From contig NZ_NFMB01000010.1 of the NCBI RefSeq assembly GCF_002161215.1, positions 124,001 to 188,000 of the forward strand: a stretch of 64,000 bases of DNA, given 5' to 3'. Of the stretch, positions 1 through 64,000 are shown piece after piece. Made by a program: the position numbers and the translations under genes. The notes below the pieces were generated by a model. It had not been told where the DNA came from, ran no database searches, and saw nothing but the letters and a program-made list of their open reading frames with translations. Source of the DNA: Flavonifractor sp. An10 (GTDB lineage: Bacteria > Bacillota > Clostridia > Oscillospirales > Oscillospiraceae). Every line of letters starts with the position of its first letter. Position 1 is the stretch's first letter.

Positions 1-660
1 GCCGGGGTGAAGGCCGGGGCGGACATCAGGCCCTATTTCATCAAGACCGCCTTCCAGCCCGCCTTTGAGCTGGCCGACGCCCGAAAGCTGGCGGAGGGGC
101 TGGGGGCGGAGGTGACGGTGCTGGAGCTGGACGCCCTGGCCGACCCACGGGTGGCGGCCAACCCGGCGGATCGCTGCTATTTCTGCAAGCAGAACCTGTT
201 CCGCACCTTGAAGGAGCGGGCAGTGGCCGACGGATACCCCGTGCTGCTGGACGGCACCAACGCCTCCGACGAGGCGGGGGACCGGCCGGGCATGAAAGCC
301 CTGGCGGAGCTGTCCGTCCGCTCCCCCCTGCGGGAGTGCGGGCTCACCAAGGCCGAGATCCGCGCCCGCTCCAGGGAGGCGGGGCTGTTCACCTGGGACA
401 AGCCGGCCTACGCCTGCCTGGCCACCCGGGTGCCCGCCGGGGAGGCCATTACGGCGGAGACCCTGGCCCGGGTGGAGGGGGCGGAGGACGCCCTGTTCCG
501 CCTGGGGTACACCGACTTCCGGGTGCGGGTGTTCCATGGGGCCGCCCGGCTCCAGCTCCCCCAGGGGCAGATGGAGCGGGCCGTCCGGGAGGCGGAGGCC
601 ATCCAGGCGGCGCTGAAACCGTATTTTACACCGATCCTGCTGGATCTGGAGGGGAGATAA
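1..660 (+). CDS. larE: LarE, ATP-dependent sulfur transferase for the nickel-pincer cofactor (5' partial)
   Basis: LarE adenylates the pyridinium-3,5-biscarboxylate mononucleotide made by LarB and replaces its carboxylate oxygens with sulfur, which in the Lactiplantibacillus enzyme comes from a sacrificial cysteine. The reading frame is open to base 1, so the N-terminal PP-loop (SGGxDS) lies outside the window. Visible are the CYFCK motif (about residue 57 counted from base 7) and KPAYACLATR; its Cys, near residue 137 here, aligns by spacing with the sacrificial Cys176. The first of three tightly packed lar genes; larB starts 4 bases after its stop. No larA is present, so the racemase must lie upstream or elsewhere. 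Confidence 0.93.
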   Translation, partial: AGVKAGADIRPYFIKTAFQPAFELADARKLAEGLGAEVTVLELDALADPRVAANPADRCYFCKQNLFRTLKERAVADGYPVLLDGTNASDEAGDRPGMKALAELSVRSPLRECGLTKAEIRARSREAGLFTWDKPAYACLATRVPAGEAITAETLARVEGAEDALFRLGYTDFRVRVFHGAARLQLPQGQMERAVREAEAIQAALKPYFTPILLDLEGR

Positions 661-664
661 GAAC

Positions 665-1426
665 ATGGAACAGAGAGCGATCAAGGCCCTGCTGGAGCAG
701 GTGGCCGCCGGACAGGTGAACGTGGACGACGCCCTGCTGAAACTGAAGCTGGAGCCCTTTCAGGAGCTGGGCTACGCCAAGCTGGACAGCCACCGGGGCC
801 TCCGCCAGGGTGTGGCGGAGGTGATCTACGGCGCGGGCAAGACTCCGGAGCAGATTGCCGGAATCGTGGACGCCATGCGCGCCGGCGGCCAGGAGACCAT
901 CCTCATCACCCGCATGTCCGCCGAGGCGGCGGAGAAAATCAACCCCGCCCACCCCTTCACCTACCACGAGATGGGCCGCATCGGCATCGTGGGCGCCCTG
1001 CCCGTCCCCGACGGCAGCGGCAAGGTGGTGGTGGCCACCGGCGGCACCAGCGACATGCCGGTGGCGGAGGAGGCGGCCCTCACCGCTGAGGCCCTGGGCA
1101 ACGAGGTGACGCGGCTGTACGACGTGGGGGTGGCCGGACTCCACCGGCTGCTGTCCCACCTGGAGGAGATCATGAGCGCCAACGTGATCATCGCCATCGC
1201 GGGCATGGAGGGGGCCCTGGCCAGCGTGATCGGCGGCCTGGCCGACTGCCCGGTGATCGCCGTGCCCACCAGCATCGGCTACGGGGCCTGCTTCCACGGC
1301 CTGTCCTCCCTCCTGTCCATGCTCAACTCCTGCGCCAGCGGGGTGAGCGTGGTCAACATCGACAACGGCTTCGGCGCCGGTTATCTGGCCAGCATGATCA
1401 ATCACATGGGAGGCAAGAAGGGATGA
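665..1426 (+). CDS. larB: LarB, pyridinium-3,5-biscarboxylic acid mononucleotide synthase
   Basis: LarB carboxylates nicotinic acid adenine dinucleotide at C5 and hydrolyses the phosphoanhydride, the first step of nickel-pincer cofactor synthesis. The 253-aa product has the usual LarB length and a C-terminal half related to the PurE (AIR carboxylase) fold: glycine-rich stretches such as GTSDMPVAEEAA (about residue 130) and GMEGALASVIGGL (about 180). The N-terminal LD(S/H)HRGLRQG segment is typical of the family. The stop overlaps the larC start in ATGA, so translation is probably coupled. Confidence 0.95.
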   Translation: MEQRAIKALLEQVAAGQVNVDDALLKLKLEPFQELGYAKLDSHRGLRQGVAEVIYGAGKTPEQIAGIVDAMRAGGQETILITRMSAEAAEKINPAHPFTYHEMGRIGIVGALPVPDGSGKVVVATGGTSDMPVAEEAALTAEALGNEVTRLYDVGVAGLHRLLSHLEEIMSANVIIAIAGMEGALASVIGGLADCPVIAVPTSIGYGACFHGLSSLLSMLNSCASGVSVVNIDNGFGAGYLASMINHMGGKKG

Positions 1427-2778
1427 AAACACTGTATCTGGACTGCGGCATGGGGGCCGCCGGCGATATGCTCATGGCCGCCCTGCTGGAGCTTGTGGAC
1501 GACAAGGCGGCGTTCCTGGACAAGATGAACGGCCTGGGCCTGCCCGGCGTGGAGGTGACCGCCCAGCCGTCGGTGAAGTGCGGCATCACCGGCACCCACG
1601 TGACGGTGACGGTGAACGGCCAGGAGGAGATCAGCTGCGACGTGGACGCCGGGGCGGCCCCCGTCCACATCCATGACCATGACCACCACGGCCACGGCCA
1701 TGACCACGAGCATGCGCACTGCCACGGGCATGCGCACGAGCACGACTATGATCACCATCACGAGCATGCGCATGACCATGACCACCATCATGCTCATGAC
1801 CACGATCATGGGCATGAGCACTCCCATGACCATGACCACCATCACCACCACACCGGCATGGGGGAGATCCGCCACCTGCTGAGCCACCTGGATCTGCCGG
1901 AACAGGTGCGCTCCGACGCGGAGGCGGTGTACGGCCTGATCGCCGAGGCGGAGAGCCGCGCCCACGGCCGCCCGGTGGAGGAGATCCACTTCCACGAGGT
2001 GGGGTCGCTGGACGCGGTGGCCGACGTGGTGGGCGTCTGCCTGCTGATGCACCAGCTGGGGGCGGAGCAGGTGCTCTGCTCCCCCGTCCACGTGGGCAGC
2101 GGGCAGGTGCGCTGCGCCCACGGCATCCTGCCGGTGCCCGCCCCCGCCACGGCCCACATCCTCCGGGGCGTGCCCATCTACGGCGGCGCCGTCCGCGGGG
2201 AGCTGTGCACCCCCACCGGCGCGGCCCTGCTCAGGCATTTTGTCACGAAATTTGACTCCATGCCGGTCATGTCTGTGGAGAAGCTCGGCTACGGCATGGG
2301 CAATAAGGACTTTGAGGCGGCCAACTGTGTCCGGGCCCTGCTGGGCGAGACGGCGGAGACCGGGGACGAGGCGGTTGAGCTGCGGTGCAACCTGGACGAT
2401 ATGACCGGCGAGGCCGTGGGCTTTGCCATGGAGGAGCTGCTCTCCGTCGGGGCCCTGGACGTATTCACCACCCCCATCGGCATGAAGAAGGGCCGCCCCG
2501 CCGTGCTGCTCACCTGCCTGTGCCGCCCGGAGGATCGGGAGAAGATGGCCCGCCTGATCTTCCGCCACACCACCACCCTGGGCGTGCGGGAGAGCCTGTG
2601 CCGCCGCTACACCCTGTCCCGGGAGCAGCGCACCGTGGACACCCCCCACGGCCCGGTGACCGTCAAGACCGCCTCCGGCTGGGGTGTCTCCCGGAGCAAG
2701 CCGGAGTATGAGGATCTGGCCCGCATCGCCCGGGAGCAGGGCATCAGCCTGGCGGAGGCGGCGGAGCTCCTCCGCTGA
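1423..2778 (+). CDS. larC: LarC, nickel insertion protein with a long histidine-rich loop
   Basis: LarC is a CTP-dependent cyclometallase that inserts nickel into the bis-thiocarboxylate precursor to finish the nickel-pincer cofactor. The 451-aa product has the N-terminal YLDCGMGAAGDM signature and a C-terminal half (LDDMTGE..., about residue 325 onward) corresponding to LarC2. In Lactiplantibacillus the two halves are joined by a programmed frameshift; here they are one continuous frame. Residues about 83-145 form a loop with roughly 35 His among 62 residues, mostly HD/HE/HH repeats, likely a nickel store like that of some HypB proteins (inference). It starts inside the larB stop codon. Confidence 0.95.
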   Translation: MKTLYLDCGMGAAGDMLMAALLELVDDKAAFLDKMNGLGLPGVEVTAQPSVKCGITGTHVTVTVNGQEEISCDVDAGAAPVHIHDHDHHGHGHDHEHAHCHGHAHEHDYDHHHEHAHDHDHHHAHDHDHGHEHSHDHDHHHHHTGMGEIRHLLSHLDLPEQVRSDAEAVYGLIAEAESRAHGRPVEEIHFHEVGSLDAVADVVGVCLLMHQLGAEQVLCSPVHVGSGQVRCAHGILPVPAPATAHILRGVPIYGGAVRGELCTPTGAALLRHFVTKFDSMPVMSVEKLGYGMGNKDFEAANCVRALLGETAETGDEAVELRCNLDDMTGEAVGFAMEELLSVGALDVFTTPIGMKKGRPAVLLTCLCRPEDREKMARLIFRHTTTLGVRESLCRRYTLSREQRTVDTPHGPVTVKTASGWGVSRSKPEYEDLARIAREQGISLAEAAELLR

Positions 2779-2806
2779 GCCCCGGCACCGATTACTAAAA
2801 AAGAAT

Positions 2807-3094
2807 ACCGCCCCGGCTCCATAGAGCCGGGGCGGTTAGGCTGTCGATATAATCTCCGGCCGAAGGATTCGGAGGGAAGGATAGTGTGAAAGGCTGCCCC
2901 ACAGGGCGTTTCGGAGCGCAACCGCCGCAAAGCGGCGGCACTTGGCGCGGAGATGAACCGTTAGGGTTCCCTTTCGCGTTGGATCAAACAACTTTTTGAA
3001 ACTTTTGAAGTTTCAAAAAGTTCAGCAGCTTGTCGAAAAGGTCTTTTCGACAAGCTGACCGCCCCGGCTCCATAGAGCCGGGGCGGTGTTTTTT
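2807..3094. repeat. Palindrome-rich intergenic repeat element with terminators
   Basis: This gap between two convergent operons is built from nested hairpins. The same 30-base GC palindrome (13-base arms, CATA loop) occurs at 2807-2836 and 3058-3087. The first is preceded by an A-run, so it terminates minus-strand transcripts from ppdK; the second is followed by GTTTTTT and terminates plus-strand lar transcripts. Between them are a 13-bp-arm hairpin at 2990-3022, a 14-bp-arm hairpin at 3026-3057, and a short CCGCCG/CGGCGG hairpin near 2922-2938. There is no coding signal. It resembles the intergenic palindromic elements scattered through related gut genomes, but the family has not been identified here. 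Confidence 0.7.
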
Positions 3095-3121
3095 GCCTCA
3101 GAAGCGGAGCGCCGAATACGC

Positions 3122-5761
<2,640 letters not shown>

Positions 5762-5820
5762 TTTGTCATTCCTCCTAGATTTACGTTACACTGCGATTCG
5801 CAAATTCAGCAACCGGAGAC

Positions 5821-5848
5821 ATTATACCATTTTGCCAAAAGATTGCAA
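5821..5848 (-). promoter_or_regulatory. Vegetative promoter of ppdK
   Basis: Read on the minus strand, a -35 TTGCAA (5843-5848) is followed after 16 bases by a perfect -10 TATAAT (5821-5826) preceded by TG, an extended -10. It lies about 60 bases upstream of the ppdK start, within an AT-rich patch. Confidence 0.7.
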
Positions 5849-5987
5849 GAGATACCCATCGGTTTTCTTCTGTTTTTGCTGAGATTTTACCACTTTTTCC
5901 GGCCGTAGGCCGGCGGGGCCGGCATGCACCCCCGCCGCGGCTCATATAATAAATGGAAAACGGATCGGATCGACCTGAAGGGAGCGG

Positions 5988-6182
5988 ATGCAAACCATGA
6001 AATTCCTGATCCTGCGGCGCCGCACACTGACCGTGCTGGCCTGCGCCCTGGCCGCGGCGGCCATGTTCGCCCTGGTCAACGCCCCGGCGGTGGCGGAGGC
6101 CTCTGCCACCGACCGCCAGCTGCCCATCTACTGCGTCCAGCGCGACCAGAAGATGCTCTCCATCTCCTTCGACGCCGCATGG
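5988..6182 (+). pseudogene. Polysaccharide deacetylase, 5' fragment interrupted by the 29.4 kb island
   Basis: Residues 1-65 of a secreted polysaccharide deacetylase: positively charged start, a hydrophobic signal segment (TVLACALAAAAMFALV), then a short linker and the start of the NodB domain, SISFDAAWG, which contains the first catalytic Asp. The frame breaks right after the Trp codon at 6180-6182. The missing NEDTQQLIDIL... continues in the same phase at 35592, so this is the 5' half of one gene. Start could be ATG 5988 or 5997; AAGGGAG ends at 5984. Upstream CATATAAT (5942-5949) resembles the -10 of sporulation sigma factors, but no clear -35 is visible. Clostridial relatives act on peptidoglycan or cortex. 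Confidence 0.88.
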
Positions 6183-6226
6183 GGTGATGTGAAATTGCGG
6201 CACCCGGGATAGGCCCGGGTGCCGCA
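6182..6226 (+). repeat. Left end of the island (terminal inverted repeat plus hairpin)
   Basis: GGGTGATGTGAAATTGCGG followed by a hairpin with 12-bp arms (6197-6208 and 6214-6225). The same sequence recurs in direct orientation at 19010-19056 and in inverse orientation at 40058-40102. Confidence 0.75.
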
Positions 6227-6325
6227 GACTGTCGTGTAAAAGAGACGCAATTCGTGTATAAAACTGCCAGCGTCGCCCGCTCATTTTCCTGTGTTGGGGA
6301 CACTGTATTAGCACACCTGTTTGTG

Positions 6326-9157
<2,832 letters not shown>

Positions 9158-9204
9158 ACTAAAAGAATCCCGTAATTACGCTGTTTTTGGATTGCCCGTC
9201 AGTG

Positions 9205-10053
9205 CTATTCGTTCAGTTTGCGATAGAGCTCAAGCGCCAGGTAACAGTCTGGCAACGCCCTGTGGGCGGATCGTCGCTCCAGAGAAAGATGATCAGCCAG
9301 GGTTGCAAGTTTATAGTCAGAGACACCATCCACCTTGCGCCGGGCCAGATCAAGCAGATCGAGGCAGCGGTTGACGGGTGCCGGACGCCCCTGCCGCTTA
9401 CATTCCGCCCGGAGGAACTCCAAATCAAAAGAGATATGGTACCCAACCAGTTGCTCCCTACCAATAAAAGCCATGAACTGCTCCAGCGCCTGCGGCATCG
9501 CGATGCCCTGTTGTCCCAAGAGTTGGTCGGTAATGCCTGTCAACGATTGGATTTGCTGCGGGATTGGCCGTCCTCCACGCACAAGACAGTGAAACGTCTT
9601 CTCACCCCCGTCCTGCTCCACCCGAATTGCTCCGAACTCCAGGATCTCATCTGTGGAGGGATGCAGACCGGTGGTCTCTAAATCAATCACGACATAGGCA
9701 CCCGCCATCTTCTTCTCTTTCCCGCGCCGGGACATTTGGTACTTGGCCGCCTTGCTGAAGCCCGGCTTGAGCGTTAGGCCTGACTCACCACTCTGGGGCA
9801 ACGGTCTTCGCATCAGACAGATGCCATCAAAGTCCACCGGCGTCCAGTTAGTGTTATGCACGCGGAAGTCCATTTTCTGTTCGTTGTTCGTGGAAAAAAC
9901 CATCGTAGCCCGTCCCTTTTTGAGGTTTTGGCAGATCCGTTCCCACAGGGCATCCCGTACTCGGCTGCTGACATGGCCCACATAGACGCCCGTGTCCAGC
10001 TCGCAGAGCCACTTGGACAGGTCGCCGCGCAGTTTAGGCGGGCAGTCGGTCAT
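9205..10053 (-). CDS. cas2: Cas2-DnaQ fusion, spacer-integration subunit with DEDDh exonuclease domain
   Basis: Cas2 bridges two Cas1 dimers in the spacer integrase. Residues 1-90 are the Cas2e ferredoxin-like domain (TDCPPKLRGDLSKWL, TPVDFDG). After a basic linker, residues 118-282 form a DnaQ-like 3'-5' exonuclease with all DEDDh positions present: D124 and E126 (IDLETTG), D210 (SFDLEF), and H264/D269 (AHRALPD). Fusions of this kind occur in Streptococcus thermophilus type I-E, where the domain trims prespacers. The ATG at 10053 leaves out the first beta strand: the frame upstream encodes AIVVIT, and GGAGGA (10075-10080) is ideally spaced for an ATC at 10068. No ATG, GTG or TTG exists in frame there, so initiation may be non-canonical. 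The gene overlaps the cas1 stop. Confidence 0.95.
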   Translation of the reverse strand: MTDCPPKLRGDLSKWLCELDTGVYVGHVSSRVRDALWERICQNLKKGRATMVFSTNNEQKMDFRVHNTNWTPVDFDGICLMRRPLPQSGESGLTLKPGFSKAAKYQMSRRGKEKKMAGAYVVIDLETTGLHPSTDEILEFGAIRVEQDGGEKTFHCLVRGGRPIPQQIQSLTGITDQLLGQQGIAMPQALEQFMAFIGREQLVGYHISFDLEFLRAECKRQGRPAPVNRCLDLLDLARRKVDGVSDYKLATLADHLSLERRSAHRALPDCYLALELYRKLNE

Positions 10054-11015
10054 GGTGATGACGACGATGGCGGTTCCTCCTCTCTGCTCCGGAAGTAGTT
10101 AATCCCATTGGCCACAACACCCAGCCGGTCATCCCACAGATAAACAGCCGTCTCATCTTCGAGCTCCTCCCCGTCCGGCAAGAGTAGCCATCGGATATCA
10201 TGTACCATCCTCTCCAAGATGCGGGCCTTTACCATGGCATCCCGCACCCGGCGGCGAACGACGGCCGGCAGATCATCCGGCTGCTGTGCTGCTACCTCAA
10301 ATGCAATGGGGATAGTCACCTCCGCCTTATATAAGTCCGCAATGTCGTAGACAAAGGAGTTCTCATGGCCCACATGGACAAAACCAAGTCCCGGCGCACA
10401 GCCCAGGGCGACGATCACCGCGTGGGCCAGCCCGTACAGGCATGCGTGTCCAGTCGAGAGAGCCTGGTTCACGCTGTCTCCGGCGGAGAAGTCATCCGGC
10501 CGGTACATACGGCCATTCCACGGAATGCCCGTCTCCTTGGCCGCCCTGCGGTAAGCACTCCGCACTCGGCTCCCCTCCCGCCCCCGGAGCTGCTGCATCG
10601 TCAGCTTGGAGACATCTTCCCCTGGGAACCGGAGCTGATACATCTTGCGTACCACTGTCAGGTGCTTGCGGGTGTTGCTGACCAGCTCTGCCTGCCGCAG
10701 CAGCAGTCCGGCCCGGGTAGTCAGCGGGCGGCCGTGGGCGTAATAGCGCACGCCGTGTTCCCCCACCCAAACAGCGCCTACTCCGGTGTCTCCCATCAAT
10801 TCCATGGCGCGGTGAGTCACACGGGTACCGGGGCCCAGCAGCAGCACTGAGATGGCTGCCGCCGGAATATGGACGATTCCATTCTCGTCCGTGACGGTGA
10901 TAGCCCCATCCTGGCGGCCTAGGGTGCAGTGCTCCAAATACAAAAAGGTCATCCGGTCCTTGATCTGGGGAAGTGCCTGTAGTTCCGGACGTATCATGCC
11001 TGTGTGATCAGCCAT
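10050..11015 (-). CDS. cas1: Cas1, type I-E spacer integrase
   Basis: Cas1 is the metal-dependent integrase that joins prespacers to the leader-proximal repeat together with Cas2. The 321-aa product has the N-terminal beta domain and the C-terminal helical domain. The metal ligands are visible: E147 in LRGREGSRVR, H214 in GFVHVG, and D224/D227 in FVYDIADLYK, with spacing as in E. coli Cas1. The C-terminal Ser-rich tail (EEPPSSSSP) overlaps the proposed start of cas2. The start overlaps the end of cas6e by 8 bases. Confidence 0.97.
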   Translation of the reverse strand: MADHTGMIRPELQALPQIKDRMTFLYLEHCTLGRQDGAITVTDENGIVHIPAAAISVLLLGPGTRVTHRAMELMGDTGVGAVWVGEHGVRYYAHGRPLTTRAGLLLRQAELVSNTRKHLTVVRKMYQLRFPGEDVSKLTMQQLRGREGSRVRSAYRRAAKETGIPWNGRMYRPDDFSAGDSVNQALSTGHACLYGLAHAVIVALGCAPGLGFVHVGHENSFVYDIADLYKAEVTIPIAFEVAAQQPDDLPAVVRRRVRDAMVKARILERMVHDIRWLLLPDGEELEDETAVYLWDDRLGVVANGINYFRSREEEPPSSSSP

Positions 11016-11661
11016 TGGACCGCCCCCTTTGCAGAATCGTCATCAGCCCCAGACCATATGCCTTTCCACGGCCGAGGCCGTTGGTGAGCATCTGGCAGAA
11101 CGCCTGCGGATCTGTCACCTCCAAGACGCCCTCGTAAGTAACTGCCAGCAGCGTGACCGGATGGCGCCGGTCCCCGCTCTTGGCAAAGCGGAGCCAGCGG
11201 GAGCCTGTCACGGTGAAGCTGTCCGGTGTGAGGGCAAATCCGTGCCGCTCGCTCCGCTGAAGCAGCCACAGCTTCTGATATTCCGCCGTGATGTGGGCAC
11301 GGACAATTCCCCGCGCCCCGCCGACTTCCGGGGCAGGACAGCTCTTAGTGGGGTTGGCGGTCAGACGGAACTGCCAGAGGCCGCCCGGCGTGATACGCCG
11401 CAGCAGCGGGTCATAGTCCCTTGTCTCCGCCGGGGTGGCCGACAGAGGGCCAAACTGCTCTGTAAGAACGGACAGCTCCGGCACATCCTCGCTGAGGAGC
11501 AGCAGGTACAGCTTTCCCCCAAGGTAGTCCAGCCGCCACAGCCGCCGGCGGCGCTCTCCGGGGAAGGCGGATTCCACCGCGCCGTGCAGTTTCTGCGGCG
11601 CCGCCAGCGCCTCCATGGTCGAGCGCCGGGTGAGGTCCAGTTCGACTCTGGATAAGTACAT
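11008..11661 (-). CDS. cas6e: Cas6e (CasE), crRNA-processing endoribonuclease
   Basis: Cas6e cuts the array transcript at the base of each repeat hairpin and stays bound to the 3' end of the crRNA in Cascade. The 217-aa product begins MYLSRVELDLTRRSTMEAL, the usual Cas6e N-terminus, and has the early HGAVESAFPG segment that supplies the catalytic His. The glycine-rich GLGRGKAYGLGLMTI near the C-terminus is the family G-loop. The ATG at 11661 lies 4 bases after the cas5e stop. Confidence 0.96.
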   Translation of the reverse strand: MYLSRVELDLTRRSTMEALAAPQKLHGAVESAFPGERRRRLWRLDYLGGKLYLLLLSEDVPELSVLTEQFGPLSATPAETRDYDPLLRRITPGGLWQFRLTANPTKSCPAPEVGGARGIVRAHITAEYQKLWLLQRSERHGFALTPDSFTVTGSRWLRFAKSGDRRHPVTLLAVTYEGVLEVTDPQAFCQMLTNGLGRGKAYGLGLMTILQRGRSNG

Positions 11662-11665
11662 GCCG

Positions 11666-12394
11666 TCACCTCAATTCTGTAAAAGGGTCGTGCTCCGTCT
11701 CCTCCAAGGCTTCCGCCGCCCCGGCCGGCCGCAAGCCCACCGCACGCTCTTCCACGGCGCGGTAGCCGTACTGCCGGTGGATCGGGCTGAACGAGAGGGG
11801 CAGATCCCGCTTGGGGACCGCCCCAGGCTGTCCCGGGTCAGCATCTATCACGATGCGGCAGGAGGTCCGGGCTCCATCTGCCGCCTGCGGCGGCTCCGAC
11901 CGCAGGGCGTCCAGCAATTTTCCCTCTCGAATGCCCAGGCAGAGGGGCATCGTGGGAGGGCAGGAGCGCCGCCCCAGGAACAGGGGGAAGGCCGGGCGGC
12001 GCAGCGCCTGTTCCAATCGCTCCAGCAGGGCGCGGTCGGCGCTCTCCAAACCCGCCAGGAATATCGCGTCAGATAGGTATTGGCGCTTCGTCACATAGGG
12101 GGGCAAGGGGGCTTTCCGGGCGGCGCGGGCTTTCTCCACCTCGGCCGGTGTCGGATTTCCCGCCGTGTGAAAGTCCACCAGCAGGCTGCCCTCCCGATCT
12201 ACCCGGACGGCAAAGCGCAGCTGCCCCAGCTCCTGCAGGGCATCCGCCTCATCTCGGCGCAGGCCCAGGGCCGCCGCCAGCAGGCCGACAACCCCGCTCT
12301 TTGTGGGCTCTCGGTCGGTTTTCCGAATCTCGAATTTGGAGTCCGCGCCCCAGGACTGCAGCGGTGCAGCCAGGCGCAGCAACAGCGTGGCCAT
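11666..12394 (-). CDS. cas5e: Cas5e (CasD), Cascade subunit binding the crRNA 5' handle
   Basis: Cas5e caps the 5' handle of the crRNA in Cascade. The 242-aa protein starts MATLLLRLAAPLQSWGADSKF, the diagnostic Cas5e N-terminus, followed by the TKSGVVGLLAAALG segment. The frame is open upstream to 12535, but that part encodes no family sequence; the ATG at 12394 shares one base with the cas7e stop (TAATG), so translation is coupled. The LPLSFSPIHRQYGYRAV segment near residue 205 is also conserved in the family. Confidence 0.96.
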   Translation of the reverse strand: MATLLLRLAAPLQSWGADSKFEIRKTDREPTKSGVVGLLAAALGLRRDEADALQELGQLRFAVRVDREGSLLVDFHTAGNPTPAEVEKARAARKAPLPPYVTKRQYLSDAIFLAGLESADRALLERLEQALRRPAFPLFLGRRSCPPTMPLCLGIREGKLLDALRSEPPQAADGARTSCRIVIDADPGQPGAVPKRDLPLSFSPIHRQYGYRAVEERAVGLRPAGAAEALEETEHDPFTELR

Positions 12395-13467
12395 TATGCC
12401 ACCCCATTCCCATCCAGGCAGGTGGCCACTGCGCCCCGCAGCGCGTCCAGCATCTGACCCAGGGGCTGGGCGTCCGCCAGCGTTTCCAGACCCATCCCGA
12501 CGGTAAAGGCCCGCTTCGGCGCGTCGGCATAGCACTGGTAGACCTGCTGGGCGTACTGAACCAGGCGCCGGCAGGAGGGCGCCACAAATCCCTCTTCCGA
12601 AGGAGGCACCGCCTTCTCGAAGGCGCCGCAGAGGTTCACGGGCTGGTCGTCCCGCAGGGCTACATAGACCGCGTCAGGCAGTGTGCGGTTGGCGAAGGTA
12701 TTCTGCTTCCCAGTGGGCATAGAGCGGATCATCGCCTCTGCAAAGGCTCGGACCACATCCGGGACGGCAGCGCGGCCCAGATGCTTCTCCAGCTCCAGGG
12801 CGTTCACCGTGGCATAGCGGTAGAGGGTGGCGGAGTTGTACTCTACCGTGCCCAAGTGGCCAGCGCCTGCATTGTCCTCCGGGGCCAGGTCATCCATAGC
12901 GGTGAAGTAGTCGTATTCGTTTTGTACGGCGTGGGTGGAGATGCTGTGGGCCACCTGGGCGGCGGCGTCATAGTTCAGGGAAGGGTCGCTGGCGACCATG
13001 CGGCCAAACAGGACCATATCCACCGATGGCGCGGACTTGATGGCGCTTTTGTACTCTTTTGCCTCTCCGCAGCCATTTACGGCCAGCTGCGCCAGCGCCC
13101 TGGCCTGGGCGCGGCTCATGAAAAACAGCGCGTCAGTGCCCTTCTCCTCGGTCACCTTCTTCAAGCCTGCGCTCTCCAGGGCTTTCTTGGCCAGCTTCGG
13201 GGCATCCGCGTCCGGCGCAAGGGCGGTGACCTCCTCTGCTACCATGGCGACAATCTTCTTCGTCCGCTCTCCGAGCTGCTCCCGCCCCAACAGGCCATCG
13301 CGGAACATCATCCGCACCGCCCGCTTCCAAGCCTGAGAGGAGACCCGGGCGCGGGTGGTCCCACCGTAGATGGCGGTCTTGGGGCTGCCGGTGTCATCCC
13401 GGTTGACGCAGCTGGGCGGCACTGTCTGCAAGATGTGAAGGTCGATGTAAAGGCGCCTGTTATCCAT
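12394..13467 (-). CDS. cas7e: Cas7e (CasC), Cascade backbone subunit
   Basis: Six copies of Cas7e form the Cascade backbone along the crRNA spacer. The 357-aa product has the family signatures YIDLHILQTVPPSCVNRDD at the N-terminus, RARVSSQAWKRAVR near residue 45, and ALYRYATVNALEL / PTGKQNTFANRTLPD in the second half. Length is standard. The ATG at 13467 overlaps the cse2 end by 8 bases. Confidence 0.97.
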   Translation of the reverse strand: MDNRRLYIDLHILQTVPPSCVNRDDTGSPKTAIYGGTTRARVSSQAWKRAVRMMFRDGLLGREQLGERTKKIVAMVAEEVTALAPDADAPKLAKKALESAGLKKVTEEKGTDALFFMSRAQARALAQLAVNGCGEAKEYKSAIKSAPSVDMVLFGRMVASDPSLNYDAAAQVAHSISTHAVQNEYDYFTAMDDLAPEDNAGAGHLGTVEYNSATLYRYATVNALELEKHLGRAAVPDVVRAFAEAMIRSMPTGKQNTFANRTLPDAVYVALRDDQPVNLCGAFEKAVPPSEEGFVAPSCRRLVQYAQQVYQCYADAPKRAFTVGMGLETLADAQPLGQMLDALRGAVATCLDGNGVA

Positions 13468-14062
13468 AGTTCGTCTCCTCCTCTATCTGATCGTTTTCGG
13501 ACGGGATTGCGTAGAAGTCCTGCCCCCAGCGCAGGCGGACCTGTGACGCGCTGTCCGGGAACTGGAGGTAGAACAGATCCTTCGCCAGCTGTGCGTAGCC
13601 CAGCGGAACCTCTGCGGCGCGCAGGAGCTGGATCATCCCACGCAGATGCTGAGCAATCTCCCGTGTCTGTGCAGCGGTGGCCAGGGCGTTGAACCGCCGC
13701 TGGATGCTGCTGTCCGCTGGGTCCTCCCCTTGGGGTACCAGGCGACGTACCGCCTGACCAAGACCCACGCCCTGCCGGTTCATGTCATCCCCGGGCAGTG
13801 TGTGTCCCTGCTGGTGCAGGGCGTAGAGGGTCAGCGCCAGGTAGATCGCCCATTCCCCCTGGGTTGGCTTTCCCGTCTGACTCTCCAACTCCTCCGGCAT
13901 CCCCTCCAGGAAAATGCCCCAGAGCTCCGGCAGGTCGCCGGGGGCGCGCCCCACGCCCCGCCGCAGATGGGCCAGGGCCGCCTTTCTCGGGTGCTCCGGC
14001 AAATCCCGCAGCCAGCGCAGACGCCGGGCCACATATTGCTCGATCCGCTGTGCCTGTGACAT
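13460..14062 (-). CDS. casB: Cas11e (Cse2/CasB), Cascade small subunit
   Basis: Cse2 forms the dimeric belly of Cascade that stabilises the displaced strand. The 200-aa alpha-helical product (MSQAQRIEQYVARRL...) has the family segment SIQRRFNALATAAQTREIAQ and ends with YGQDFY-like WGQDFYAIP. The frame stays open upstream, but the ATG at 14062 has AGGTGG 6 bases ahead and lies 2 bases after the cas8e stop, so it is chosen as the start. Confidence 0.95.
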   Translation of the reverse strand: MSQAQRIEQYVARRLRWLRDLPEHPRKAALAHLRRGVGRAPGDLPELWGIFLEGMPEELESQTGKPTQGEWAIYLALTLYALHQQGHTLPGDDMNRQGVGLGQAVRRLVPQGEDPADSSIQRRFNALATAAQTREIAQHLRGMIQLLRAAEVPLGYAQLAKDLFYLQFPDSASQVRLRWGQDFYAIPSENDQIEEETNYG

Positions 14063-14064
14063 GC

Positions 14065-18551
<4,487 letters not shown>

Positions 18552-19009
18552 TGTTAAGCAGACCACCCGCCATTCTGCACAATTCTGAAAAGTCCAGTTA
18601 GTTACCCTAGCGTCTAATTCAGGACTAAGGTCAAGGGCCTTTGGCCGATACAGTTCAGATCTCAGCTAACTTTTTTGTATGAGTTTAAGTCCGCTTCCTC
18701 TGCTTCTTCATATACCACAAATTGCTCGGCACCTCCCGAACATGAAGCAGACCGCTTCTGACGGAACCGTTTCCCTGGTTCATCCTTCGCTCTATCCGCC
18801 CGCCGCCTCTATTATGAGGCGAATATTTTCCATAGATTGTGGTGATATTTTCCCTCGTGAAATGCATTTCTGCAAGGCACAAGATATAAAAGGGGTGATA
18901 AACTTTCATATCTATCCAGCCTGATCAGTTTGGGTGCGGTAATCAAAAATTCAAAATATTATCAATTATTTATCGGAAACCACAATCCGATCTATTTCGC
19001 CACACATTG
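18552..19009. other. Non-coding, AT-rich spacer upstream of the cas operon
   Basis: I see no supported gene here. The short open frames lack ribosome-binding sites and family sequence. Base composition is lower in GC than the flanks. The segment ends at a third copy of the island's terminal repeat. Confidence 0.5.
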
Positions 19010-19056
19010 GGGGGATGCGAAATTGCGGCACCCGGGATTAATCCCGGGTGCCGCAA
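19010..19056 (+). repeat. Internal copy of the island's left-end repeat
   Basis: Preceded by TG, it reads GGGGGATGCGAAATTGCGG and then a hairpin with 12-bp arms (19025-19036, 19043-19054). It has two substitutions against the left end at 6182 and the same orientation. The CRISPR-Cas locus is therefore bracketed by two direct copies, 12.8 kb apart. Confidence 0.75.
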
Positions 19057-19111
19057 GCTATGGCATCTGCTTTCTAGCTTGTATACTCTTTGCACTTTAT
19101 GTATAGCTCTC

Positions 19112-20707
19112 TTATAGCTCATTTTTTATTAGCAAGTTAAACAGCTCTAGCACAAGAAAGTCACATTGCATCGCAGGTAAAATCTTTTTATCGAAGTTAT
19201 CGTTCACTTGCCTTATGACGGTCTTGTCCAATGTCTGTTCAACCGTGGTGCCAACTGCGGATGTTGCTGCGCCAATTCCTTCGCTCAGAGCGCCAATCCC
19301 ATACATTGCTGCACCGCCTATTTTTTTGCCAAGGGAGAGAATGGGTGGTGGCCCAATCTTAATTTCCCAGGGGTTCGCTCTGGGAGACTTCGTTTCCCAG
19401 AGCGATGCAGCCCCTTCTTTGGCAGAGCTTGAAAAATCCCCGACGGCTTCGCTCAACTTTTGCGAAAGATAGTCCTGCCTGCTTTTAGGGCTATGGCCCT
19501 TCTGCCATGTTTCTATATCTTTTCCTTTGACACTGCTCATTCCAGAATTTTTATAGACCTCAACAATTTCTTCGCGCAAATTGTCATTGATATCAGGAAT
19601 GGGGGAATAGTCTAAATAGATATAGGCTCCACTATATTCACTGCGAAGGATCCGAAAGTTGTATTTGCCTTTGTATATTGGCTTTTGGGCCACATTCTTC
19701 GCATCATTTGCCTCCTTTGAGGACGGGAAATAAATACAGTATTGACACCCATTCGGAGTGTCGGCAACCTCAACATTTATATCGAATAATTTGACTCGAA
19801 GTGCATTCGCACTTTTCTTTTCTATGCTGCTTTGAGGAGGAGATATGTAGACACGCAAACCCTGGACACCGATCTGTTCTGATGACGACGGCGTGTTAGA
19901 TTCATACGTTGAAGTATCTTCTTGATATTCCTTCAGCTTAATATCGTTCAAATCAAAATCCGCGAAATCTGGTCGATACTTTCCGTTTATAAAATATTCT
20001 GCGCCCATATTATCAGCTTCCCACAAAACGTTCTCTCTTATTTCCCTCCGCTTTACAGCAGAGATCGGAAGATAGTCCAAGAGTTCCTGCATGTTGGGAG
20101 GAATGTTCCCTTTTTCAAGGCATCCGTCGATGGCACACAACTCAAATGCACACCTACAAAACGCATTTGGGTGACTTGCTTTCTCGAGCTGTTCTTTTTC
20201 AAACTTACTCTCCGGCGTACGCGCATGCAAAAGGCCAAGTATGCTTCGCCGGTATTTTTGAAAATCTTCTGTTTTGTTATTTTGAGATTTGTACTCGCTC
20301 AGAAAGTGTTGGAGGACTGCAATTTCTTCTGGTTCAAAGCTGTCAATTTCTTCTTGCAGTTTTATTTTGCTAACACAGGTGTGGTATAACTCTTTTATGA
20401 CTTTATTAAGGTTCCCTATGAGAACCATATTTTGGTTCAACTTCTTGTTTAGATCCCTATAATTTTTTAGATATACTATCATAAAGAGCTGTTGAATCTG
20501 ATTCAAAGATATGATGTCGGAGATCATCATCTTTCTGTCACCGGAGCCAAACGTTACCGCCCTCAGTAGGTTGTGGTACCATTTTTCACGTTTGACCCGC
20601 TGAAAATCATTGCTCTGCAAGTTAAAAATCTGGCGCCACGCCGCCTCTATATCCTCCATCGTCAATTTATTCACATCTACGTGGATATCGTTTATCGTAC
20701 ACTTCAT
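19112..20707 (-). CDS. Unrecognised 531-aa protein, third gene of the WYL operon
   Basis: Not recognised. The N-terminal 250 residues look mostly alpha-helical and charged; the segment around FCRCAFELCAIDG...LDYLPISAVKRREI recalls TerB-like helical domains, a weak resemblance only. Residues about 280-400 are predicted mixed beta with a possible compact domain (LRVYISPPQ..., YNFRILRSEYSGAYIYLDY). The C-terminus holds a Gly/Ala-rich stretch (IGGAAMYGIGALSEGIGAA) that could insert in a membrane or form an amphipathic helix. ATG 20707 is preferred because GGAGGAG precedes it; ATG 20725 would add six residues. It follows the 455-aa gene by 21 bases, so is co-transcribed with it. GC content is lower than in the flanking core genes, consistent with transfer. 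Confidence 0.7.
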   Translation of the reverse strand: MKCTINDIHVDVNKLTMEDIEAAWRQIFNLQSNDFQRVKREKWYHNLLRAVTFGSGDRKMMISDIISLNQIQQLFMIVYLKNYRDLNKKLNQNMVLIGNLNKVIKELYHTCVSKIKLQEEIDSFEPEEIAVLQHFLSEYKSQNNKTEDFQKYRRSILGLLHARTPESKFEKEQLEKASHPNAFCRCAFELCAIDGCLEKGNIPPNMQELLDYLPISAVKRREIRENVLWEADNMGAEYFINGKYRPDFADFDLNDIKLKEYQEDTSTYESNTPSSSEQIGVQGLRVYISPPQSSIEKKSANALRVKLFDINVEVADTPNGCQYCIYFPSSKEANDAKNVAQKPIYKGKYNFRILRSEYSGAYIYLDYSPIPDINDNLREEIVEVYKNSGMSSVKGKDIETWQKGHSPKSRQDYLSQKLSEAVGDFSSSAKEGAASLWETKSPRANPWEIKIGPPPILSLGKKIGGAAMYGIGALSEGIGAATSAVGTTVEQTLDKTVIRQVNDNFDKKILPAMQCDFLVLELFNLLIKNEL

Positions 20708-20728
20708 CTTTTGTCTCCTCCCCACACC

Positions 20729-22096
20729 TCAAAACTTCAATTGGGCTGTTTTGTTGACCTCTTCTGTTAATCTGTCCAGATTTTCCTGCGTTTGGGCTTT
20801 TTGCCGTTCAACACTGCGGATCATAGTTATTGCCACCTGCGCAGTCTTCGCAGTTTCGGCCGAGGCCATGGCCAGTTCCAGTCGGGCTTTTCTAACGCCC
20901 ATCATCCAATCCGTAGATCCGGCTACCGCAAAGCGGACCACTCCAACATAATTGACGCGGAGGACAAACATCCCGATATTTCCGCCGGAGCGGACAGCGG
21001 CATCCGCCAGGTCTATCACTTCCATAACCCCTGTTGAAATGGTCAGCATGCGGACGATCGTGCGGTTTTTGATGGGGAGCGTATTTTTCCAGTTGACCTT
21101 ATGGAGGTCACCTATGCGCCTGACCTCATTTTCCTTGATTTCGCTAAACAGCCTCCGAATAAAATAGAACGCTCTCACAACACACTCATTTACAACCACC
21201 GGCAACGCCTGCCGTCCGAGCTCATGGGCGACCCCTATTTCTGTGCGCAGGTCAAATTTGATGGGTTCGACCACATTGCCGCTCGCATTCCGCCTGCCCA
21301 GCAGCGTGCCGTTAAACAGCTTGGAGATCCAGACCGAAAACTCCTTATAACCATTTTCATTCATCTTTCGGAATATCGGCAAGGCAGATATCTCTTTTAA
21401 CAAGGAGACGATTGGCCCGGGAAGCCCTGTCCCCACCTTCCCCTCGACAATGGAGCCATAGGAGCCGGCCATGTCGCTGACCATATGGAAAACCCAGTTA
21501 ATGACACCAAAAATCAATTTTTCTGGAAGATTCTTTCCGAGCAGGACAAGGTCATTTTCCTCCTTCAATGGCACGACCAAAAAATGTCCGGCAACGTCTG
21601 TTCCATAAACATTGCTAGTAAATTGCGTTAACATAGAAAAAATTAAGCCAACCGGTGTAGGGTGGTGTGAAAAGTCGCGGAGGTGGTGCGCGAAGCCCCC
21701 TCCAAAAGCATGTGTGGCCTTGTCTGCGGCAATCGGGAAGTTTTCTTCCAGATATTTTACGGCTCCCGCCAAATCATCCCCGCCATATCCACACATTTGC
21801 GCTACCTTGACCACAAATTTCTCCACTTGTTTATTGCCCCACTGATTGGCGCGTTCTATTGAAAATTCACCGACCCAAAGTACATCAATGATTCCGGCAA
21901 CGATCCCGCTTGCTGCCGCTACGGCGTAATCGACACCGTCTGCGGTGTTTGTAAGCCGCCCAAGTTCTCCAAGTGTTTCATGATAGGCGGTCTCGAACTC
22001 AGTCACTTTCTGGTCATGGTTATCGGGAAAACACAAATCATACTGAACACAAAGGCCCTCACAATCGGCAGTATGGGTGTAATGAGTCGTATTCAT
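20729..22096 (-). CDS. Unrecognised 455-aa protein, second gene of the WYL operon
   Basis: Not recognised. A hydrophobic stretch at about residues 57-75 (AVAAASGIVAGIIDVLWVG) could be a membrane helix, and a second weaker one lies near 190-210 (KLIFGVINWVFHMV). A striking His-rich motif, FAHHLRDFSHHPTPVGLIFSM (about 133-153), could bind metal or be catalytic. The C-terminal 60 residues are a probable coiled coil (VERQKAQTQENLDRLTEEVNK). The start ATG at 22096 is preceded by GGAGAGGG and lies 4 bases after the WYL gene stop. The tight packing with a WYL regulator and position next to CRISPR-Cas suggest a defence role, which is inference from context only. Confidence 0.72.
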   Translation of the reverse strand: MNTTHYTHTADCEGLCVQYDLCFPDNHDQKVTEFETAYHETLGELGRLTNTADGVDYAVAAASGIVAGIIDVLWVGEFSIERANQWGNKQVEKFVVKVAQMCGYGGDDLAGAVKYLEENFPIAADKATHAFGGGFAHHLRDFSHHPTPVGLIFSMLTQFTSNVYGTDVAGHFLVVPLKEENDLVLLGKNLPEKLIFGVINWVFHMVSDMAGSYGSIVEGKVGTGLPGPIVSLLKEISALPIFRKMNENGYKEFSVWISKLFNGTLLGRRNASGNVVEPIKFDLRTEIGVAHELGRQALPVVVNECVVRAFYFIRRLFSEIKENEVRRIGDLHKVNWKNTLPIKNRTIVRMLTISTGVMEVIDLADAAVRSGGNIGMFVLRVNYVGVVRFAVAGSTDWMMGVRKARLELAMASAETAKTAQVAITMIRSVERQKAQTQENLDRLTEEVNKTAQLKF

Positions 22097-22100
22097 ACGG

Positions 22101-23051
22101 CTATCCCTCTCCTTCTATATAGTCCCCCTGGCTCCTCAGCCACATCTCAATCCCCTTGCCGAACACCTCAGCTTGGACAGTATAAGCTCCGTCGTGCTCC
22201 TCCAGGATCTCCGCCGTGGGGAGGCGGTCCAGTACCGACTCAATGGAGGGCCCGGTGTAGACAAACTTCACGGTCTGGAGCTTTCCGCCGTACATGAACT
22301 GCACCCGTTTGCGGAACTCTCCCTCCTCAAAGCGGCCGCGGTAGGGTACGACGAAATGTTCATTAAGCACTTGAAAACTCTTGATCCGGTCCAACCGGTA
22401 GATGGTGGGAAAGAGGTCATCCGGGTTCTCAAAGTCTGTCCTGTCCTCCAGGAATGCCGTTAGATAGAAATAGTACTCGGAGAACATGAGCCCCACCGGC
22501 TGAACCCGCCGGCTCACCAGCCTGGGCTCCTTCATACGCTCGTAGGTGATCTCCATGACCTGCCGGTGCTTCACCGCTTGACCGATCTCCCACAAACCGT
22601 CCAGGATGTGTTTCCCGTGATGGGGCTCCACATAGTGGTGCTTCTCATTGGCGATCAGCTCGGTGACGGCCCGCTTGCTCTCCTCCGGCACGCAGCAGTC
22701 GATCAGCTTGTCCAGGATGGGCATCATCTCGTCCCGCCGCATGGAGCGGCTCTCCAGCAGGATCTTGCACACCGCCAGGATTTCGCTGTTGCTCAGCCCC
22801 CTCGGCACACTGTTGACCAGCTTGTAGGCCCGCTCGCGGCGGTCATAGACCACATCCTGGGGCAGCCGCTGCTCGGCCAGGAAGCACCGCAGAGACTCGA
22901 TATCCCGCTGGATGCTCCGCACAGCCACCCCGTATTCCCCGGCCAGGGCAACCCGGTTCAGCCCCTCTCCGGAGAGCAGGCGGGCATAGATCGCCAGCAG
23001 ACGAGCAGACTTTGCCTCCGGCAGATAGTCCAAAGCACTCCCCTCCCTCAT
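22101..23051 (-). CDS. WYL-domain transcriptional regulator
   Basis: 316 aa. Residues about 15-70 form a DeoR/HTH_11-type winged helix (YARLLSGEGLNRVALAGEYGVAVRSIQRDIESL), and residues about 155-235 are a WYL domain (VMEITYERMKE..., VQPVGLMFSEYYFYLTAF), followed by a WCX-like C-terminus. WYL proteins bind nucleic acid or nucleotide ligands and commonly control phage-defence operons (BrxR, CapW). It is first in a three-gene minus-strand operon and faces the HTH gene at 23158 across a 106-base AT-rich intergenic region, so it probably autoregulates from there. Confidence 0.92.
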   Translation of the reverse strand: MREGSALDYLPEAKSARLLAIYARLLSGEGLNRVALAGEYGVAVRSIQRDIESLRCFLAEQRLPQDVVYDRRERAYKLVNSVPRGLSNSEILAVCKILLESRSMRRDEMMPILDKLIDCCVPEESKRAVTELIANEKHHYVEPHHGKHILDGLWEIGQAVKHRQVMEITYERMKEPRLVSRRVQPVGLMFSEYYFYLTAFLEDRTDFENPDDLFPTIYRLDRIKSFQVLNEHFVVPYRGRFEEGEFRKRVQFMYGGKLQTVKFVYTGPSIESVLDRLPTAEILEEHDGAYTVQAEVFGKGIEMWLRSQGDYIEGEG

Positions 23052-23157
23052 GCGCTTTCTGTCAATTTTTTATATTTTATAGATATAATAATCTCATTAT
23101 CAAGTCATGTCAATCGCTGTCTTTCTTGGGTAACATAGATCACAGCGAGGTGATGGC

Positions 23158-23391
23158 ATGAAGCCAGAATATGAACCGGAATACCGCCAGATCGGCCTGA
23201 AGATCGCCTACTACCGCAAGCTCCGGGGCCTGACCCAGGAGCAGCTTGCGGAAAAGGTGGAGCGCACCCCCGCCTTCATTGGCCATATCGAGGCCCCCAA
23301 TATCAGCAAGGCGGTCTCCCTGGATACGCTGTTTGACATCGCCTCGGTACTGGATGTGCCGGCCTACAAATTCCTTCTGTTTGATGAATAA
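23158..23391 (+). CDS. Small Xre/Cro-type HTH regulator
   Basis: 77 aa, essentially one lambda-repressor-type helix-turn-helix (IGLKIAYYRKLRGLTQEQLAEKVERTPAFIGHIE, then SLDTLFDIASVLDVP). A ribosome site (GAGGTG) precedes the ATG. It is divergent from the WYL operon and may share its operator region, or may regulate element functions. Its target cannot be told from sequence. Confidence 0.9.
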   Translation: MKPEYEPEYRQIGLKIAYYRKLRGLTQEQLAEKVERTPAFIGHIEAPNISKAVSLDTLFDIASVLDVPAYKFLLFDE

Positions 23392-23522
23392 GCTATTCTG
23401 ACTCTAGTGTAGCAGATCAAGAGGACATCTGTTGTCACTCTGGAAAATTCCACGGAAAATTGTCAAAAGTCGCGGCTGCCTGGCCAACAACACAAAAAAG
23501 CGCACTACGCAGGGAAAATTTT

Positions 23523-23567
23523 AGGCTGTCCCAAAAGTCTCAGGAGACTTTTGGGACAGCCTTTTTC
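23523..23567 (+). terminator. Strong intrinsic terminator
   Basis: Arms of 18 bases (23523-23540 and 23545-23562, perfectly complementary) with a 4-base loop, then a T-run. It terminates the plus-strand HTH gene; the two small minus-strand genes end just downstream. Confidence 0.85.
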
Positions 23568-23576
23568 TGCGCCTGC

Positions 23577-23693
23577 TCAGTCATGCGCTTCGATAAAGTG
23601 ATCGATGGCCGCGCACAGCAGGGCCACCGCCGCCGCCAGAACTGCTGCTGTCAGCTTTTCCAGCGCCTCTTTGCGGCAGTTCACCCGGTTCAC
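23577..23693 (-). CDS. Hydrophobic 38-aa small protein
   Basis: Begins with GTG overlapping the TGA of the preceding 30-aa frame (GGGGTGA). The product has a charged start and a membrane-spanning stretch (LTAAVLAAAVALLCAAIDHF). Translational coupling to the upstream small gene is the main argument that it is real. Function unknown; a small membrane peptide, possibly toxin-like or phage-like. Confidence 0.5.
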   Translation of the reverse strand: MNRVNCRKEALEKLTAAVLAAAVALLCAAIDHFIEAHD

Positions 23694-23782
23694 CCCGCCA
23701 CTGTGGCGCAGGCTTTCCGAAGCAGCTGGTCCAGCAACTCCATAAGCAGGGCCCGAAGCATAGTGAGAAGTGTTTTCAGCAT
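23690..23782 (-). CDS. 30-aa leucine-rich small protein
   Basis: ATG at 23782 is preceded by GGAAAGGAG at good spacing. The product (MLKTLLTMLRALLMELLDQL...) is an amphipathic leucine-rich helix with basic residues near its end. It overlaps the next small frame by 4 bases. Function unknown; similar tiny proteins are common in gut Firmicutes mobile elements. Confidence 0.5.
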   Translation of the reverse strand: MLKTLLTMLRALLMELLDQLLRKACATVAG

Positions 23783-23941
23783 GTGTTTGCGCTCCTTTCC
23801 CCCAAAATAGAAAGATACCGGAAAGCCACTGCTGCGCTGAACGGGCGGTACTTTCCGGCATCTCGTGAATATAATATATGGACAAAAGGGACAGGAAAAC
23901 CCAACAGGGGATTAAATAACCAAAGGGAGGTTTTGAAAGAA

Positions 23942-24172
23942 ATGTGGGACAGGAACGATCTTGCGCTTTTGGAATCGGAAAAGCTGGAGCGGCTCCCTGT
24001 CATGCTGACCCCGGCAGAGGCCATGGACATCCTGCACGTTGGGAAGAACACCATCTACCGTCTGCTGGCCTCCGGTGCCTTACAGGGCATCCGCATCGGG
24101 CGGAGCTGGCGGATCTCCGGAGATGCCCTGGAGTACTTTATGCTGGGCGTCCCCGATGACAATCTGCGCTAG
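23942..24172 (+). CDS. Excisionase-type HTH DNA-binding protein
   Basis: 76 aa with a MerR/HTH_17-like fold: LTPAEAMDILHVGKNTIYRLLASGALQGIRIGRSWRIS. Proteins of this family bend DNA as recombination directionality factors, or act as small regulators. The ATG at 23942 has GGGAGG 11 bases upstream; the frame continues upstream without family sequence. Its stop overlaps, tail to tail, the end of the minus-strand gene at 24169. It might be the directionality factor for the serine recombinase at 27322 (inference). Confidence 0.8.
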   Translation: MWDRNDLALLESEKLERLPVMLTPAEAMDILHVGKNTIYRLLASGALQGIRIGRSWRISGDALEYFMLGVPDDNLR

Positions 24173-25974
24173 AATTTTAGGATGTCAGGCGACACCTTGA
24201 GCACTGTCTCTTCTTTTCCATTGAGCTTTTTGCGGTAATCATAGCGGGCATATCCGCCGTTTGACGGCGTATACTGCGGCTGAATCAAGCGGTTTGGGAG
24301 CAGGCAGCTGTCCCGAAACTTTTTGGCTGAACAGCTCAGCAGGACGCCCTGTCGGCGGCAGAAATCCTGGAATGCGTCCCAGTAGGTCTGATACACCAGG
24401 TAGATTCCGTCCTGTTCCTGTCCAAATAGGACATTTGCATGCTTGGCCGGATTCTGGAGCAGCTGCTTCACAAATGCCGCAAAATGCGCCGTGGTTACTC
24501 CGCCGATTTCCCGGTAGAACGCCTGAATGAGTTTCTCCAGGCGTTCTACCTTTTCTCCTTTCTGCTCCAGTGTCGTACGCAGAAAATACAGAGTACCTAA
24601 CAGGCACGCCAGCTGGTCCTTTCGGGTCTCCTCGCCGGAGACCGCGCCGAGGTCAGCCAGTGCTCTCTGGCAACTTTCTCGGAGCCCTTTTTTCACCTTG
24701 GATGCCGGCTGGCTGTCGATGGCCCGCAAGCACAGGCGGTAATACTCCATGACAGCTTCATGTCCCTTGCGGGGAATACCCCAATTCCATCTCCTGCATA
24801 GGTCCTGGCAATTCTCCAAGGGTACATCGAGAGACAGGCACTGCTTTTTTGCATAGCTCCGTTTAGGCGGCAGGGCCGGGAGGAGGACCGACAGCCCGTA
24901 TCCGTTGCAGAGATAGTCCAGGTCCGCCTTTTTCAGGGCAATGACCGGCTCACCATCCTTGGTGATTCGGTATTCAATGGGATCAGAGGGCTCTTCCTGC
25001 TTTTTAAAGTTGAAAAGGACTGTTGGAAACCCCAAATTTGCCCAACTGCCGATAGGTGGCAGCCTGTCATAGCGGCATCTGAATTTACTATATTCAGCCC
25101 ATTCCTCCTCCCCCATCTCCTTCATCCAGTCCCGGAAGTCACACCAGTAATGCGCCTGCTGTTCCAACACCCACAGCCCTTGTGTATCCTCTTTGCCGTA
25201 TTCCTTGCTGGTATCGAGAAGGAGCTGCAGCACAAAGTCCGTGCTGTGCGGCAACTTGCACAGTGTAAAAAGCGCCTTACACAGGGAAAATACGGTGGCC
25301 GCAAACCAGATGCCATCCGTTGGATATTGCCGGATGGGCAGCAGATCATCCATATCTCTCCCGGGGTTCAACTCCGGCCTCAAAGCCCAAATACAACAAA
25401 ATCGCCCGTCGTGACCCCTTGCCCAGCCAGTGACTATTTCCCCACGCGCTTTGGAAAGAACACCGCATCGGCTTAATTCATCGATATAGCACGCAAAGAA
25501 CTCCTCCAGCTTCTGCCGTGGAAGCGTAATTTCATCGTTCCCTTTCTGACCCGCTCGGTTTCGGGCCTTATAAAAATATTCCGCGAGCTCCTCATAGGAG
25601 GTGATGGTATTATCCGTGTACAAAACACATTCCACCTTGTAATATCTCTCCTCCCCTTTCCCGCCCGCAATCGGTTTTGCTGTAAAAATCCAAAGGCCTT
25701 TCAGGAATGGGAACTTTCCGTTTTTCCCATTTTCCATATAATCAGACTCGCTTCCAGGGATAAAGAAATACCTGCACTTCTGCTTGTTGTTCCGGCTTTG
25801 GAGGCAGCCGGCACGGAACGCAAGCCCAACCTGCTTTGCCGCCTGTTTGGCTGCATAGGTGAGTTGGTCAAATTTCGCTGCGTTCAATCTGGCCTCGGCA
25901 TCTTTCTCTACATGATCCTCCTGTATATTCCGGATGATATCTCTACATTGAAGTTGCTTTTCCAGCGCCCGCAT
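24169..25974 (-). CDS. Unrecognised 601-aa mobile-element protein
   Basis: Not recognised. It is a soluble, Cys- and Trp-rich protein with no membrane segment or obvious nuclease or ATPase motif. The C-terminal about 85 residues (YLVYQTYWDAFQDFCRRQGV...FRDSCLLPNRLIQPQY...YDYRKKLNGKEETVLKV) look like a small domain that in other elements follows primase- or helicase-like proteins; this is a tentative recollection. ATG 25974 follows GGTGG by 5 bases; GTG 25986 is an alternative. It is single, converging on the excisionase-like gene, and sits between the defence operon and the mobilisation genes. Confidence 0.65.
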   Translation of the reverse strand: MRALEKQLQCRDIIRNIQEDHVEKDAEARLNAAKFDQLTYAAKQAAKQVGLAFRAGCLQSRNNKQKCRYFFIPGSESDYMENGKNGKFPFLKGLWIFTAKPIAGGKGEERYYKVECVLYTDNTITSYEELAEYFYKARNRAGQKGNDEITLPRQKLEEFFACYIDELSRCGVLSKARGEIVTGWARGHDGRFCCIWALRPELNPGRDMDDLLPIRQYPTDGIWFAATVFSLCKALFTLCKLPHSTDFVLQLLLDTSKEYGKEDTQGLWVLEQQAHYWCDFRDWMKEMGEEEWAEYSKFRCRYDRLPPIGSWANLGFPTVLFNFKKQEEPSDPIEYRITKDGEPVIALKKADLDYLCNGYGLSVLLPALPPKRSYAKKQCLSLDVPLENCQDLCRRWNWGIPRKGHEAVMEYYRLCLRAIDSQPASKVKKGLRESCQRALADLGAVSGEETRKDQLACLLGTLYFLRTTLEQKGEKVERLEKLIQAFYREIGGVTTAHFAAFVKQLLQNPAKHANVLFGQEQDGIYLVYQTYWDAFQDFCRRQGVLLSCSAKKFRDSCLLPNRLIQPQYTPSNGGYARYDYRKKLNGKEETVLKVSPDILKF

Positions 25975-25986
25975 AAGAACCACCAA

Positions 25987-26302
25987 ACCACAAAAATTTT
26001 TTATATTATATTTTCATTTCAACCAAATCTTATTATTAAAAGTTGAAGCGCCGTCTCACGTAAATCTTAAAATGGACGCATCTCCTTGCCATAAAAAATC
26101 AGACCTCCGGGGACAGAGCATATCATACGCACCCTATGTCCGGTGATACAACTGCCTCAAACGAACGGTGTTTACTTTTTCATGAGCATAGTACAGCGTC
26201 TTAACGGGGACCCTGGGTGAACACGATTGGCTCTTACATGGCCATGAGTTGTTCCCCTGGCGTAATGTAGACCCCATAAATCTATCTAAAGGAGTTTTTT
26301 AT
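25987..26302. other. Intergenic region upstream of mobilisation genes, candidate oriT
   Basis: A 316-base gap with no gene. Between 26190 and 26275 there are short inverted sequences (GGGGAC near 26205-26215 against GTTCCCC near 26249-26256, and a CATGGCCATG palindrome near 26237-26247). Directly ahead of MobC- and relaxase-like genes this is where an oriT is expected. No nic site can be assigned by eye. Confidence 0.3.
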
Positions 26303-26578
26303 ATGGGAAGTTCAAGAATTTATACCTTAAGAATACTCGTTTCCGACGACGAGAAATTAGCAGTTGAACATGCCGCAGCTGACTTTGGCAGCTGTGTCTC
26401 CGTCTACGTCAGGCACAGGCTACTCGATCAGGAAAAACCACAACTCACCGGAAAAGAACGTCAGAACACGGTTGCGGCACTCTGTAATCTGTGCAGGCTG
26501 ACCGGGGAAATTTCCGGCGAGGCGCTGCGGGCGGACATTGAAAAGGAGGTGGCCGAACTATGGCGACTTTTAGAGTGA
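26303..26578 (+). CDS. MobC-like relaxosome accessory protein
   Basis: 91 aa. The N-terminal part (YTLRILVSDDEKLAVEHAAADFG) resembles a ribbon-helix-helix segment as in MobC/relaxosome proteins, followed by a charged helical tail (GEALRADIEKEVAELWRLL). AAAGGAG lies 8 bases before the ATG at 26303. It overlaps the relaxase-like gene by 19 bases, the usual arrangement of mobilisation pairs. Confidence 0.65.
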   Translation: MGSSRIYTLRILVSDDEKLAVEHAAADFGSCVSVYVRHRLLDQEKPQLTGKERQNTVAALCNLCRLTGEISGEALRADIEKEVAELWRLLE

Positions 26579-27048
26579 TCCATGGCCCCCAAAAGTACCA
26601 CGACGATGGAACTTACGCGGATCTGATACGCTATGTGACATCTCCACAAAAGGTCAGGCCCGGCGGTGTCATTGGCGCCGCGGTGCTCCCCGAGGTGGCG
26701 GAGCTTGCCATGGAAGCAGTCACCGCCGCCTATCATAAAGAGAATGGAGTTAAGCTGAGACACACCGTCCTCAGCTTTGACTCGGAAGAACAGATGGATT
26801 TCCAGACTGCAAAGGTGGTCGCACAGAAGATCATGAAATTCTACGATCCCCGTTACCAACTGATAGGTGCAATCCATGAGGACAAACCTCATCTTCATAT
26901 CCATTTCCTGATGAACTCCACCAATTACCGAACTGGCCGCAAGTACTATGGGACCAAACAGGATTACTATGCTAACCTCAAGTATATCAACACCGTCACC
27001 GAGGAGCATGGCATCCACACCATTGCTGCGAAAGGCGAAACAGAGTAA
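26560..27048 (+). CDS. Short relaxase (mobilisation nuclease domain)
   Basis: 162 aa covering only the nuclease domain of MobA/VirD2-type relaxases. The N-terminal half holds a candidate Tyr nucleophile (YADLIRYVTSP), and the metal-binding HxH is in EDKPHLHIHFLMNSTNY (about residue 108-125). Typical relaxases are 350-600 aa with a C-terminal helicase, primase or coiled-coil region, absent here. Short relaxases of this form occur in gut integrative mobilisable elements, so it may be complete. It depends on a helper conjugation system, none of which is in the window. Confidence 0.8.
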   Translation: MATFRVIHGPQKYHDDGTYADLIRYVTSPQKVRPGGVIGAAVLPEVAELAMEAVTAAYHKENGVKLRHTVLSFDSEEQMDFQTAKVVAQKIMKFYDPRYQLIGAIHEDKPHLHIHFLMNSTNYRTGRKYYGTKQDYYANLKYINTVTEEHGIHTIAAKGETE

Positions 27049-27155
27049 TTTTCTCATTGGTCGATTTTCATAGATCCTCGTATGTCATTACCGAATATAC
27101 TCCGGCTACAACCACATATTATTTTAGAGAATGCACTCAGAAAGGAAGGTTCACT

Positions 27156-27281
27156 ATGAAGACAGCCGCACATCCACAGCAGACGAATTTGCAATTTACT
27201 TGGCGGGTATCCCGCTGCTTTGACGGTGACAAGACTCCGGAAGATCTGCTCCGGGCACTGATTCAGGCCCACAGCAAGTAA
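27156..27281 (+). CDS. 41-aa small protein upstream of the serine recombinase
   Basis: A good Shine-Dalgarno (AAAGGAAGG) precedes the ATG. The C-terminal part, SRCFDGDKTPEDLLRALIQAHSK, is nearly identical to that of a 39-aa protein encoded before the second recombinase copy (48270-48389). Conservation of protein sequence next to both recombinases indicates a real gene, perhaps a recombination accessory factor. Function unknown. Confidence 0.65.
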   Translation: MKTAAHPQQTNLQFTWRVSRCFDGDKTPEDLLRALIQAHSK

Positions 27282-27321
27282 CCTTTGATACATAACTGCG
27301 ACGGAAAGGAGGTGGGCGGTC

Positions 27322-28863
27322 ATGGAAACCTGGAAGACAGCGGCGTATCTGCGCCTGTCCCGGGAGGACGGCGACAAGGTAGAGAGCGACAGCATTGCCA
27401 ACCAGCACAAGCAGCTGGAGCAGTATCTGGCGGAGCATCCGGAGCTGGAACTGGCGGACTACTATGCGGACGACGGCTATACCGGCACCAACTTTGACCG
27501 CCCCGCCTTCCGCCGCATGGAGGAGGACATCCATCAAGGGAAGGTCAACTGTGTGCTGGTGAAGGATCTGTCCCGCTTCGGCCGGGACTACATCGAGGTG
27601 GGACGCTATCTGGAGAAGGTTTTTCCCGCACTGGGGGTGCGCTTCATCGCCGTCAACGACCACGTGGACAGCGAGCGGGGGCGCTATGATATGCTACTGC
27701 CCATGAAGAACCTGTTCAACACCCAGTACGCCCGGGACATCTCGGACAAGGTGCGCTCCGCCATCCACACCAAGCAGCGGCGGGGTGAGTTTGTGGGGGC
27801 CTTCGCCAGCTACGGATACCAGAAGGACCCGGACAACCACAACCATTTGTTGATTGACCCTCCGGCGGCCCAGGTGGTACAGCGGATCTTCGACCTCTTT
27901 GAGCAGGGCGAGGGAAAAGTCAGGATCGCCAAGCTGCTCAATGCGGAGGGGGTTCCCAGCCCCAGTGAGTACAAGCGGCTCTCCGGTGAGCGCTACCACA
28001 ACGGCCGGCGGCTGGGACAGGCCACCTACTGGACCTACGCCACGGTCCACCGCATCCTGCAAAACCAGATGTACGTGGGGGATATGGAACAGGGGCGCGC
28101 CTTACGCCCCACCATGCACGGCAAAGCAAAACAGAAGGCGCGGGCAGACTGGACGGTGGTTCCCCACACCCACGAGGCCATCATTGACCGTGCCCAGTGG
28201 GAGCGGGTGCAGGAACTGCTGGGCAAGCGGACCCGCCAGTTGAATTTTGAACAGAACCAGAGCCCCTTCGCCGGCTTCCTCCGCTGCGGCGACTGCGGGC
28301 GGGCCATGGTCAAGACCCGGAGCGCCGGCGGCATCTATTACAGCTGCGGCTCCTACAAGCGCTATGGCCCCACCGTGTGCAGCAAGCACAGCATCTCCCA
28401 CAAGGTGCTGGAGGAGATCGTGTTGGCGGATCTCAATCGCATCATCGCCGCCGTCCAGGACTGGAAGAAGCTGGCCGACGAGCGGGCGGAGTGCCCCCAG
28501 CGGAATTTTCAGGCGGAGCAAAGCCGGCTGGAGATCAGTCTGGAGCGGATACGGGAACGCAAAAAGCGCGCCTATGAGGACTACCAGGACGGCCTGCTGG
28601 GCCGGGAGGACTATCTCCGTTACCGGGAGGACTATGAGCGCCAGGAGAAAACGCTCAACGCTCAGCTGGAGCAGCTCGCCCAGGCCGGGGGGTCCGACCC
28701 GCTGCACCACCCCTGGGTGGAGGCACTGCTCCGCTACGGGAAGCTGACCGAGCTGGATCGCGTCACCGTGGCGGAGACCATCAAGCAGATCCGGGTCTTT
28801 GGGGATGGACACATTGAGATTACATATACCTTCTCCAATGAACTGGGGCTTCTGGAGGCATAG
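27322..28863 (+). CDS. Large serine recombinase
   Basis: 513 aa. N-terminal resolvase catalytic domain with the nucleophile in AAYLRLSRED (Ser about 13) and VKDLSRFGRDYIE; then the recombinase domain (GYQKDP..., YWTYATVHRILQNQMYVGD), a zinc ribbon (CGDCGRAM ... CGSYKRYG..CSKH, about residues 320-350), a coiled coil, and the C-terminal tail. Enzymes of this TnpX/TndX-like family integrate and excise elements with a 2-bp crossover. It is a good candidate for moving the island, although it lies 6.7 kb inside the right end. A copy about 96% identical by eye lies in opposite orientation at 46664-48223. Confidence 0.95.
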   Translation: METWKTAAYLRLSREDGDKVESDSIANQHKQLEQYLAEHPELELADYYADDGYTGTNFDRPAFRRMEEDIHQGKVNCVLVKDLSRFGRDYIEVGRYLEKVFPALGVRFIAVNDHVDSERGRYDMLLPMKNLFNTQYARDISDKVRSAIHTKQRRGEFVGAFASYGYQKDPDNHNHLLIDPPAAQVVQRIFDLFEQGEGKVRIAKLLNAEGVPSPSEYKRLSGERYHNGRRLGQATYWTYATVHRILQNQMYVGDMEQGRALRPTMHGKAKQKARADWTVVPHTHEAIIDRAQWERVQELLGKRTRQLNFEQNQSPFAGFLRCGDCGRAMVKTRSAGGIYYSCGSYKRYGPTVCSKHSISHKVLEEIVLADLNRIIAAVQDWKKLADERAECPQRNFQAEQSRLEISLERIRERKKRAYEDYQDGLLGREDYLRYREDYERQEKTLNAQLEQLAQAGGSDPLHHPWVEALLRYGKLTELDRVTVAETIKQIRVFGDGHIEITYTFSNELGLLEA

Positions 28864-29091
28864 GACGGCAGTTTGCAGGATCAGCAGCTGCCGTCCCCCT
28901 GCCTTCCGTCAGTTTGCGTTCTTCATTTTTTGTCCGCATACTACACAGATTTCGCCTTCAAATATAGCACATTCGGTTTCAGGCCGCAATCTTTTGTGTT
29001 ATCCCTGTGCATTTTTGAAAATTTCGTCTAAATATTATCTTCATGAATATCCCGAATGTAAGCGGGGTGAAAAATCATGGAGGTAATGACT

Positions 29092-30213
29092 ATGCGTGAA
29101 CAAAGAACCTGCGGACTGTGCGATGAGCCCTGTCCGGCCGAAGAACTGCACTCCTTTGACGGCCTGGAGCTCTGCCCGCACTGCCTGGACGAGCGCACCC
29201 TGACCTGCGAACACTGTGGGGAGCGTATCTGGTCGGAGGACAACGCCGGCAGCTCGGACACGCCTCTGTGCCAGAGCTGCTTTGACGACCACTACACCCA
29301 CTGCTGCCGCTGTGGGACGCTGCTGCACGAGTCCAGCGCCTACTATGCCGAGGACGACGATTACGACGAATACCCCTACTGTGTGGCCTGCTACCAGGAG
29401 CGGTACAAGGACAATCCCATCCACGACTACTACTACAAGCCGGAGCCTATCTTCTGCGGAGAGGGGCCCCGGTTTTTTGGCGTGGAGCTGGAGATCGACG
29501 GAGGCGGCGAGGTAAAGGGCAACGCCCGCTCGCTGATGGAGGTCGCCAATCGAGACGCGGAATTTTTCTACATCAAGCACGACGGTTCCCTGAACGACGG
29601 CATGGAGCTGGTGACACACCCCCTGTCCCTGGATTGCCACCTTCACAAGGTTCCATGGGCGGAGCTGTGCCAAAGGGCGGTCTCCCTGGGCTACCTCAGC
29701 CACCGGGCCACCACCTGCGGCCTCCACGTCCACGTGAGCCGCAAAGCCTTTGGGGCCTCAGAGCGGACCCCGGACGAGGCCATCGCCCGGGTGCTCTACT
29801 TCTTTGAGAAGCACTGGGAGGAGCTGTTGAAATTCAGCCGGAGAACGCCCAGGCAGCTGGAGCGGTGGGCGGCCCGCTATGGTTACAAGGAACAGCCCAT
29901 GGAGATCCTGGACTTCGCCAAGAAGGGCTACCACGGAGGCCGCTATACCTGCGTCAACCTCCAGAATGCCGCCACTGTGGAGTTCCGTATGTTCCGTGGG
30001 ACGCTGAAGGCAAACACCATCCTTGCCACCCTGGAGCTGCTGGATCGCATCTGCGATCTGGCGGTCTGCCTCACGGACGAGGAGTTGAAGACCGTGCCCT
30101 GGACCTCCTTTGTGGCCGGTATTCCGACGGAGAGGTTCCCGGAGCTGGTTCAATACCTCAAGGAGCGGCGGCTCTATGTGAACGAGCCGGTGGAAGCGGG
30201 GGTGGAGGACTGA
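29092..30213 (+). CDS. Amidoligase-family protein with N-terminal zinc ribbons
   Basis: 373 aa. Residues 1-110 contain repeated CxxC pairs (CGLCDEPC, CPHC, CEHCGERI, CQSC, CCRCG), suggesting two or three zinc ribbons. Residues about 125-340 have amidoligase (COOH-NH2 ligase, ATP-grasp-like) landmarks: FFGVELEIDGGG, KHDGSLNDGMELVTHP, CGLHVHVSR and ATVEFRMFRGT. Family members are predicted to form amide or isopeptide bonds using ATP; the substrate is unknown. ATG 29092 is chosen because GGAGG lies 8 bases upstream; ATG 29077 is possible. It is coupled (TGATG) to a class II amidotransferase, which could supply ammonia. Confidence 0.85.
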   Translation: MREQRTCGLCDEPCPAEELHSFDGLELCPHCLDERTLTCEHCGERIWSEDNAGSSDTPLCQSCFDDHYTHCCRCGTLLHESSAYYAEDDDYDEYPYCVACYQERYKDNPIHDYYYKPEPIFCGEGPRFFGVELEIDGGGEVKGNARSLMEVANRDAEFFYIKHDGSLNDGMELVTHPLSLDCHLHKVPWAELCQRAVSLGYLSHRATTCGLHVHVSRKAFGASERTPDEAIARVLYFFEKHWEELLKFSRRTPRQLERWAARYGYKEQPMEILDFAKKGYHGGRYTCVNLQNAATVEFRMFRGTLKANTILATLELLDRICDLAVCLTDEELKTVPWTSFVAGIPTERFPELVQYLKERRLYVNEPVEAGVED

Positions 30214-31160
30214 TGTGCTGCCTGTTTGGACTGATTGATTATAGCCACCGCCTCACAGGACGACAGAAGGGGCAGCTGATGCGTGCCCTGGCGGTGGAGA
30301 GTGAGGCCAGAGGCACCGACGCCGCGGGGGTGGCCTACAACTCCGGCGGCAGTCTCCACATCTGCAAGCGCCCCGGACCAGCCCACAAGCTGAACCTCTT
30401 TATCCCGGAGGATGCCTATGTCGTTATGGGCCACAGCCGCATGACCACTCAGGGAAAGGCAAAATTCAACCGGAACAACCATCCCTTTGCCGGGAAGGTG
30501 CCCGGCACCAAGTTTGCCCTGGCCCATAACGGAGTTCTGTATAATGATCACGTCCTCCGGCAAGAAAAGAAACTGCCCAGAACCAACATCGAGACGGACA
30601 GCTATATAGCTGTCCAGCTCATTGAACAGCAAGGAGCCCTCACACCGGCCAGCCTGAAAACCATGGCGGAGGCGGTGGAGGGCTCTTTTGTGTTCACGGT
30701 GCTGGACGAGCAGGACAACTTCTACTTTGTCAAGGGGGACAATCCGCTCTGCCTGCTCCAGTTCCCATCTCTGGGGCTGTATGTCTATGCGTCCACAGAG
30801 GCCATTCTGAGGATGGCCCTGAACGACCTCTGGCTGAACCGGGAGCCCTCTAAAAAGATCACGGTGGACGGTGGAGAGATCCTCTGGATCACACCGGATG
30901 GGGCCCGCCTGTCTGAACACTTTGCCTGGGAGGGCATCTGTTTTTCAGGTTGGTATTTCAACCGGAGGGGAGCCCGCTTGTGTGTGCCTCATGCCAGCCG
31001 GGTGGAGCGTCAGTATCTGCGGCAACTGAAAAATATCGCGGCATCCTTCGGCTATGGTGGGGAGGAAATCGACGCCATGCTGGCCGACGGCTGGACTATC
31101 GACGAGATCGAGGAGATGCTGTATGACTGTGGAGGGGAGGATCTGACATGTTTGTACTGA
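30213..31160 (+). CDS. Class II glutamine amidotransferase-like protein
   Basis: 315 aa with the Ntn-hydrolase amidotransferase fold. After Met removal the N-terminal Cys (MCCLFGLID) would be the nucleophile; RGTDAAGVAY, MGHSRMTTQG and FALAHNGVLYND match the glutaminase motifs of GlmS/PurF-type domains. No synthase domain follows; the C-terminal 60 residues are helical. Such enzymes release ammonia from glutamine for a partner. The start overlaps the amidoligase stop by one base, so the two probably act together. Confidence 0.88.
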   Translation: MCCLFGLIDYSHRLTGRQKGQLMRALAVESEARGTDAAGVAYNSGGSLHICKRPGPAHKLNLFIPEDAYVVMGHSRMTTQGKAKFNRNNHPFAGKVPGTKFALAHNGVLYNDHVLRQEKKLPRTNIETDSYIAVQLIEQQGALTPASLKTMAEAVEGSFVFTVLDEQDNFYFVKGDNPLCLLQFPSLGLYVYASTEAILRMALNDLWLNREPSKKITVDGGEILWITPDGARLSEHFAWEGICFSGWYFNRRGARLCVPHASRVERQYLRQLKNIAASFGYGGEEIDAMLADGWTIDEIEEMLYDCGGEDLTCLY

Positions 31161-31516
31161 TGATTGAACCAGGGAAAGTGCCCCGGCGTCTGGAGTTGAA
31201 CCACCGTCTGGAGGAGATGCAGAAAGTCGTGGGCGGTTCCATCCAGATCCTCTATCCCTTTGGCGAACCGGTGGCCCTGGTGTGCAGCGAGGAGGGGAAG
31301 CTGCTGGGTCTGCCGCTCAATAGAGCTCTGCGGGACGCGGACGGCAGAATCTATGACATCGTGTGCGGCGCCTTCTTCCTGTGCGGAGCCCCGCCGGACA
31401 GCGACACGCTGGAGAGCCTGACCGAGGAGCAGGCCGCGCGCTATGAAAAGCGGTTTGCCCGCCCGGAGCTGTTCCTCAACATCGGCGGACGTATCCTCTG
31501 CCTGCCGGATCAATAA
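31148..31516 (+). CDS. DUF3846-type protein
   Basis: 122 aa, compact alpha/beta protein (MFVLMIEPGKVPRRLELNHRLEEMQKVVGGSIQIL... VCSEEGKLLGLPLNRALRD) with the layout of DUF3846, a small family common on Firmicutes and phage elements. It overlaps the amidotransferase gene by 13 bases, forming a three-gene translationally coupled set with it and the amidoligase. Function unknown. Confidence 0.8.
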   Translation: MFVLMIEPGKVPRRLELNHRLEEMQKVVGGSIQILYPFGEPVALVCSEEGKLLGLPLNRALRDADGRIYDIVCGAFFLCGAPPDSDTLESLTEEQAARYEKRFARPELFLNIGGRILCLPDQ

Positions 31517-31643
31517 CGAAGGTTTTTGGAACAGGGGCCGAAAGGGATTAAAATCACCCTCTCCGGCCCCTGTTTTCGTCCCAAAACCCGTACCAAAATC
31601 TATGCCGCAATACCCATACCTTTTTGAAACTGGAGGAAGCAAT

Positions 31644-31919
31644 ATGGAATCCATTTTGAAGTGGCTCTTTGAGAGCGAGTTAAACATCCCCATGGAGCAG
31701 GAGGAGGCGTACCAGTACGCCGAGGCGGGGGAGAGGGTGATCGATGCCAGGGAAGATATAAACGTCCGCATCCCCCAGGAGCTCCGGGAGAAGTGGCAGA
31801 CGTTTCTGGACAGGCAGGACAGCTACCACGAGTGGGAGCGGCGGATGGAGTTCGACCGGGGCTTCTACCTGGCCGTCCGCATCATCCTGGAGCTCCTGCG
31901 GGGAGGGATGAAGCTGTGA
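31644..31919 (+). CDS. Small helical protein of unknown function (DUF6809-like)
   Basis: 91 aa, acidic and alpha-helical (MESILKWLFESELNIPMEQEEAYQYAEAG...). GGAGG lies 8 bases before the ATG at 31644. Similar small proteins, possibly of the DUF6809 type, often precede recombinases in gut elements. It overlaps the resolvase start. Confidence 0.6.
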   Translation: MESILKWLFESELNIPMEQEEAYQYAEAGERVIDAREDINVRIPQELREKWQTFLDRQDSYHEWERRMEFDRGFYLAVRIILELLRGGMKL

Positions 31920-32473
31920 ACCATCAAAAGATCGGCTATGCCAGGGTATCCACCACAGACCAGAACCTGGAGCGGCAGCTGGATATGCTCCGCCAGCAGG
32001 GGGCGGAAATCATCTTCCAGGAGAAGATGACCGGCACCAAGCGGGACAGGCCGGAGCTGAACAAGCTGCTCTCCCACATAGCGCCGGGGGATACGGTCAT
32101 TGTGGAATCACTGTCCCGGCTGGGTAGGAGCACCAAGGATCTGATCGAGCTGGTGGAACTGGTGAGGGAAAAAGGCGTACAGCTGGTCAGCCTCAAGGAG
32201 CAGATCGACACCAGCACGCCCACCGGCAAGCTGCTGTTCACCCTCATGTCCGCCTTGGCCCAGTTTGAGCGGGATGTGATCGCAGAACGCACCCGTGAGG
32301 GCCTGAGAGCAGCTAGGGCCCGCGGTAGGAAGGGTGGAAGGCCCAGGTGCGACCAGCATAAGCTCCAGCAGGCGTTGAAGCTCTACGCGGCCGGAAAGCA
32401 CACCATGGCGGAGATCGAAGAGCTGACCGGCATCAGGAGGACCACGCTCTACCGGGCAGTCAAAAGAATGTAA
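31916..32473 (+). CDS. Small serine resolvase/invertase
   Basis: 185 aa: resolvase catalytic domain (IGYARVSTTDQNLERQLD with Ser about 12; VESLSRLGRS; QFERDVIAERTREGL) and a C-terminal HTH_7 DNA-binding domain (MAEIEELTGIRRTTLYRAVKRM), the length and layout of Tn3-type resolvases and Hin/Pin invertases. The GTG start at 31916 overlaps the preceding stop, with GGGAGG about 10 bases upstream. Likely resolves element dimers or inverts a segment. Confidence 0.93.
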   Translation: MNHQKIGYARVSTTDQNLERQLDMLRQQGAEIIFQEKMTGTKRDRPELNKLLSHIAPGDTVIVESLSRLGRSTKDLIELVELVREKGVQLVSLKEQIDTSTPTGKLLFTLMSALAQFERDVIAERTREGLRAARARGRKGGRPRCDQHKLQQALKLYAAGKHTMAEIEELTGIRRTTLYRAVKRM

Positions 32474-32511
32474 GTGTATCTCTGGTTTACGTATTCTGGG
32501 CTTTATAGAAG

Positions 32512-32652
32512 GCCCTCTATGTCCAGCTGGAACAGTTCTCCCAGACCGGGGAATCCAACCCACTGCACCAGCCCTGGGTGGAGGTGCTGCTCCGCTATGG
32601 GAAGCTGATCGAGCTGTGGCTTCTGGAGACGAAGGGAGGGATTACGGCCTGA
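32512..32652 (+). pseudogene. Remnant of a third large serine recombinase (3' end)
   Basis: The frame reads LYVQLEQFSQTGESNPLHQPWVEVLLRYGKL, matching the last part of the intact recombinases, then jumps from IEL to WLLETKGGITA, skipping the segment around the intact enzyme's ELDRVTVAETIKQI. No start or catalytic domain is present. It shows that a third recombinase copy once lay here. Confidence 0.75.
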
Positions 32653-32667
32653 ACCGTAATCCCTCCC
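32634..32667 (+). terminator. Recombinase-associated terminator hairpin
   Basis: Perfect 14-bp arms (32634-32647, 32654-32667) with a 6-base loop. The same hairpin ends the second recombinase gene at 46649-46682, so it belongs to the recombinase module. Confidence 0.7.
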
Positions 32668-32767
32668 GACTTATTTTGAAAATTCAACTTCTTTTTTACA
32701 AAATCCGATTGCGTTTGCAAAGAAAAGTTGCTAAGCCGTTTGTAAATCAAAATAGGAGCGACATCCC

Positions 32768-32956
32768 ATGCTGTCATCAGAGCTGCTGGAGTTTGTCAAA
32801 ACGGTTTGCAGACAGAAGGATGTGAGCAGAGATTTCCTGTGCCTTATGCCGGCGGCAGGTTCCTACACAGAGGTACGCCTATGTCCCGCAGAATCACGCA
32901 AGATCCCTATCATCAAAAAGGGGACGCTCCAGCTGGAGCGCCCTCTTGATGGTTAA
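32768..32956 (+). pseudogene. N-terminal remnant of an AlbA_2-domain protein
   Basis: 62 aa starting MLSSELLEFVKTVCRQK, the beginning of Schlafen AlbA_2-type putative DNA-binding proteins, which are normally several hundred residues. After residue 17 the sequence diverges from the related remnant at 46592 and ends early. A degraded gene. Confidence 0.55.
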
Positions 32957-32969
32957 CTCTGTACTCTCT

Positions 32970-33133
32970 TTACTCCACGATATTCTCGCAGAAGTCCATC
33001 AGGATTTGTGCCACTTCTACGCGGGTGGCATTGCCGATGGGGATGAGGATGCCGTTGCCCTTGCCGTTAAGCAGACCGGCATTCACAGCCCAGGTCACGC
33101 CCTCCAGTGCCAAGGCGGAGATGTCCGCATAGG
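32970..33133 (-). pseudogene. Remnant of an S-layer homology (SLH) domain
   Basis: The minus-strand frame reads YADISALALEGVTWAVNAGL, then LLNGKGNGILIP, then ATRVEVAQILMDFCE before a stop, which is the end of an SLH domain as found at the C-terminus of cell-surface proteins. The rest of the gene is absent. It abuts the remnant at 33158. Confidence 0.65.
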
Positions 33134-33157
33134 AGGTCGTTGCCCACACCGCTCATC

Positions 33158-33300
33158 ACCCGCCGCAGTTGCCGCAGCCCTGGCAGGCATGGGTCTCCGG
33201 CTCCGGGCCGGTGGGCGCGTCTGCCGGTTCTGGCTGCAAGAGGGCAAGGAGCAGGTGAATATTTCAAGTGGACAGTGACGGGTAAAATAATCTGCTTCAT
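33158..33300 (-). pseudogene. Frameshifted copy of the 58-aa CxxC small protein
   Basis: The start MKQIILPVTVHL and the downstream DNA match the intact gene at 52782-52958, but a small indel near the AATATTTCAAGTGG segment shifts the frame, so the Cys-rich C-terminus is lost. Confidence 0.65.
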
Positions 33301-33406
33301 ACAGCGACCTCCTTCAATAAATTTACTGTTAAATATTCGTGCAAAATATTGTTTTCTTCGTGCAAATGGAATATACTAAAAGTGCCAACAGAAAGGGGTT
33401 GATGAT

Positions 33407-33685
33407 ATGGCTGGAAATACTACAAACATCAGCATCCGCATGGACACGGATTTGAAGGCACAGGCCGACGCCCTGTTTGCGGAACTCGGCATGAATTTAT
33501 CCACGGCGTTCAACATCTTCGTGCGCCAGTCGCTTCGTGAGGGCGGCATTCCCTTTGAAGTGAAGCTGGAACAGCCCAACAAGGAAACAATTGCTGCCAT
33601 GCTGGAAGCGGAAAGGATTGCAAAAGATCCGTCTGTAAAGGGCTACCAGGACCTTGACGAGTTGTTTGCCGACCTGAAAAAATGA
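33407..33685 (+). CDS. RelB/DinJ-family antitoxin
   Basis: 92 aa. An N-terminal ribbon-helix-helix (TTNISIRMDTDLKAQADALFAELGMNLSTAFNIFVRQSLREGGIPF) is typical of RelB/DinJ, with a C-terminal toxin-binding helix (AERIAKDPSVKGYQDLDELFADLKK). It overlaps the toxin gene by 4 bases (ATGA) and presumably represses the shared promoter. Confidence 0.93.
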   Translation: MAGNTTNISIRMDTDLKAQADALFAELGMNLSTAFNIFVRQSLREGGIPFEVKLEQPNKETIAAMLEAERIAKDPSVKGYQDLDELFADLKK

Positions 33686-33972
33686 GGAAAACAAAGTACA
33701 CCGTCAAGTACACAACCGGCTTTAAGAAGGACTACAAACGGGCAATCAAGCGCGGCCTGAAAATCGAACTGCTGGAGCAGGTCGTGGCGCTGCTGGCGAT
33801 GGGCGAACCGCTGCCGGAGAAGAATCGCGATCACGATCTGTCCGGCGATTGGGTGGGCCATCGGGAATGTCACATTCTCCCAGGCTGGCTGCTCATTTAC
33901 CGTATCGAGGATGATGTGCTGGTGCTAACGCTGGCCCGTACCGGGTCGCACAGCGACTTGTTCGGCAAATAA
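33682..33972 (+). CDS. YafQ-family mRNA interferase toxin
   Basis: 96 aa RelE-superfamily ribosome-dependent RNase of the YafQ branch: YTVKYTTGFKKDYKRAIKRGL, PLPEKNRDHDLSGDWVGHRECHI, GWLLIYRIEDDVLVLTLARTGSHSDLF. The His/Asp residues typical of YafQ active sites (DHDLSG, GHRECH, SHSDLF) are present, so it is probably active. Paired with the antitoxin directly upstream; it may stabilise the island. Confidence 0.93.
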   Translation: MRKTKYTVKYTTGFKKDYKRAIKRGLKIELLEQVVALLAMGEPLPEKNRDHDLSGDWVGHRECHILPGWLLIYRIEDDVLVLTLARTGSHSDLFGK

Positions 33973-34233
33973 ACCGTCTGCCGCTGTATGGGGAAACCTG
34001 TACGGCGGTTTTTCTGTGTGTAACAACACAAGCCTTTCAATGCTACCTCCGACGATTCAATTTTGTCGTTGGAAATAATGCTCCTACCCCTGAGCTTAGA
34101 CTTCTGACCGGATAAAGGGAGTTCTGCGTAATGATGCAGAACTCCCTCTGGCTTTATCATTCGGTGTAAATTTCGACTTGTTTTTTACATCAAAATGCGC
34201 TATAATTCTCTTGAACTCCACACTGGAGGTGTG

Positions 34234-35535
34234 ATGATGTACCGAAAGATCACCCAGTATCTTCTGGATTGGAAAAAGAGCCCCTACCGCCGGCCGCTGA
34301 TTTTGCAGGGGGCGCGGCAGGTGGGCAAGACCTATGCTCTTCTGGAGTTTGGAAAGGCTCACTACGAGAACGTAGCCTACTTCAATTTTGAGACCAACCC
34401 CGGCTTAGCCAGCGCCTTTGACGAGAGTCTGGAGCCCTCCTACCTGGTTCCGCTCCTCTCCCGGTTGGCGGGACAGAGCATTGTGACGGAGAAGACCCTG
34501 GTGATCTTTGACGAGGTGCAGCTCTGCGAGCGGGCTCTGACCAGCCTGAAATACTTCTGTGAGTTGGCCCCAGCCTATCATATCATCGCCTGCGGCAGTC
34601 TCCTGGGGGTGGCAGTCAACCGGCAGAAGTTCTCCTTCCCTGTGGGCAAGGTGGATATGAAAACCCTGTACCCCATGGATCTGGAGGAGTTCCTGCTGGC
34701 CTGCGGCGAGAAGGAGCTGGTGGGACAGATCCGGGACTGTTTTGCCCAGGATACCCCCATGCCCGCAGTCCTCCACGAGACGGCGCTGAACTACTACCGG
34801 CAATATCTGCTGGTGGGCGGTATGCCCGACTGCGTCAGCAAATTCATTGAGACCCACGACTATGTCCTGGTCCGGCATATCCAGGACACCCTTCTGGCGG
34901 CTTACCTCAACGACATGAGCAAGTACAACAAGGAGAACGAAACCAAGAAGACCCGGCTGGTTTATGACAATATCACCGTCCAGCTCTCCAAGAAGAACAC
35001 CCGTTTCCAGTACAAGCTGGTCAAGAAGGGCGGGCGGGCCTCGGAGTTTGAAAACGCCATCGAGTGGCTGGTCCTCTCCGGAATCGTCACCCGCATCTAC
35101 CGGGTGGAGCAGGTCAAGAAGCCCCTGGAGAACTACCGGGACATTGACGCCTTCAAGACCTATGTCTCCGATGTGGGCCTGCTGTGCGCCAAGAAGGAGA
35201 TCGTCCCGGCGGACATTCTGTATCCCACCCACGAGCTGGACGACTTCAAGGGCGGGATGACAGAGAACTACGTGTGTACCCAGCTCACCGCCAGCGGCTA
35301 TACCAGCTACTACTGGACAGCGGAGCGGGGCGGATATGAAATCGACTTCCTGATCCAGCGGGAGGGTGCCATCCTCCCCATCGAAGTGAAGGCCGGGGAG
35401 CACACCAAGGCCAGGAGCCTGGAGGTCTATCAAAAGGCCTTTCAGCCGGAGCAGTCCGTCCGGCTGTCCACTAAAAATTTTGGTCTGGAGAACGGGCTGA
35501 AATCGGTGCCCCTGTATGCCTGCTTCTGCATCTGA
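34234..35535 (+). CDS. AAA ATPase with DUF4143 C-terminal domain
   Basis: 433 aa. N-terminal P-loop (LQGARQVGKTYALLEF), Walker B (LVIFDEVQLCERAL), sensor-like IIACGSLLGVAV, then the DUF4143 region, which carries a PD-(D/E)XK-like segment (GGYEIDFLIQREGAILPIEVKAGEHTKARSL). The family is common in gut bacteria; function is unknown, with a DNA- or stress-related role suggested. GGAGG precedes ATG 34234. It is the last gene inside the island. A 3' remnant of a related gene is at 46342. Confidence 0.9.
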   Translation: MMYRKITQYLLDWKKSPYRRPLILQGARQVGKTYALLEFGKAHYENVAYFNFETNPGLASAFDESLEPSYLVPLLSRLAGQSIVTEKTLVIFDEVQLCERALTSLKYFCELAPAYHIIACGSLLGVAVNRQKFSFPVGKVDMKTLYPMDLEEFLLACGEKELVGQIRDCFAQDTPMPAVLHETALNYYRQYLLVGGMPDCVSKFIETHDYVLVRHIQDTLLAAYLNDMSKYNKENETKKTRLVYDNITVQLSKKNTRFQYKLVKKGGRASEFENAIEWLVLSGIVTRIYRVEQVKKPLENYRDIDAFKTYVSDVGLLCAKKEIVPADILYPTHELDDFKGGMTENYVCTQLTASGYTSYYWTAERGGYEIDFLIQREGAILPIEVKAGEHTKARSLEVYQKAFQPEQSVRLSTKNFGLENGLKSVPLYACFCI

Positions 35536-35542
35536 ATGAATC

Positions 35543-35591
35543 GCGGCCCCTGGAGCCCTAGAGCCCCAAGGGCCGCTATCTTACATCACCC
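35543..35591 (-). repeat. Right end of the island (terminal inverted repeat plus hairpin)
   Basis: A hairpin spanning 35543-35576 is followed by TATCTTACATCACCC up to the junction. In reverse complement it begins GGGTGATGT, matching the left end at 6182 with a few substitutions. TG follows at 35592. Confidence 0.72.
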
Positions 35592-36179
35592 TGGGGCAAC
35601 GAGGACACCCAGCAGCTCATCGACATTCTGGGCCGGTACGACGTAAAGGCCACCTTCTTCGTGGTGGGGGAGTGGGTGGACAAATATCCGGAGTCGGTGA
35701 AGGCCCTGTCCGACGCGGGCCACGAGGTGATGAACCACTCCAACACCCACGCTCACTTCTCCCAGCTGTCCACCGACGAGATTATCGCCGACGTGACCGC
35801 CTGCAACGACAAGATTGAGGCGGTCACCGGCGTGCGCCCCACCCTGATCCGCCCGCCCTACGGGGAATATGACGACCACGTGATCACCGCCATCCGCTCC
35901 ATGGGCATGGAGCCCATCCAGTGGGACGTGGACAGCCTGGACTGGAAGGAGCTCTCTGCGGCGGAGATCACCGAGCGGGTGACCTCCAGGGTGCAGCCTG
36001 GCTCCATTGTCCTGTTCCACAACGCGGCCCTCCACACGCCGGAGGCCCTGCCCGGCATCCTGGAGGCCCTGCTCCAGGAGGGGTACACCTTTGTCCCCAT
36101 CTCGGAGCTGATCCTCCCCGGCGCGTACAACGCCGACTACACCATCGACCACACCGGCCGGCAGTGCCCGGCCCGGTGA
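35592..36179 (+). pseudogene. Polysaccharide deacetylase, 3' fragment
   Basis: In phase from the Trp codon at 35592: WGNEDTQQLIDILGRYDVKATFFVVGEWV..., with the NodB motifs NHSNTHAHF (metal-binding His), RPPYGEYDD and HNAALHTPEALPGILEAL. It lacks the signal peptide and the SFD catalytic base, which are at 5988-6182. A shorter product from ATG 35661 would miss motif 1 and be inactive. ddh follows 10 bases later, so ddh may have lost its native promoter through the insertion. Confidence 0.9.
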
Positions 36180-36189
36180 GGAGGCGGCT

Positions 36190-37182
36190 ATGGAACAGCT
36201 CCGCGTTGGTATTTTGGGCTTCGGCAACCTGGGCCGGGGGGCGGCGGCGGCCGTGTCCCAAAGCCCCGACATGGCCCTGGCCGGCATTTTCACCCGCCGG
36301 CCGCCGGAGCAGGTGGCGGCGGAGGCGGGGGGAATGCCGGTCTGCCCCGCCGCCCTGCTGGAGGAGGGCGGGCCGCCGGTGGATGTGCTCCTCCTCTGCG
36401 GGGGCAGCGCCGGGGATCTCCCCCGGCAGAGCCCCCGGTACGCCGGGCGCTTCCACATCGTGGACAGCTTCGACACCCACGCCCGCGCACCGGAGCACTT
36501 TGCCGCCGTGGATGCCGCCGCCCGGCGGGGCGGCAGGGCGGCGGTGATCTGTGCCGGGTGGGATCCCGGCCTGTTCTCCGTCCTGCGGGCCCTGGCCCTG
36601 GCGGCCCTCCCCCGGGGGGAGAGCCACACCTTCTGGGGGGAGGGGGTCAGCCAGGGGCACTCGGAGGCCGTCCGCCGCCTGCCCGGCGTCCTGGACGCCC
36701 GGGCGTACACCGTGCCCATCCCCGCCGCCCTGGAGGCCGCCCGGGCGGGGGAGGGGGCGGAGCTGACCCCAGGCTCGATGCACCGGCGGGTGTGCTATGT
36801 GGCGCTGGAGGAGGGGGCGGAGCCGGAGACCGTCCGGCGGGCCATCGTCACCATGCCCCACTATTTTGCGGACTACGACACCACGGTGCACTTCGTCGCC
36901 CGGGAAGAGCTGGCCCGTGACCACACCGGCCTGCCCCATGGGGGGCTGGTGCTGCGCACCGGCCGCACCGGGCGGGGGGAGGCCCACCGGGCCGGCCTGG
37001 AGTTCCGGCTGCGCCTGGACTCCAACCCGGAGTTCACCGGCGGCGTGCTGGCCGCCTGCGCCCGGGCCGCCTGGCGGCTGGGTCAGGCGGGGGAGTACGG
37101 CTGCAAAACCCTCCTGGACATCCCGCCCGCCCTGCTCCTGCCCTTTGACCGGGGGGAGGAGGGGTACTGGAAGCTGATCTGA
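36190..37182 (+). CDS. ddh: meso-Diaminopimelate dehydrogenase
   Basis: Ddh makes meso-diaminopimelate from tetrahydrodipicolinate with NADPH and ammonia, for lysine and peptidoglycan. The 330-aa length is typical. The Rossmann motif GILGFGNLGRG is at residue 8, VDSFDTHA near 93, and the substrate-loop motif ICAGWDPGLFSVLRAL near 120. GAGGAGG precedes the ATG. It was presumably co-transcribed with the deacetylase now split by the island; its current promoter is unclear. Confidence 0.94.
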   Translation: MEQLRVGILGFGNLGRGAAAAVSQSPDMALAGIFTRRPPEQVAAEAGGMPVCPAALLEEGGPPVDVLLLCGGSAGDLPRQSPRYAGRFHIVDSFDTHARAPEHFAAVDAAARRGGRAAVICAGWDPGLFSVLRALALAALPRGESHTFWGEGVSQGHSEAVRRLPGVLDARAYTVPIPAALEAARAGEGAELTPGSMHRRVCYVALEEGAEPETVRRAIVTMPHYFADYDTTVHFVAREELARDHTGLPHGGLVLRTGRTGRGEAHRAGLEFRLRLDSNPEFTGGVLAACARAAWRLGQAGEYGCKTLLDIPPALLLPFDRGEEGYWKLI

Positions 37183-37204
37183 CCGATCCCCGCGCAAAAC
37201 AAAA

Positions 37205-37235
37205 AGCCCGAACCCGGCTCGGCCGGGTTCGGGCT
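37205..37235. terminator. Intrinsic terminator between ddh and typA
   Basis: 14-bp arms (37205-37218, 37222-37235) with a 3-base loop. An A-run on the left means a T-run for minus-strand transcripts, so it fits best as the typA-side terminator; it could also end ddh. Confidence 0.7.
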
Positions 37236-37521
37236 CAGCATGTCAAAAAACCTTCCTCGGGGGGAAGCCTCGCAGAGTTCCGTCATCCGCAGATGACGGA
37301 ATAAAATCAAAATCCGTCATTTCCGGGGACACCAACCTTTCCCGCGCAGCATAGCTGCGCGGCCTACGCTAAAAATGTGCCACCGGCACATTTTCTTTAC
37401 GCTGCGGCCTCGGAAATGACACTTCTCGTGACGGGATGGGCGAGCATTTCGCCAGAAATCGAGTCCCTTCGGTCATGCAGCCTTCCTCGAAAAAGTGGCT
37501 TCGGCCACTTTTTCGACGGCC
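37236..37521. repeat. Palindrome-rich intergenic repeat element
   Basis: No gene. Consecutive hairpins: 37279-37300 (TCCGTCATC/GATGACGGA), one near 37351-37367 (GCGCAG/CTGCGC), 37371-37393 (AAAATGTGCC/GGCACATTTT) and 37488-37517 (TCGAAAAAGTGGC/GCCACTTTTTCGA). GGAAATGAC and its complement bracket the middle. In style it matches the element at 2807-3094. Confidence 0.6.
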
Positions 37522-39348
<1,827 letters not shown>

Positions 39349-39634
39349 GTTCTCTCGTTCCTCCTAAAACTGACAAGGACTATCCTGCGGCGCCCCGTCC
39401 GATCACGGCGCGGAGCGGCTGTTTCACTGGAAATATGCGTCGAAGCCGGAACCGGATGGCTCCGCCTTTCATAGGCTCGACCACTTATTATACCGTAGAA
39501 AAATGACCTGTGCAACTTCTTTTGCCAAAAAATCAGCCGAAATTCCGGGCAAAATCCCTCGCCGGCGTTGACAGATGCCGCGAATTGGGGTACAATTATC
39601 CGGTATCTCCTCCGGAGAACAGAAAACCTCACCT

Positions 39635-39711
39635 GCCCTGGTAGCTCAGCTGGATAGAGCGTCCGCCTCCTAAGCGGAAGGCCGCTGGTTCGAATCCAGT
39701 CCAGGGTGCCA
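39635..39711 (+). tRNA. tRNA-Arg (anticodon CCT)
   Basis: A 77-base cloverleaf: acceptor GCCCTGG pairs with CCAGGGT, D-arm GCTC/GAGC, anticodon stem TCCGC/GCGGA with loop CTCCTAA giving anticodon CCT (reads AGG), T-loop TTCGAAT, and an encoded CCA. A terminator follows at once. Confidence 0.97.
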
Positions 39712-39748
39712 AAAAAGGAGCCAAAACTATCTGTTTTGGCTCCTTTTT
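39712..39748 (+). terminator. Terminator of tRNA-Arg
   Basis: GGAGCCAAAAC and GTTTTGGCTCC form the stem, with A-run before and T-run after. A second GC hairpin (CCCCCGGC/GCCGGGGG) lies near 39770-39789. Confidence 0.8.
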
Positions 39749-39796
39749 GCATTGCTGGCACCAAAGGCAACCCCCGGCTAAGCCGGGGGTAAAAAA

Positions 39797-39982
39797 GTAG
39801 CTTATAGCGAGGAGGAAAGTAGAAAAAGAAATGTTCGGTTGGATATTAGTGAGATTGAGCCCGAGAAAGTGATGCTTTTATCGAATATACAACTGGCCTG
39901 TATAAATAAGGATGGCATATTTGCGTGTTTCAATCCCCAGGCCAACAAAATTATTGTTTTACAAACATCAGGCATGGGATGA
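39797..39982 (+). pseudogene. C-terminal fragment of an unknown protein
   Basis: An open frame without start codon or ribosome site reads KRNVRLDISEIEPEKVML, then LSNIQLACINKDGIF, FNPQANKIIVLQT and a stop. It looks like real protein sequence but is cut at its 5' side near the hairpin at 39770. AT-rich compared with the flanks. Likely a remnant left beside the tRNA by an older insertion. Confidence 0.4.
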
Positions 39983-40057
39983 ATATCATTAGCGAGTAAA
40001 ATCAGAGACGCCATTGAGAAATTGTATAGCCAGAGCTATTTCTGATTCAAAAGGGTC

Positions 40058-40153
40058 GCGGCACCCGGGGCCTATCCCGGGTGCCGCAATTTCACATCAC
40101 CCCAGGGTGATGTGAAATTGCGGCCCTTGGGGCTCTAAGGCTCCAGGAACCGC
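40058..40153 (-). repeat. Head-to-tail junction of the island-end repeats
   Basis: Holds an inverse copy of the left end (hairpin 40058-40087, then AATTTCACATCACCC to 40102), the dinucleotide CA (40103-40104), and an inverse copy of the right end starting GGGTGATGTGAAATTGCGG at 40105. The 20-bp arms 40083-40102 and 40105-40124 are a perfect palindrome around CA. On the minus strand this is right end, TG, left end: the joint expected for a circular or tandem form of the same element type. Confidence 0.75.
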
Positions 40154-40309
40154 TGCCCGCTTCTGGTAAAGCCGGATAAAGCCTCATAAGGCGTCTGTAC
40201 CTTTCTGCCGCCGGAGGAAAGCTGTCGCATTTCGCGGAAATCCGTGCTATGATAAAGGGAGTTGGCGGCATTCTATCCAGCCGCAGGGAACCGAGGTACA
40301 GGGGGAGGC

Positions 40310-41911
40310 ATGTTTGACATGAGTGTGACGGTGGCGGATTTATTGAAGCTGCCCAGCCTGCGCAACGCCCGCCTGGCGGCGGGGAGGGGCGGGCTGGACA
40401 GGCCGGTGTCCTCCATCTCCGTGCTGGAGTACGCCGACGCCAATGCCCTGCAGAGCGAGCTGTTTGAAAACAACGAGTTCTACGGAAGCGAGATTGTGAT
40501 CACCGGCTTCACCAGCATTCCCCGGGATGTGGAGGCCCAGTGCGCCAACATCCGCCGGCTGGCCGGGGCGGGGGAGGTGGGGCTGATCCTGTTCTATGTG
40601 GGCATCTTTATGCCAAAAGTAGACCGGGAGCTTGTCGAGCTGGCGGACAGCCTGGACTTCCCCCTCATCGTCATGCCGGAGAAGCAGATGAACCAGCGGT
40701 ACTCCGAGGTCATCTGCGAGGTGATGGAGGCCATCTTCCGGGATCAGAACTCCGCCGCCGGCCTGGTGGGGGACATCCTCCAGCGCATGTCCCTCCTGCC
40801 CGAGCACCAGCGGACGCCGGACACCGTGCTCCGGCTGCTCAGCGACCGCATCCGTGCCTCCGCCGCGCTGTCTGACCGCGCCCGCCATGTGCTCAGTGCG
40901 GCCAACTGGCCCCGCACGCTGGAGTTCCGGCCGGAGCAGGTGCTGCCCGCCCTCCCCGCGCTGCCCCAGCCCTGGGGAGCGCCTATGGAGCTGGAGGGCG
41001 GCCGGTTTCAGCTCTACCGCTGCTCCCTGTCGGATACGGCCTCCGGCATGGAGCTGTTCCTGCTCAAGGAGGGGACGCCCCTCTCCCCGGAGACGGCCCG
41101 CCAGTCGGCGGAGGTGGTACGCCTGGCGGTGAACCTGTGGGGCCGGGGCCACGACCGGGAGGTGATGAGCGAGCTGGTGCGGGCCATCCTGCGGGACGAG
41201 CCGCTGAAGATGCGCCGCCTGGCGGACATCTTCCACGTGGACGTGGCCTCCATCCACAGCATGTGGGTGCTCCACAGCCTCCGGGCCCAGGGGGACTTTC
41301 CACGGGATGTGCTGCCCCTGGTGCTGGAGGCGCTGTCCCACGCCTGCGGCGCCCTGGTGGCGGACGCCTATGAGGGGGATGTGGTGGCCTTTATGGACTG
41401 GCTGCCCGAGGCGGCCGGCGCGGAGACCATGGCGGAGGCCCTCTGCGCCCAGATGGCGCAGGCCGGGCTGGACGGCGTGCTGGTCACCTGTCAGGATCTC
41501 ACCACCACCGCCGACGTGCGCCGGGCCTATCTGGCCATTCGGAAGGCGCTGCCCGACGCCCTCCGGATCTGGCCCGGCCGGGGCCGGTACACCCTCCGGG
41601 AGATGGAGTTCGCCCAGACCTGCCGGGAGACGGTGGCCGCCGGCGAGGCGGCGGTGCAGCGGGCCCTGGCCCCCCTGGAGCCCGTCCGGGCCCTGCGGGA
41701 GGGGGCGGAGCTGGTGCACACGCTGCAGCTCTATCTGCTGGACACGGATCGGAGCGTCACCCAGACCGCCCAGGCCCTTTTTGTCCATAAGAACACCGTC
41801 AAATACCGGCTTCAGCAGCTCGGCGCCAGGCTGGGGCACCCGGTGGCCAAGTTCCCGGAGGCCTTCGGGCTCTATACCGCCTGCGCGGTGGAGCGCCTGC
41901 TGGAGGGCTGA
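40310..41911 (+). CDS. PucR-family transcriptional regulator
   Basis: 533 aa. The N-terminal PucR domain (VTVADLLKLPSLRNARLAAGRGGLDRPVSSISVLEYAD..., FYGSEIVITGFTSI) senses purine-like or related ligands; the C-terminal HTH_30 (LHTLQLYLLDTDRSVTQTAQALFVHKNTVKYRLQQLGARLG) binds DNA. ATG 40310 follows GGGGGAGG. It precedes a permease, a DUF917 protein and a hydantoinase-like gene on the same strand, which it probably controls. A terminator separates it from them, so they have their own promoter. Confidence 0.93.
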   Translation: MFDMSVTVADLLKLPSLRNARLAAGRGGLDRPVSSISVLEYADANALQSELFENNEFYGSEIVITGFTSIPRDVEAQCANIRRLAGAGEVGLILFYVGIFMPKVDRELVELADSLDFPLIVMPEKQMNQRYSEVICEVMEAIFRDQNSAAGLVGDILQRMSLLPEHQRTPDTVLRLLSDRIRASAALSDRARHVLSAANWPRTLEFRPEQVLPALPALPQPWGAPMELEGGRFQLYRCSLSDTASGMELFLLKEGTPLSPETARQSAEVVRLAVNLWGRGHDREVMSELVRAILRDEPLKMRRLADIFHVDVASIHSMWVLHSLRAQGDFPRDVLPLVLEALSHACGALVADAYEGDVVAFMDWLPEAAGAETMAEALCAQMAQAGLDGVLVTCQDLTTTADVRRAYLAIRKALPDALRIWPGRGRYTLREMEFAQTCRETVAAGEAAVQRALAPLEPVRALREGAELVHTLQLYLLDTDRSVTQTAQALFVHKNTVKYRLQQLGARLGHPVAKFPEAFGLYTACAVERLLEG

Positions 41912-41922
41912 GGCTGGCAGGC

Positions 41923-41968
41923 AGGGCTGTCTCATTGTCCCAAGGGACAATGAGACAGCCCTGTTTTT
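41923..41968 (+). terminator. Intrinsic terminator after the PucR gene
   Basis: 19-bp perfect arms (41923-41941, 41944-41962), 2-base loop, then GTTTTT. Very strong. Confidence 0.9.
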
Positions 41969-42057
41969 CTGCCTGGAAACCAATTACTTTTTTGCTGTAA
42001 AGAGTTAAAATATTCCTCAAACCAGCGATACGCGCTGGATCGAGGAGGGATTTTCAC

Positions 42058-43386
42058 ATGAACAAGCAATCCGGCTTTGAGATCAAAGCGGAACAGCGGC
42101 AGAGCTGGCAGTCCATCGCCCTGGTGTGGGCGGGGGGCATGATCTGCGTGCCCTGCCTGATGGTGGGCGGCGTGCTGTCCGGCGGGGGCCTGCCCCTGCC
42201 CCACATTGTGGCCGCCATTCTGATCGGCTACGGCCTGATCTGCGCCTACATGATCTTCATCGGCATGGCGGCCTGCGACACCGGCCTGCCCGTCTCCGTG
42301 CTGGCGGAGGGAGCCCTGGGCCGCAAGGGCGCCCGGTATATCATCAGCACCCTGCTGGCCATCGCCTGCGTGGGCTGGTTTGGCATCCAGTCCGCCACCT
42401 GCGGCCAGGCCTTCGCCACCATGACGGCGGACATGCTGGGGCTGGGGGCGGCCAGCCCCGCCATGGTGGTGGTCTCCTCCATTGTGTGGGGCGTCATCAT
42501 GCTGGTCACCGCCTGCGCCGGCTTCAAGGGCCTGAAGTGGCTCAACTACCTGGCGGTGCCCCTGCTGGTGGTGGTGTGCCTGTACGGCCTCATCGCCGGC
42601 ATCGTCCGCAATGACGGCGCCTCGGCCATCATGGCCTACGCCCCGGAGCAGTCCTCCGGCATGGTGTTCGGCATCTCCATGGTGGTGGCCTCCTTCGCCC
42701 TGGGCGGCGTGATCTCCGCCGACTACTGCCGCTTCGCCAAAAGCCGGGCGGACGTGGTCAAGTCCTCCATCCTGGGCGTGATCCCCGCGGGGCTGTTCAT
42801 GCTGCTCACCGGCGCCCTCATGAGCATCGTCACCGGACAGTACGACATCTCCGCCATCCTGGCCAGCCTGGGGGTGCCCCTGTTCGGGCTGATCGCCCTG
42901 GTGCTGGCCACCTGGACGACCAACGTCACCAACGCCTACTCCGGCGGCCTGGCCCTGAGCAACCTGCTTGGCTTTGACGAGAGCAGGTTCAAGATCACCA
43001 CCGGCATCGCCGGCGGCATCGGCACCCTGCTGGCCGCCTTCGGCCTGCTCAACGCCTTCCAGGGCTTTTTGTCCCTCATGTCCGCCCTGATCCCGCCCCT
43101 GGCCGGGGTGATCATCGCCGGCTACTGGGTGGTGGGCCGGGGCCGGCTCGACCGCTTCCAGCGGCGGGAGGGTTTCTCCGCCCCCGGCGTGATCGCCTTC
43201 CTGGCGGGAGCCGTCCTGGCCTGCATCACCGGCGGCACCTTCGCCAGCTTCCCCGCCCTGGTGGCCGCAGCCCCCTGGCTGAACATCCCCTTCTTTGTGG
43301 GGCCGGTGAACGGCATTGTGGTATCCCTGGTGCTCTATATGGTGCTGGACAAGCTTATGCCCGCCCCGGCCCCGGCCGAGGCATGA
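42058..43386 (+). CDS. NCS1-family permease (cytosine/purine/hydantoin type, CodB-like)
   Basis: 442 aa, about 12 hydrophobic segments, starting QSWQSIALVWAGGMICVPCLMVGGVLSGG, the CodB-type TM1, with the later NVTNAYSGGLALSNLLG and PPLAGVIIAGYWVV typical of the cytosine permease branch. It probably imports a nucleobase or hydantoin-like compound with a cation across the membrane. GGAGGG precedes the ATG. A long stem-loop follows before the DUF917 gene. Confidence 0.92.
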   Translation: MNKQSGFEIKAEQRQSWQSIALVWAGGMICVPCLMVGGVLSGGGLPLPHIVAAILIGYGLICAYMIFIGMAACDTGLPVSVLAEGALGRKGARYIISTLLAIACVGWFGIQSATCGQAFATMTADMLGLGAASPAMVVVSSIVWGVIMLVTACAGFKGLKWLNYLAVPLLVVVCLYGLIAGIVRNDGASAIMAYAPEQSSGMVFGISMVVASFALGGVISADYCRFAKSRADVVKSSILGVIPAGLFMLLTGALMSIVTGQYDISAILASLGVPLFGLIALVLATWTTNVTNAYSGGLALSNLLGFDESRFKITTGIAGGIGTLLAAFGLLNAFQGFLSLMSALIPPLAGVIIAGYWVVGRGRLDRFQRREGFSAPGVIAFLAGAVLACITGGTFASFPALVAAAPWLNIPFFVGPVNGIVVSLVLYMVLDKLMPAPAPAEA

Positions 43387-43393
43387 CAGGCAT

Positions 43394-43455
43394 AAAACTT
43401 CATGCGCCTGGGGTGCACCACGAGCACAGGCAAACGCTGGGGAGCATGAAGTTTT
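43394..43455 (+). terminator. Long stem-loop between the permease and DUF917 genes
   Basis: AAAACTTCATGC (43394-43405) pairs with GCATGAAGTTTT (43444-43455), enclosing 38 bases, then a T. It may attenuate read-through into 43572. The following 110 bases contain two further small palindromes (GGGCCG/CGGCCC near 43470; TGCTATGC/GCATAGCA near 43530-43550). Confidence 0.6.
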
Positions 43456-43571
43456 TGCGCATGTGGGCCGTCCCGGCCCACGCGCTTTGATTCCATGGCC
43501 GTGCCGCTGAAGGCGGCACATGGCCATATCTGCTATGCTTTTGCATAGCAAACAAGAAGGAGGAACCCATT

Positions 43572-44666
43572 TTGCGACAGATCGGAATTCCCGAGATTGA
43601 GGACATTGCCCTGGGCGCGGCCCTGCTGGGGGCCGGCGGAGGCGGCGACCCCTATGTGGGCAAGCTGGTGGCCATCGGGGCGGTGAAGGAGCACGGCCCC
43701 GTCACCCTGCTGGAGCCGGAGGAGGTGCCCGACGACGCCCTCATCGTGCCCATCGCCATGATGGGCGCCCCCACCGTCCTGTGTGAGAAGGCGGTGGGCG
43801 GCAGCGAGTACAAGACCCTCTACGACACGGTGTCCGGCTTCTTCGGCAAGCCCATCTACGCCTTCATGCCCATGGAGGCCGGCGGGGTCAACTCCATGCT
43901 GCCCATTGCGGCGGCGGCCCGGCTGGGTCTGCCCCTGGTGGATGTGGACGGCATGGGCCGTGCCTTCCCGGAGCTGCAGATGGTCACCTTCACCATCGGC
44001 GGCGGCTCCGCCACCCCCATGGCCCTGGTGGACGAGAAGGGCAACTCCTGCATCTTCAAGACCATCACCAACAAGTGGACGGAGGAGCTGGCCCGGGCGG
44101 TGACCATGGCCTGCGGCGGCTCGGTGTCCGTGTCCCTCTACCCCATGGAGGGGGCCTTCATGAAGCGGTACGGCGTCCACGGCATCGTCACCCGCAGCCA
44201 GAACCTGGGGACCGCCATCCGCCGGATGAAGGAGGTGGCCGACGGCACGCCGGAGGAGGAGTTTTTCCGCTTCACCGGCGGCCACAAGCTGTTCCGCGGC
44301 AAGATCGGCGACGTGCTGCGGGAGGTGCGGGGCGGCTTCAACTTCGGTAAGGTGATGCTGGAGGGCATTTACGAGTACAAGGGCCGCCAGGCCTATGTGG
44401 AGTTCCAGAACGAAAACCTCACCGCCACGGTGGACGGGGAGATCCTGGCCACCACCCCGGATCTGATCTGCCTGGTGGACACCGAGACCTTCACCCCCGT
44501 CCCCACCGACGCGCTGAAATACGGCAAGCGGGTACTGGTGGTGGGCCTGGAGTGCTTCCCCCTGTGGCGCACGCCGGAGGGGCTGGCCCTGGTGGGGCCC
44601 CGGTACTTCGGGGTGGATACCGACTATATCCCGCTGGAGGAGCGGTGCAAGGGAGGCCGCGGCTGA
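43572..44666 (+). CDS. DUF917 domain protein
   Basis: 364 aa. DUF917 proteins (GIPEIEDIALGAALLGAGGGGDPYVGK at the N-terminus; FMPMEAGGVNSMLPIAAAARLGLPLVDVDGMGRAFPEL in the middle) are nearly always encoded beside hydantoinase/oxoprolinase-like proteins and seem to be partners in hydantoin or related amide metabolism; the exact reaction is not known. The TTG start at 43572 has AAGGAGG 8 bases upstream. It overlaps the next gene by one base. Confidence 0.92.
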   Translation: MRQIGIPEIEDIALGAALLGAGGGGDPYVGKLVAIGAVKEHGPVTLLEPEEVPDDALIVPIAMMGAPTVLCEKAVGGSEYKTLYDTVSGFFGKPIYAFMPMEAGGVNSMLPIAAAARLGLPLVDVDGMGRAFPELQMVTFTIGGGSATPMALVDEKGNSCIFKTITNKWTEELARAVTMACGGSVSVSLYPMEGAFMKRYGVHGIVTRSQNLGTAIRRMKEVADGTPEEEFFRFTGGHKLFRGKIGDVLREVRGGFNFGKVMLEGIYEYKGRQAYVEFQNENLTATVDGEILATTPDLICLVDTETFTPVPTDALKYGKRVLVVGLECFPLWRTPEGLALVGPRYFGVDTDYIPLEERCKGGRG

Positions 44667-46219
44667 TGTATAAATTAGGAATTGACGTGGGCGGCACCAA
44701 TACCGACGCGGTGCTCATTGACGAAAACCTCAGGGTTGTGGCCAGCGTAAAGCGCCACACCACCCCCGACGCCTACGACGGCATCCTGGACGCCGTCCGC
44801 GCGGTGCTGGAGGAGTCCGGCGTGGATCGCAGGGAGATCGGCCAGGCCATGCTGGGCACCACCCAGTGCACCAACGCCATTGTGGAGCGCCGCCACCTGG
44901 CCCCCATCGGCGTGCTGCGCATCGGCGCCCCCGCCACGGTGGGCATCCCGCCCATGGTGGACTGGGCGGAGGATCTGCGCTCCATCGCCGTGGACACCGC
45001 CGTCATCGGCGGCGGCTTTGAGTACGACGGCAAGGAGCTGGCCCCCTTTGACGAGGAGGCGGCCCGCGCCTTCTTCCAGGGGCTGAAGGCCAAAGGGGTG
45101 CGCTCGGTGGCCATCTCCTGCGTGTTCTCCACCGTCCGGGACGACCACGAGCGGGCGGCCGCCAGGCTGTGCCGCGAGGTGATGGGGGAGGACGTCCACG
45201 TGTCCGTCTCCAGCGAGATCGGCTCCATGGGCCTCATTGAGCGGGAGAACGCCACCATCCTCAACGCCGCGCTCTACCAGGTGGCCCACTCCTTCACCGA
45301 GGGCTTCGCCCGCTCCCTGGCCGACCTGGGGGTCACCAATGCCCAGGTCTACCTCTCCCAGAACGACGGCACCCTCATGACCATGGACTACGCCCGGCGC
45401 TACCCCATCCTCACCATCGCCTGCGGCCCCACCAACTCCATCCGGGGGGCCAGCTATCTCAGCCGCCTGCGGGATGCCATCGTCATCGACGTGGGGGGCA
45501 CCACTACCGATCTGGGCGTGATCCAGCACGGCTTCCCCCGGGAGTCCGGCGTGGCGGTGACCATCGGCGGGGTGCGCACCAACTTCCGTATGCCCGACGT
45601 GGTGTCCATCGGTCTGGGCGGCGGCTCCATCGTGCGGCAGCAGCCCGACGGCACGGTCACCGTGGGCCCGGACTCGGTGGGCTACCGGATCACCGAGGAG
45701 GCCCTGTGCTTCGGCGGCGCCGTCTGTACCGCCACCGACATCGCCGTGCGGCTGGGCATGACGGAGCTGGGCGACCGGGAGAAGGTCATGAGCCTGGACG
45801 AGGGCTTCGCCCGCAAGGCCCTGGCGGCCATCACCACCCTGGCGGAGGACGCCCTGGACGCCATGAAGGTGTCCGCCGGCGACGTGGATGTGATCCTGGT
45901 GGGCGGCGGCTCCATCATCCTGCCGGAGAAGCTCTCCGGCGCCCGCAGCGTGGCCAAGCCCGCCGAGGGCGGCGTGGCCAACGCCATCGGCTCGGCCATC
46001 TCCAAGGTGTCCGGCACCTGCGAGAAGCTGGTGGACTACAACGAGCTCCCCCGGGAGCAGGCCCTGGAGCAGCTCAAGGCCGAGGCCGTGGAGCTGGCGG
46101 TGCAGGCCGGCGCCGTCCGGGAGACCGTGGAGATCATCGACGTGGAGGACGTGCCCCTGCAGTACTACCCCGGCAATACCTGCCGGGTGAAGATCAAGGC
46201 CGCCGGGGATCTGGCGTAA
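44666..46219 (+). CDS. Hydantoinase/oxoprolinase-family protein (HyuA-like)
   Basis: 517 aa. ASKHA-type ATPase fold: N-terminal YKLGIDVGGTNTDAVLID and the second phosphate loop VIDVGGTTTDLGVI (about residue 275), with GLGGGSIV and ILVGGGSIILP near the end. HyuA-type enzymes use ATP to open cyclic amides such as hydantoins or 5-oxoproline. It is short compared with full oxoprolinases, and no HyuB is present; DUF917 may take that place. Start ATG 44666 overlaps the DUF917 stop. Confidence 0.92.
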   Translation: MYKLGIDVGGTNTDAVLIDENLRVVASVKRHTTPDAYDGILDAVRAVLEESGVDRREIGQAMLGTTQCTNAIVERRHLAPIGVLRIGAPATVGIPPMVDWAEDLRSIAVDTAVIGGGFEYDGKELAPFDEEAARAFFQGLKAKGVRSVAISCVFSTVRDDHERAAARLCREVMGEDVHVSVSSEIGSMGLIERENATILNAALYQVAHSFTEGFARSLADLGVTNAQVYLSQNDGTLMTMDYARRYPILTIACGPTNSIRGASYLSRLRDAIVIDVGGTTTDLGVIQHGFPRESGVAVTIGGVRTNFRMPDVVSIGLGGGSIVRQQPDGTVTVGPDSVGYRITEEALCFGGAVCTATDIAVRLGMTELGDREKVMSLDEGFARKALAAITTLAEDALDAMKVSAGDVDVILVGGGSIILPEKLSGARSVAKPAEGGVANAIGSAISKVSGTCEKLVDYNELPREQALEQLKAEAVELAVQAGAVRETVEIIDVEDVPLQYYPGNTCRVKIKAAGDLA

Positions 46220-46266
46220 GACCATGGAGTCCCGCCGGGCTGCGTGAACATTCATTCCAAGCTATA

Positions 46267-46294
46267 CCTCCCCGGCTCAATTGAGTCGGGGAGG
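46267..46294 (+). terminator. Intrinsic terminator after the catabolic operon
   Basis: CCTCCCCGGCTCAA pairs with TTGAGTCGGGGAGG (one mismatch), followed by TTCCTT. It marks the end of core DNA before the second mobile region. Confidence 0.7.
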
Positions 46295-46341
46295 TTCCTT
46301 ACTGTCTGTGCCGTCTCTGTGTGTTATGCTCAGAGCTGGCA

Positions 46342-46592
46342 TCAGATGCAGAAGCATACGTACAAGGGCACCGTGTCCGTTTTCCATGTCAAATTTTTTG
46401 TGGACAGCTTGGCGGCGTACTCCGGTTGAAAGGCCTTTTGATATCGCCGCTGTCCTGGCTGGAGAAACTGGACAGGGTGTCGTAGAGCTGTCTGGGGCCG
46501 TCCACATGTGCGCTTTTTACCTCCACGCTCTGTCCTTTCGCCTTCTGTCTGCAATCCGTTTTGACAAACTTCAGCAGTTCTGATGCCGGCAT
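46342..46592 (-). pseudogene. Chimeric remnant: AlbA_2 start joined to DUF4143 ATPase end
   Basis: The first 50 residues (MPASELLKFVKTDCRQKAKG..., EVKSAHVDGPRQLYDTLSSFS) are the start of an AlbA_2-domain protein. After SQDSGDI the DNA switches, in another frame, to the 3' end of an ATPase like the one at 34234 (YQKAFQPEYAAKLSTKNL ... VPLYVCFCI). A deletion has fused two neighbouring genes. The same two genes occur, less deleted, at 32768 and 34234. Confidence 0.65.
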
Positions 46593-46648
46593 GGGATGTC
46601 CTTCCTATTTTGCTTTACAAAATCAAAGGCTGATTTTCAAAATAAGTC

Positions 46649-46682
46649 GGGAGGGATTACGGTTCAGACCGTAATCCCTCCC
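46649..46682 (-). terminator. Terminator of the second serine recombinase
   Basis: 14-bp perfect arms (46649-46662, 46669-46682), 6-base loop; overlaps the recombinase stop codon. Same hairpin as at 32634-32667. Confidence 0.75.
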
Positions 46683-48223
46683 TCTGCCTCCAGAAGTCCA
46701 AGCTCATTGGAGAAGGTGTACGTAATCTCAACGTGTCCGTCCTCGAAGATTCGGATCTGCTTAATCGTCTCCGCCACAGTGACGCGATCCAGTTCGGTCA
46801 GCTTCCCATAGCGGAGCAGTGCCTCCACCCAGGGGTGGTGCAGCGGGTCGGACTCTCCGGCCTGGGCGAGTTGCTCCAGCTGGGCGTTGAGCGTTTTCTC
46901 CTGGCGCTCATAGTCCTCCCGGTAACGGAGATAGTCCTCCCGGCCCAGCAGGCCGTCCTGGTAGTCCTCATAGGCGCGCTTTTTGCGTTCCTGTATCCGC
47001 TCCAGCCTGATCTCCAGCCGGCTTTGCTCCGCCTGAACACTTCGCCGGGGACCCTCCACCCGCTCGTCGGCCAGCTTCTTCCAGTCCTGAACGGCGGCAA
47101 TGATGCGGTTGAGATCCGCCAACACGATCTCCTCCAGCACCTTGTGGGAGATACTGTGCTTGCTGCACACGGTGGGGCCATAGCGCTTGTAGGAGCCGCA
47201 GCTGTAGTAGATGCCGCCGTCGCTCCGGGTCTTGACCATGGCCCGCCCGCAGTCTCCGCAGCGGAGGAAGCCGGCAAAGGGGCTCTGGTTCTGCTCAAAA
47301 TTCAACTGGCGGGTCCGCTTGCCCAGCAGTTCCTGCACCCGCTCCCACTGAGCACGGTCAATGATGGCCTCGTGGGTGTGTGGAACCACCGTCCAGTCTG
47401 CCCGCGCCTTCTGCTTTGCCTTGCCGTGCATGGTGGGGCGTAAGGCGCGCCCCTGTTCCATATCCCCCGCATACATCTGGTTCTGCAGGATCCGGTGGAC
47501 CGTGGCGTAGGTCCAGTAGGTGGTCTGTCCCAGCCGCCGGCCGTTGTGGTAGCGCTCACCGGAGAGCCGCTTGTACTCACTGGGGCTGGGAACCCCCTCC
47601 GCATTGAGCAGCTTGGCGATCCTGACTTTTCCCTCGCCCTGCTCAAAGAGGTCGAAGATCCGCTGTACCACCTGGGCCGCCGGAGGGTCAATCAACAAAT
47701 GGTTGTGGTTGTCCGGGTCCTTCTGGTATCCGTAGCTGGCGAAGGCCCCCACAAACTCCCCCCGCCGCTGCTTGGTGTGGATGGCGGAGCGCACCTTGTC
47801 CGAGATGTCCCGGGCGTATTGGGTGTTGAACAGGTTCTTCATGGGCAGGAGCATATCATAGCGCCCCCGCTCGCTGTCCACGTGGTCGTTGGCAGCGATG
47901 AAGCGCACCCCCTGGGCGGGGAAGACCTTCTCCAGATAGCGCCCCATTTCGATGTAGTCCCGACCGAAGCGGGACAGATCCTTCACCAGCACACAGTTGA
48001 CCTTCCCTTGATGGATGTCCTCCTCCATGCGGCGGAAGGCGGGGCGGTCAAAGTTGGTGCCGGTATAGCCGTCGTCCGCATAGTAGTCCGCCAGTTCTAG
48101 CTCCGGATGCTCCGCCAGATACTGCTCCAGCTGCTTGTGCTGGTTGGCAATGCTGTCGCTCTCCGCCTTGTCGCCGTCCTCCCGGGACAGGCGCAGATAC
48201 GCCGCCGTCCTCCAGGTTTCCAT
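46664..48223 (-). CDS. Large serine recombinase, second copy
   Basis: 519 aa from ATG 48223, which has AAAGGAGGTGGGGC upstream. It differs from the copy at 27322 at roughly 20 positions and has six extra C-terminal residues (EGGITV). Catalytic Ser (YLRLSRED), zinc ribbon and coiled coil are all present, so it is probably active. It is preceded by the same kind of small gene (48270-48389). The two copies are inverted relative to each other, 17.8 kb apart. Confidence 0.95.
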   Translation of the reverse strand: METWRTAAYLRLSREDGDKAESDSIANQHKQLEQYLAEHPELELADYYADDGYTGTNFDRPAFRRMEEDIHQGKVNCVLVKDLSRFGRDYIEMGRYLEKVFPAQGVRFIAANDHVDSERGRYDMLLPMKNLFNTQYARDISDKVRSAIHTKQRRGEFVGAFASYGYQKDPDNHNHLLIDPPAAQVVQRIFDLFEQGEGKVRIAKLLNAEGVPSPSEYKRLSGERYHNGRRLGQTTYWTYATVHRILQNQMYAGDMEQGRALRPTMHGKAKQKARADWTVVPHTHEAIIDRAQWERVQELLGKRTRQLNFEQNQSPFAGFLRCGDCGRAMVKTRSDGGIYYSCGSYKRYGPTVCSKHSISHKVLEEIVLADLNRIIAAVQDWKKLADERVEGPRRSVQAEQSRLEIRLERIQERKKRAYEDYQDGLLGREDYLRYREDYERQEKTLNAQLEQLAQAGESDPLHHPWVEALLRYGKLTELDRVTVAETIKQIRIFEDGHVEITYTFSNELGLLEAEGGITV

Positions 48224-48269
48224 GACCGCCCCACCTCCTTTCTGCCACAATGTCGTTATGTACCGGGGC

Positions 48270-48389
48270 TTACTTGCTGTGGGCCTGGATCAGGGCCCGG
48301 AGCAACTCCTCCGGGCTCTTGTCCCCCTCAAAGCAGCGGGAGATCCGCCAAGCATCGTTTCTGTTGTTCTGAGCGGCCTGCGGTGCCAT
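48270..48389 (-). CDS. 39-aa small protein upstream of the serine recombinase
   Basis: GAAAGGAGGTGG precedes ATG 48389. The C-terminal half, SRCFEGDKSPEELLRALIQA, matches the 41-aa protein at 27156-27281 with conservative changes; the N-terminal half differs. This protein-level conservation beside both recombinases supports a real gene. Function unknown. Confidence 0.7.
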   Translation of the reverse strand: MAPQAAQNNRNDAWRISRCFEGDKSPEELLRALIQAHSK

Positions 48390-48519
48390 AGCAGCCACCT
48401 CCTTTCTGTGTCAGGATACTCCATGGTATGGGCCTGCTGGGGCCGGTATGCAACCCCGGCAGGCCCATACAAGTGAGATCATGACTTAATGATGCGCCCA
48501 GGGGTGGAAACCATTTCGT

Positions 48520-48726
48520 TCAGCCGGCAGTGTTCCGGCAGCAGGCACCCGGCGGGGCGGCCTCAGTGAGACGCTCTGGGAGGGACACCTCGGCGGATTC
48601 AAAGTCCCCGAACTCCAGGATGAAGACCTCGCCGCACATATAATGCCCACACAGAAGGGCGTTCGCATAGGCGCCGGTGATAATACCGCCGTTTTCCTCA
48701 GCGGTTACATAGTAGGACTCTTTCAT
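48520..48726 (-). CDS. 68-aa protein of unknown function
   Basis: CAGGAGG lies 7 bases ahead of the ATG at 48726. The product (MKESYYVTAEENGGIITGAYANALLCGHYMC...) is small and acidic, with no recognised domain. Strand and spacing suit the recombinase module. Confidence 0.5.
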   Translation of the reverse strand: MKESYYVTAEENGGIITGAYANALLCGHYMCGEVFILEFGDFESAEVSLPERLTEAAPPGACCRNTAG

Positions 48727-49214
48727 ATTGGCCTCCTGTCGTTTCGTGTCAAGGTGTGAGATAGACAGGGAATAACCGCCTGCTGCCGGCTACGTTCAGC
48801 GTTATCCCTGAGATGGTTGCTGCTGTTCAAACCGATCAGCCCGTCCGGACGCGATCAGTATAGCAGCGAGGGGTACAACTGGTCTTCAACTTAGCGGTCT
48901 GATTTGAGAGAAAAAACTGGTCCGCATCTCACAGGATGCGGACCAGTAGGTCAAGTCATATAAGAGAGTAAAAGGCAGCAAAAAACCGGGCGGGAAGGCA
49001 GATCTTCCCGTCCGGTGGTCTTTTGGCCAAACGCGAGCCCAGCACAGCGGGTCGCGTTTGGAAACGGAGGCACAGTGAAAGGAGCGAGCTTTGCCCGCCA
49101 GGGTGAAGCGAGTGATCTGGAACTTGTGCCGACGTGGGTCACGGTGTGGGTCAGATTTTTGGTCGTGTCAAGAATTTTTCGCACTTTAGTTCGCAGACTC
49201 TGCCGTAAATGAAG
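48727..49214. other. Non-coding region with hairpins, IS256 3' flank
   Basis: No supported gene. A strong hairpin lies at about 48915-48946 (ACTGGTCCGCATC/GATGCGGACCAGT). Near 49007-49075 are shorter inverted segments (GGGCGGGAAG/CTTCCCGTCC; CCAAACGCGA/TCGCGTTTGG). The last 50 bases (GTCAAGAATTTTTCGCAC...) adjoin the transposase 3' end and may be the IS256-type terminal repeat. Confidence 0.45.
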
Positions 49215-49934
49215 TCAGCCAGCAATGGAGGCATCCTCCAAGGTCGCCTCCAGGTGCTTCATGTTCATGTACTTCTTGTTGCCCCACTGAGTACCGGCTA
49301 CATGGCGCAGCCGGGCACAAACCAGCATTAGAGCTGAGTTGCCGTCCGGGAAGCTGCCAACCACACGGGTACGGCGGCGGATCTCTCGGTTCAGCCTCTC
49401 AATCACATTATTGGTACGGATACGGGTCCAGTGCTCACTGGGAAAATCGCAATAGGTCAGCGTTTCCTCAATGCCATTCTCCACCTTCTGGGCGGCCTCT
49501 TTCAGTTTCATGGAGCGCAGTTCCTCCACCACGGCCTTGGCCTTTTCCCGGGCAGCTTTCTTGCTCTCCTGAGCATGGATCGCCTTGAGCATTTTGGCTA
49601 CCAGCTTCACCTTAGAGCGAGGTGTGACCGAGAACACATTACGGTAAAAGTGGACGGTACAACGCTGGTATTTGGCCTCAGGAAACACTTCTCCCACAGC
49701 TTCCAGCATGCCAAGGCACTTGTCGCCAACAATGAGCTTCACGCCATCCAGGCCACGGCTATGCAGCCACTGGAAGAAACTGACCCAGCTGGCTTTGTCC
49801 TCCTTCATACCCTCGGCAGCGCCAAGAACCTCACGATATCCGTCCTCATTGACCGCAATCGCCACCAGAATAGCCACATTTTCAAACTCTCCACCCCCGG
49901 AACGAGTTGTCAAGGACTTTTTAATCAAATTCAC
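49215..49934 (-). pseudogene. IS256 (Mutator)-family transposase, 5'-truncated
   Basis: About 230 residues of the C-terminal two thirds: GGEFENVAILVAIAVNEDGYREVLG, WLHSRGLDGVKLIVGDKCLGML, YQRCTVHFYRNVFS, WTRIRTNNVIERLNREIRRR. The N-terminal about 160 residues, including the first catalytic Asp, are missing; the DNA upstream of GGGEF is unrelated. Full transposases are about 400 aa, so this one is dead. Confidence 0.85.
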
Positions 49935-49995
49935 AGAAAAGCCACAAAAAAGTGCCAGGAAGCACTTTCATGCTCCTGACACTCAGGCAGGCGGG

Positions 49996-50367
49996 TCACT
50001 TGCGGCCACTTAATAGCTCATCGCAAAGATACGCATATTCCGGCAACTGGTCGATATAGGGTTTCCAGCGCCGCTTAATCTCGGCCAGTTCCAGCGGGTC
50101 GGCTTCTTCTATCGCGTGGTCGTTGCCTGTCATATACAGAACATCCATCGCAACATCATCCAGGCACTCGTGACAGAGATCGGCGGCAGACTCTATCCTC
50201 CTTCCGGTATCAACATAAAGCGGGTTTAGGCCAATCGCCAGCCAGACAAAGCCCACTTTATCAGACCATAGCAGTTCAAAATTAGTGCTTTGTTGAAGAT
50301 GCTCGGCAAACACCTTTCGTACCCGTTCAATCTCAGTTTTCTCTTTTTCTGTGTACAGCATTTTCAT
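49996..50367 (-). CDS. 123-aa protein of unknown function
   Basis: Soluble, acidic, helical protein (MKMLYTEKEKTEIERVRKVFAEHLQQSTNFELLWSDKVG...), not recognised. CAAGGAGGAC precedes the ATG region. It is between the broken transposase and the replication genes. Its N-terminus suggests a complete small gene. Confidence 0.6.
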   Translation of the reverse strand: MKMLYTEKEKTEIERVRKVFAEHLQQSTNFELLWSDKVGFVWLAIGLNPLYVDTGRRIESAADLCHECLDDVAMDVLYMTGNDHAIEEADPLELAEIKRRWKPYIDQLPEYAYLCDELLSGRK

Positions 50368-50439
50368 GTCCTCCTTGGCTAAAAGTTTTGATGTGTACCA
50401 TCATCAGTTTAACACAAGGCGGCTGGCTTTATCAGCCGG

Positions 50440-50631
50440 TCACATCTGCTGTATCTCGTTTTTGAGCATACGCTTGATTTTGTCGCTCATGGTTTCAGTG
50501 CTGGTATTGCTGAAATGGACGCGCACCTTGTAGGTGGTCTTGCCGATTTTCTTTACCAGCGCGGGGGCGTCCTCCGGCGCTCTGGCCGGAGTGGTGTCTG
50601 CGGTCTGCATGGTACGGGTTTCTTCGCTCAT
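50440..50631 (-). CDS. tnpW: TnpW-family transposon protein
   Basis: 63 aa. The conserved C-terminus VKKIGKTTYKVRVHFSNTS plus KIKRMLKNEI is characteristic of TnpW of Tn4451-like elements, whose role is unknown. ATG 50631 has GAAAGGAG 6 bases upstream; the frame extends further without conserved sequence. Confidence 0.85.
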   Translation of the reverse strand: MSEETRTMQTADTTPARAPEDAPALVKKIGKTTYKVRVHFSNTSTETMSDKIKRMLKNEIQQM

Positions 50632-50674
50632 GGCGCTCCTTTCTCCGGGCGGGGCTGCGCCGTCCGGCAAAAAA

Positions 50675-51538
50675 TTACTCATGCTTACGGTTTACAATGT
50701 CTTTCGCCGCCTGCTTGGTGGCTCCGGCGTTTTCCTCCCGGAAGTTCTTCCCGGCAAAGAGGATCGGGGCGCACCGTTCCAGGATACGGTCATAGATACG
50801 GGCGTGGGCCAGGTCGGGCGGGTTCTTGAGTTCGTCCAGCTTCAAGTTGGTGGTGATTATCATGGGCCTGCGGCTGCGGTAGCGGCTGTCAATGACGAAA
50901 AACATCTGCTCCATCGCATACTCGGTACTGCGCTCCACACCCAAATCGTCAATGATGAGCAGGTCGTACTCGTCAAAGCTGGCGATAAAGTCGGCCCTGT
51001 CCTCGGAGAACATCCCTGTCAGGCGGTTCAGGATAGTGGGAAAGTTCGTCATCAGCACCGGCACATCCCGGTCAAGCAGGGCGTTGGCGATACAACCGGC
51101 GAAAAAGGACTTGCCGGTTCCCACATCCCCGAATAGCAGCAGGCCGGTGTTGTTCCTGTATGCCTCCTTCCAGTTCTCTACATAGGCGCGGGCCTTGTCC
51201 ATCAGGGGATTTTGGCCGTTGTCATTGGCAAAGGTGTAGTCGTACAGATAGCGGTCTTGCAGGCCCTGGGCTTTCCGGCGCTTGATTCGCTCCATGCGGC
51301 GCTGCCGTTCCTCGGCGGCCTTGCGCTGTTCCTCGGCCTCCCGCTGACACTGGCAGATACAGCGGGGCATGAAGTAGCCGGGTTTCCCAAAGCATGGCAC
51401 AACGGTCTGCCTCTGGCCGCCGCACCTCTTACAGTGAATGAGGCCGTCTGCCGGGTCTATGTACTCGTCCCCGGCCAGTTCCACACCGGCGGCTGCCTTG
51501 TCGATCAGCGCCCGGATTTCTGCGGTAATCTCAATCAT
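50675..51538 (-). CDS. DnaC/IstB-like ATP-binding helicase loader
   Basis: 287 aa. An N-terminal zinc-finger part (CKRCGGQ ... CFGKPGYFMPRCICQC), a coiled coil, and a C-terminal AAA+ domain with Walker A LLFGDVGTGKSFFAG and Walker B LLIIDDLGVER. It probably loads the replicative helicase at the element's origin. Its start overlaps by 4 bases the end of the replisome organiser gene, a standard phage/plasmid pair. Confidence 0.92.
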   Translation of the reverse strand: MIEITAEIRALIDKAAAGVELAGDEYIDPADGLIHCKRCGGQRQTVVPCFGKPGYFMPRCICQCQREAEEQRKAAEERQRRMERIKRRKAQGLQDRYLYDYTFANDNGQNPLMDKARAYVENWKEAYRNNTGLLLFGDVGTGKSFFAGCIANALLDRDVPVLMTNFPTILNRLTGMFSEDRADFIASFDEYDLLIIDDLGVERSTEYAMEQMFFVIDSRYRSRRPMIITTNLKLDELKNPPDLAHARIYDRILERCAPILFAGKNFREENAGATKQAAKDIVNRKHE

Positions 51539-52287
51539 ACGGTTTCATCCTCCTTTACGCTGTAATCCCGATTGCGAGAGGGCGGGGCTGCTTTCCTGGC
51601 GTCCTCGCTGGCCCAGCGCCGGATGGTGGCGGCGTGGCTCTGATACCGCTTGCCGGTAGAGGCCATGTACTCGGACAGCTTTTCGATGTACTGGCCCCAT
51701 ACGGTGGGAAAGCTGGCCTGCAGGTCTGCCAGTTCCTCGTCTGTCAGGAAAACATTCTGGTAACGGCCATAGGCGCGGGCGCTCTCACTCTCTCTATTCT
51801 CTATACTCTTATCTCTAATATCTAATCTCTTATCTCTATTCTCTGGTGGACAAATGTCCCCCCGGCTATATGGTGGACAAATGTCCGCCCCGCCGGATGG
51901 GAGCAGTTTTTGGCGCTTCAATCGCATACGCTCTTTCTTTTTTCGTTCGCCCTCGGTAGAGGACTGGCCGATCAACAGTTGGATGTCGGCCATGTAGTAG
52001 GCCCCGTCGGTCAAAATCTCCACAAGGCCAAATTCAAGGAACACCTTCAAGGCCCGTTCCACCGTCCCCACCTGATGGCGGGTAAAGGTGGCGATGGTCT
52101 GGGGCGTGTGGGGCAGATGGTCGTTGAGCATGAGGATACCGCCGCTTTTGAGTGACATGAGGTACATTTTCAGCAGCAGATTGGAGTACAGCAGGCCATC
52201 CTGCATACTCTCCAAAATAACCATCGTTTCGCTGTTGTAGAAGTTTTCTTTCAGCTTGAGGTAGTAATATTTTCGGTTGTCTGACAT
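51535..52287 (-). CDS. Phage-type replisome organiser protein
   Basis: 250 aa. The N-terminal half (YYYLKLKENFYNSETMVILESMQDGLLYSNLLLKMYLMSL..., TRHQVGTVERALKVFLEFGLVE) is the winged-helix replisome-organiser domain. The linker (RDKRLDIRDKSIENRESES) is encoded by an AT-rich iteron-like tract. The C-terminal domain (FPTVWGQYIEKLSEYMASTGKRYQSHAATIRRWA) resembles the DnaD/organiser tail. It would bind the origin and recruit the DnaC-like partner downstream. Confidence 0.88.
   Translation of the reverse strand: MSDNRKYYYLKLKENFYNSETMVILESMQDGLLYSNLLLKMYLMSLKSGGILMLNDHLPHTPQTIATFTRHQVGTVERALKVFLEFGLVEILTDGAYYMADIQLLIGQSSTEGERKKKERMRLKRQKLLPSGGADICPPYSRGDICPPENRDKRLDIRDKSIENRESESARAYGRYQNVFLTDEELADLQASFPTVWGQYIEKLSEYMASTGKRYQSHAATIRRWASEDARKAAPPSRNRDYSVKEDETV
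51788..51845. repeat. Iteron-like tract inside the replisome organiser gene, candidate origin
   Basis: Tandem imperfect units of the form TCTCTATTC / TCTTATCTCTAATA within a GC-rich gene: CTATTCTCTA, CTCTTATCTCTAA, ATCTCTTATCTCTATTCTC. Origins lying inside the organiser gene are known from phages such as SPP1 and TP901-1. Confidence 0.5.
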
Positions 52288-52402
52288 AGGATTTCCTCCT
52301 TGGGGTTTGTTTCAGGGGTCTGTACGCCTTTAGAGGGCTGTTTTGGGGGCCAGAGGATAAATCTATCAGGCCCCCAGCGACACCCTCGAAAAAGTCCTTG
52401 AT

Positions 52403-52801
52403 TTACAAGGGTTTTTCAGCCCCTAAATGCGTAGAAAGGTAGTATCTTTTCCGCTGTCGTTCTGCCTCTTTGCGGCGGCGTACCTGAACAGCACATTCCG
52501 GGCAGTATTTGGCCCGGTTGGAGCCGGGGGTGAACAGCGCCCCGCAGACGGCGCACCGCTTGGCGTCCAGGCGGTGGAACAGGGCCGTTTCCAGTTCTCT
52601 GTCCAGCGGCAGCACCGCCGCCCGGAACCACCGGCACAACAGGGAGTAGGAAATGGACTGGACGCAGACACATTCCTCCCCATCATCCAGCGCGATACAG
52701 TTGCCGCCGTCATAGTTGCAGCACTCATGTACCAGCCGCCGCGCTCTGCGGTACTGGCGGTAGTCCATGACGGGGACGGGTTCAGGCTTGCTTTTCTTCA
52801 T
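52403..52801 (-). CDS. Cysteine-rich VLP-domain protein
   Basis: 132 aa. The sequence MDYRQYRRARRLVHECCNYDGGNCIALDD...CVCVQSISYSLLCRWFRAAVLPLD is characteristic of the Cys-rich VLP family found on Firmicutes conjugative and mobilisable elements. A C-terminal zinc-ribbon follows (CAVCGALFTPGSNRAKYCPECA). Function unknown. ATG 52801 is the chosen start; MDYRQ at 52768 is an alternative. Confidence 0.82.
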   Translation of the reverse strand: MKKSKPEPVPVMDYRQYRRARRLVHECCNYDGGNCIALDDGEECVCVQSISYSLLCRWFRAAVLPLDRELETALFHRLDAKRCAVCGALFTPGSNRAKYCPECAVQVRRRKEAERQRKRYYLSTHLGAEKPL

Positions 52802-52958
52802 GCTGGCACTTCCCGCACCCGCCGCAGTTGCCGCAGCCCTGGCAGGCATGGGCCTCCGACTCCGGGCCGGTGGGCGCGTCTGACGGTTCCGGCTGCAAGA
52901 GGGCAAGGGGCAGGCGGATATTCAGGTGAACAGTGACGGGTAAAATAATCTGCTTCAT
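52782..52958 (-). CDS. 58-aa CxxC-rich small protein
   Basis: ATG 52958 follows GGAAGGAG. The product begins MKQIILPVTVHLNIRLPLAL and ends CQGCGNCGGCGKCQHEEKQA, a dense Cys cluster that could bind zinc. It overlaps the VLP gene by 20 bases. A frameshifted copy is at 33158-33300. Confidence 0.65.
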   Translation of the reverse strand: MKQIILPVTVHLNIRLPLALLQPEPSDAPTGPESEAHACQGCGNCGGCGKCQHEEKQA

Positions 52959-53056
52959 AGGGCAATCTCCTTCCGTGAATGAATGTTGACAGTTCTGTGC
53001 AAAGGGTGTCACGAAACATGACACCCCCGTGAGGGGTCGGTAAAACGCCGTACCCT

Positions 53057-54499
53057 TTACCGCTCCGGCCCCCGGTCATGGGACTTGTCCCGTCCCTGGC
53101 GGGCCAGTTGGTCGGCGGCCTTGCGGAGCCGTTCCACAGCTTTCAGTTCCTCCCGCATGGCTTTCATGTCGATGCTGTCCACCTGCTTCTGGGCGGTCAG
53201 CAGGTCGATCTCGCGCTGCCATTCCTTCGGGGTGATTTCCTCGCCGCTGGCTTTCAGTTCTTTCAGATACCGGGCCGCCGCGTCATAGAGGATCAGTTCC
53301 CGGCTGTGGCGCTGCTCGAACAGTTCCCGCTTCTCCGGCTTTATCCTGGCAAGCTGCTTATGGACAGTCCTGTACTCGTTGTACTGCGCCCACATCTCCC
53401 CGCGCTCGGTGAGTGTAGCAATCCGGCGCTCGGCCTTAACGATCTCTCGCCGCAGGTCATAGTAGCGGGTATTCATATCTGTGATTTTTTCATGGAGCTG
53501 CTGCATGGATTGGATGCCGTTTGCCTGCAAAAAGCTGAACAGGGCGGCGCTCTCCTGCAAAGCCCGGATTTTGCCGGTGCGGGTGTCGGGCCGCTTGAGC
53601 TGCTGCTGGGCCTCCCACAAGTCAATCATGCTGGGCTGCTGGCCCTCCGGCTTCTCGGCCTCTGCCTTAGACCAGTTGTAGAGGCGGGTAATGCGGGCCT
53701 TGATTTCTTTCAGCAGCTTGTTGTCGGCGGCGATCTGCCGATTGATTTCTCCCTTGTCGGTGCGGATGCCGCGCTTCTCCATCTGGCTGGCCGCTGGCCC
53801 CAGGTGGACAGAGGGGATTTTATCAATGCCCTGGCGCTTGTAGCTGCGGTGGTCTACCAGGGCAGGCTGACCGGCGGCCTCCAATGCCCGGTTGGTATAG
53901 GCCGCCCATGCTGCCCGCCAAATCTCCACATTCCCTTTGTCGTTCCAGTCGGTGGTGTCCTCCCGGTGGTTCTTCCAGCCGCCTTTCCCGTCCGGGATGC
54001 GCTGGCCGTTCTCGTCCAGGTCATATGCCTTGCGGCACTTCGCGCCCCATGCGCCATTTTCTTTCAGGGGCCGGACGGTCAGCATGATATGGACATGGGG
54101 GTTGCCGGTTCCCTTGTCGTGGATGGCGAAGTCGGCGCACATCCCCTTGTCCACAAAGTTGTCCTTCACATAGGCCCGAACAAGGGCAAGCTGCTGTTCC
54201 CTGGACAGTTCGCGGGGCAAAGCCGCTTCAATCTCGCGGGCAAGCTGGCTGTCCCTGGCTTTCTCGATCTGCTCCACACTGTTCCAGAGGTTGGAGCGGT
54301 CTGCAAACTCCGGCGGGGCGTGGGCGGGCAGCATGATTTCCGCATGGACAACGCCGCCCTTCCGGGTGTAATCATGGGTCAGGCCGTCCCATTCATTTGT
54401 CAGCTTTGTCCCGCTTCGGTAGGCGGCTGCGGCAACAGCGGAACGGCCCTCGCTGCGCTTGATGATACTGACGGGGATATGGCAAAAATCTATGGGGAT
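53057..54499 (-). CDS. MobA/MobL-family relaxase
   Basis: About 480 aa. The N-terminus PIDFCHIPVSIIKRSEGRSAVAAAAYRSGTKL is the MobA/MobL signature, and NPHVHIMLTVRPL (about residue 120) supplies the metal-binding His pair. The C-terminal half is coiled coil, ending in a basic tail. It nicks oriT and pilots DNA transfer. The homologous start position holds ATC (54499) instead of ATG, just after AAAGGAGG; an ATA follows at 54493. The only in-frame ATG upstream, 54760, would add 87 unrelated residues. The start is therefore unresolved. Confidence 0.88.
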   Translation of the reverse strand: MPIDFCHIPVSIIKRSEGRSAVAAAAYRSGTKLTNEWDGLTHDYTRKGGVVHAEIMLPAHAPPEFADRSNLWNSVEQIEKARDSQLAREIEAALPRELSREQQLALVRAYVKDNFVDKGMCADFAIHDKGTGNPHVHIMLTVRPLKENGAWGAKCRKAYDLDENGQRIPDGKGGWKNHREDTTDWNDKGNVEIWRAAWAAYTNRALEAAGQPALVDHRSYKRQGIDKIPSVHLGPAASQMEKRGIRTDKGEINRQIAADNKLLKEIKARITRLYNWSKAEAEKPEGQQPSMIDLWEAQQQLKRPDTRTGKIRALQESAALFSFLQANGIQSMQQLHEKITDMNTRYYDLRREIVKAERRIATLTERGEMWAQYNEYRTVHKQLARIKPEKRELFEQRHSRELILYDAAARYLKELKASGEEITPKEWQREIDLLTAQKQVDSIDMKAMREELKAVERLRKAADQLARQGRDKSHDRGPER

Positions 54500-54689
54500 G
54501 GCCTCCTTTCGGTGAGGGGTATTCAGGCTCCGTGGAGCCGGACAGACGCGAAGCGGGTGTCTGGCTGCGCGGGGCGCACAAGGGGTTTGGGGAGTGTAGC
54601 TCCCCATCGCGGACGAAGTACGCAACAGCCCCCGGCAGGGCGCACGACACCGGCAACGGTGTATAAGTGCGCCCTTGTAAACAAGGGAT

Positions 54690-54986
54690 TTACGGCTTGT
54701 CCCCGGATTTCGGCAGTTTTGCGGCCAGTTCCGCCGCCCCCGGAAGATGGGACAGGGCAATCAGGAACGCCTTGACCTCTACGCCGGGAAGGCCAGGGGC
54801 CAGAGGGAACACGCCCTCCAAAATGGCCCCGCGCTCAATCAGGCGGCGGGTGCGGGCCTTGCGTTCCTCGTTACGCTGTTTGTTCTCCAAAATCTTCTGG
54901 CGGTTCTCAAGCTGCCGGATCTCCTTCAGGACTTCTTCGCGCTCGTCTTTTTTCGGTTTCGCTTGGGTGGTGATTTCTTTGTGCAT
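54690..54986 (-). CDS. DUF3847 protein
   Basis: 98 aa. Charged coiled coil (EREEVLKEIRQLENRQKILENKQRNEERKARTRRLIERGAILE) followed by a short helical tail, the DUF3847 pattern, usually encoded just upstream of MobA/MobL relaxases. AAAGGAGAAAGCGAT precedes ATG 54986. It overlaps the end of the sigma-like gene by 61 bases in another frame. Confidence 0.8.
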   Translation of the reverse strand: MHKEITTQAKPKKDEREEVLKEIRQLENRQKILENKQRNEERKARTRRLIERGAILEGVFPLAPGLPGVEVKAFLIALSHLPGAAELAAKLPKSGDKP

Positions 54987-55465
54987 ATCGCTTTCTCCTT
55001 TGGCGGCTCCATCCAGCCGCGCCTGATATAATATTTCTGTAACTTGATGATGGCGTTGCGTACCGTGACAATGGCAGCCGATGTGGTAAAGCCCTCGGCC
55101 TCGGCAATCTCCTTGAAGGGCTTGCCCTCCCAAAACCGGGCATGAAGGCAGCTTGCATGCCGGGGTGTCAGAGTGGCAAGGGCCTCCTGGAGCCGTTCCA
55201 CCATCAGGGCGCGGGCGGCCTCCTGTTCCCGTTCCGTTTCTTTCTCCATCAGAAAATCCTCCGGGGAAACGGCCTGCTCCGGGAAATGGTTTTCCATGCC
55301 GGGGGATGCGTCCAGAGAGTAACAGTGATAGTGCTGTTTGGCGTCATTGGCGTCCTCTGCTCGGCTTTCCTCCGCAATGGCGTCTGCCACCTCATCCGGC
55401 ACTTCCACAAGGGTGTCCTTCTTGCAAATCGGGTAGTAGTATTTTTTCAGGTTGATGGTTTTCAT
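54926..55465 (-). CDS. Sigma-70 region-4-like protein (paralogue 1)
   Basis: 179 aa. N-terminal MKTINLKKYYYPICKKDTLVEVPDEVADAI, then a helical segment and a C-terminal sigma region 4-type HTH (ALATLTPRHASCLHARFWEGKPFKEIAEAEGFTTSAAIVTVRNAIIKLQKYY), with a basic tail. No region 2 is visible, so it is not a complete sigma factor. ATG 55465 overlaps the end of paralogue 2 by 4 bases. Confidence 0.82.
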   Translation of the reverse strand: MKTINLKKYYYPICKKDTLVEVPDEVADAIAEESRAEDANDAKQHYHCYSLDASPGMENHFPEQAVSPEDFLMEKETEREQEAARALMVERLQEALATLTPRHASCLHARFWEGKPFKEIAEAEGFTTSAAIVTVRNAIIKLQKYYIRRGWMEPPKEKAICTKKSPPKRNRKKTSAKKS

Positions 55466-55923
55466 AGGCCGCTTGTCCATTTCCGGCGTATGAAGTACCG
55501 GCGCAGCCGCCGGAGCGCCGCATGGATGGACTTCCCCGCCTGGGATGGGGTAATACCCTCCATCGCAGCAATGTCCTTCACTTTCATCCCCAGCATATAC
55601 CGGGCATGGACGCGGCGGGCCTGCGTTGGGGGCAGAGAGGAAATGGCCTCATAGAGCCGCCGGAGCAGTTCGGCATATTCGGCCTGCGCCTCCTTTTCCA
55701 TCAGGCAATCCTCCGGCGATGGCTGCGCCCAGCCGATGGCGGCGTTCTCAATCCCATCATTGCAGTCAAGGGAGTAAAACGCCTTGTAGCGGTACATCTT
55801 GCGTTCCCTGGCGGCCTCGGCCCGCTTGTCCAGCAGGAACGCCTCGGCGATTTCATCCGACACCTCCACAAGGGTGTCCTCAGTGCAGAACGGATAATAT
55901 TGCTTGAGGTTGATGGTCTGCAT
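55462..55923 (-). CDS. Sigma-70 region-4-like protein (paralogue 2)
   Basis: 153 aa with the same plan as its neighbours: MQTINLKQYYPFCTEDTLVEVSDEIAEAF, a middle with SPEDCLMEKE, and a C-terminal HTH (SSLPPTQARRVHARYMLGMKVKDIAAMEGITPSQAGKSIHAALRRLRRYF). ATG 55923; the upstream frame contains no family sequence. It may recruit RNA polymerase as an anti- or co-sigma regulator; the role is unproven. Confidence 0.82.
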   Translation of the reverse strand: MQTINLKQYYPFCTEDTLVEVSDEIAEAFLLDKRAEAARERKMYRYKAFYSLDCNDGIENAAIGWAQPSPEDCLMEKEAQAEYAELLRRLYEAISSLPPTQARRVHARYMLGMKVKDIAAMEGITPSQAGKSIHAALRRLRRYFIRRKWTSGL

Positions 55924-55933
55924 AGGCCCGCCC

Positions 55934-56386
55934 TCATTCTGACGGGAAAAGGCCGTCATAGCAGCGGCGCATATTCCGCAGGCCCCGCCGGATGGCAATG
56001 CTGACCTTGCTGCTGTGTACGCCCTCCATCCGGGAGATTTCCGGCTGGTTGATACCGGCGATGTAGTAGGCCCGGACACGGCGGGCCTGGGTTGGAGTGG
56101 TATGAGACAGTGCCTCCGGCAAGGCGGCAACCAGCCGCAGGCGGGCGGCCCGTTCCTCGCGCTCCAAAAGGATTTCCTCCGGCGATCTCCCGTATTCCAG
56201 CGCGTAGTTCTCCGTCCAGCTATATGCGTCCAGGGAGTACCAGGCGCGGTGGTAGACCTTCCGGCGCTCATAGTTGTTCATCTCGCGCTGGGCCTGCCGC
56301 ATGGCCTCCCAGACCTCGTCGCTGACCTCTACAAACTCGTCGTGCCGGTAGTGGGGATAAATCCACCGCAGATTGATTGTTTTCAT
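55934..56386 (-). CDS. Sigma-70 region-4-like protein (paralogue 3)
   Basis: 150 aa: MKTINLRWIYPHYRHDEFVEVSDEVWEAM, SPEEILLEREERAARLRL, then HTH (HTTPTQARRVRAYYIAGINQPEISRMEGVHSSKVSIAIRRGLRNMRRCY). The shared N-terminal MKTINL...VEVSDEV block shows common descent with paralogues 1 and 2. GGAGGTAAGCCT precedes ATG 56386. Confidence 0.82.
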   Translation of the reverse strand: MKTINLRWIYPHYRHDEFVEVSDEVWEAMRQAQREMNNYERRKVYHRAWYSLDAYSWTENYALEYGRSPEEILLEREERAARLRLVAALPEALSHTTPTQARRVRAYYIAGINQPEISRMEGVHSSKVSIAIRRGLRNMRRCYDGLFPSE

Positions 56387-56489
56387 AGGCTTACCTCCTG
56401 AAAATGGGAGAGGCGGGCAGCTTGTCCGCTGTCCGCCTCCCGCTGGGATAAGGGAAACAATCCCTTTCACTTGGTAGCCCGAAAAGGGG

Positions 56490-56903
56490 TCATTCGTATG
56501 GGTGGTTTCTCAAAATTTTTTTGAAAATTTTTCTGACCGCTTCAATGGAGCCTTGCACCGAACTCTTGGAGCAGCCGCACAGGGCAGCGACCTCCGAAAA
56601 ACTCAGCCCGTCCAGGGCATAGAGCAGGAACCGGCGGCGCTGGGTCTCGGTGCAGGTGTCCAGGACGGCCATCAGCTCGCCCAGCGTTTCCATGCGGCAA
56701 AGGTAGTCCTCCGGCGTTTCGCCGTAGATACCCACGCCCTCGGTGGCAACTATGTACTCGTCAAACTCCCGGCCATCCCAGTGCCGCCGCTGCTCATGGG
56801 ACAGGTTCTCGGTTTTGTGGTCGGCCCGGTCAAGAAATTCATAGACTTCCAGTGTGACCTCCACGGCCACAGCTTGTCCGTTGTAATGGATGGTGACTTC
56901 CAT
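56490..56903 (-). CDS. Sigma-70 region-4-like protein (paralogue 4, divergent)
   Basis: 137 aa. The N-terminus differs (MEVTIHYNGQAVAVEVTLEVYEFLDRADHKTENLSHEQRRHWDGREF), but the middle PEDYLCRMETLGELMAV and the C-terminal HTH (TCTETQRRRFLLYALDGLSFSEVAALCGCSKSSVQGSIEAVRKIFKK) fit the same type. GGAAAGGCAG precedes the ATG. It is first in the run of four. Confidence 0.8.
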   Translation of the reverse strand: MEVTIHYNGQAVAVEVTLEVYEFLDRADHKTENLSHEQRRHWDGREFDEYIVATEGVGIYGETPEDYLCRMETLGELMAVLDTCTETQRRRFLLYALDGLSFSEVAALCGCSKSSVQGSIEAVRKIFKKILRNHPYE

Positions 56904-57380
56904 CTGCCTTTCCTCCGTTCAGATTTTTTGCGGGAAAATCTGAACGGGGCGGCGGGGAGCGGCACCGGGGACAGGGTTCGGGCCATGTTGACCCGATATT
57001 CCGGCCCCACAGGTATGAAAAAACGCCCGGACAGCAGAAAGCTATTCGAGCGCAAAAAATACGGTATTCAGTTACATTGTGACAATTTTCGCACCGGCTG
57101 CCAGACGGGGCCTGTTCGGTGGCTGGGCTTTTTTTGACGGTAGTGCAAATATCGTCTGAATTTGTCGGCGGTCAGTGTGCTTCACGGCGGCTCCCTCCTA
57201 AAGCCGCCGTGTCAGCGTGTAGGCGTCACTCCTTTGTCGAGGGCATAAGGAACGGCGGCCTTGATGTACTCAAAACCGCCGCAGTCCCTGAAAATCCATT
57301 ATGGGCGCACGAAGTTGCCTGCCCTGCAACGGTTTTTTCTTTTCCCGTCTTGCGGGGCAGGATCGCTTGGCTTATTCGGT
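56904..57380. other. Intergenic region with hairpins between sigma-like genes and the transporter operon
   Basis: No supported gene. There is a hairpin at about 56922-56949 (GTTCAGATTTT/AAAATCTGAAC) just upstream of the sigma-like run, an AT-rich patch near 57050-57085 suited to a minus-strand promoter, and a palindrome near 57180-57210 (ACGGCGGCT/AGCCGCCGT). Confidence 0.45.
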
Positions 57381-57752
57381 TTAGGTTTGTTCCTGTCCGG
57401 CTGCCTCTTTCAGCCGTGAAAAGCTCTCATCGCTGATAATGTGTTCAATCCGGCAGGCATCGGCCTCCGCAGTTTTTGGGTCAACGCCTGCGGCGATAAG
57501 CTGCTCGGTAAAGAAGCAGTGACGCTCATAGATTTTTTCAGCCACCTCGCGGCCCACATCGGTCAGATGGAGAAAGTGATCTTCGTCCATCGTGAGAAAG
57601 CCGCCGTCCCGCAAGGTAGCCACTGCATGGCACACGCTGGGCTTTGACACCTCCATGTGCCGGGCCACATCTACGGAGCGTACCATACCGAGTTTCTTTT
57701 GGAGAACAAGGATGGTTTCCAGGTAGTCCTCCCCGGACGCATGAAGTTTCAT
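57381..57752 (-). CDS. DtxR/MntR-family metal-dependent regulator
   Basis: 123 aa. Winged helix (SGEDYLETILVLQKKLGMVRSVDVARHMEVSKPSVCHAVATLRDGGFLTMDEDHFLHLT) and dimerisation/metal domain (EKIYERHCFFTEQLIAAGVDPKTAEADACRIEHIISDESFSRL), with the Cys/Glu/His ligands expected of the family. It has no SH3-like third domain, as in MntR. ATG 57752 follows AAGGAGG. It is last in the transporter operon and probably controls it in response to Mn or Fe. Confidence 0.92.
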   Translation of the reverse strand: MKLHASGEDYLETILVLQKKLGMVRSVDVARHMEVSKPSVCHAVATLRDGGFLTMDEDHFLHLTDVGREVAEKIYERHCFFTEQLIAAGVDPKTAEADACRIEHIISDESFSRLKEAAGQEQT

Positions 57753-57772
57753 CAGTACCTCCTTATTACGAA

Positions 57773-59521
57773 TTAAACGCTTAACTTCCAATTTGCAGAA
57801 GCTGTCTGTAAATCGACCAGTCTATGATAGAGGCCATTTTCTTTCATAAGTTCTTCGTGAGTCCCGTTTTCGGCTACAATACCATCTGACAATACAACAA
57901 TGTTATCGGCAGCCTCCACCGTCCTCATTCGATGAGCGATAATAAGAACCGTCTTGCCTTTTACCAGCCTAGATATTGCGTTTTGAATTTCAGTTTCGTT
58001 ATCTACATCAAGAGAAGCAGTAGCTTCATCGAGAAGAATAACAGGAGCATCTTTCAAAAGAGCGCGTGCGATGGAAAGCCGCTGGCATTCACCGCCTGAT
58101 AGCGTAGAGCCGTTTTCTCCAATCACTGTCTGATAGCCGTCAGGTAATTTTGAAATAAATTCATCACACTGCGCTGCTTTAGCTGCGACAATCACTTCCT
58201 CGTCCGTAGCGTCCTTTTTGCCAACGCGAATATTTTCCATGATGGTGTTATTAAACAGCACAACATCTTGAAAAACGATAGAGAAGTTTTTCATCAACAT
58301 GGTTGAATTTAGCGGAGCAATATCGGTTCCGCCCAACAATATTCTTCCTCCGTCCAGAGGATAAAATTTGGCTGCCAGTTTTGCGACTGTACTTTTGCCG
58401 CCGCCGGACGGGCCAACCAATGCCGTGACCTGTCCCTGTTTTGCAGTAAACGAAACATCCTTCAGTACCGGTTTGCCCTTTTCGTAAGAAAACTGGACAT
58501 GATCGAATGTAATATCGTACCCGTTTGTATGGATATTCTTCTCGCCGGTTTCTTCCGGGTATTCCTCTATTTCTTTCAAACGGTTTACCTGAAGCTGTAC
58601 AGAGAACAGCTCCGCCATATTTGACATCGCCCCGGAAAGCGGATCATAAAGGCGGGAGGCAGCAATCAAAAACAGAATATAGGTAAACAGAGAGGTACCT
58701 CCACTTACCACAAGACCGTTACCTACTACAATCACCGTTGCCAAACCGAGCCGTAAAAACATCTGGCCGGTTGTCAGCAGACTTGCCGTTGTCATTTCGG
58801 ATGAAATTTGTGCTTTTTCTGCGGCATCCATCTTTGCGTCCAATTTGCGAAGATAATCTTCTTCCTGATTGCAGGCTTTTATATCCTGTACAGTTTCCAA
58901 ACACTCCTGAATACCCTCTGCAAGCTCAAGTCTGGCGTTCATGTGTTTTTGGTTGAGTTTTTCCTGCCATTTCCGTGACAGAATAACGATTGCAAATGAA
59001 ATCGGAGCTACCCAGAGAAGAGCCAGGCCCATTTGCCAGTTGAAAATCAGCAGGCCGATACAAACAATCCCCGTAGAGATAACTGCTCCAAAGAATTGTG
59101 GAACCGTATGGGAAAATGCGTGCTCAAAGTTTGCACAGTCTCCCATAATAGTGCTTGTCAGGTCAGCAAGATCACGCTGGTGGAAGAAGGTCAGCGGAAG
59201 GGTGCGCAATTTTTCCGCAAGTCCGATACGCCGCCTTGCGCTTTCGTCATACGTTCCGAGATATGCTGCGGTGTACTGGCAATAATGAAAAATAAATACA
59301 ACGGCTAAAATCACAATTCCAATCACAGTGTAAACGGCGGCACTGATCTCTGGCGCACTCGTTCCCAAAACAGGCGCAAGAAGCTGATTGAGGACGATAG
59401 CCAGAAGAATAACAGGAAACATAAGGCTGATATTAGCCAGTACCGAATAAACGATCCCTTTTAACAGGTCTTTTGCACCCTGATTGCTTAACGCATACTT
59501 CTTTTTTAACGCCTTAATCAT
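57773..59521 (-). CDS. ABC exporter half-transporter (second of pair)
   Basis: 582 aa. N-terminal six-helix ABC membrane domain, C-terminal ATPase with Walker A VGPSGGGKSTVA, signature TLSGGECQRLSIARA and Walker B VILLDEATASLD, H-loop IIAHRMRTV. GGAAAGGAGG precedes ATG 59521. Its start overlaps the partner's end by 8 bases, so the two are probably a heterodimer like IrtAB-type or multidrug-type exporters; substrate unknown. Confidence 0.93.
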   Translation of the reverse strand: MIKALKKKYALSNQGAKDLLKGIVYSVLANISLMFPVILLAIVLNQLLAPVLGTSAPEISAAVYTVIGIVILAVVFIFHYCQYTAAYLGTYDESARRRIGLAEKLRTLPLTFFHQRDLADLTSTIMGDCANFEHAFSHTVPQFFGAVISTGIVCIGLLIFNWQMGLALLWVAPISFAIVILSRKWQEKLNQKHMNARLELAEGIQECLETVQDIKACNQEEDYLRKLDAKMDAAEKAQISSEMTTASLLTTGQMFLRLGLATVIVVGNGLVVSGGTSLFTYILFLIAASRLYDPLSGAMSNMAELFSVQLQVNRLKEIEEYPEETGEKNIHTNGYDITFDHVQFSYEKGKPVLKDVSFTAKQGQVTALVGPSGGGKSTVAKLAAKFYPLDGGRILLGGTDIAPLNSTMLMKNFSIVFQDVVLFNNTIMENIRVGKKDATDEEVIVAAKAAQCDEFISKLPDGYQTVIGENGSTLSGGECQRLSIARALLKDAPVILLDEATASLDVDNETEIQNAISRLVKGKTVLIIAHRMRTVEAADNIVVLSDGIVAENGTHEELMKENGLYHRLVDLQTASANWKLSV

Positions 59522-61322
59522 GCTGCTCGTCCTCCTTTCCGACCTTCCAGGCAATCGAAGTCTGGTAATCCTTCCACATGGAAGAATAAATACCATTTAA
59601 GGCTACTAATTCTTCGTGTGTACCTCTTTCTGCAATCTGCCCATCCTTGAACACCAGAATAAGGTCTGCGTCTTGTATCGTAGAAAGTCGATGAGCAATC
59701 ATCAGAACCGTTTTGTTTTGGGTCAGCCGCTCAAAAGCGAGCTGTATCTGATGTTCGTTTTCGGCATCTGCAAATGCTGTGGCTTCATCCAGCACAATAA
59801 TAGGGGCGTCTTTTAAGATTGCCCTTGCAAGAGCAATCCTTTGATTTTCACCTCCTGAGAGATATGTGCCTCCTGTTCCAACGAGCGTATCAAGCCCATC
59901 CGGGAGGCGGTCAATAATGTCCTTGCATTGTGCTTCATCAGCCGCTTTCAGGACTTCTTCCCTGGTAGCGTCCGGGCGGGCCGCTTTAATATTATTCAGT
60001 AAAGTATCCTTGAACAGACGGGTATTCTGAAACACGAAAGCAACCCTTTCCATCAGTTCCTGCTTCTCAATATTGCGTACATCCACGCCGCCAATCGTAA
60101 CAGAACCTGACTGAACATCATAAAATCGGGGAATGAGACTTGCTGCTGTACTTTTACCGCTGCCAGAGGCACCAACAAGCGCAACTGTTTTTCCTGCCGG
60201 AACCTCAAAGCTGATATAGTCTAAGGCCTTCTCTTTGGCCCCTGGATAGGCGAAGGAAACATCCGAAAACACAATCGAAGCATCTGCCGGGATCAGGGGA
60301 TGTTCCGGCTCTTTCAATGGCTTTTCCTGCAAAATTTCATCCACCCGGCTGACTGCACTTTTAGCCGCCATAAGCTGCTCGCTGGCAAACATGATACGGT
60401 TCATCATAGTTGCACAGACCGGAGTAAACAAACTGTAAAACAGAAAATCCAGCACAACATTTTCATAAGCCGCCTGGCCGCTGACCCCGGACAAAATAAA
60501 CATGGCGACTGGAATAAGTAAAACAAATGTGCCGTTCAGTGTTACTGTAAATCCAGTAAGAGGAATACGGCATTTTAAGGCATACCCGGAAGCAAATTTT
60601 TCGTATTCTTCTATTGCAGCGTGAAAATTTTTGAAGGAATAAATAGTTTGCTGAAATACTTTTACAACAGGAATACCGCGAATATATTCCACAGCTTCTT
60701 TATTCATCGTTTCCAGTGCAGTCATATACTTGCCCATAAACTGCGCATTATCTCCGCCCATCATCTGTTTGAGAAAGATGACACTGATTCCCATAGGTAT
60801 CAGGCAGCAAATTCCCAGCCGCCAGTCAAAAAGGAAAATCAAAATAATAACGGCAACCGGCATAACTGCGGCTCCGGTCAGATCGGGAAGCTGATGGGCC
60901 AGAAATCCTTCTGTAAGTCCTGCATTATCATCAATGATTTTTCTGAGCCGTCCGCTTGCATTTTGGCTGAAATACCCCAACGGCAGCGTCACGATATGAT
61001 GAATTGCAGATTTTCTCATATTGGTGGCTGTACGAAACGCCGCCAGATGAGTACAGTTCAGGGCGATAAAATAAATTAAAATGCTTGCCGTTGCAAACAC
61101 AACCGCCATCCACGCATAATGGGCGCTCCCCGTTGCAAGAGATATATCCCCGGCAGCAAAAGCCTGGATTAAATCGCGGATGACGAGCCAAATGCAAACA
61201 AAAGGCAGCATAGATAAAATGGTACTGATCCCGGAGAGAACACATCCCAAAACGGTCAAAACATGGAATTTCCCTGCATATCCGAACATTCTGGACAGTT
61301 CTCCATTTTTTTGCTTATCCAT
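59514..61322 (-). CDS. ABC exporter half-transporter (first of pair)
   Basis: 602 aa from ATG 61322 (AAAGGAG upstream). The frame continues to 61454, adding 44 non-conserved residues. Membrane domain, then ATPase: Walker A VGASGSGKSTAA, signature YLSGGENQRIALARA, Walker B IIVLDEATAFAD (D where S is common), H-loop IAHRLSTI. It follows the ECF ATPase gene by 122 bases on the same strand. Confidence 0.93.
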   Translation of the reverse strand: MDKQKNGELSRMFGYAGKFHVLTVLGCVLSGISTILSMLPFVCIWLVIRDLIQAFAAGDISLATGSAHYAWMAVVFATASILIYFIALNCTHLAAFRTATNMRKSAIHHIVTLPLGYFSQNASGRLRKIIDDNAGLTEGFLAHQLPDLTGAAVMPVAVIILIFLFDWRLGICCLIPMGISVIFLKQMMGGDNAQFMGKYMTALETMNKEAVEYIRGIPVVKVFQQTIYSFKNFHAAIEEYEKFASGYALKCRIPLTGFTVTLNGTFVLLIPVAMFILSGVSGQAAYENVVLDFLFYSLFTPVCATMMNRIMFASEQLMAAKSAVSRVDEILQEKPLKEPEHPLIPADASIVFSDVSFAYPGAKEKALDYISFEVPAGKTVALVGASGSGKSTAASLIPRFYDVQSGSVTIGGVDVRNIEKQELMERVAFVFQNTRLFKDTLLNNIKAARPDATREEVLKAADEAQCKDIIDRLPDGLDTLVGTGGTYLSGGENQRIALARAILKDAPIIVLDEATAFADAENEHQIQLAFERLTQNKTVLMIAHRLSTIQDADLILVFKDGQIAERGTHEELVALNGIYSSMWKDYQTSIAWKVGKEDEQHD

Positions 61323-61444
61323 AAGCAAGGCTCCTTTCGCAATAATAGACGAGTTAGTATCTTCTAACCCGTCTATTATCATAAAATCATTCAGTTGTTT
61401 CTGCCACTCCATACAGAGCGTATCTATCCAATCAGACACATAAT

Positions 61445-62926
61445 TCATTGGCACATAAGGCAGGAATATAAGCGGGACAAATTTTCCTGTAACGGAAATG
61501 TTTCTACATGACCTTCATCAACGAAATGCAGAACCCGATTGCAAGTCATAGCGGCAAATTCATAATCGTGGGTAATGATTAAAATGGTCTTTCCTTTTTG
61601 CGCCAGAGCTTTCAAATGCTCCGATATTCTCATCATATTTTTGAAATCAAGACCGCTGGTAGGCTCATCCAAAATCAAAACGGGGGTATCTATCCAATCC
61701 GATACAGCGAGAGCGAGCCGTTGTTTCTGTCCGCCGGAAAGAGTAGCGGGATGCCGTTCTTTCCATTCAAACAAACCATATAGTTTTAGCAGATCATCGC
61801 GTTGCTCCTGGGTACTGCCTTTTCCGTTTAATAGCAGTTCTTCTTCTACGCTGTCCCCAAACAACTGGCAATCTGTATTTTGCATAACAAAGTAGGCAAA
61901 ATTCTTCCTTTTGCCTTTAGATACCTTTGTCCCGTTATATATGACCTGACCCTCTTTTTCCTTTTGCATACCACAAAGAATATTCGACAAAGTAGTTTTT
62001 CCTATTCCGTTATGGCCTACAATCGCAATCAGGTCGCCAGCATACGCCCGAAAAGATATATCGTGGAAAACCGGATGTTTGCGATAGGAAAACGTCAAAT
62101 CCTTTACCTCCAGCGTCATATCTTTTTCTTTTGTAGGGGGAATATCTACTTCAATATGGTGTAAATCTGCCGCCCGTATTCCTATGGCTCGTCTTTTTTC
62201 TTCTGGAATAGAGAGCAGTTCTCCCGCCGTCCATTCTTCTTTTATGCTCCCGTTTTCCATATAAAGAAAACGGTCTGCAAGGTCAGTAAGATAATAAAGC
62301 CGGTGTTCAGCAACAATGATTGTGTGGCCTTCCGCTTTTAGTCCACCCATCAAATTTTTAAGCGCCTCAACGGAATACATATCCAAATTGGCCGAAGGTT
62401 CATCAAACACATAAATTTCCGGGTCAACAGCATTGACGGAGGCCACCGCTATTTTCTGTTTTTCTCCGCTGGACATCGGATAAATTTCTTTCCCGCGCAG
62501 CATATCTCCGTTAATACGTTTGATCGCACTTGAAACCCGTCCATCCAGTTCTTCATACGGAACGCCATAGTTTTCACACCCGAACGCAATTTCATCCTCT
62601 GTAATACTGGCAAAAAACTGGCTCTTTGGATCTTGAAAGATTGAACCTACTTTTTTCCCGATTTCATACAGAGGATATTCCGATATGCTGCGTCCCAGCA
62701 GTGTGACTCGCCCTTTCAGCGTCCCTTCGTAAAATTGTTCAGCTAACCCGTTTATCAATCGTGTTAAAGTTGTCTTTCCGCAGCCGCTCCCTCCAGTCAG
62801 AACAAGGAACTCGCCCTTTTTTATATCGAGGCTGATATGATGGATACTTTCTGTTTCGGCTCCCGGATATTCAAAAGATACATCTTCAAACTGGATAACG
62901 GATCGCCTTGCTTTATCATTTACCAT
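61445..62926 (-). CDS. ECF transporter ATPase with two fused ABC domains
   Basis: 493 aa. Two nucleotide-binding domains in one chain: first Walker A LTGGSGCGKTTLTR and signature MSSGEKQKIAVAS with Walker B IYVFDEPSANLD; second Walker A VGHNGIGKTTLSN, signature LSGGQKQRLALAV and Walker B VLILDEPTSGLD. This corresponds to fused EcfA1/EcfA2. ATG 62926 overlaps the T-component stop (TAATG). Confidence 0.93.
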   Translation of the reverse strand: MVNDKARRSVIQFEDVSFEYPGAETESIHHISLDIKKGEFLVLTGGSGCGKTTLTRLINGLAEQFYEGTLKGRVTLLGRSISEYPLYEIGKKVGSIFQDPKSQFFASITEDEIAFGCENYGVPYEELDGRVSSAIKRINGDMLRGKEIYPMSSGEKQKIAVASVNAVDPEIYVFDEPSANLDMYSVEALKNLMGGLKAEGHTIIVAEHRLYYLTDLADRFLYMENGSIKEEWTAGELLSIPEEKRRAIGIRAADLHHIEVDIPPTKEKDMTLEVKDLTFSYRKHPVFHDISFRAYAGDLIAIVGHNGIGKTTLSNILCGMQKEKEGQVIYNGTKVSKGKRKNFAYFVMQNTDCQLFGDSVEEELLLNGKGSTQEQRDDLLKLYGLFEWKERHPATLSGGQKQRLALAVSDWIDTPVLILDEPTSGLDFKNMMRISEHLKALAQKGKTILIITHDYEFAAMTCNRVLHFVDEGHVETFPLQENLSRLYSCLMCQ

Positions 62927-63603
62927 TATGCTACCGTCCTTTCCAGCACAAAATAGAGTGCGGTTACGCAAACAGCAACCACGCACATAATCCAATCTCT
63001 TTTTTGAAATTCTATCTTCCTGCGGCAGGTATGTTTTCCCGGATTGGAAATCCCCCTGCTTTCAGCAGAAGCTGCGAGTTCCTCAGCTATTCTGGATGAA
63101 CGGAAAATAACAGGCGTAACAATATACTCCATTGCGTCCAGAGGATGTTTCCATGACAACAGCTTTCGCAGCCGAAGTGAGGCAAACACATCGGAAAATT
63201 CACTGCGCACAGTAGGGAAGAAACGCAACATGAAGGTTACGGGCAGGGCAATTCCATCAGGAGCGTGGATTTTTTTAAAAACTGCTACAACTTCTCCCGG
63301 CGGCATACCAATCACGGGCTGCGCAGCCATAACCATCATCAAAATACGCAGCACCATGAACAGGAACATTTCCGGCATAAGAATGGTAATGCCCTGTCCT
63401 CCTGACAGCAGCCTTAACACGATAAAAACACCGCAGACGATTAGATATTTTATTGTCTGCCTGCCAAAGCCCTGAATAATCAAATACACGCTCAAAACGC
63501 CCAAAAGTGTGTATATCAAAATGTCGCTTGTGAGCACCGCCACAAGCGACATAGTGAGAACTATGACAAGCAATTTGGTCCGAAAATCAAATTTCATGCT
63601 CAT
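62926..63603 (-). CDS. ECF transporter T component (EcfT/CbiQ-like)
   Basis: 225 aa, four to six membrane helices (KLLVIVLTMSLVAVLTSDILIYTLLG...; MFLFMVLRILMMVMAA) and the coupling region with ASLRLRKLLSWKHP and ELAASAESRGIS, the latter containing the characteristic Ala-Arg-Gly motif. It couples the ATPase to the S component. It lies 3 bases after the S gene stop. Confidence 0.93.
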   Translation of the reverse strand: MSMKFDFRTKLLVIVLTMSLVAVLTSDILIYTLLGVLSVYLIIQGFGRQTIKYLIVCGVFIVLRLLSGGQGITILMPEMFLFMVLRILMMVMAAQPVIGMPPGEVVAVFKKIHAPDGIALPVTFMLRFFPTVRSEFSDVFASLRLRKLLSWKHPLDAMEYIVTPVIFRSSRIAEELAASAESRGISNPGKHTCRRKIEFQKRDWIMCVVAVCVTALYFVLERTVA

Positions 63604-63606
63604 AGT

Positions 63607-64000
63607 TTATTTAATCGCGCCACTCTTTCTGAAGTGCTTCACAATCAGTTTGTTGCTAATCATGCAGCCAAGGACGGCCAGGATAGCGGTGACAGCCAGG
63701 CTCAAAAGGACGTACTTCGGATCGGTGTAATACTGGGTCTGAACCTGAACCTGCTGCTCACTGACGCCGGTGGCAAGAAATGCGTCTTTGAAAAACCAAA
63801 TTTCTGACATACCATGTGCAGCGCGAACCAATGCCGTGATTACCCACGAAATGGACACACGCTTAATGTCATGGTAGGCATCCTTTCCGCACATGGAAAG
63901 CTCTGCGATGATACCGCCGCCCAAAAACCACGGAATCATAAACGGCCCCATCATCAATCCGGCGATAATTGCCCACATGATATTGTAGACAAGAGCGGGG
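63607..64000 (-). CDS. ECF transporter S component, MptD-type (partial, runs off the window)
   Basis: The last about 130 residues of a membrane protein: MGPFMIPWFLGGGIIAELSMCG, HDIKRVSISWVITALVRAAHG, then VLLSLAVTAILAVLGCMISNKL and a basic C-terminus. The pattern fits the MptD/Trep_Strep family of putative ECF substrate-binding proteins. The 5' end is beyond base 64000. Substrate unknown; with the DtxR-like regulator a metal or metallophore-related ligand is plausible. Confidence 0.82.
   Translation of the reverse strand, partial: PALVYNIMWAIIAGLMMGPFMIPWFLGGGIIAELSMCGKDAYHDIKRVSISWVITALVRAAHGMSEIWFFKDAFLATGVSEQQVQVQTQYYTDPKYVLLSLAVTAILAVLGCMISNKLIVKHFRKSGAIK

What the first reader, a model, noticed from the sequence alone, without database searches (positions are those of the whole stretch)
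19112..23051. WYL regulator plus two unrecognised proteins: candidate undescribed defence operon
A WYL regulator, a 455-aa protein with a HHLRDFSHH motif, a possible membrane helix and a coiled coil, and a 531-aa protein with a helical, faintly TerB-like N-terminus and a Gly/Ala-rich C-terminus are packed within 4-21 bases of each other. They sit between CRISPR-Cas and mobilisation genes. WYL proteins regulate BREX, CBASS and other defence operons; neither effector matches a defence family I know.
Basis: inference. Interest (0 to 1): 0.75.

Follow-up and report, generated by a model that had tools for sequence, protein, structure and literature searches.

The report
Bunzi-like defence operon with new partner
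The operon is a relative of the known bacterial anti-phage system Bunzi: one of its two proteins is the known Bunzi protein BnzB, but the other is an almost unique partner, and related bacteria pair BnzB with many different partners, several of which look as if they act on membranes.

Summary
The three packed genes exist as described. The claim that neither effector matches a defence family is half wrong. The 455-aa protein is BnzB of the Bunzi anti-phage system (PADLOC E=4.6e-56; 51 of 51 aligned family members match). The partner (537 aa from GTG, 531 from ATG) matches no library meaningfully and is not BnzA. Its N-terminal ~285 residues recur once: in an uncultured clostridium BnzB, this domain and a DUF697 domain form one 1349-aa protein directly behind a homologous WYL gene. 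That fusion links partner to BnzB. Among the 80 closest BnzB loci I find at least seven architectures, none with BnzA. In Flavonifractor sp. An82 (same genus) the HTH+WYL block is 89% identical in DNA, but BnzB is 49% identical in protein and the partner differs. Best reading: a WYL-controlled, Bunzi-type abortive-infection operon with an exchangeable, membrane-directed partner. Defence is inferred from homology; mechanism is untested; TerB in the 537-aa protein is unconfirmed; WYL precedes BnzB in only 5 of 80 loci. New variant of a known kind.

The parts
23158..23391 (+).
   Evidence: PF01381 E=4.1e-9; block 22115-23449 is 89.4% identical to Flavonifractor sp. An82 and about 70% to two other WYL loci with other cargo
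23085..23113 (-). Probable sigma-70-type promoter of the operon (TTGACA-17-TATTAT)
   Evidence: 11 of 12 consensus match, the best of 13 sites found in 18500-23600 (shuffles mean 5.5); TTGACATGA and TATTATAT are identical in the four related control regions aligned; a consensus match only
22101..23051 (-). WYL-domain transcription regulator, 316 aa
   Evidence: PF13280 4.6e-11; PADLOC WYL 1.2e-21; relatives lie directly before BnzB in L069, L077 (An82), L089, L095, L037 and L036
20729..22096 (-). BnzB, 455 aa, with invariant H137/H144/H204/D208 (HHLRDFSHH ... NWVFHMVSD)
   Evidence: PADLOC BnzB E=4.6e-56; 51 of 51 aligned family members match BnzB; conservation; model pLDDT 89.5
19112..20725 (-). 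Partner protein, 537 aa: N-terminal helical domain about 1-285, unique C-terminal part 286-537 with a Gly/Ala-rich stretch (457-490) and a hydrophobic C-end (515-533)
   Evidence: Residues 11-284 homologous to residues 569-839 of a BnzB fusion in L069 (E=6.7e-55); no match in Pfam, NCBIfam, PHROGs, and only a chance-level one in PADLOC (0.011); composition
19023..19056 (.). GC-rich hairpin just behind the operon (15-bp stem); perhaps the transcription end, but without a T-run
   Evidence: -33.6 kcal/mol, z -5.67, 0 of 200 shuffles as stable; the terminator scan does not list it; a matching hairpin lies just behind the BnzB operon in An82, and each of the two genomes has two exact copies of the pattern in all

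Best explanation
It is a Bunzi-type anti-phage operon of an unlisted subtype. Shown: gene order HTH <- control region -> WYL -> BnzB -> 537-aa partner; BnzB is homologous to the Bunzi protein; the partner's N-domain also occurs fused to BnzB. Inferred: WYL (perhaps with the divergent HTH protein) keeps the operon low until infection or DNA damage; BnzB, with its invariant His/Asp set, is the shared core, probably metal-binding, that holds or licenses the partner through the partner's N-domain; on infection the partner's C-terminal part, or its equivalent in other subtypes (GA-rich hairpin, C-terminal membrane anchor, DUF697, dynamin-like GTPase), acts on the cell membrane and stops the infected cell before phage release.
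For: BnzB identity. Fusion BnzB + partner N-domain + DUF697 directly behind a homologous WYL. At least seven partner architectures among 80 loci, many with membrane-type features; dynamin-like partner PF00350 9.5e-18; M48 3.9e-14 and TerB 1.3e-7 in an example of the three-gene subtype. Shared control block with different cargo. WYL family precedes other PADLOC-listed genes (LeoA-like, PDC-M09B, PDC-M40B). Bunzi is listed as a defence system with a TerB domain in PMC10952713 (passage). WYL repressors of defence operons: PMC9122601 (abstract and passages).
Against: No phage test of this operon. The 537-aa protein matches no BnzA model; its C-terminal part matches none of the modules of the other subtypes by profile comparison, and its model is poor (mean pLDDT 45.4). 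The BnzB model matches no solved fold convincingly (best Z 6.8), so metal binding and any enzyme activity are inference from conservation only. The partner domain is known from two genomes only. WYL is not a fixed companion of BnzB: directly upstream in 5 of 80 loci at E<=1e-5; and 5 of 10 downstream proteins scanned behind WYL relatives had no PADLOC match at 1e-5. Enrichment of defence genes around BnzB loci was not measured, and two relatives lie beside housekeeping-like genes.
Confidence: 0.58

Rival explanations
1. Same Bunzi-related operon, but the effector is BnzB itself (an enzyme with a metal site), and the variable partners are infection sensors or anchors that bring BnzB to a membrane or to phage components.
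For: E117, D125, H137, H144, H204, D208 identical in 51 of 51 look like an active site; the part that varies between loci is the partner, as expected for sensors under phage pressure; 12 of 13 coiled-coil partners measured (of 14 in that class) end in a membrane-anchor-like segment.
Against: No enzyme family or fold was found for BnzB; several partner parts (DUF697, dynamin-like, GA-rich hairpin) resemble membrane modules more than sensors.
Confidence: 0.25
2. Not phage defence: a WYL-controlled stress or membrane-repair operon that shares BnzB.
For: TerB, DUF697, M48 and dynamin-like proteins also occur in membrane stress pathways (recalled); two relatives sit beside housekeeping-like genes; no assay was done here.
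Against: BnzB is a listed defence protein; patchy distribution (10 of 398 phylum genomes; 3 of 20 in the genus); presence on plasmids (23 of 72,556 records) and in one phage record; the window's neighbours are cas and mobilisation genes.
Confidence: 0.12
3. The 537-aa gene is a chance neighbour and only WYL+BnzB form the system.
For: The 537-aa protein has no library match and its C-terminal half is so far unique.
Against: 3-base spacing and, above all, fusion of its N-domain to BnzB in another member of the order with a homologous WYL directly upstream; both known copies of the N-domain (2 of 394 genomes of the order) are tied to BnzB.
Confidence: 0.05

Closest known systems
Bunzi (BnzA + BnzB; Millman et al. 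2022, recalled, paper not held; Bunzi named in PMC10952713, passage seen)
   Same: BnzB protein (E=4.6e-56); two-protein core in one operon
   Different: Partner is not BnzA by the PADLOC model (no match at E up to 1); partner lies downstream of BnzB, whereas BnzA lies upstream in the one Vibrio and one Lactococcus plasmid copy examined; WYL and HTH genes added
Uncultured Clostridia E05__bin99 locus (L069 = G673:C36)
   Same: Homologous WYL 6 bases before BnzB, same partner N-domain (40% identity)
   Different: BnzB and partner are one 1349-aa protein; C-terminal part holds DUF697 (6.4e-13) instead of the window's unique part
Flavonifractor sp. An82 BnzB locus (G002:C59 = L007/L077)
   Same: HTH+WYL control block 89% identical in DNA, matching hairpin behind the operon, BnzB next to WYL
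   Different: BnzB 49% identical; partner is of the coiled-coil/membrane class and gave no match to the 537-aa protein
PADLOC candidate PDC-M09 (M09A/M09B)
   Same: M09A-like GA-rich proteins are partners of BnzB-family proteins in 8 of 80 loci and in a Lactiplantibacillus plasmid and a phage record; the same WYL family precedes M09B in An82
   Different: The window operon has neither M09A nor M09B
WYL repressors BrxR and CapW
   Same: WYL regulator at the head of a defence operon (PMC9122601, abstract and passages; CapW paper PMC9122588 seen in the search listing only)
   Different: Regulated cargo is Bunzi-related, not BREX or CBASS; repression was not tested here

Membership tests
Bunzi | BnzB protein | tested here: met
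   PDLC03834 E=4.6e-56; the only place in its own genome matched by the model
Bunzi | BnzA protein (PDLC03833) | tested here: not met
   537-aa protein has no BnzA match at E up to 1, while two plasmid copies of Bunzi match at 3.8e-177 and 1.2e-127
Bunzi | TerB domain in the partner | tested here: inconclusive
   no Pfam TerB match; residues about 120-250 are helical, mostly at pLDDT 70-89; no TerB structure among the rows shown; by profile only a weak link to the partner adaptors of L036 (probability 33%)
Bunzi | protection against phages | not testable with these tools
   needs a phage challenge
BnzB protein family | profile match and conserved His/Asp pattern | tested here: met
WYL defence regulators (BrxR/CapW type) | HTH plus WYL domain at the head of a defence operon | tested here: met
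   PF13280 4.6e-11; HTH_11 weak at 0.028, below its cut-off; position
WYL defence regulators (BrxR/CapW type) | repression of the operon, released on infection | not testable with these tools
   no expression data
PDC-M09 | M09A and M09B proteins | tested here: not met
   no match in the window operon's proteins at E up to 1

The most novel reading that the evidence does not exclude
BnzB is the fixed core of a large modular immune platform, of which Bunzi is one subtype: the core is combined with exchangeable partners (GA-rich hairpin fusions, TerB + GA protein with or without an M48 peptidase, tail-anchored coiled coils, dynamin-like GTPase, DUF697, and the new 537-aa type), and whole cargoes are exchanged behind a conserved HTH/WYL control block. 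The window shows a new partner class.
Probability: 0.5. Interest if true: 0.72.

Novelty: new variant of a known kind. Interest (0 to 1): 0.55.

Why it matters
A 2026 review lists Bunzi among systems whose mechanism is unknown (PMC12926258, passage). A core protein that keeps its His/Asp set while its partners change, with a natural fusion joining core and partner, gives direct experiments: swap partners on one BnzB, mutate the invariant residues, and follow the membrane. It also suggests that tools which require BnzA beside BnzB will miss relatives: none of the 80 loci closest to the window's BnzB shows a BnzA relative within the DNA held (tblastn E<=1e-5 with two BnzA proteins, and a two-sequence profile at 1e-3); these 80 were picked for likeness to the window's BnzB, so the share in all BnzB loci is not known.

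Tried and rejected
Searches without result: the 455-aa protein as a single sequence in IMG/VR; the 537-aa protein in IMG/VR, plasmids and phages and in 60 relatives, where only its own genome matched. PDB by sequence: nothing meaningful for either protein. Fold searches: 537-aa model best Foldseek E 0.44, best Z 4.4; BnzB model best E 0.21, best Z 6.8, at the level that the tool calls common for helical models; no TerB or hydrolase stood out among the rows shown, which excludes nothing. My idea that BnzB resembles YdjM/DUF457 or zinc phospholipases C came from recalled motifs; a Pfam scan of 51 BnzB members at E up to 10 did not list them among the 25 families shown of 64, so I dropped it. A shared WYL operator palindrome: no common inverted repeat with exact arms of 7 in nine upstream regions. 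The hairpin behind the operon is not specific to BnzB loci: a second copy lies at 40058 between ORFs that look like typA and a PucR-type regulator (those names are by eye). Rfam: no family at gathering level in 18400-23600.

Own errors corrected: one search used the wrong slice of L030 and was replaced; one search ran hhalign in a global mode and was repeated in local mode. I had judged by eye that the 537-aa N-domain matches the N-terminus of the L079 dynamin-like partner; profile comparison does not support this. The link to the L036 adaptors is weak (P 4.4e-4, best of eleven comparisons; 1e-3 in the other direction). My simple ORF caller picked an antisense ORF over WYL in L077 and L007, so the WYL count was redone by tblastn.

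Limits of counts: of 207 BnzB relatives found the best 80 were returned and studied. In one search each locus is counted once by its longest BnzB ORF (L054 has a second BnzB with a coiled-coil partner); L115 gave no BnzB ORF by my profile; six were unclassified (L043, L050, L067, L082, L096, L110); L098, counted as 'no M48', is cut by the contig end just where M48 would lie. Of 19 WYL loci fetched I ran PADLOC on one chosen downstream protein each from ten: 5 matched at 1e-5 (LeoA twice, once marginal at 2.7e-6; M09B; M40B; BnzB), 5 did not. The paper search for Bunzi/BnzB found 28 papers, mostly unrelated words; Millman et al. 2022 is not held. A defence-gene survey around the 80 loci was not done.
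Full report
OBSERVATION. WYL is a clear Pfam match. G+C is 0.47 over 18001-22000 and 0.55 over 22001-24000, against 0.62-0.65 over 12001-18000, where the cas genes lie.

IDENTITY OF THE 455-aa PROTEIN. PADLOC names it BnzB of the Bunzi system (E=4.6e-56); Pfam, NCBIfam and PHROGs give no meaningful match. A scan of GTDB species genomes found 207 relatives, of which the best 80 were returned. In an alignment of the window protein with sequences from 50 of these 80 loci, each of the 51 sequences matches the BnzB model; identities to the window protein are 27-57%. E117, D125, H137, H144, W201, H204, S207, D208 and several Gly/Pro are identical in all 51. AlphaFold2 gives a confident, mostly helical model (pLDDT 89.5, pTM 0.76) without a convincing match among solved structures. 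That the His/Asp set binds metal is inference.

THE 537-aa PARTNER. It matches no BnzA model, and its only PADLOC match is a chance-level one (0.011) to PDC-M45C. Searches of 60 relatives, plasmids, phages and IMG/VR gave nothing beyond its own genome. The single relative seen is in L069 (uncultured Clostridia E05__bin99): a 1349-aa protein in which BnzB (2-538) is followed by a domain matching residues 11-284 of the partner (E=6.7e-55) and by DUF697 (residues 1188-1312, E=6.4e-13). A WYL gene homologous to the window's (E=3.2e-151) ends 6 bases before it. With the two sequences as a profile, 2 of 394 genomes of the order carry the domain, the window's and G673; G673's contig has the same length as that of L069, so this is one and the same locus. 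Both known copies are thus tied to BnzB, one by operon and one by fusion. The C-terminal part (286-537) is unique so far: it has a Gly/Ala-rich stretch (0 of 2000 shuffles) and a hydrophobic C-end (515-533, hydropathy 1.69), but profile comparison does not join it to the modules of other subtypes. The model of this part is unusable (block pLDDT 21-40), while residues 120-250 form helices, mostly at 70-89. TerB-likeness is therefore open.

PARTNERS OF BnzB ELSEWHERE. I classified the 80 loci with profiles built from their own neighbours (k of 80): BnzB fused to a C-terminal region with a GA-rich hydrophobic hairpin 27; M48-BnzB fusion followed by a TerB protein and a GA-rich protein 16; BnzB followed by a coiled-coil partner 14; BnzB followed by an M09A-like GA protein 8; BnzB + TerB + GA protein without M48 4 (one of them, L098, cut by the contig end); M48 as a separate gene 1; M48 fusion with incomplete neighbours 1; dynamin-like partner 1 (L079); window-type domain 1 (L069); unclassified 6; no BnzB ORF called 1. 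M48, TerB and dynamin were checked in Pfam on examples (TerB in L078 and L040 fell below the cut-off, in L063 and L089 above it). Of 13 coiled-coil partners measured, out of 14, 12 have their most hydrophobic segment within four residues of the C-end; in An82 it is internal. None of the 80 shows BnzA in the DNA held. Classical Bunzi (BnzA, then BnzB) was seen on one Vibrio and one Lactococcus plasmid examined. Another genome of the window's genus (G015, L036) has WYL, a BnzB-like gene, a 638-aa partner, another BnzB-like gene and a 401-aa partner in a row (BnzB model E 7.7e-15 and 9.6e-26); the two partners are alike over about their first 210 residues and differ afterwards. The classes were made with models from the same loci, and the loci were chosen for likeness to the window's BnzB, so the counts describe this set only.

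CONTROL BLOCK AND CARGO. Compared with it, window 22115-23449 is 89.4% identical in DNA and a hairpin region behind the operon (19008-19057) matches at 88%, while nothing between aligned at DNA level at E<=1e-5. BnzB is 49% identical there in protein and the partner belongs to the coiled-coil class. Two further loci (An82 C12 and G006) share the HTH+WYL block at about 70% but carry other cargo: in An82 C12 an M09B candidate, in G006 an 831-aa protein without a PADLOC match. The block holds a divergent HTH_3 gene and a strong promoter match in front of WYL. I read this as cargo exchange behind a shared switch; the hairpin has one more copy per genome elsewhere, so it is not proof of a cassette border.

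WYL FAMILY. In 394 genomes of the order, 19 carry 21 copies at E<=1e-40. Among ten downstream proteins scanned, five match PADLOC entries and five do not. The window's own genome has a second copy (70% identical) in front of an operon whose first gene is dynamin/LeoA-like. On the other side, a WYL relative lies directly upstream of BnzB in only 5 of the 80 loci (L037, L069, L077, L089, L095) and downstream in one (L039) at E<=1e-5: WYL is an optional switch, not part of the core. This fits published WYL repressors: the abstract of PMC9122601 says that about half (48%) of BrxR homologues lie with known defence systems.

DISTRIBUTION AND CONTEXT. BnzB model matches: 10 of 398 genomes of the phylum, including two marginal ones and the window's; 3 of 20 in the genus. 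With the window protein: 23 of 72,556 plasmid records, 1 of 50,697 phage records; with the alignment, 1 locus in IMG/VR. This is patchy and partly mobile, as expected of defence genes. Against an easy defence-island story: G034/L008 and An82/L007 lie beside housekeeping-like genes (by eye), and I did not measure defence-gene enrichment.

MECHANISM. Shown: homology to BnzB, co-occurrence, fusion, variety of partners. Inferred: defence; repression by WYL; BnzB as core; partner as membrane effector. I put 0.58 on this reading and 0.25 on the reverse division of labour (BnzB the effector, partner the sensor or anchor).

NOVELTY. Bunzi is known; TerB is listed for it in PMC10952713 (passage), and a 2026 review counts it among systems of unknown mechanism (PMC12926258, passage). 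In the listings of my paper searches I saw no description of BnzB with M48, dynamin-like, DUF697 or the 537-aa partner; the library lacks most subscription journals, and the founding paper is not held. I call it a new variant of a known kind.

Noticed in passing
window 23158-23391 (+): Divergent 77-aa HTH_3 gene sharing the control region with WYL; the DNA block with both is conserved in An82 (two loci) and G006.
   Followed up: partly
L141 (G000:C13:28000-40000): The same genome has a second WYL regulator (70% identical) heading an operon whose first gene is a dynamin/LeoA-like GTPase.
   Followed up: partly
L036 4572-11097 (G015): WYL followed by two tandem BnzB-like/partner pairs whose partners are alike in the N-terminal domain and differ in the rest.
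   Followed up: partly
L089 3132-7295 and 15 similar loci: Three-gene variant: M48 peptidase fused to BnzB, TerB protein, GA-rich hydrophobic protein.
   Followed up: partly
L079 7227-10199: BnzB followed by a 990-aa dynamin-like GTPase (PF00350 9.5e-18).
   Followed up: partly
window 19023-19056 and 40058-40087: GC-rich hairpins with the same arms; exactly two per genome (exact pattern) in the window's genome and in An82, one of them behind the BnzB operon in each.
   Followed up: partly
window 26249-28863 (+): NikA-like protein, relaxase domain (only 162 aa in this frame) and serine recombinase beside the operon: probable mobilisable element.
   Followed up: no
L087: M48-type domain as a separate gene just upstream of BnzB, with a coiled-coil type protein two genes downstream.
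   Followed up: no
L029, L081, L085, L093: BnzB reading frames split into two ORFs: decayed genes or assembly errors.
   Followed up: no
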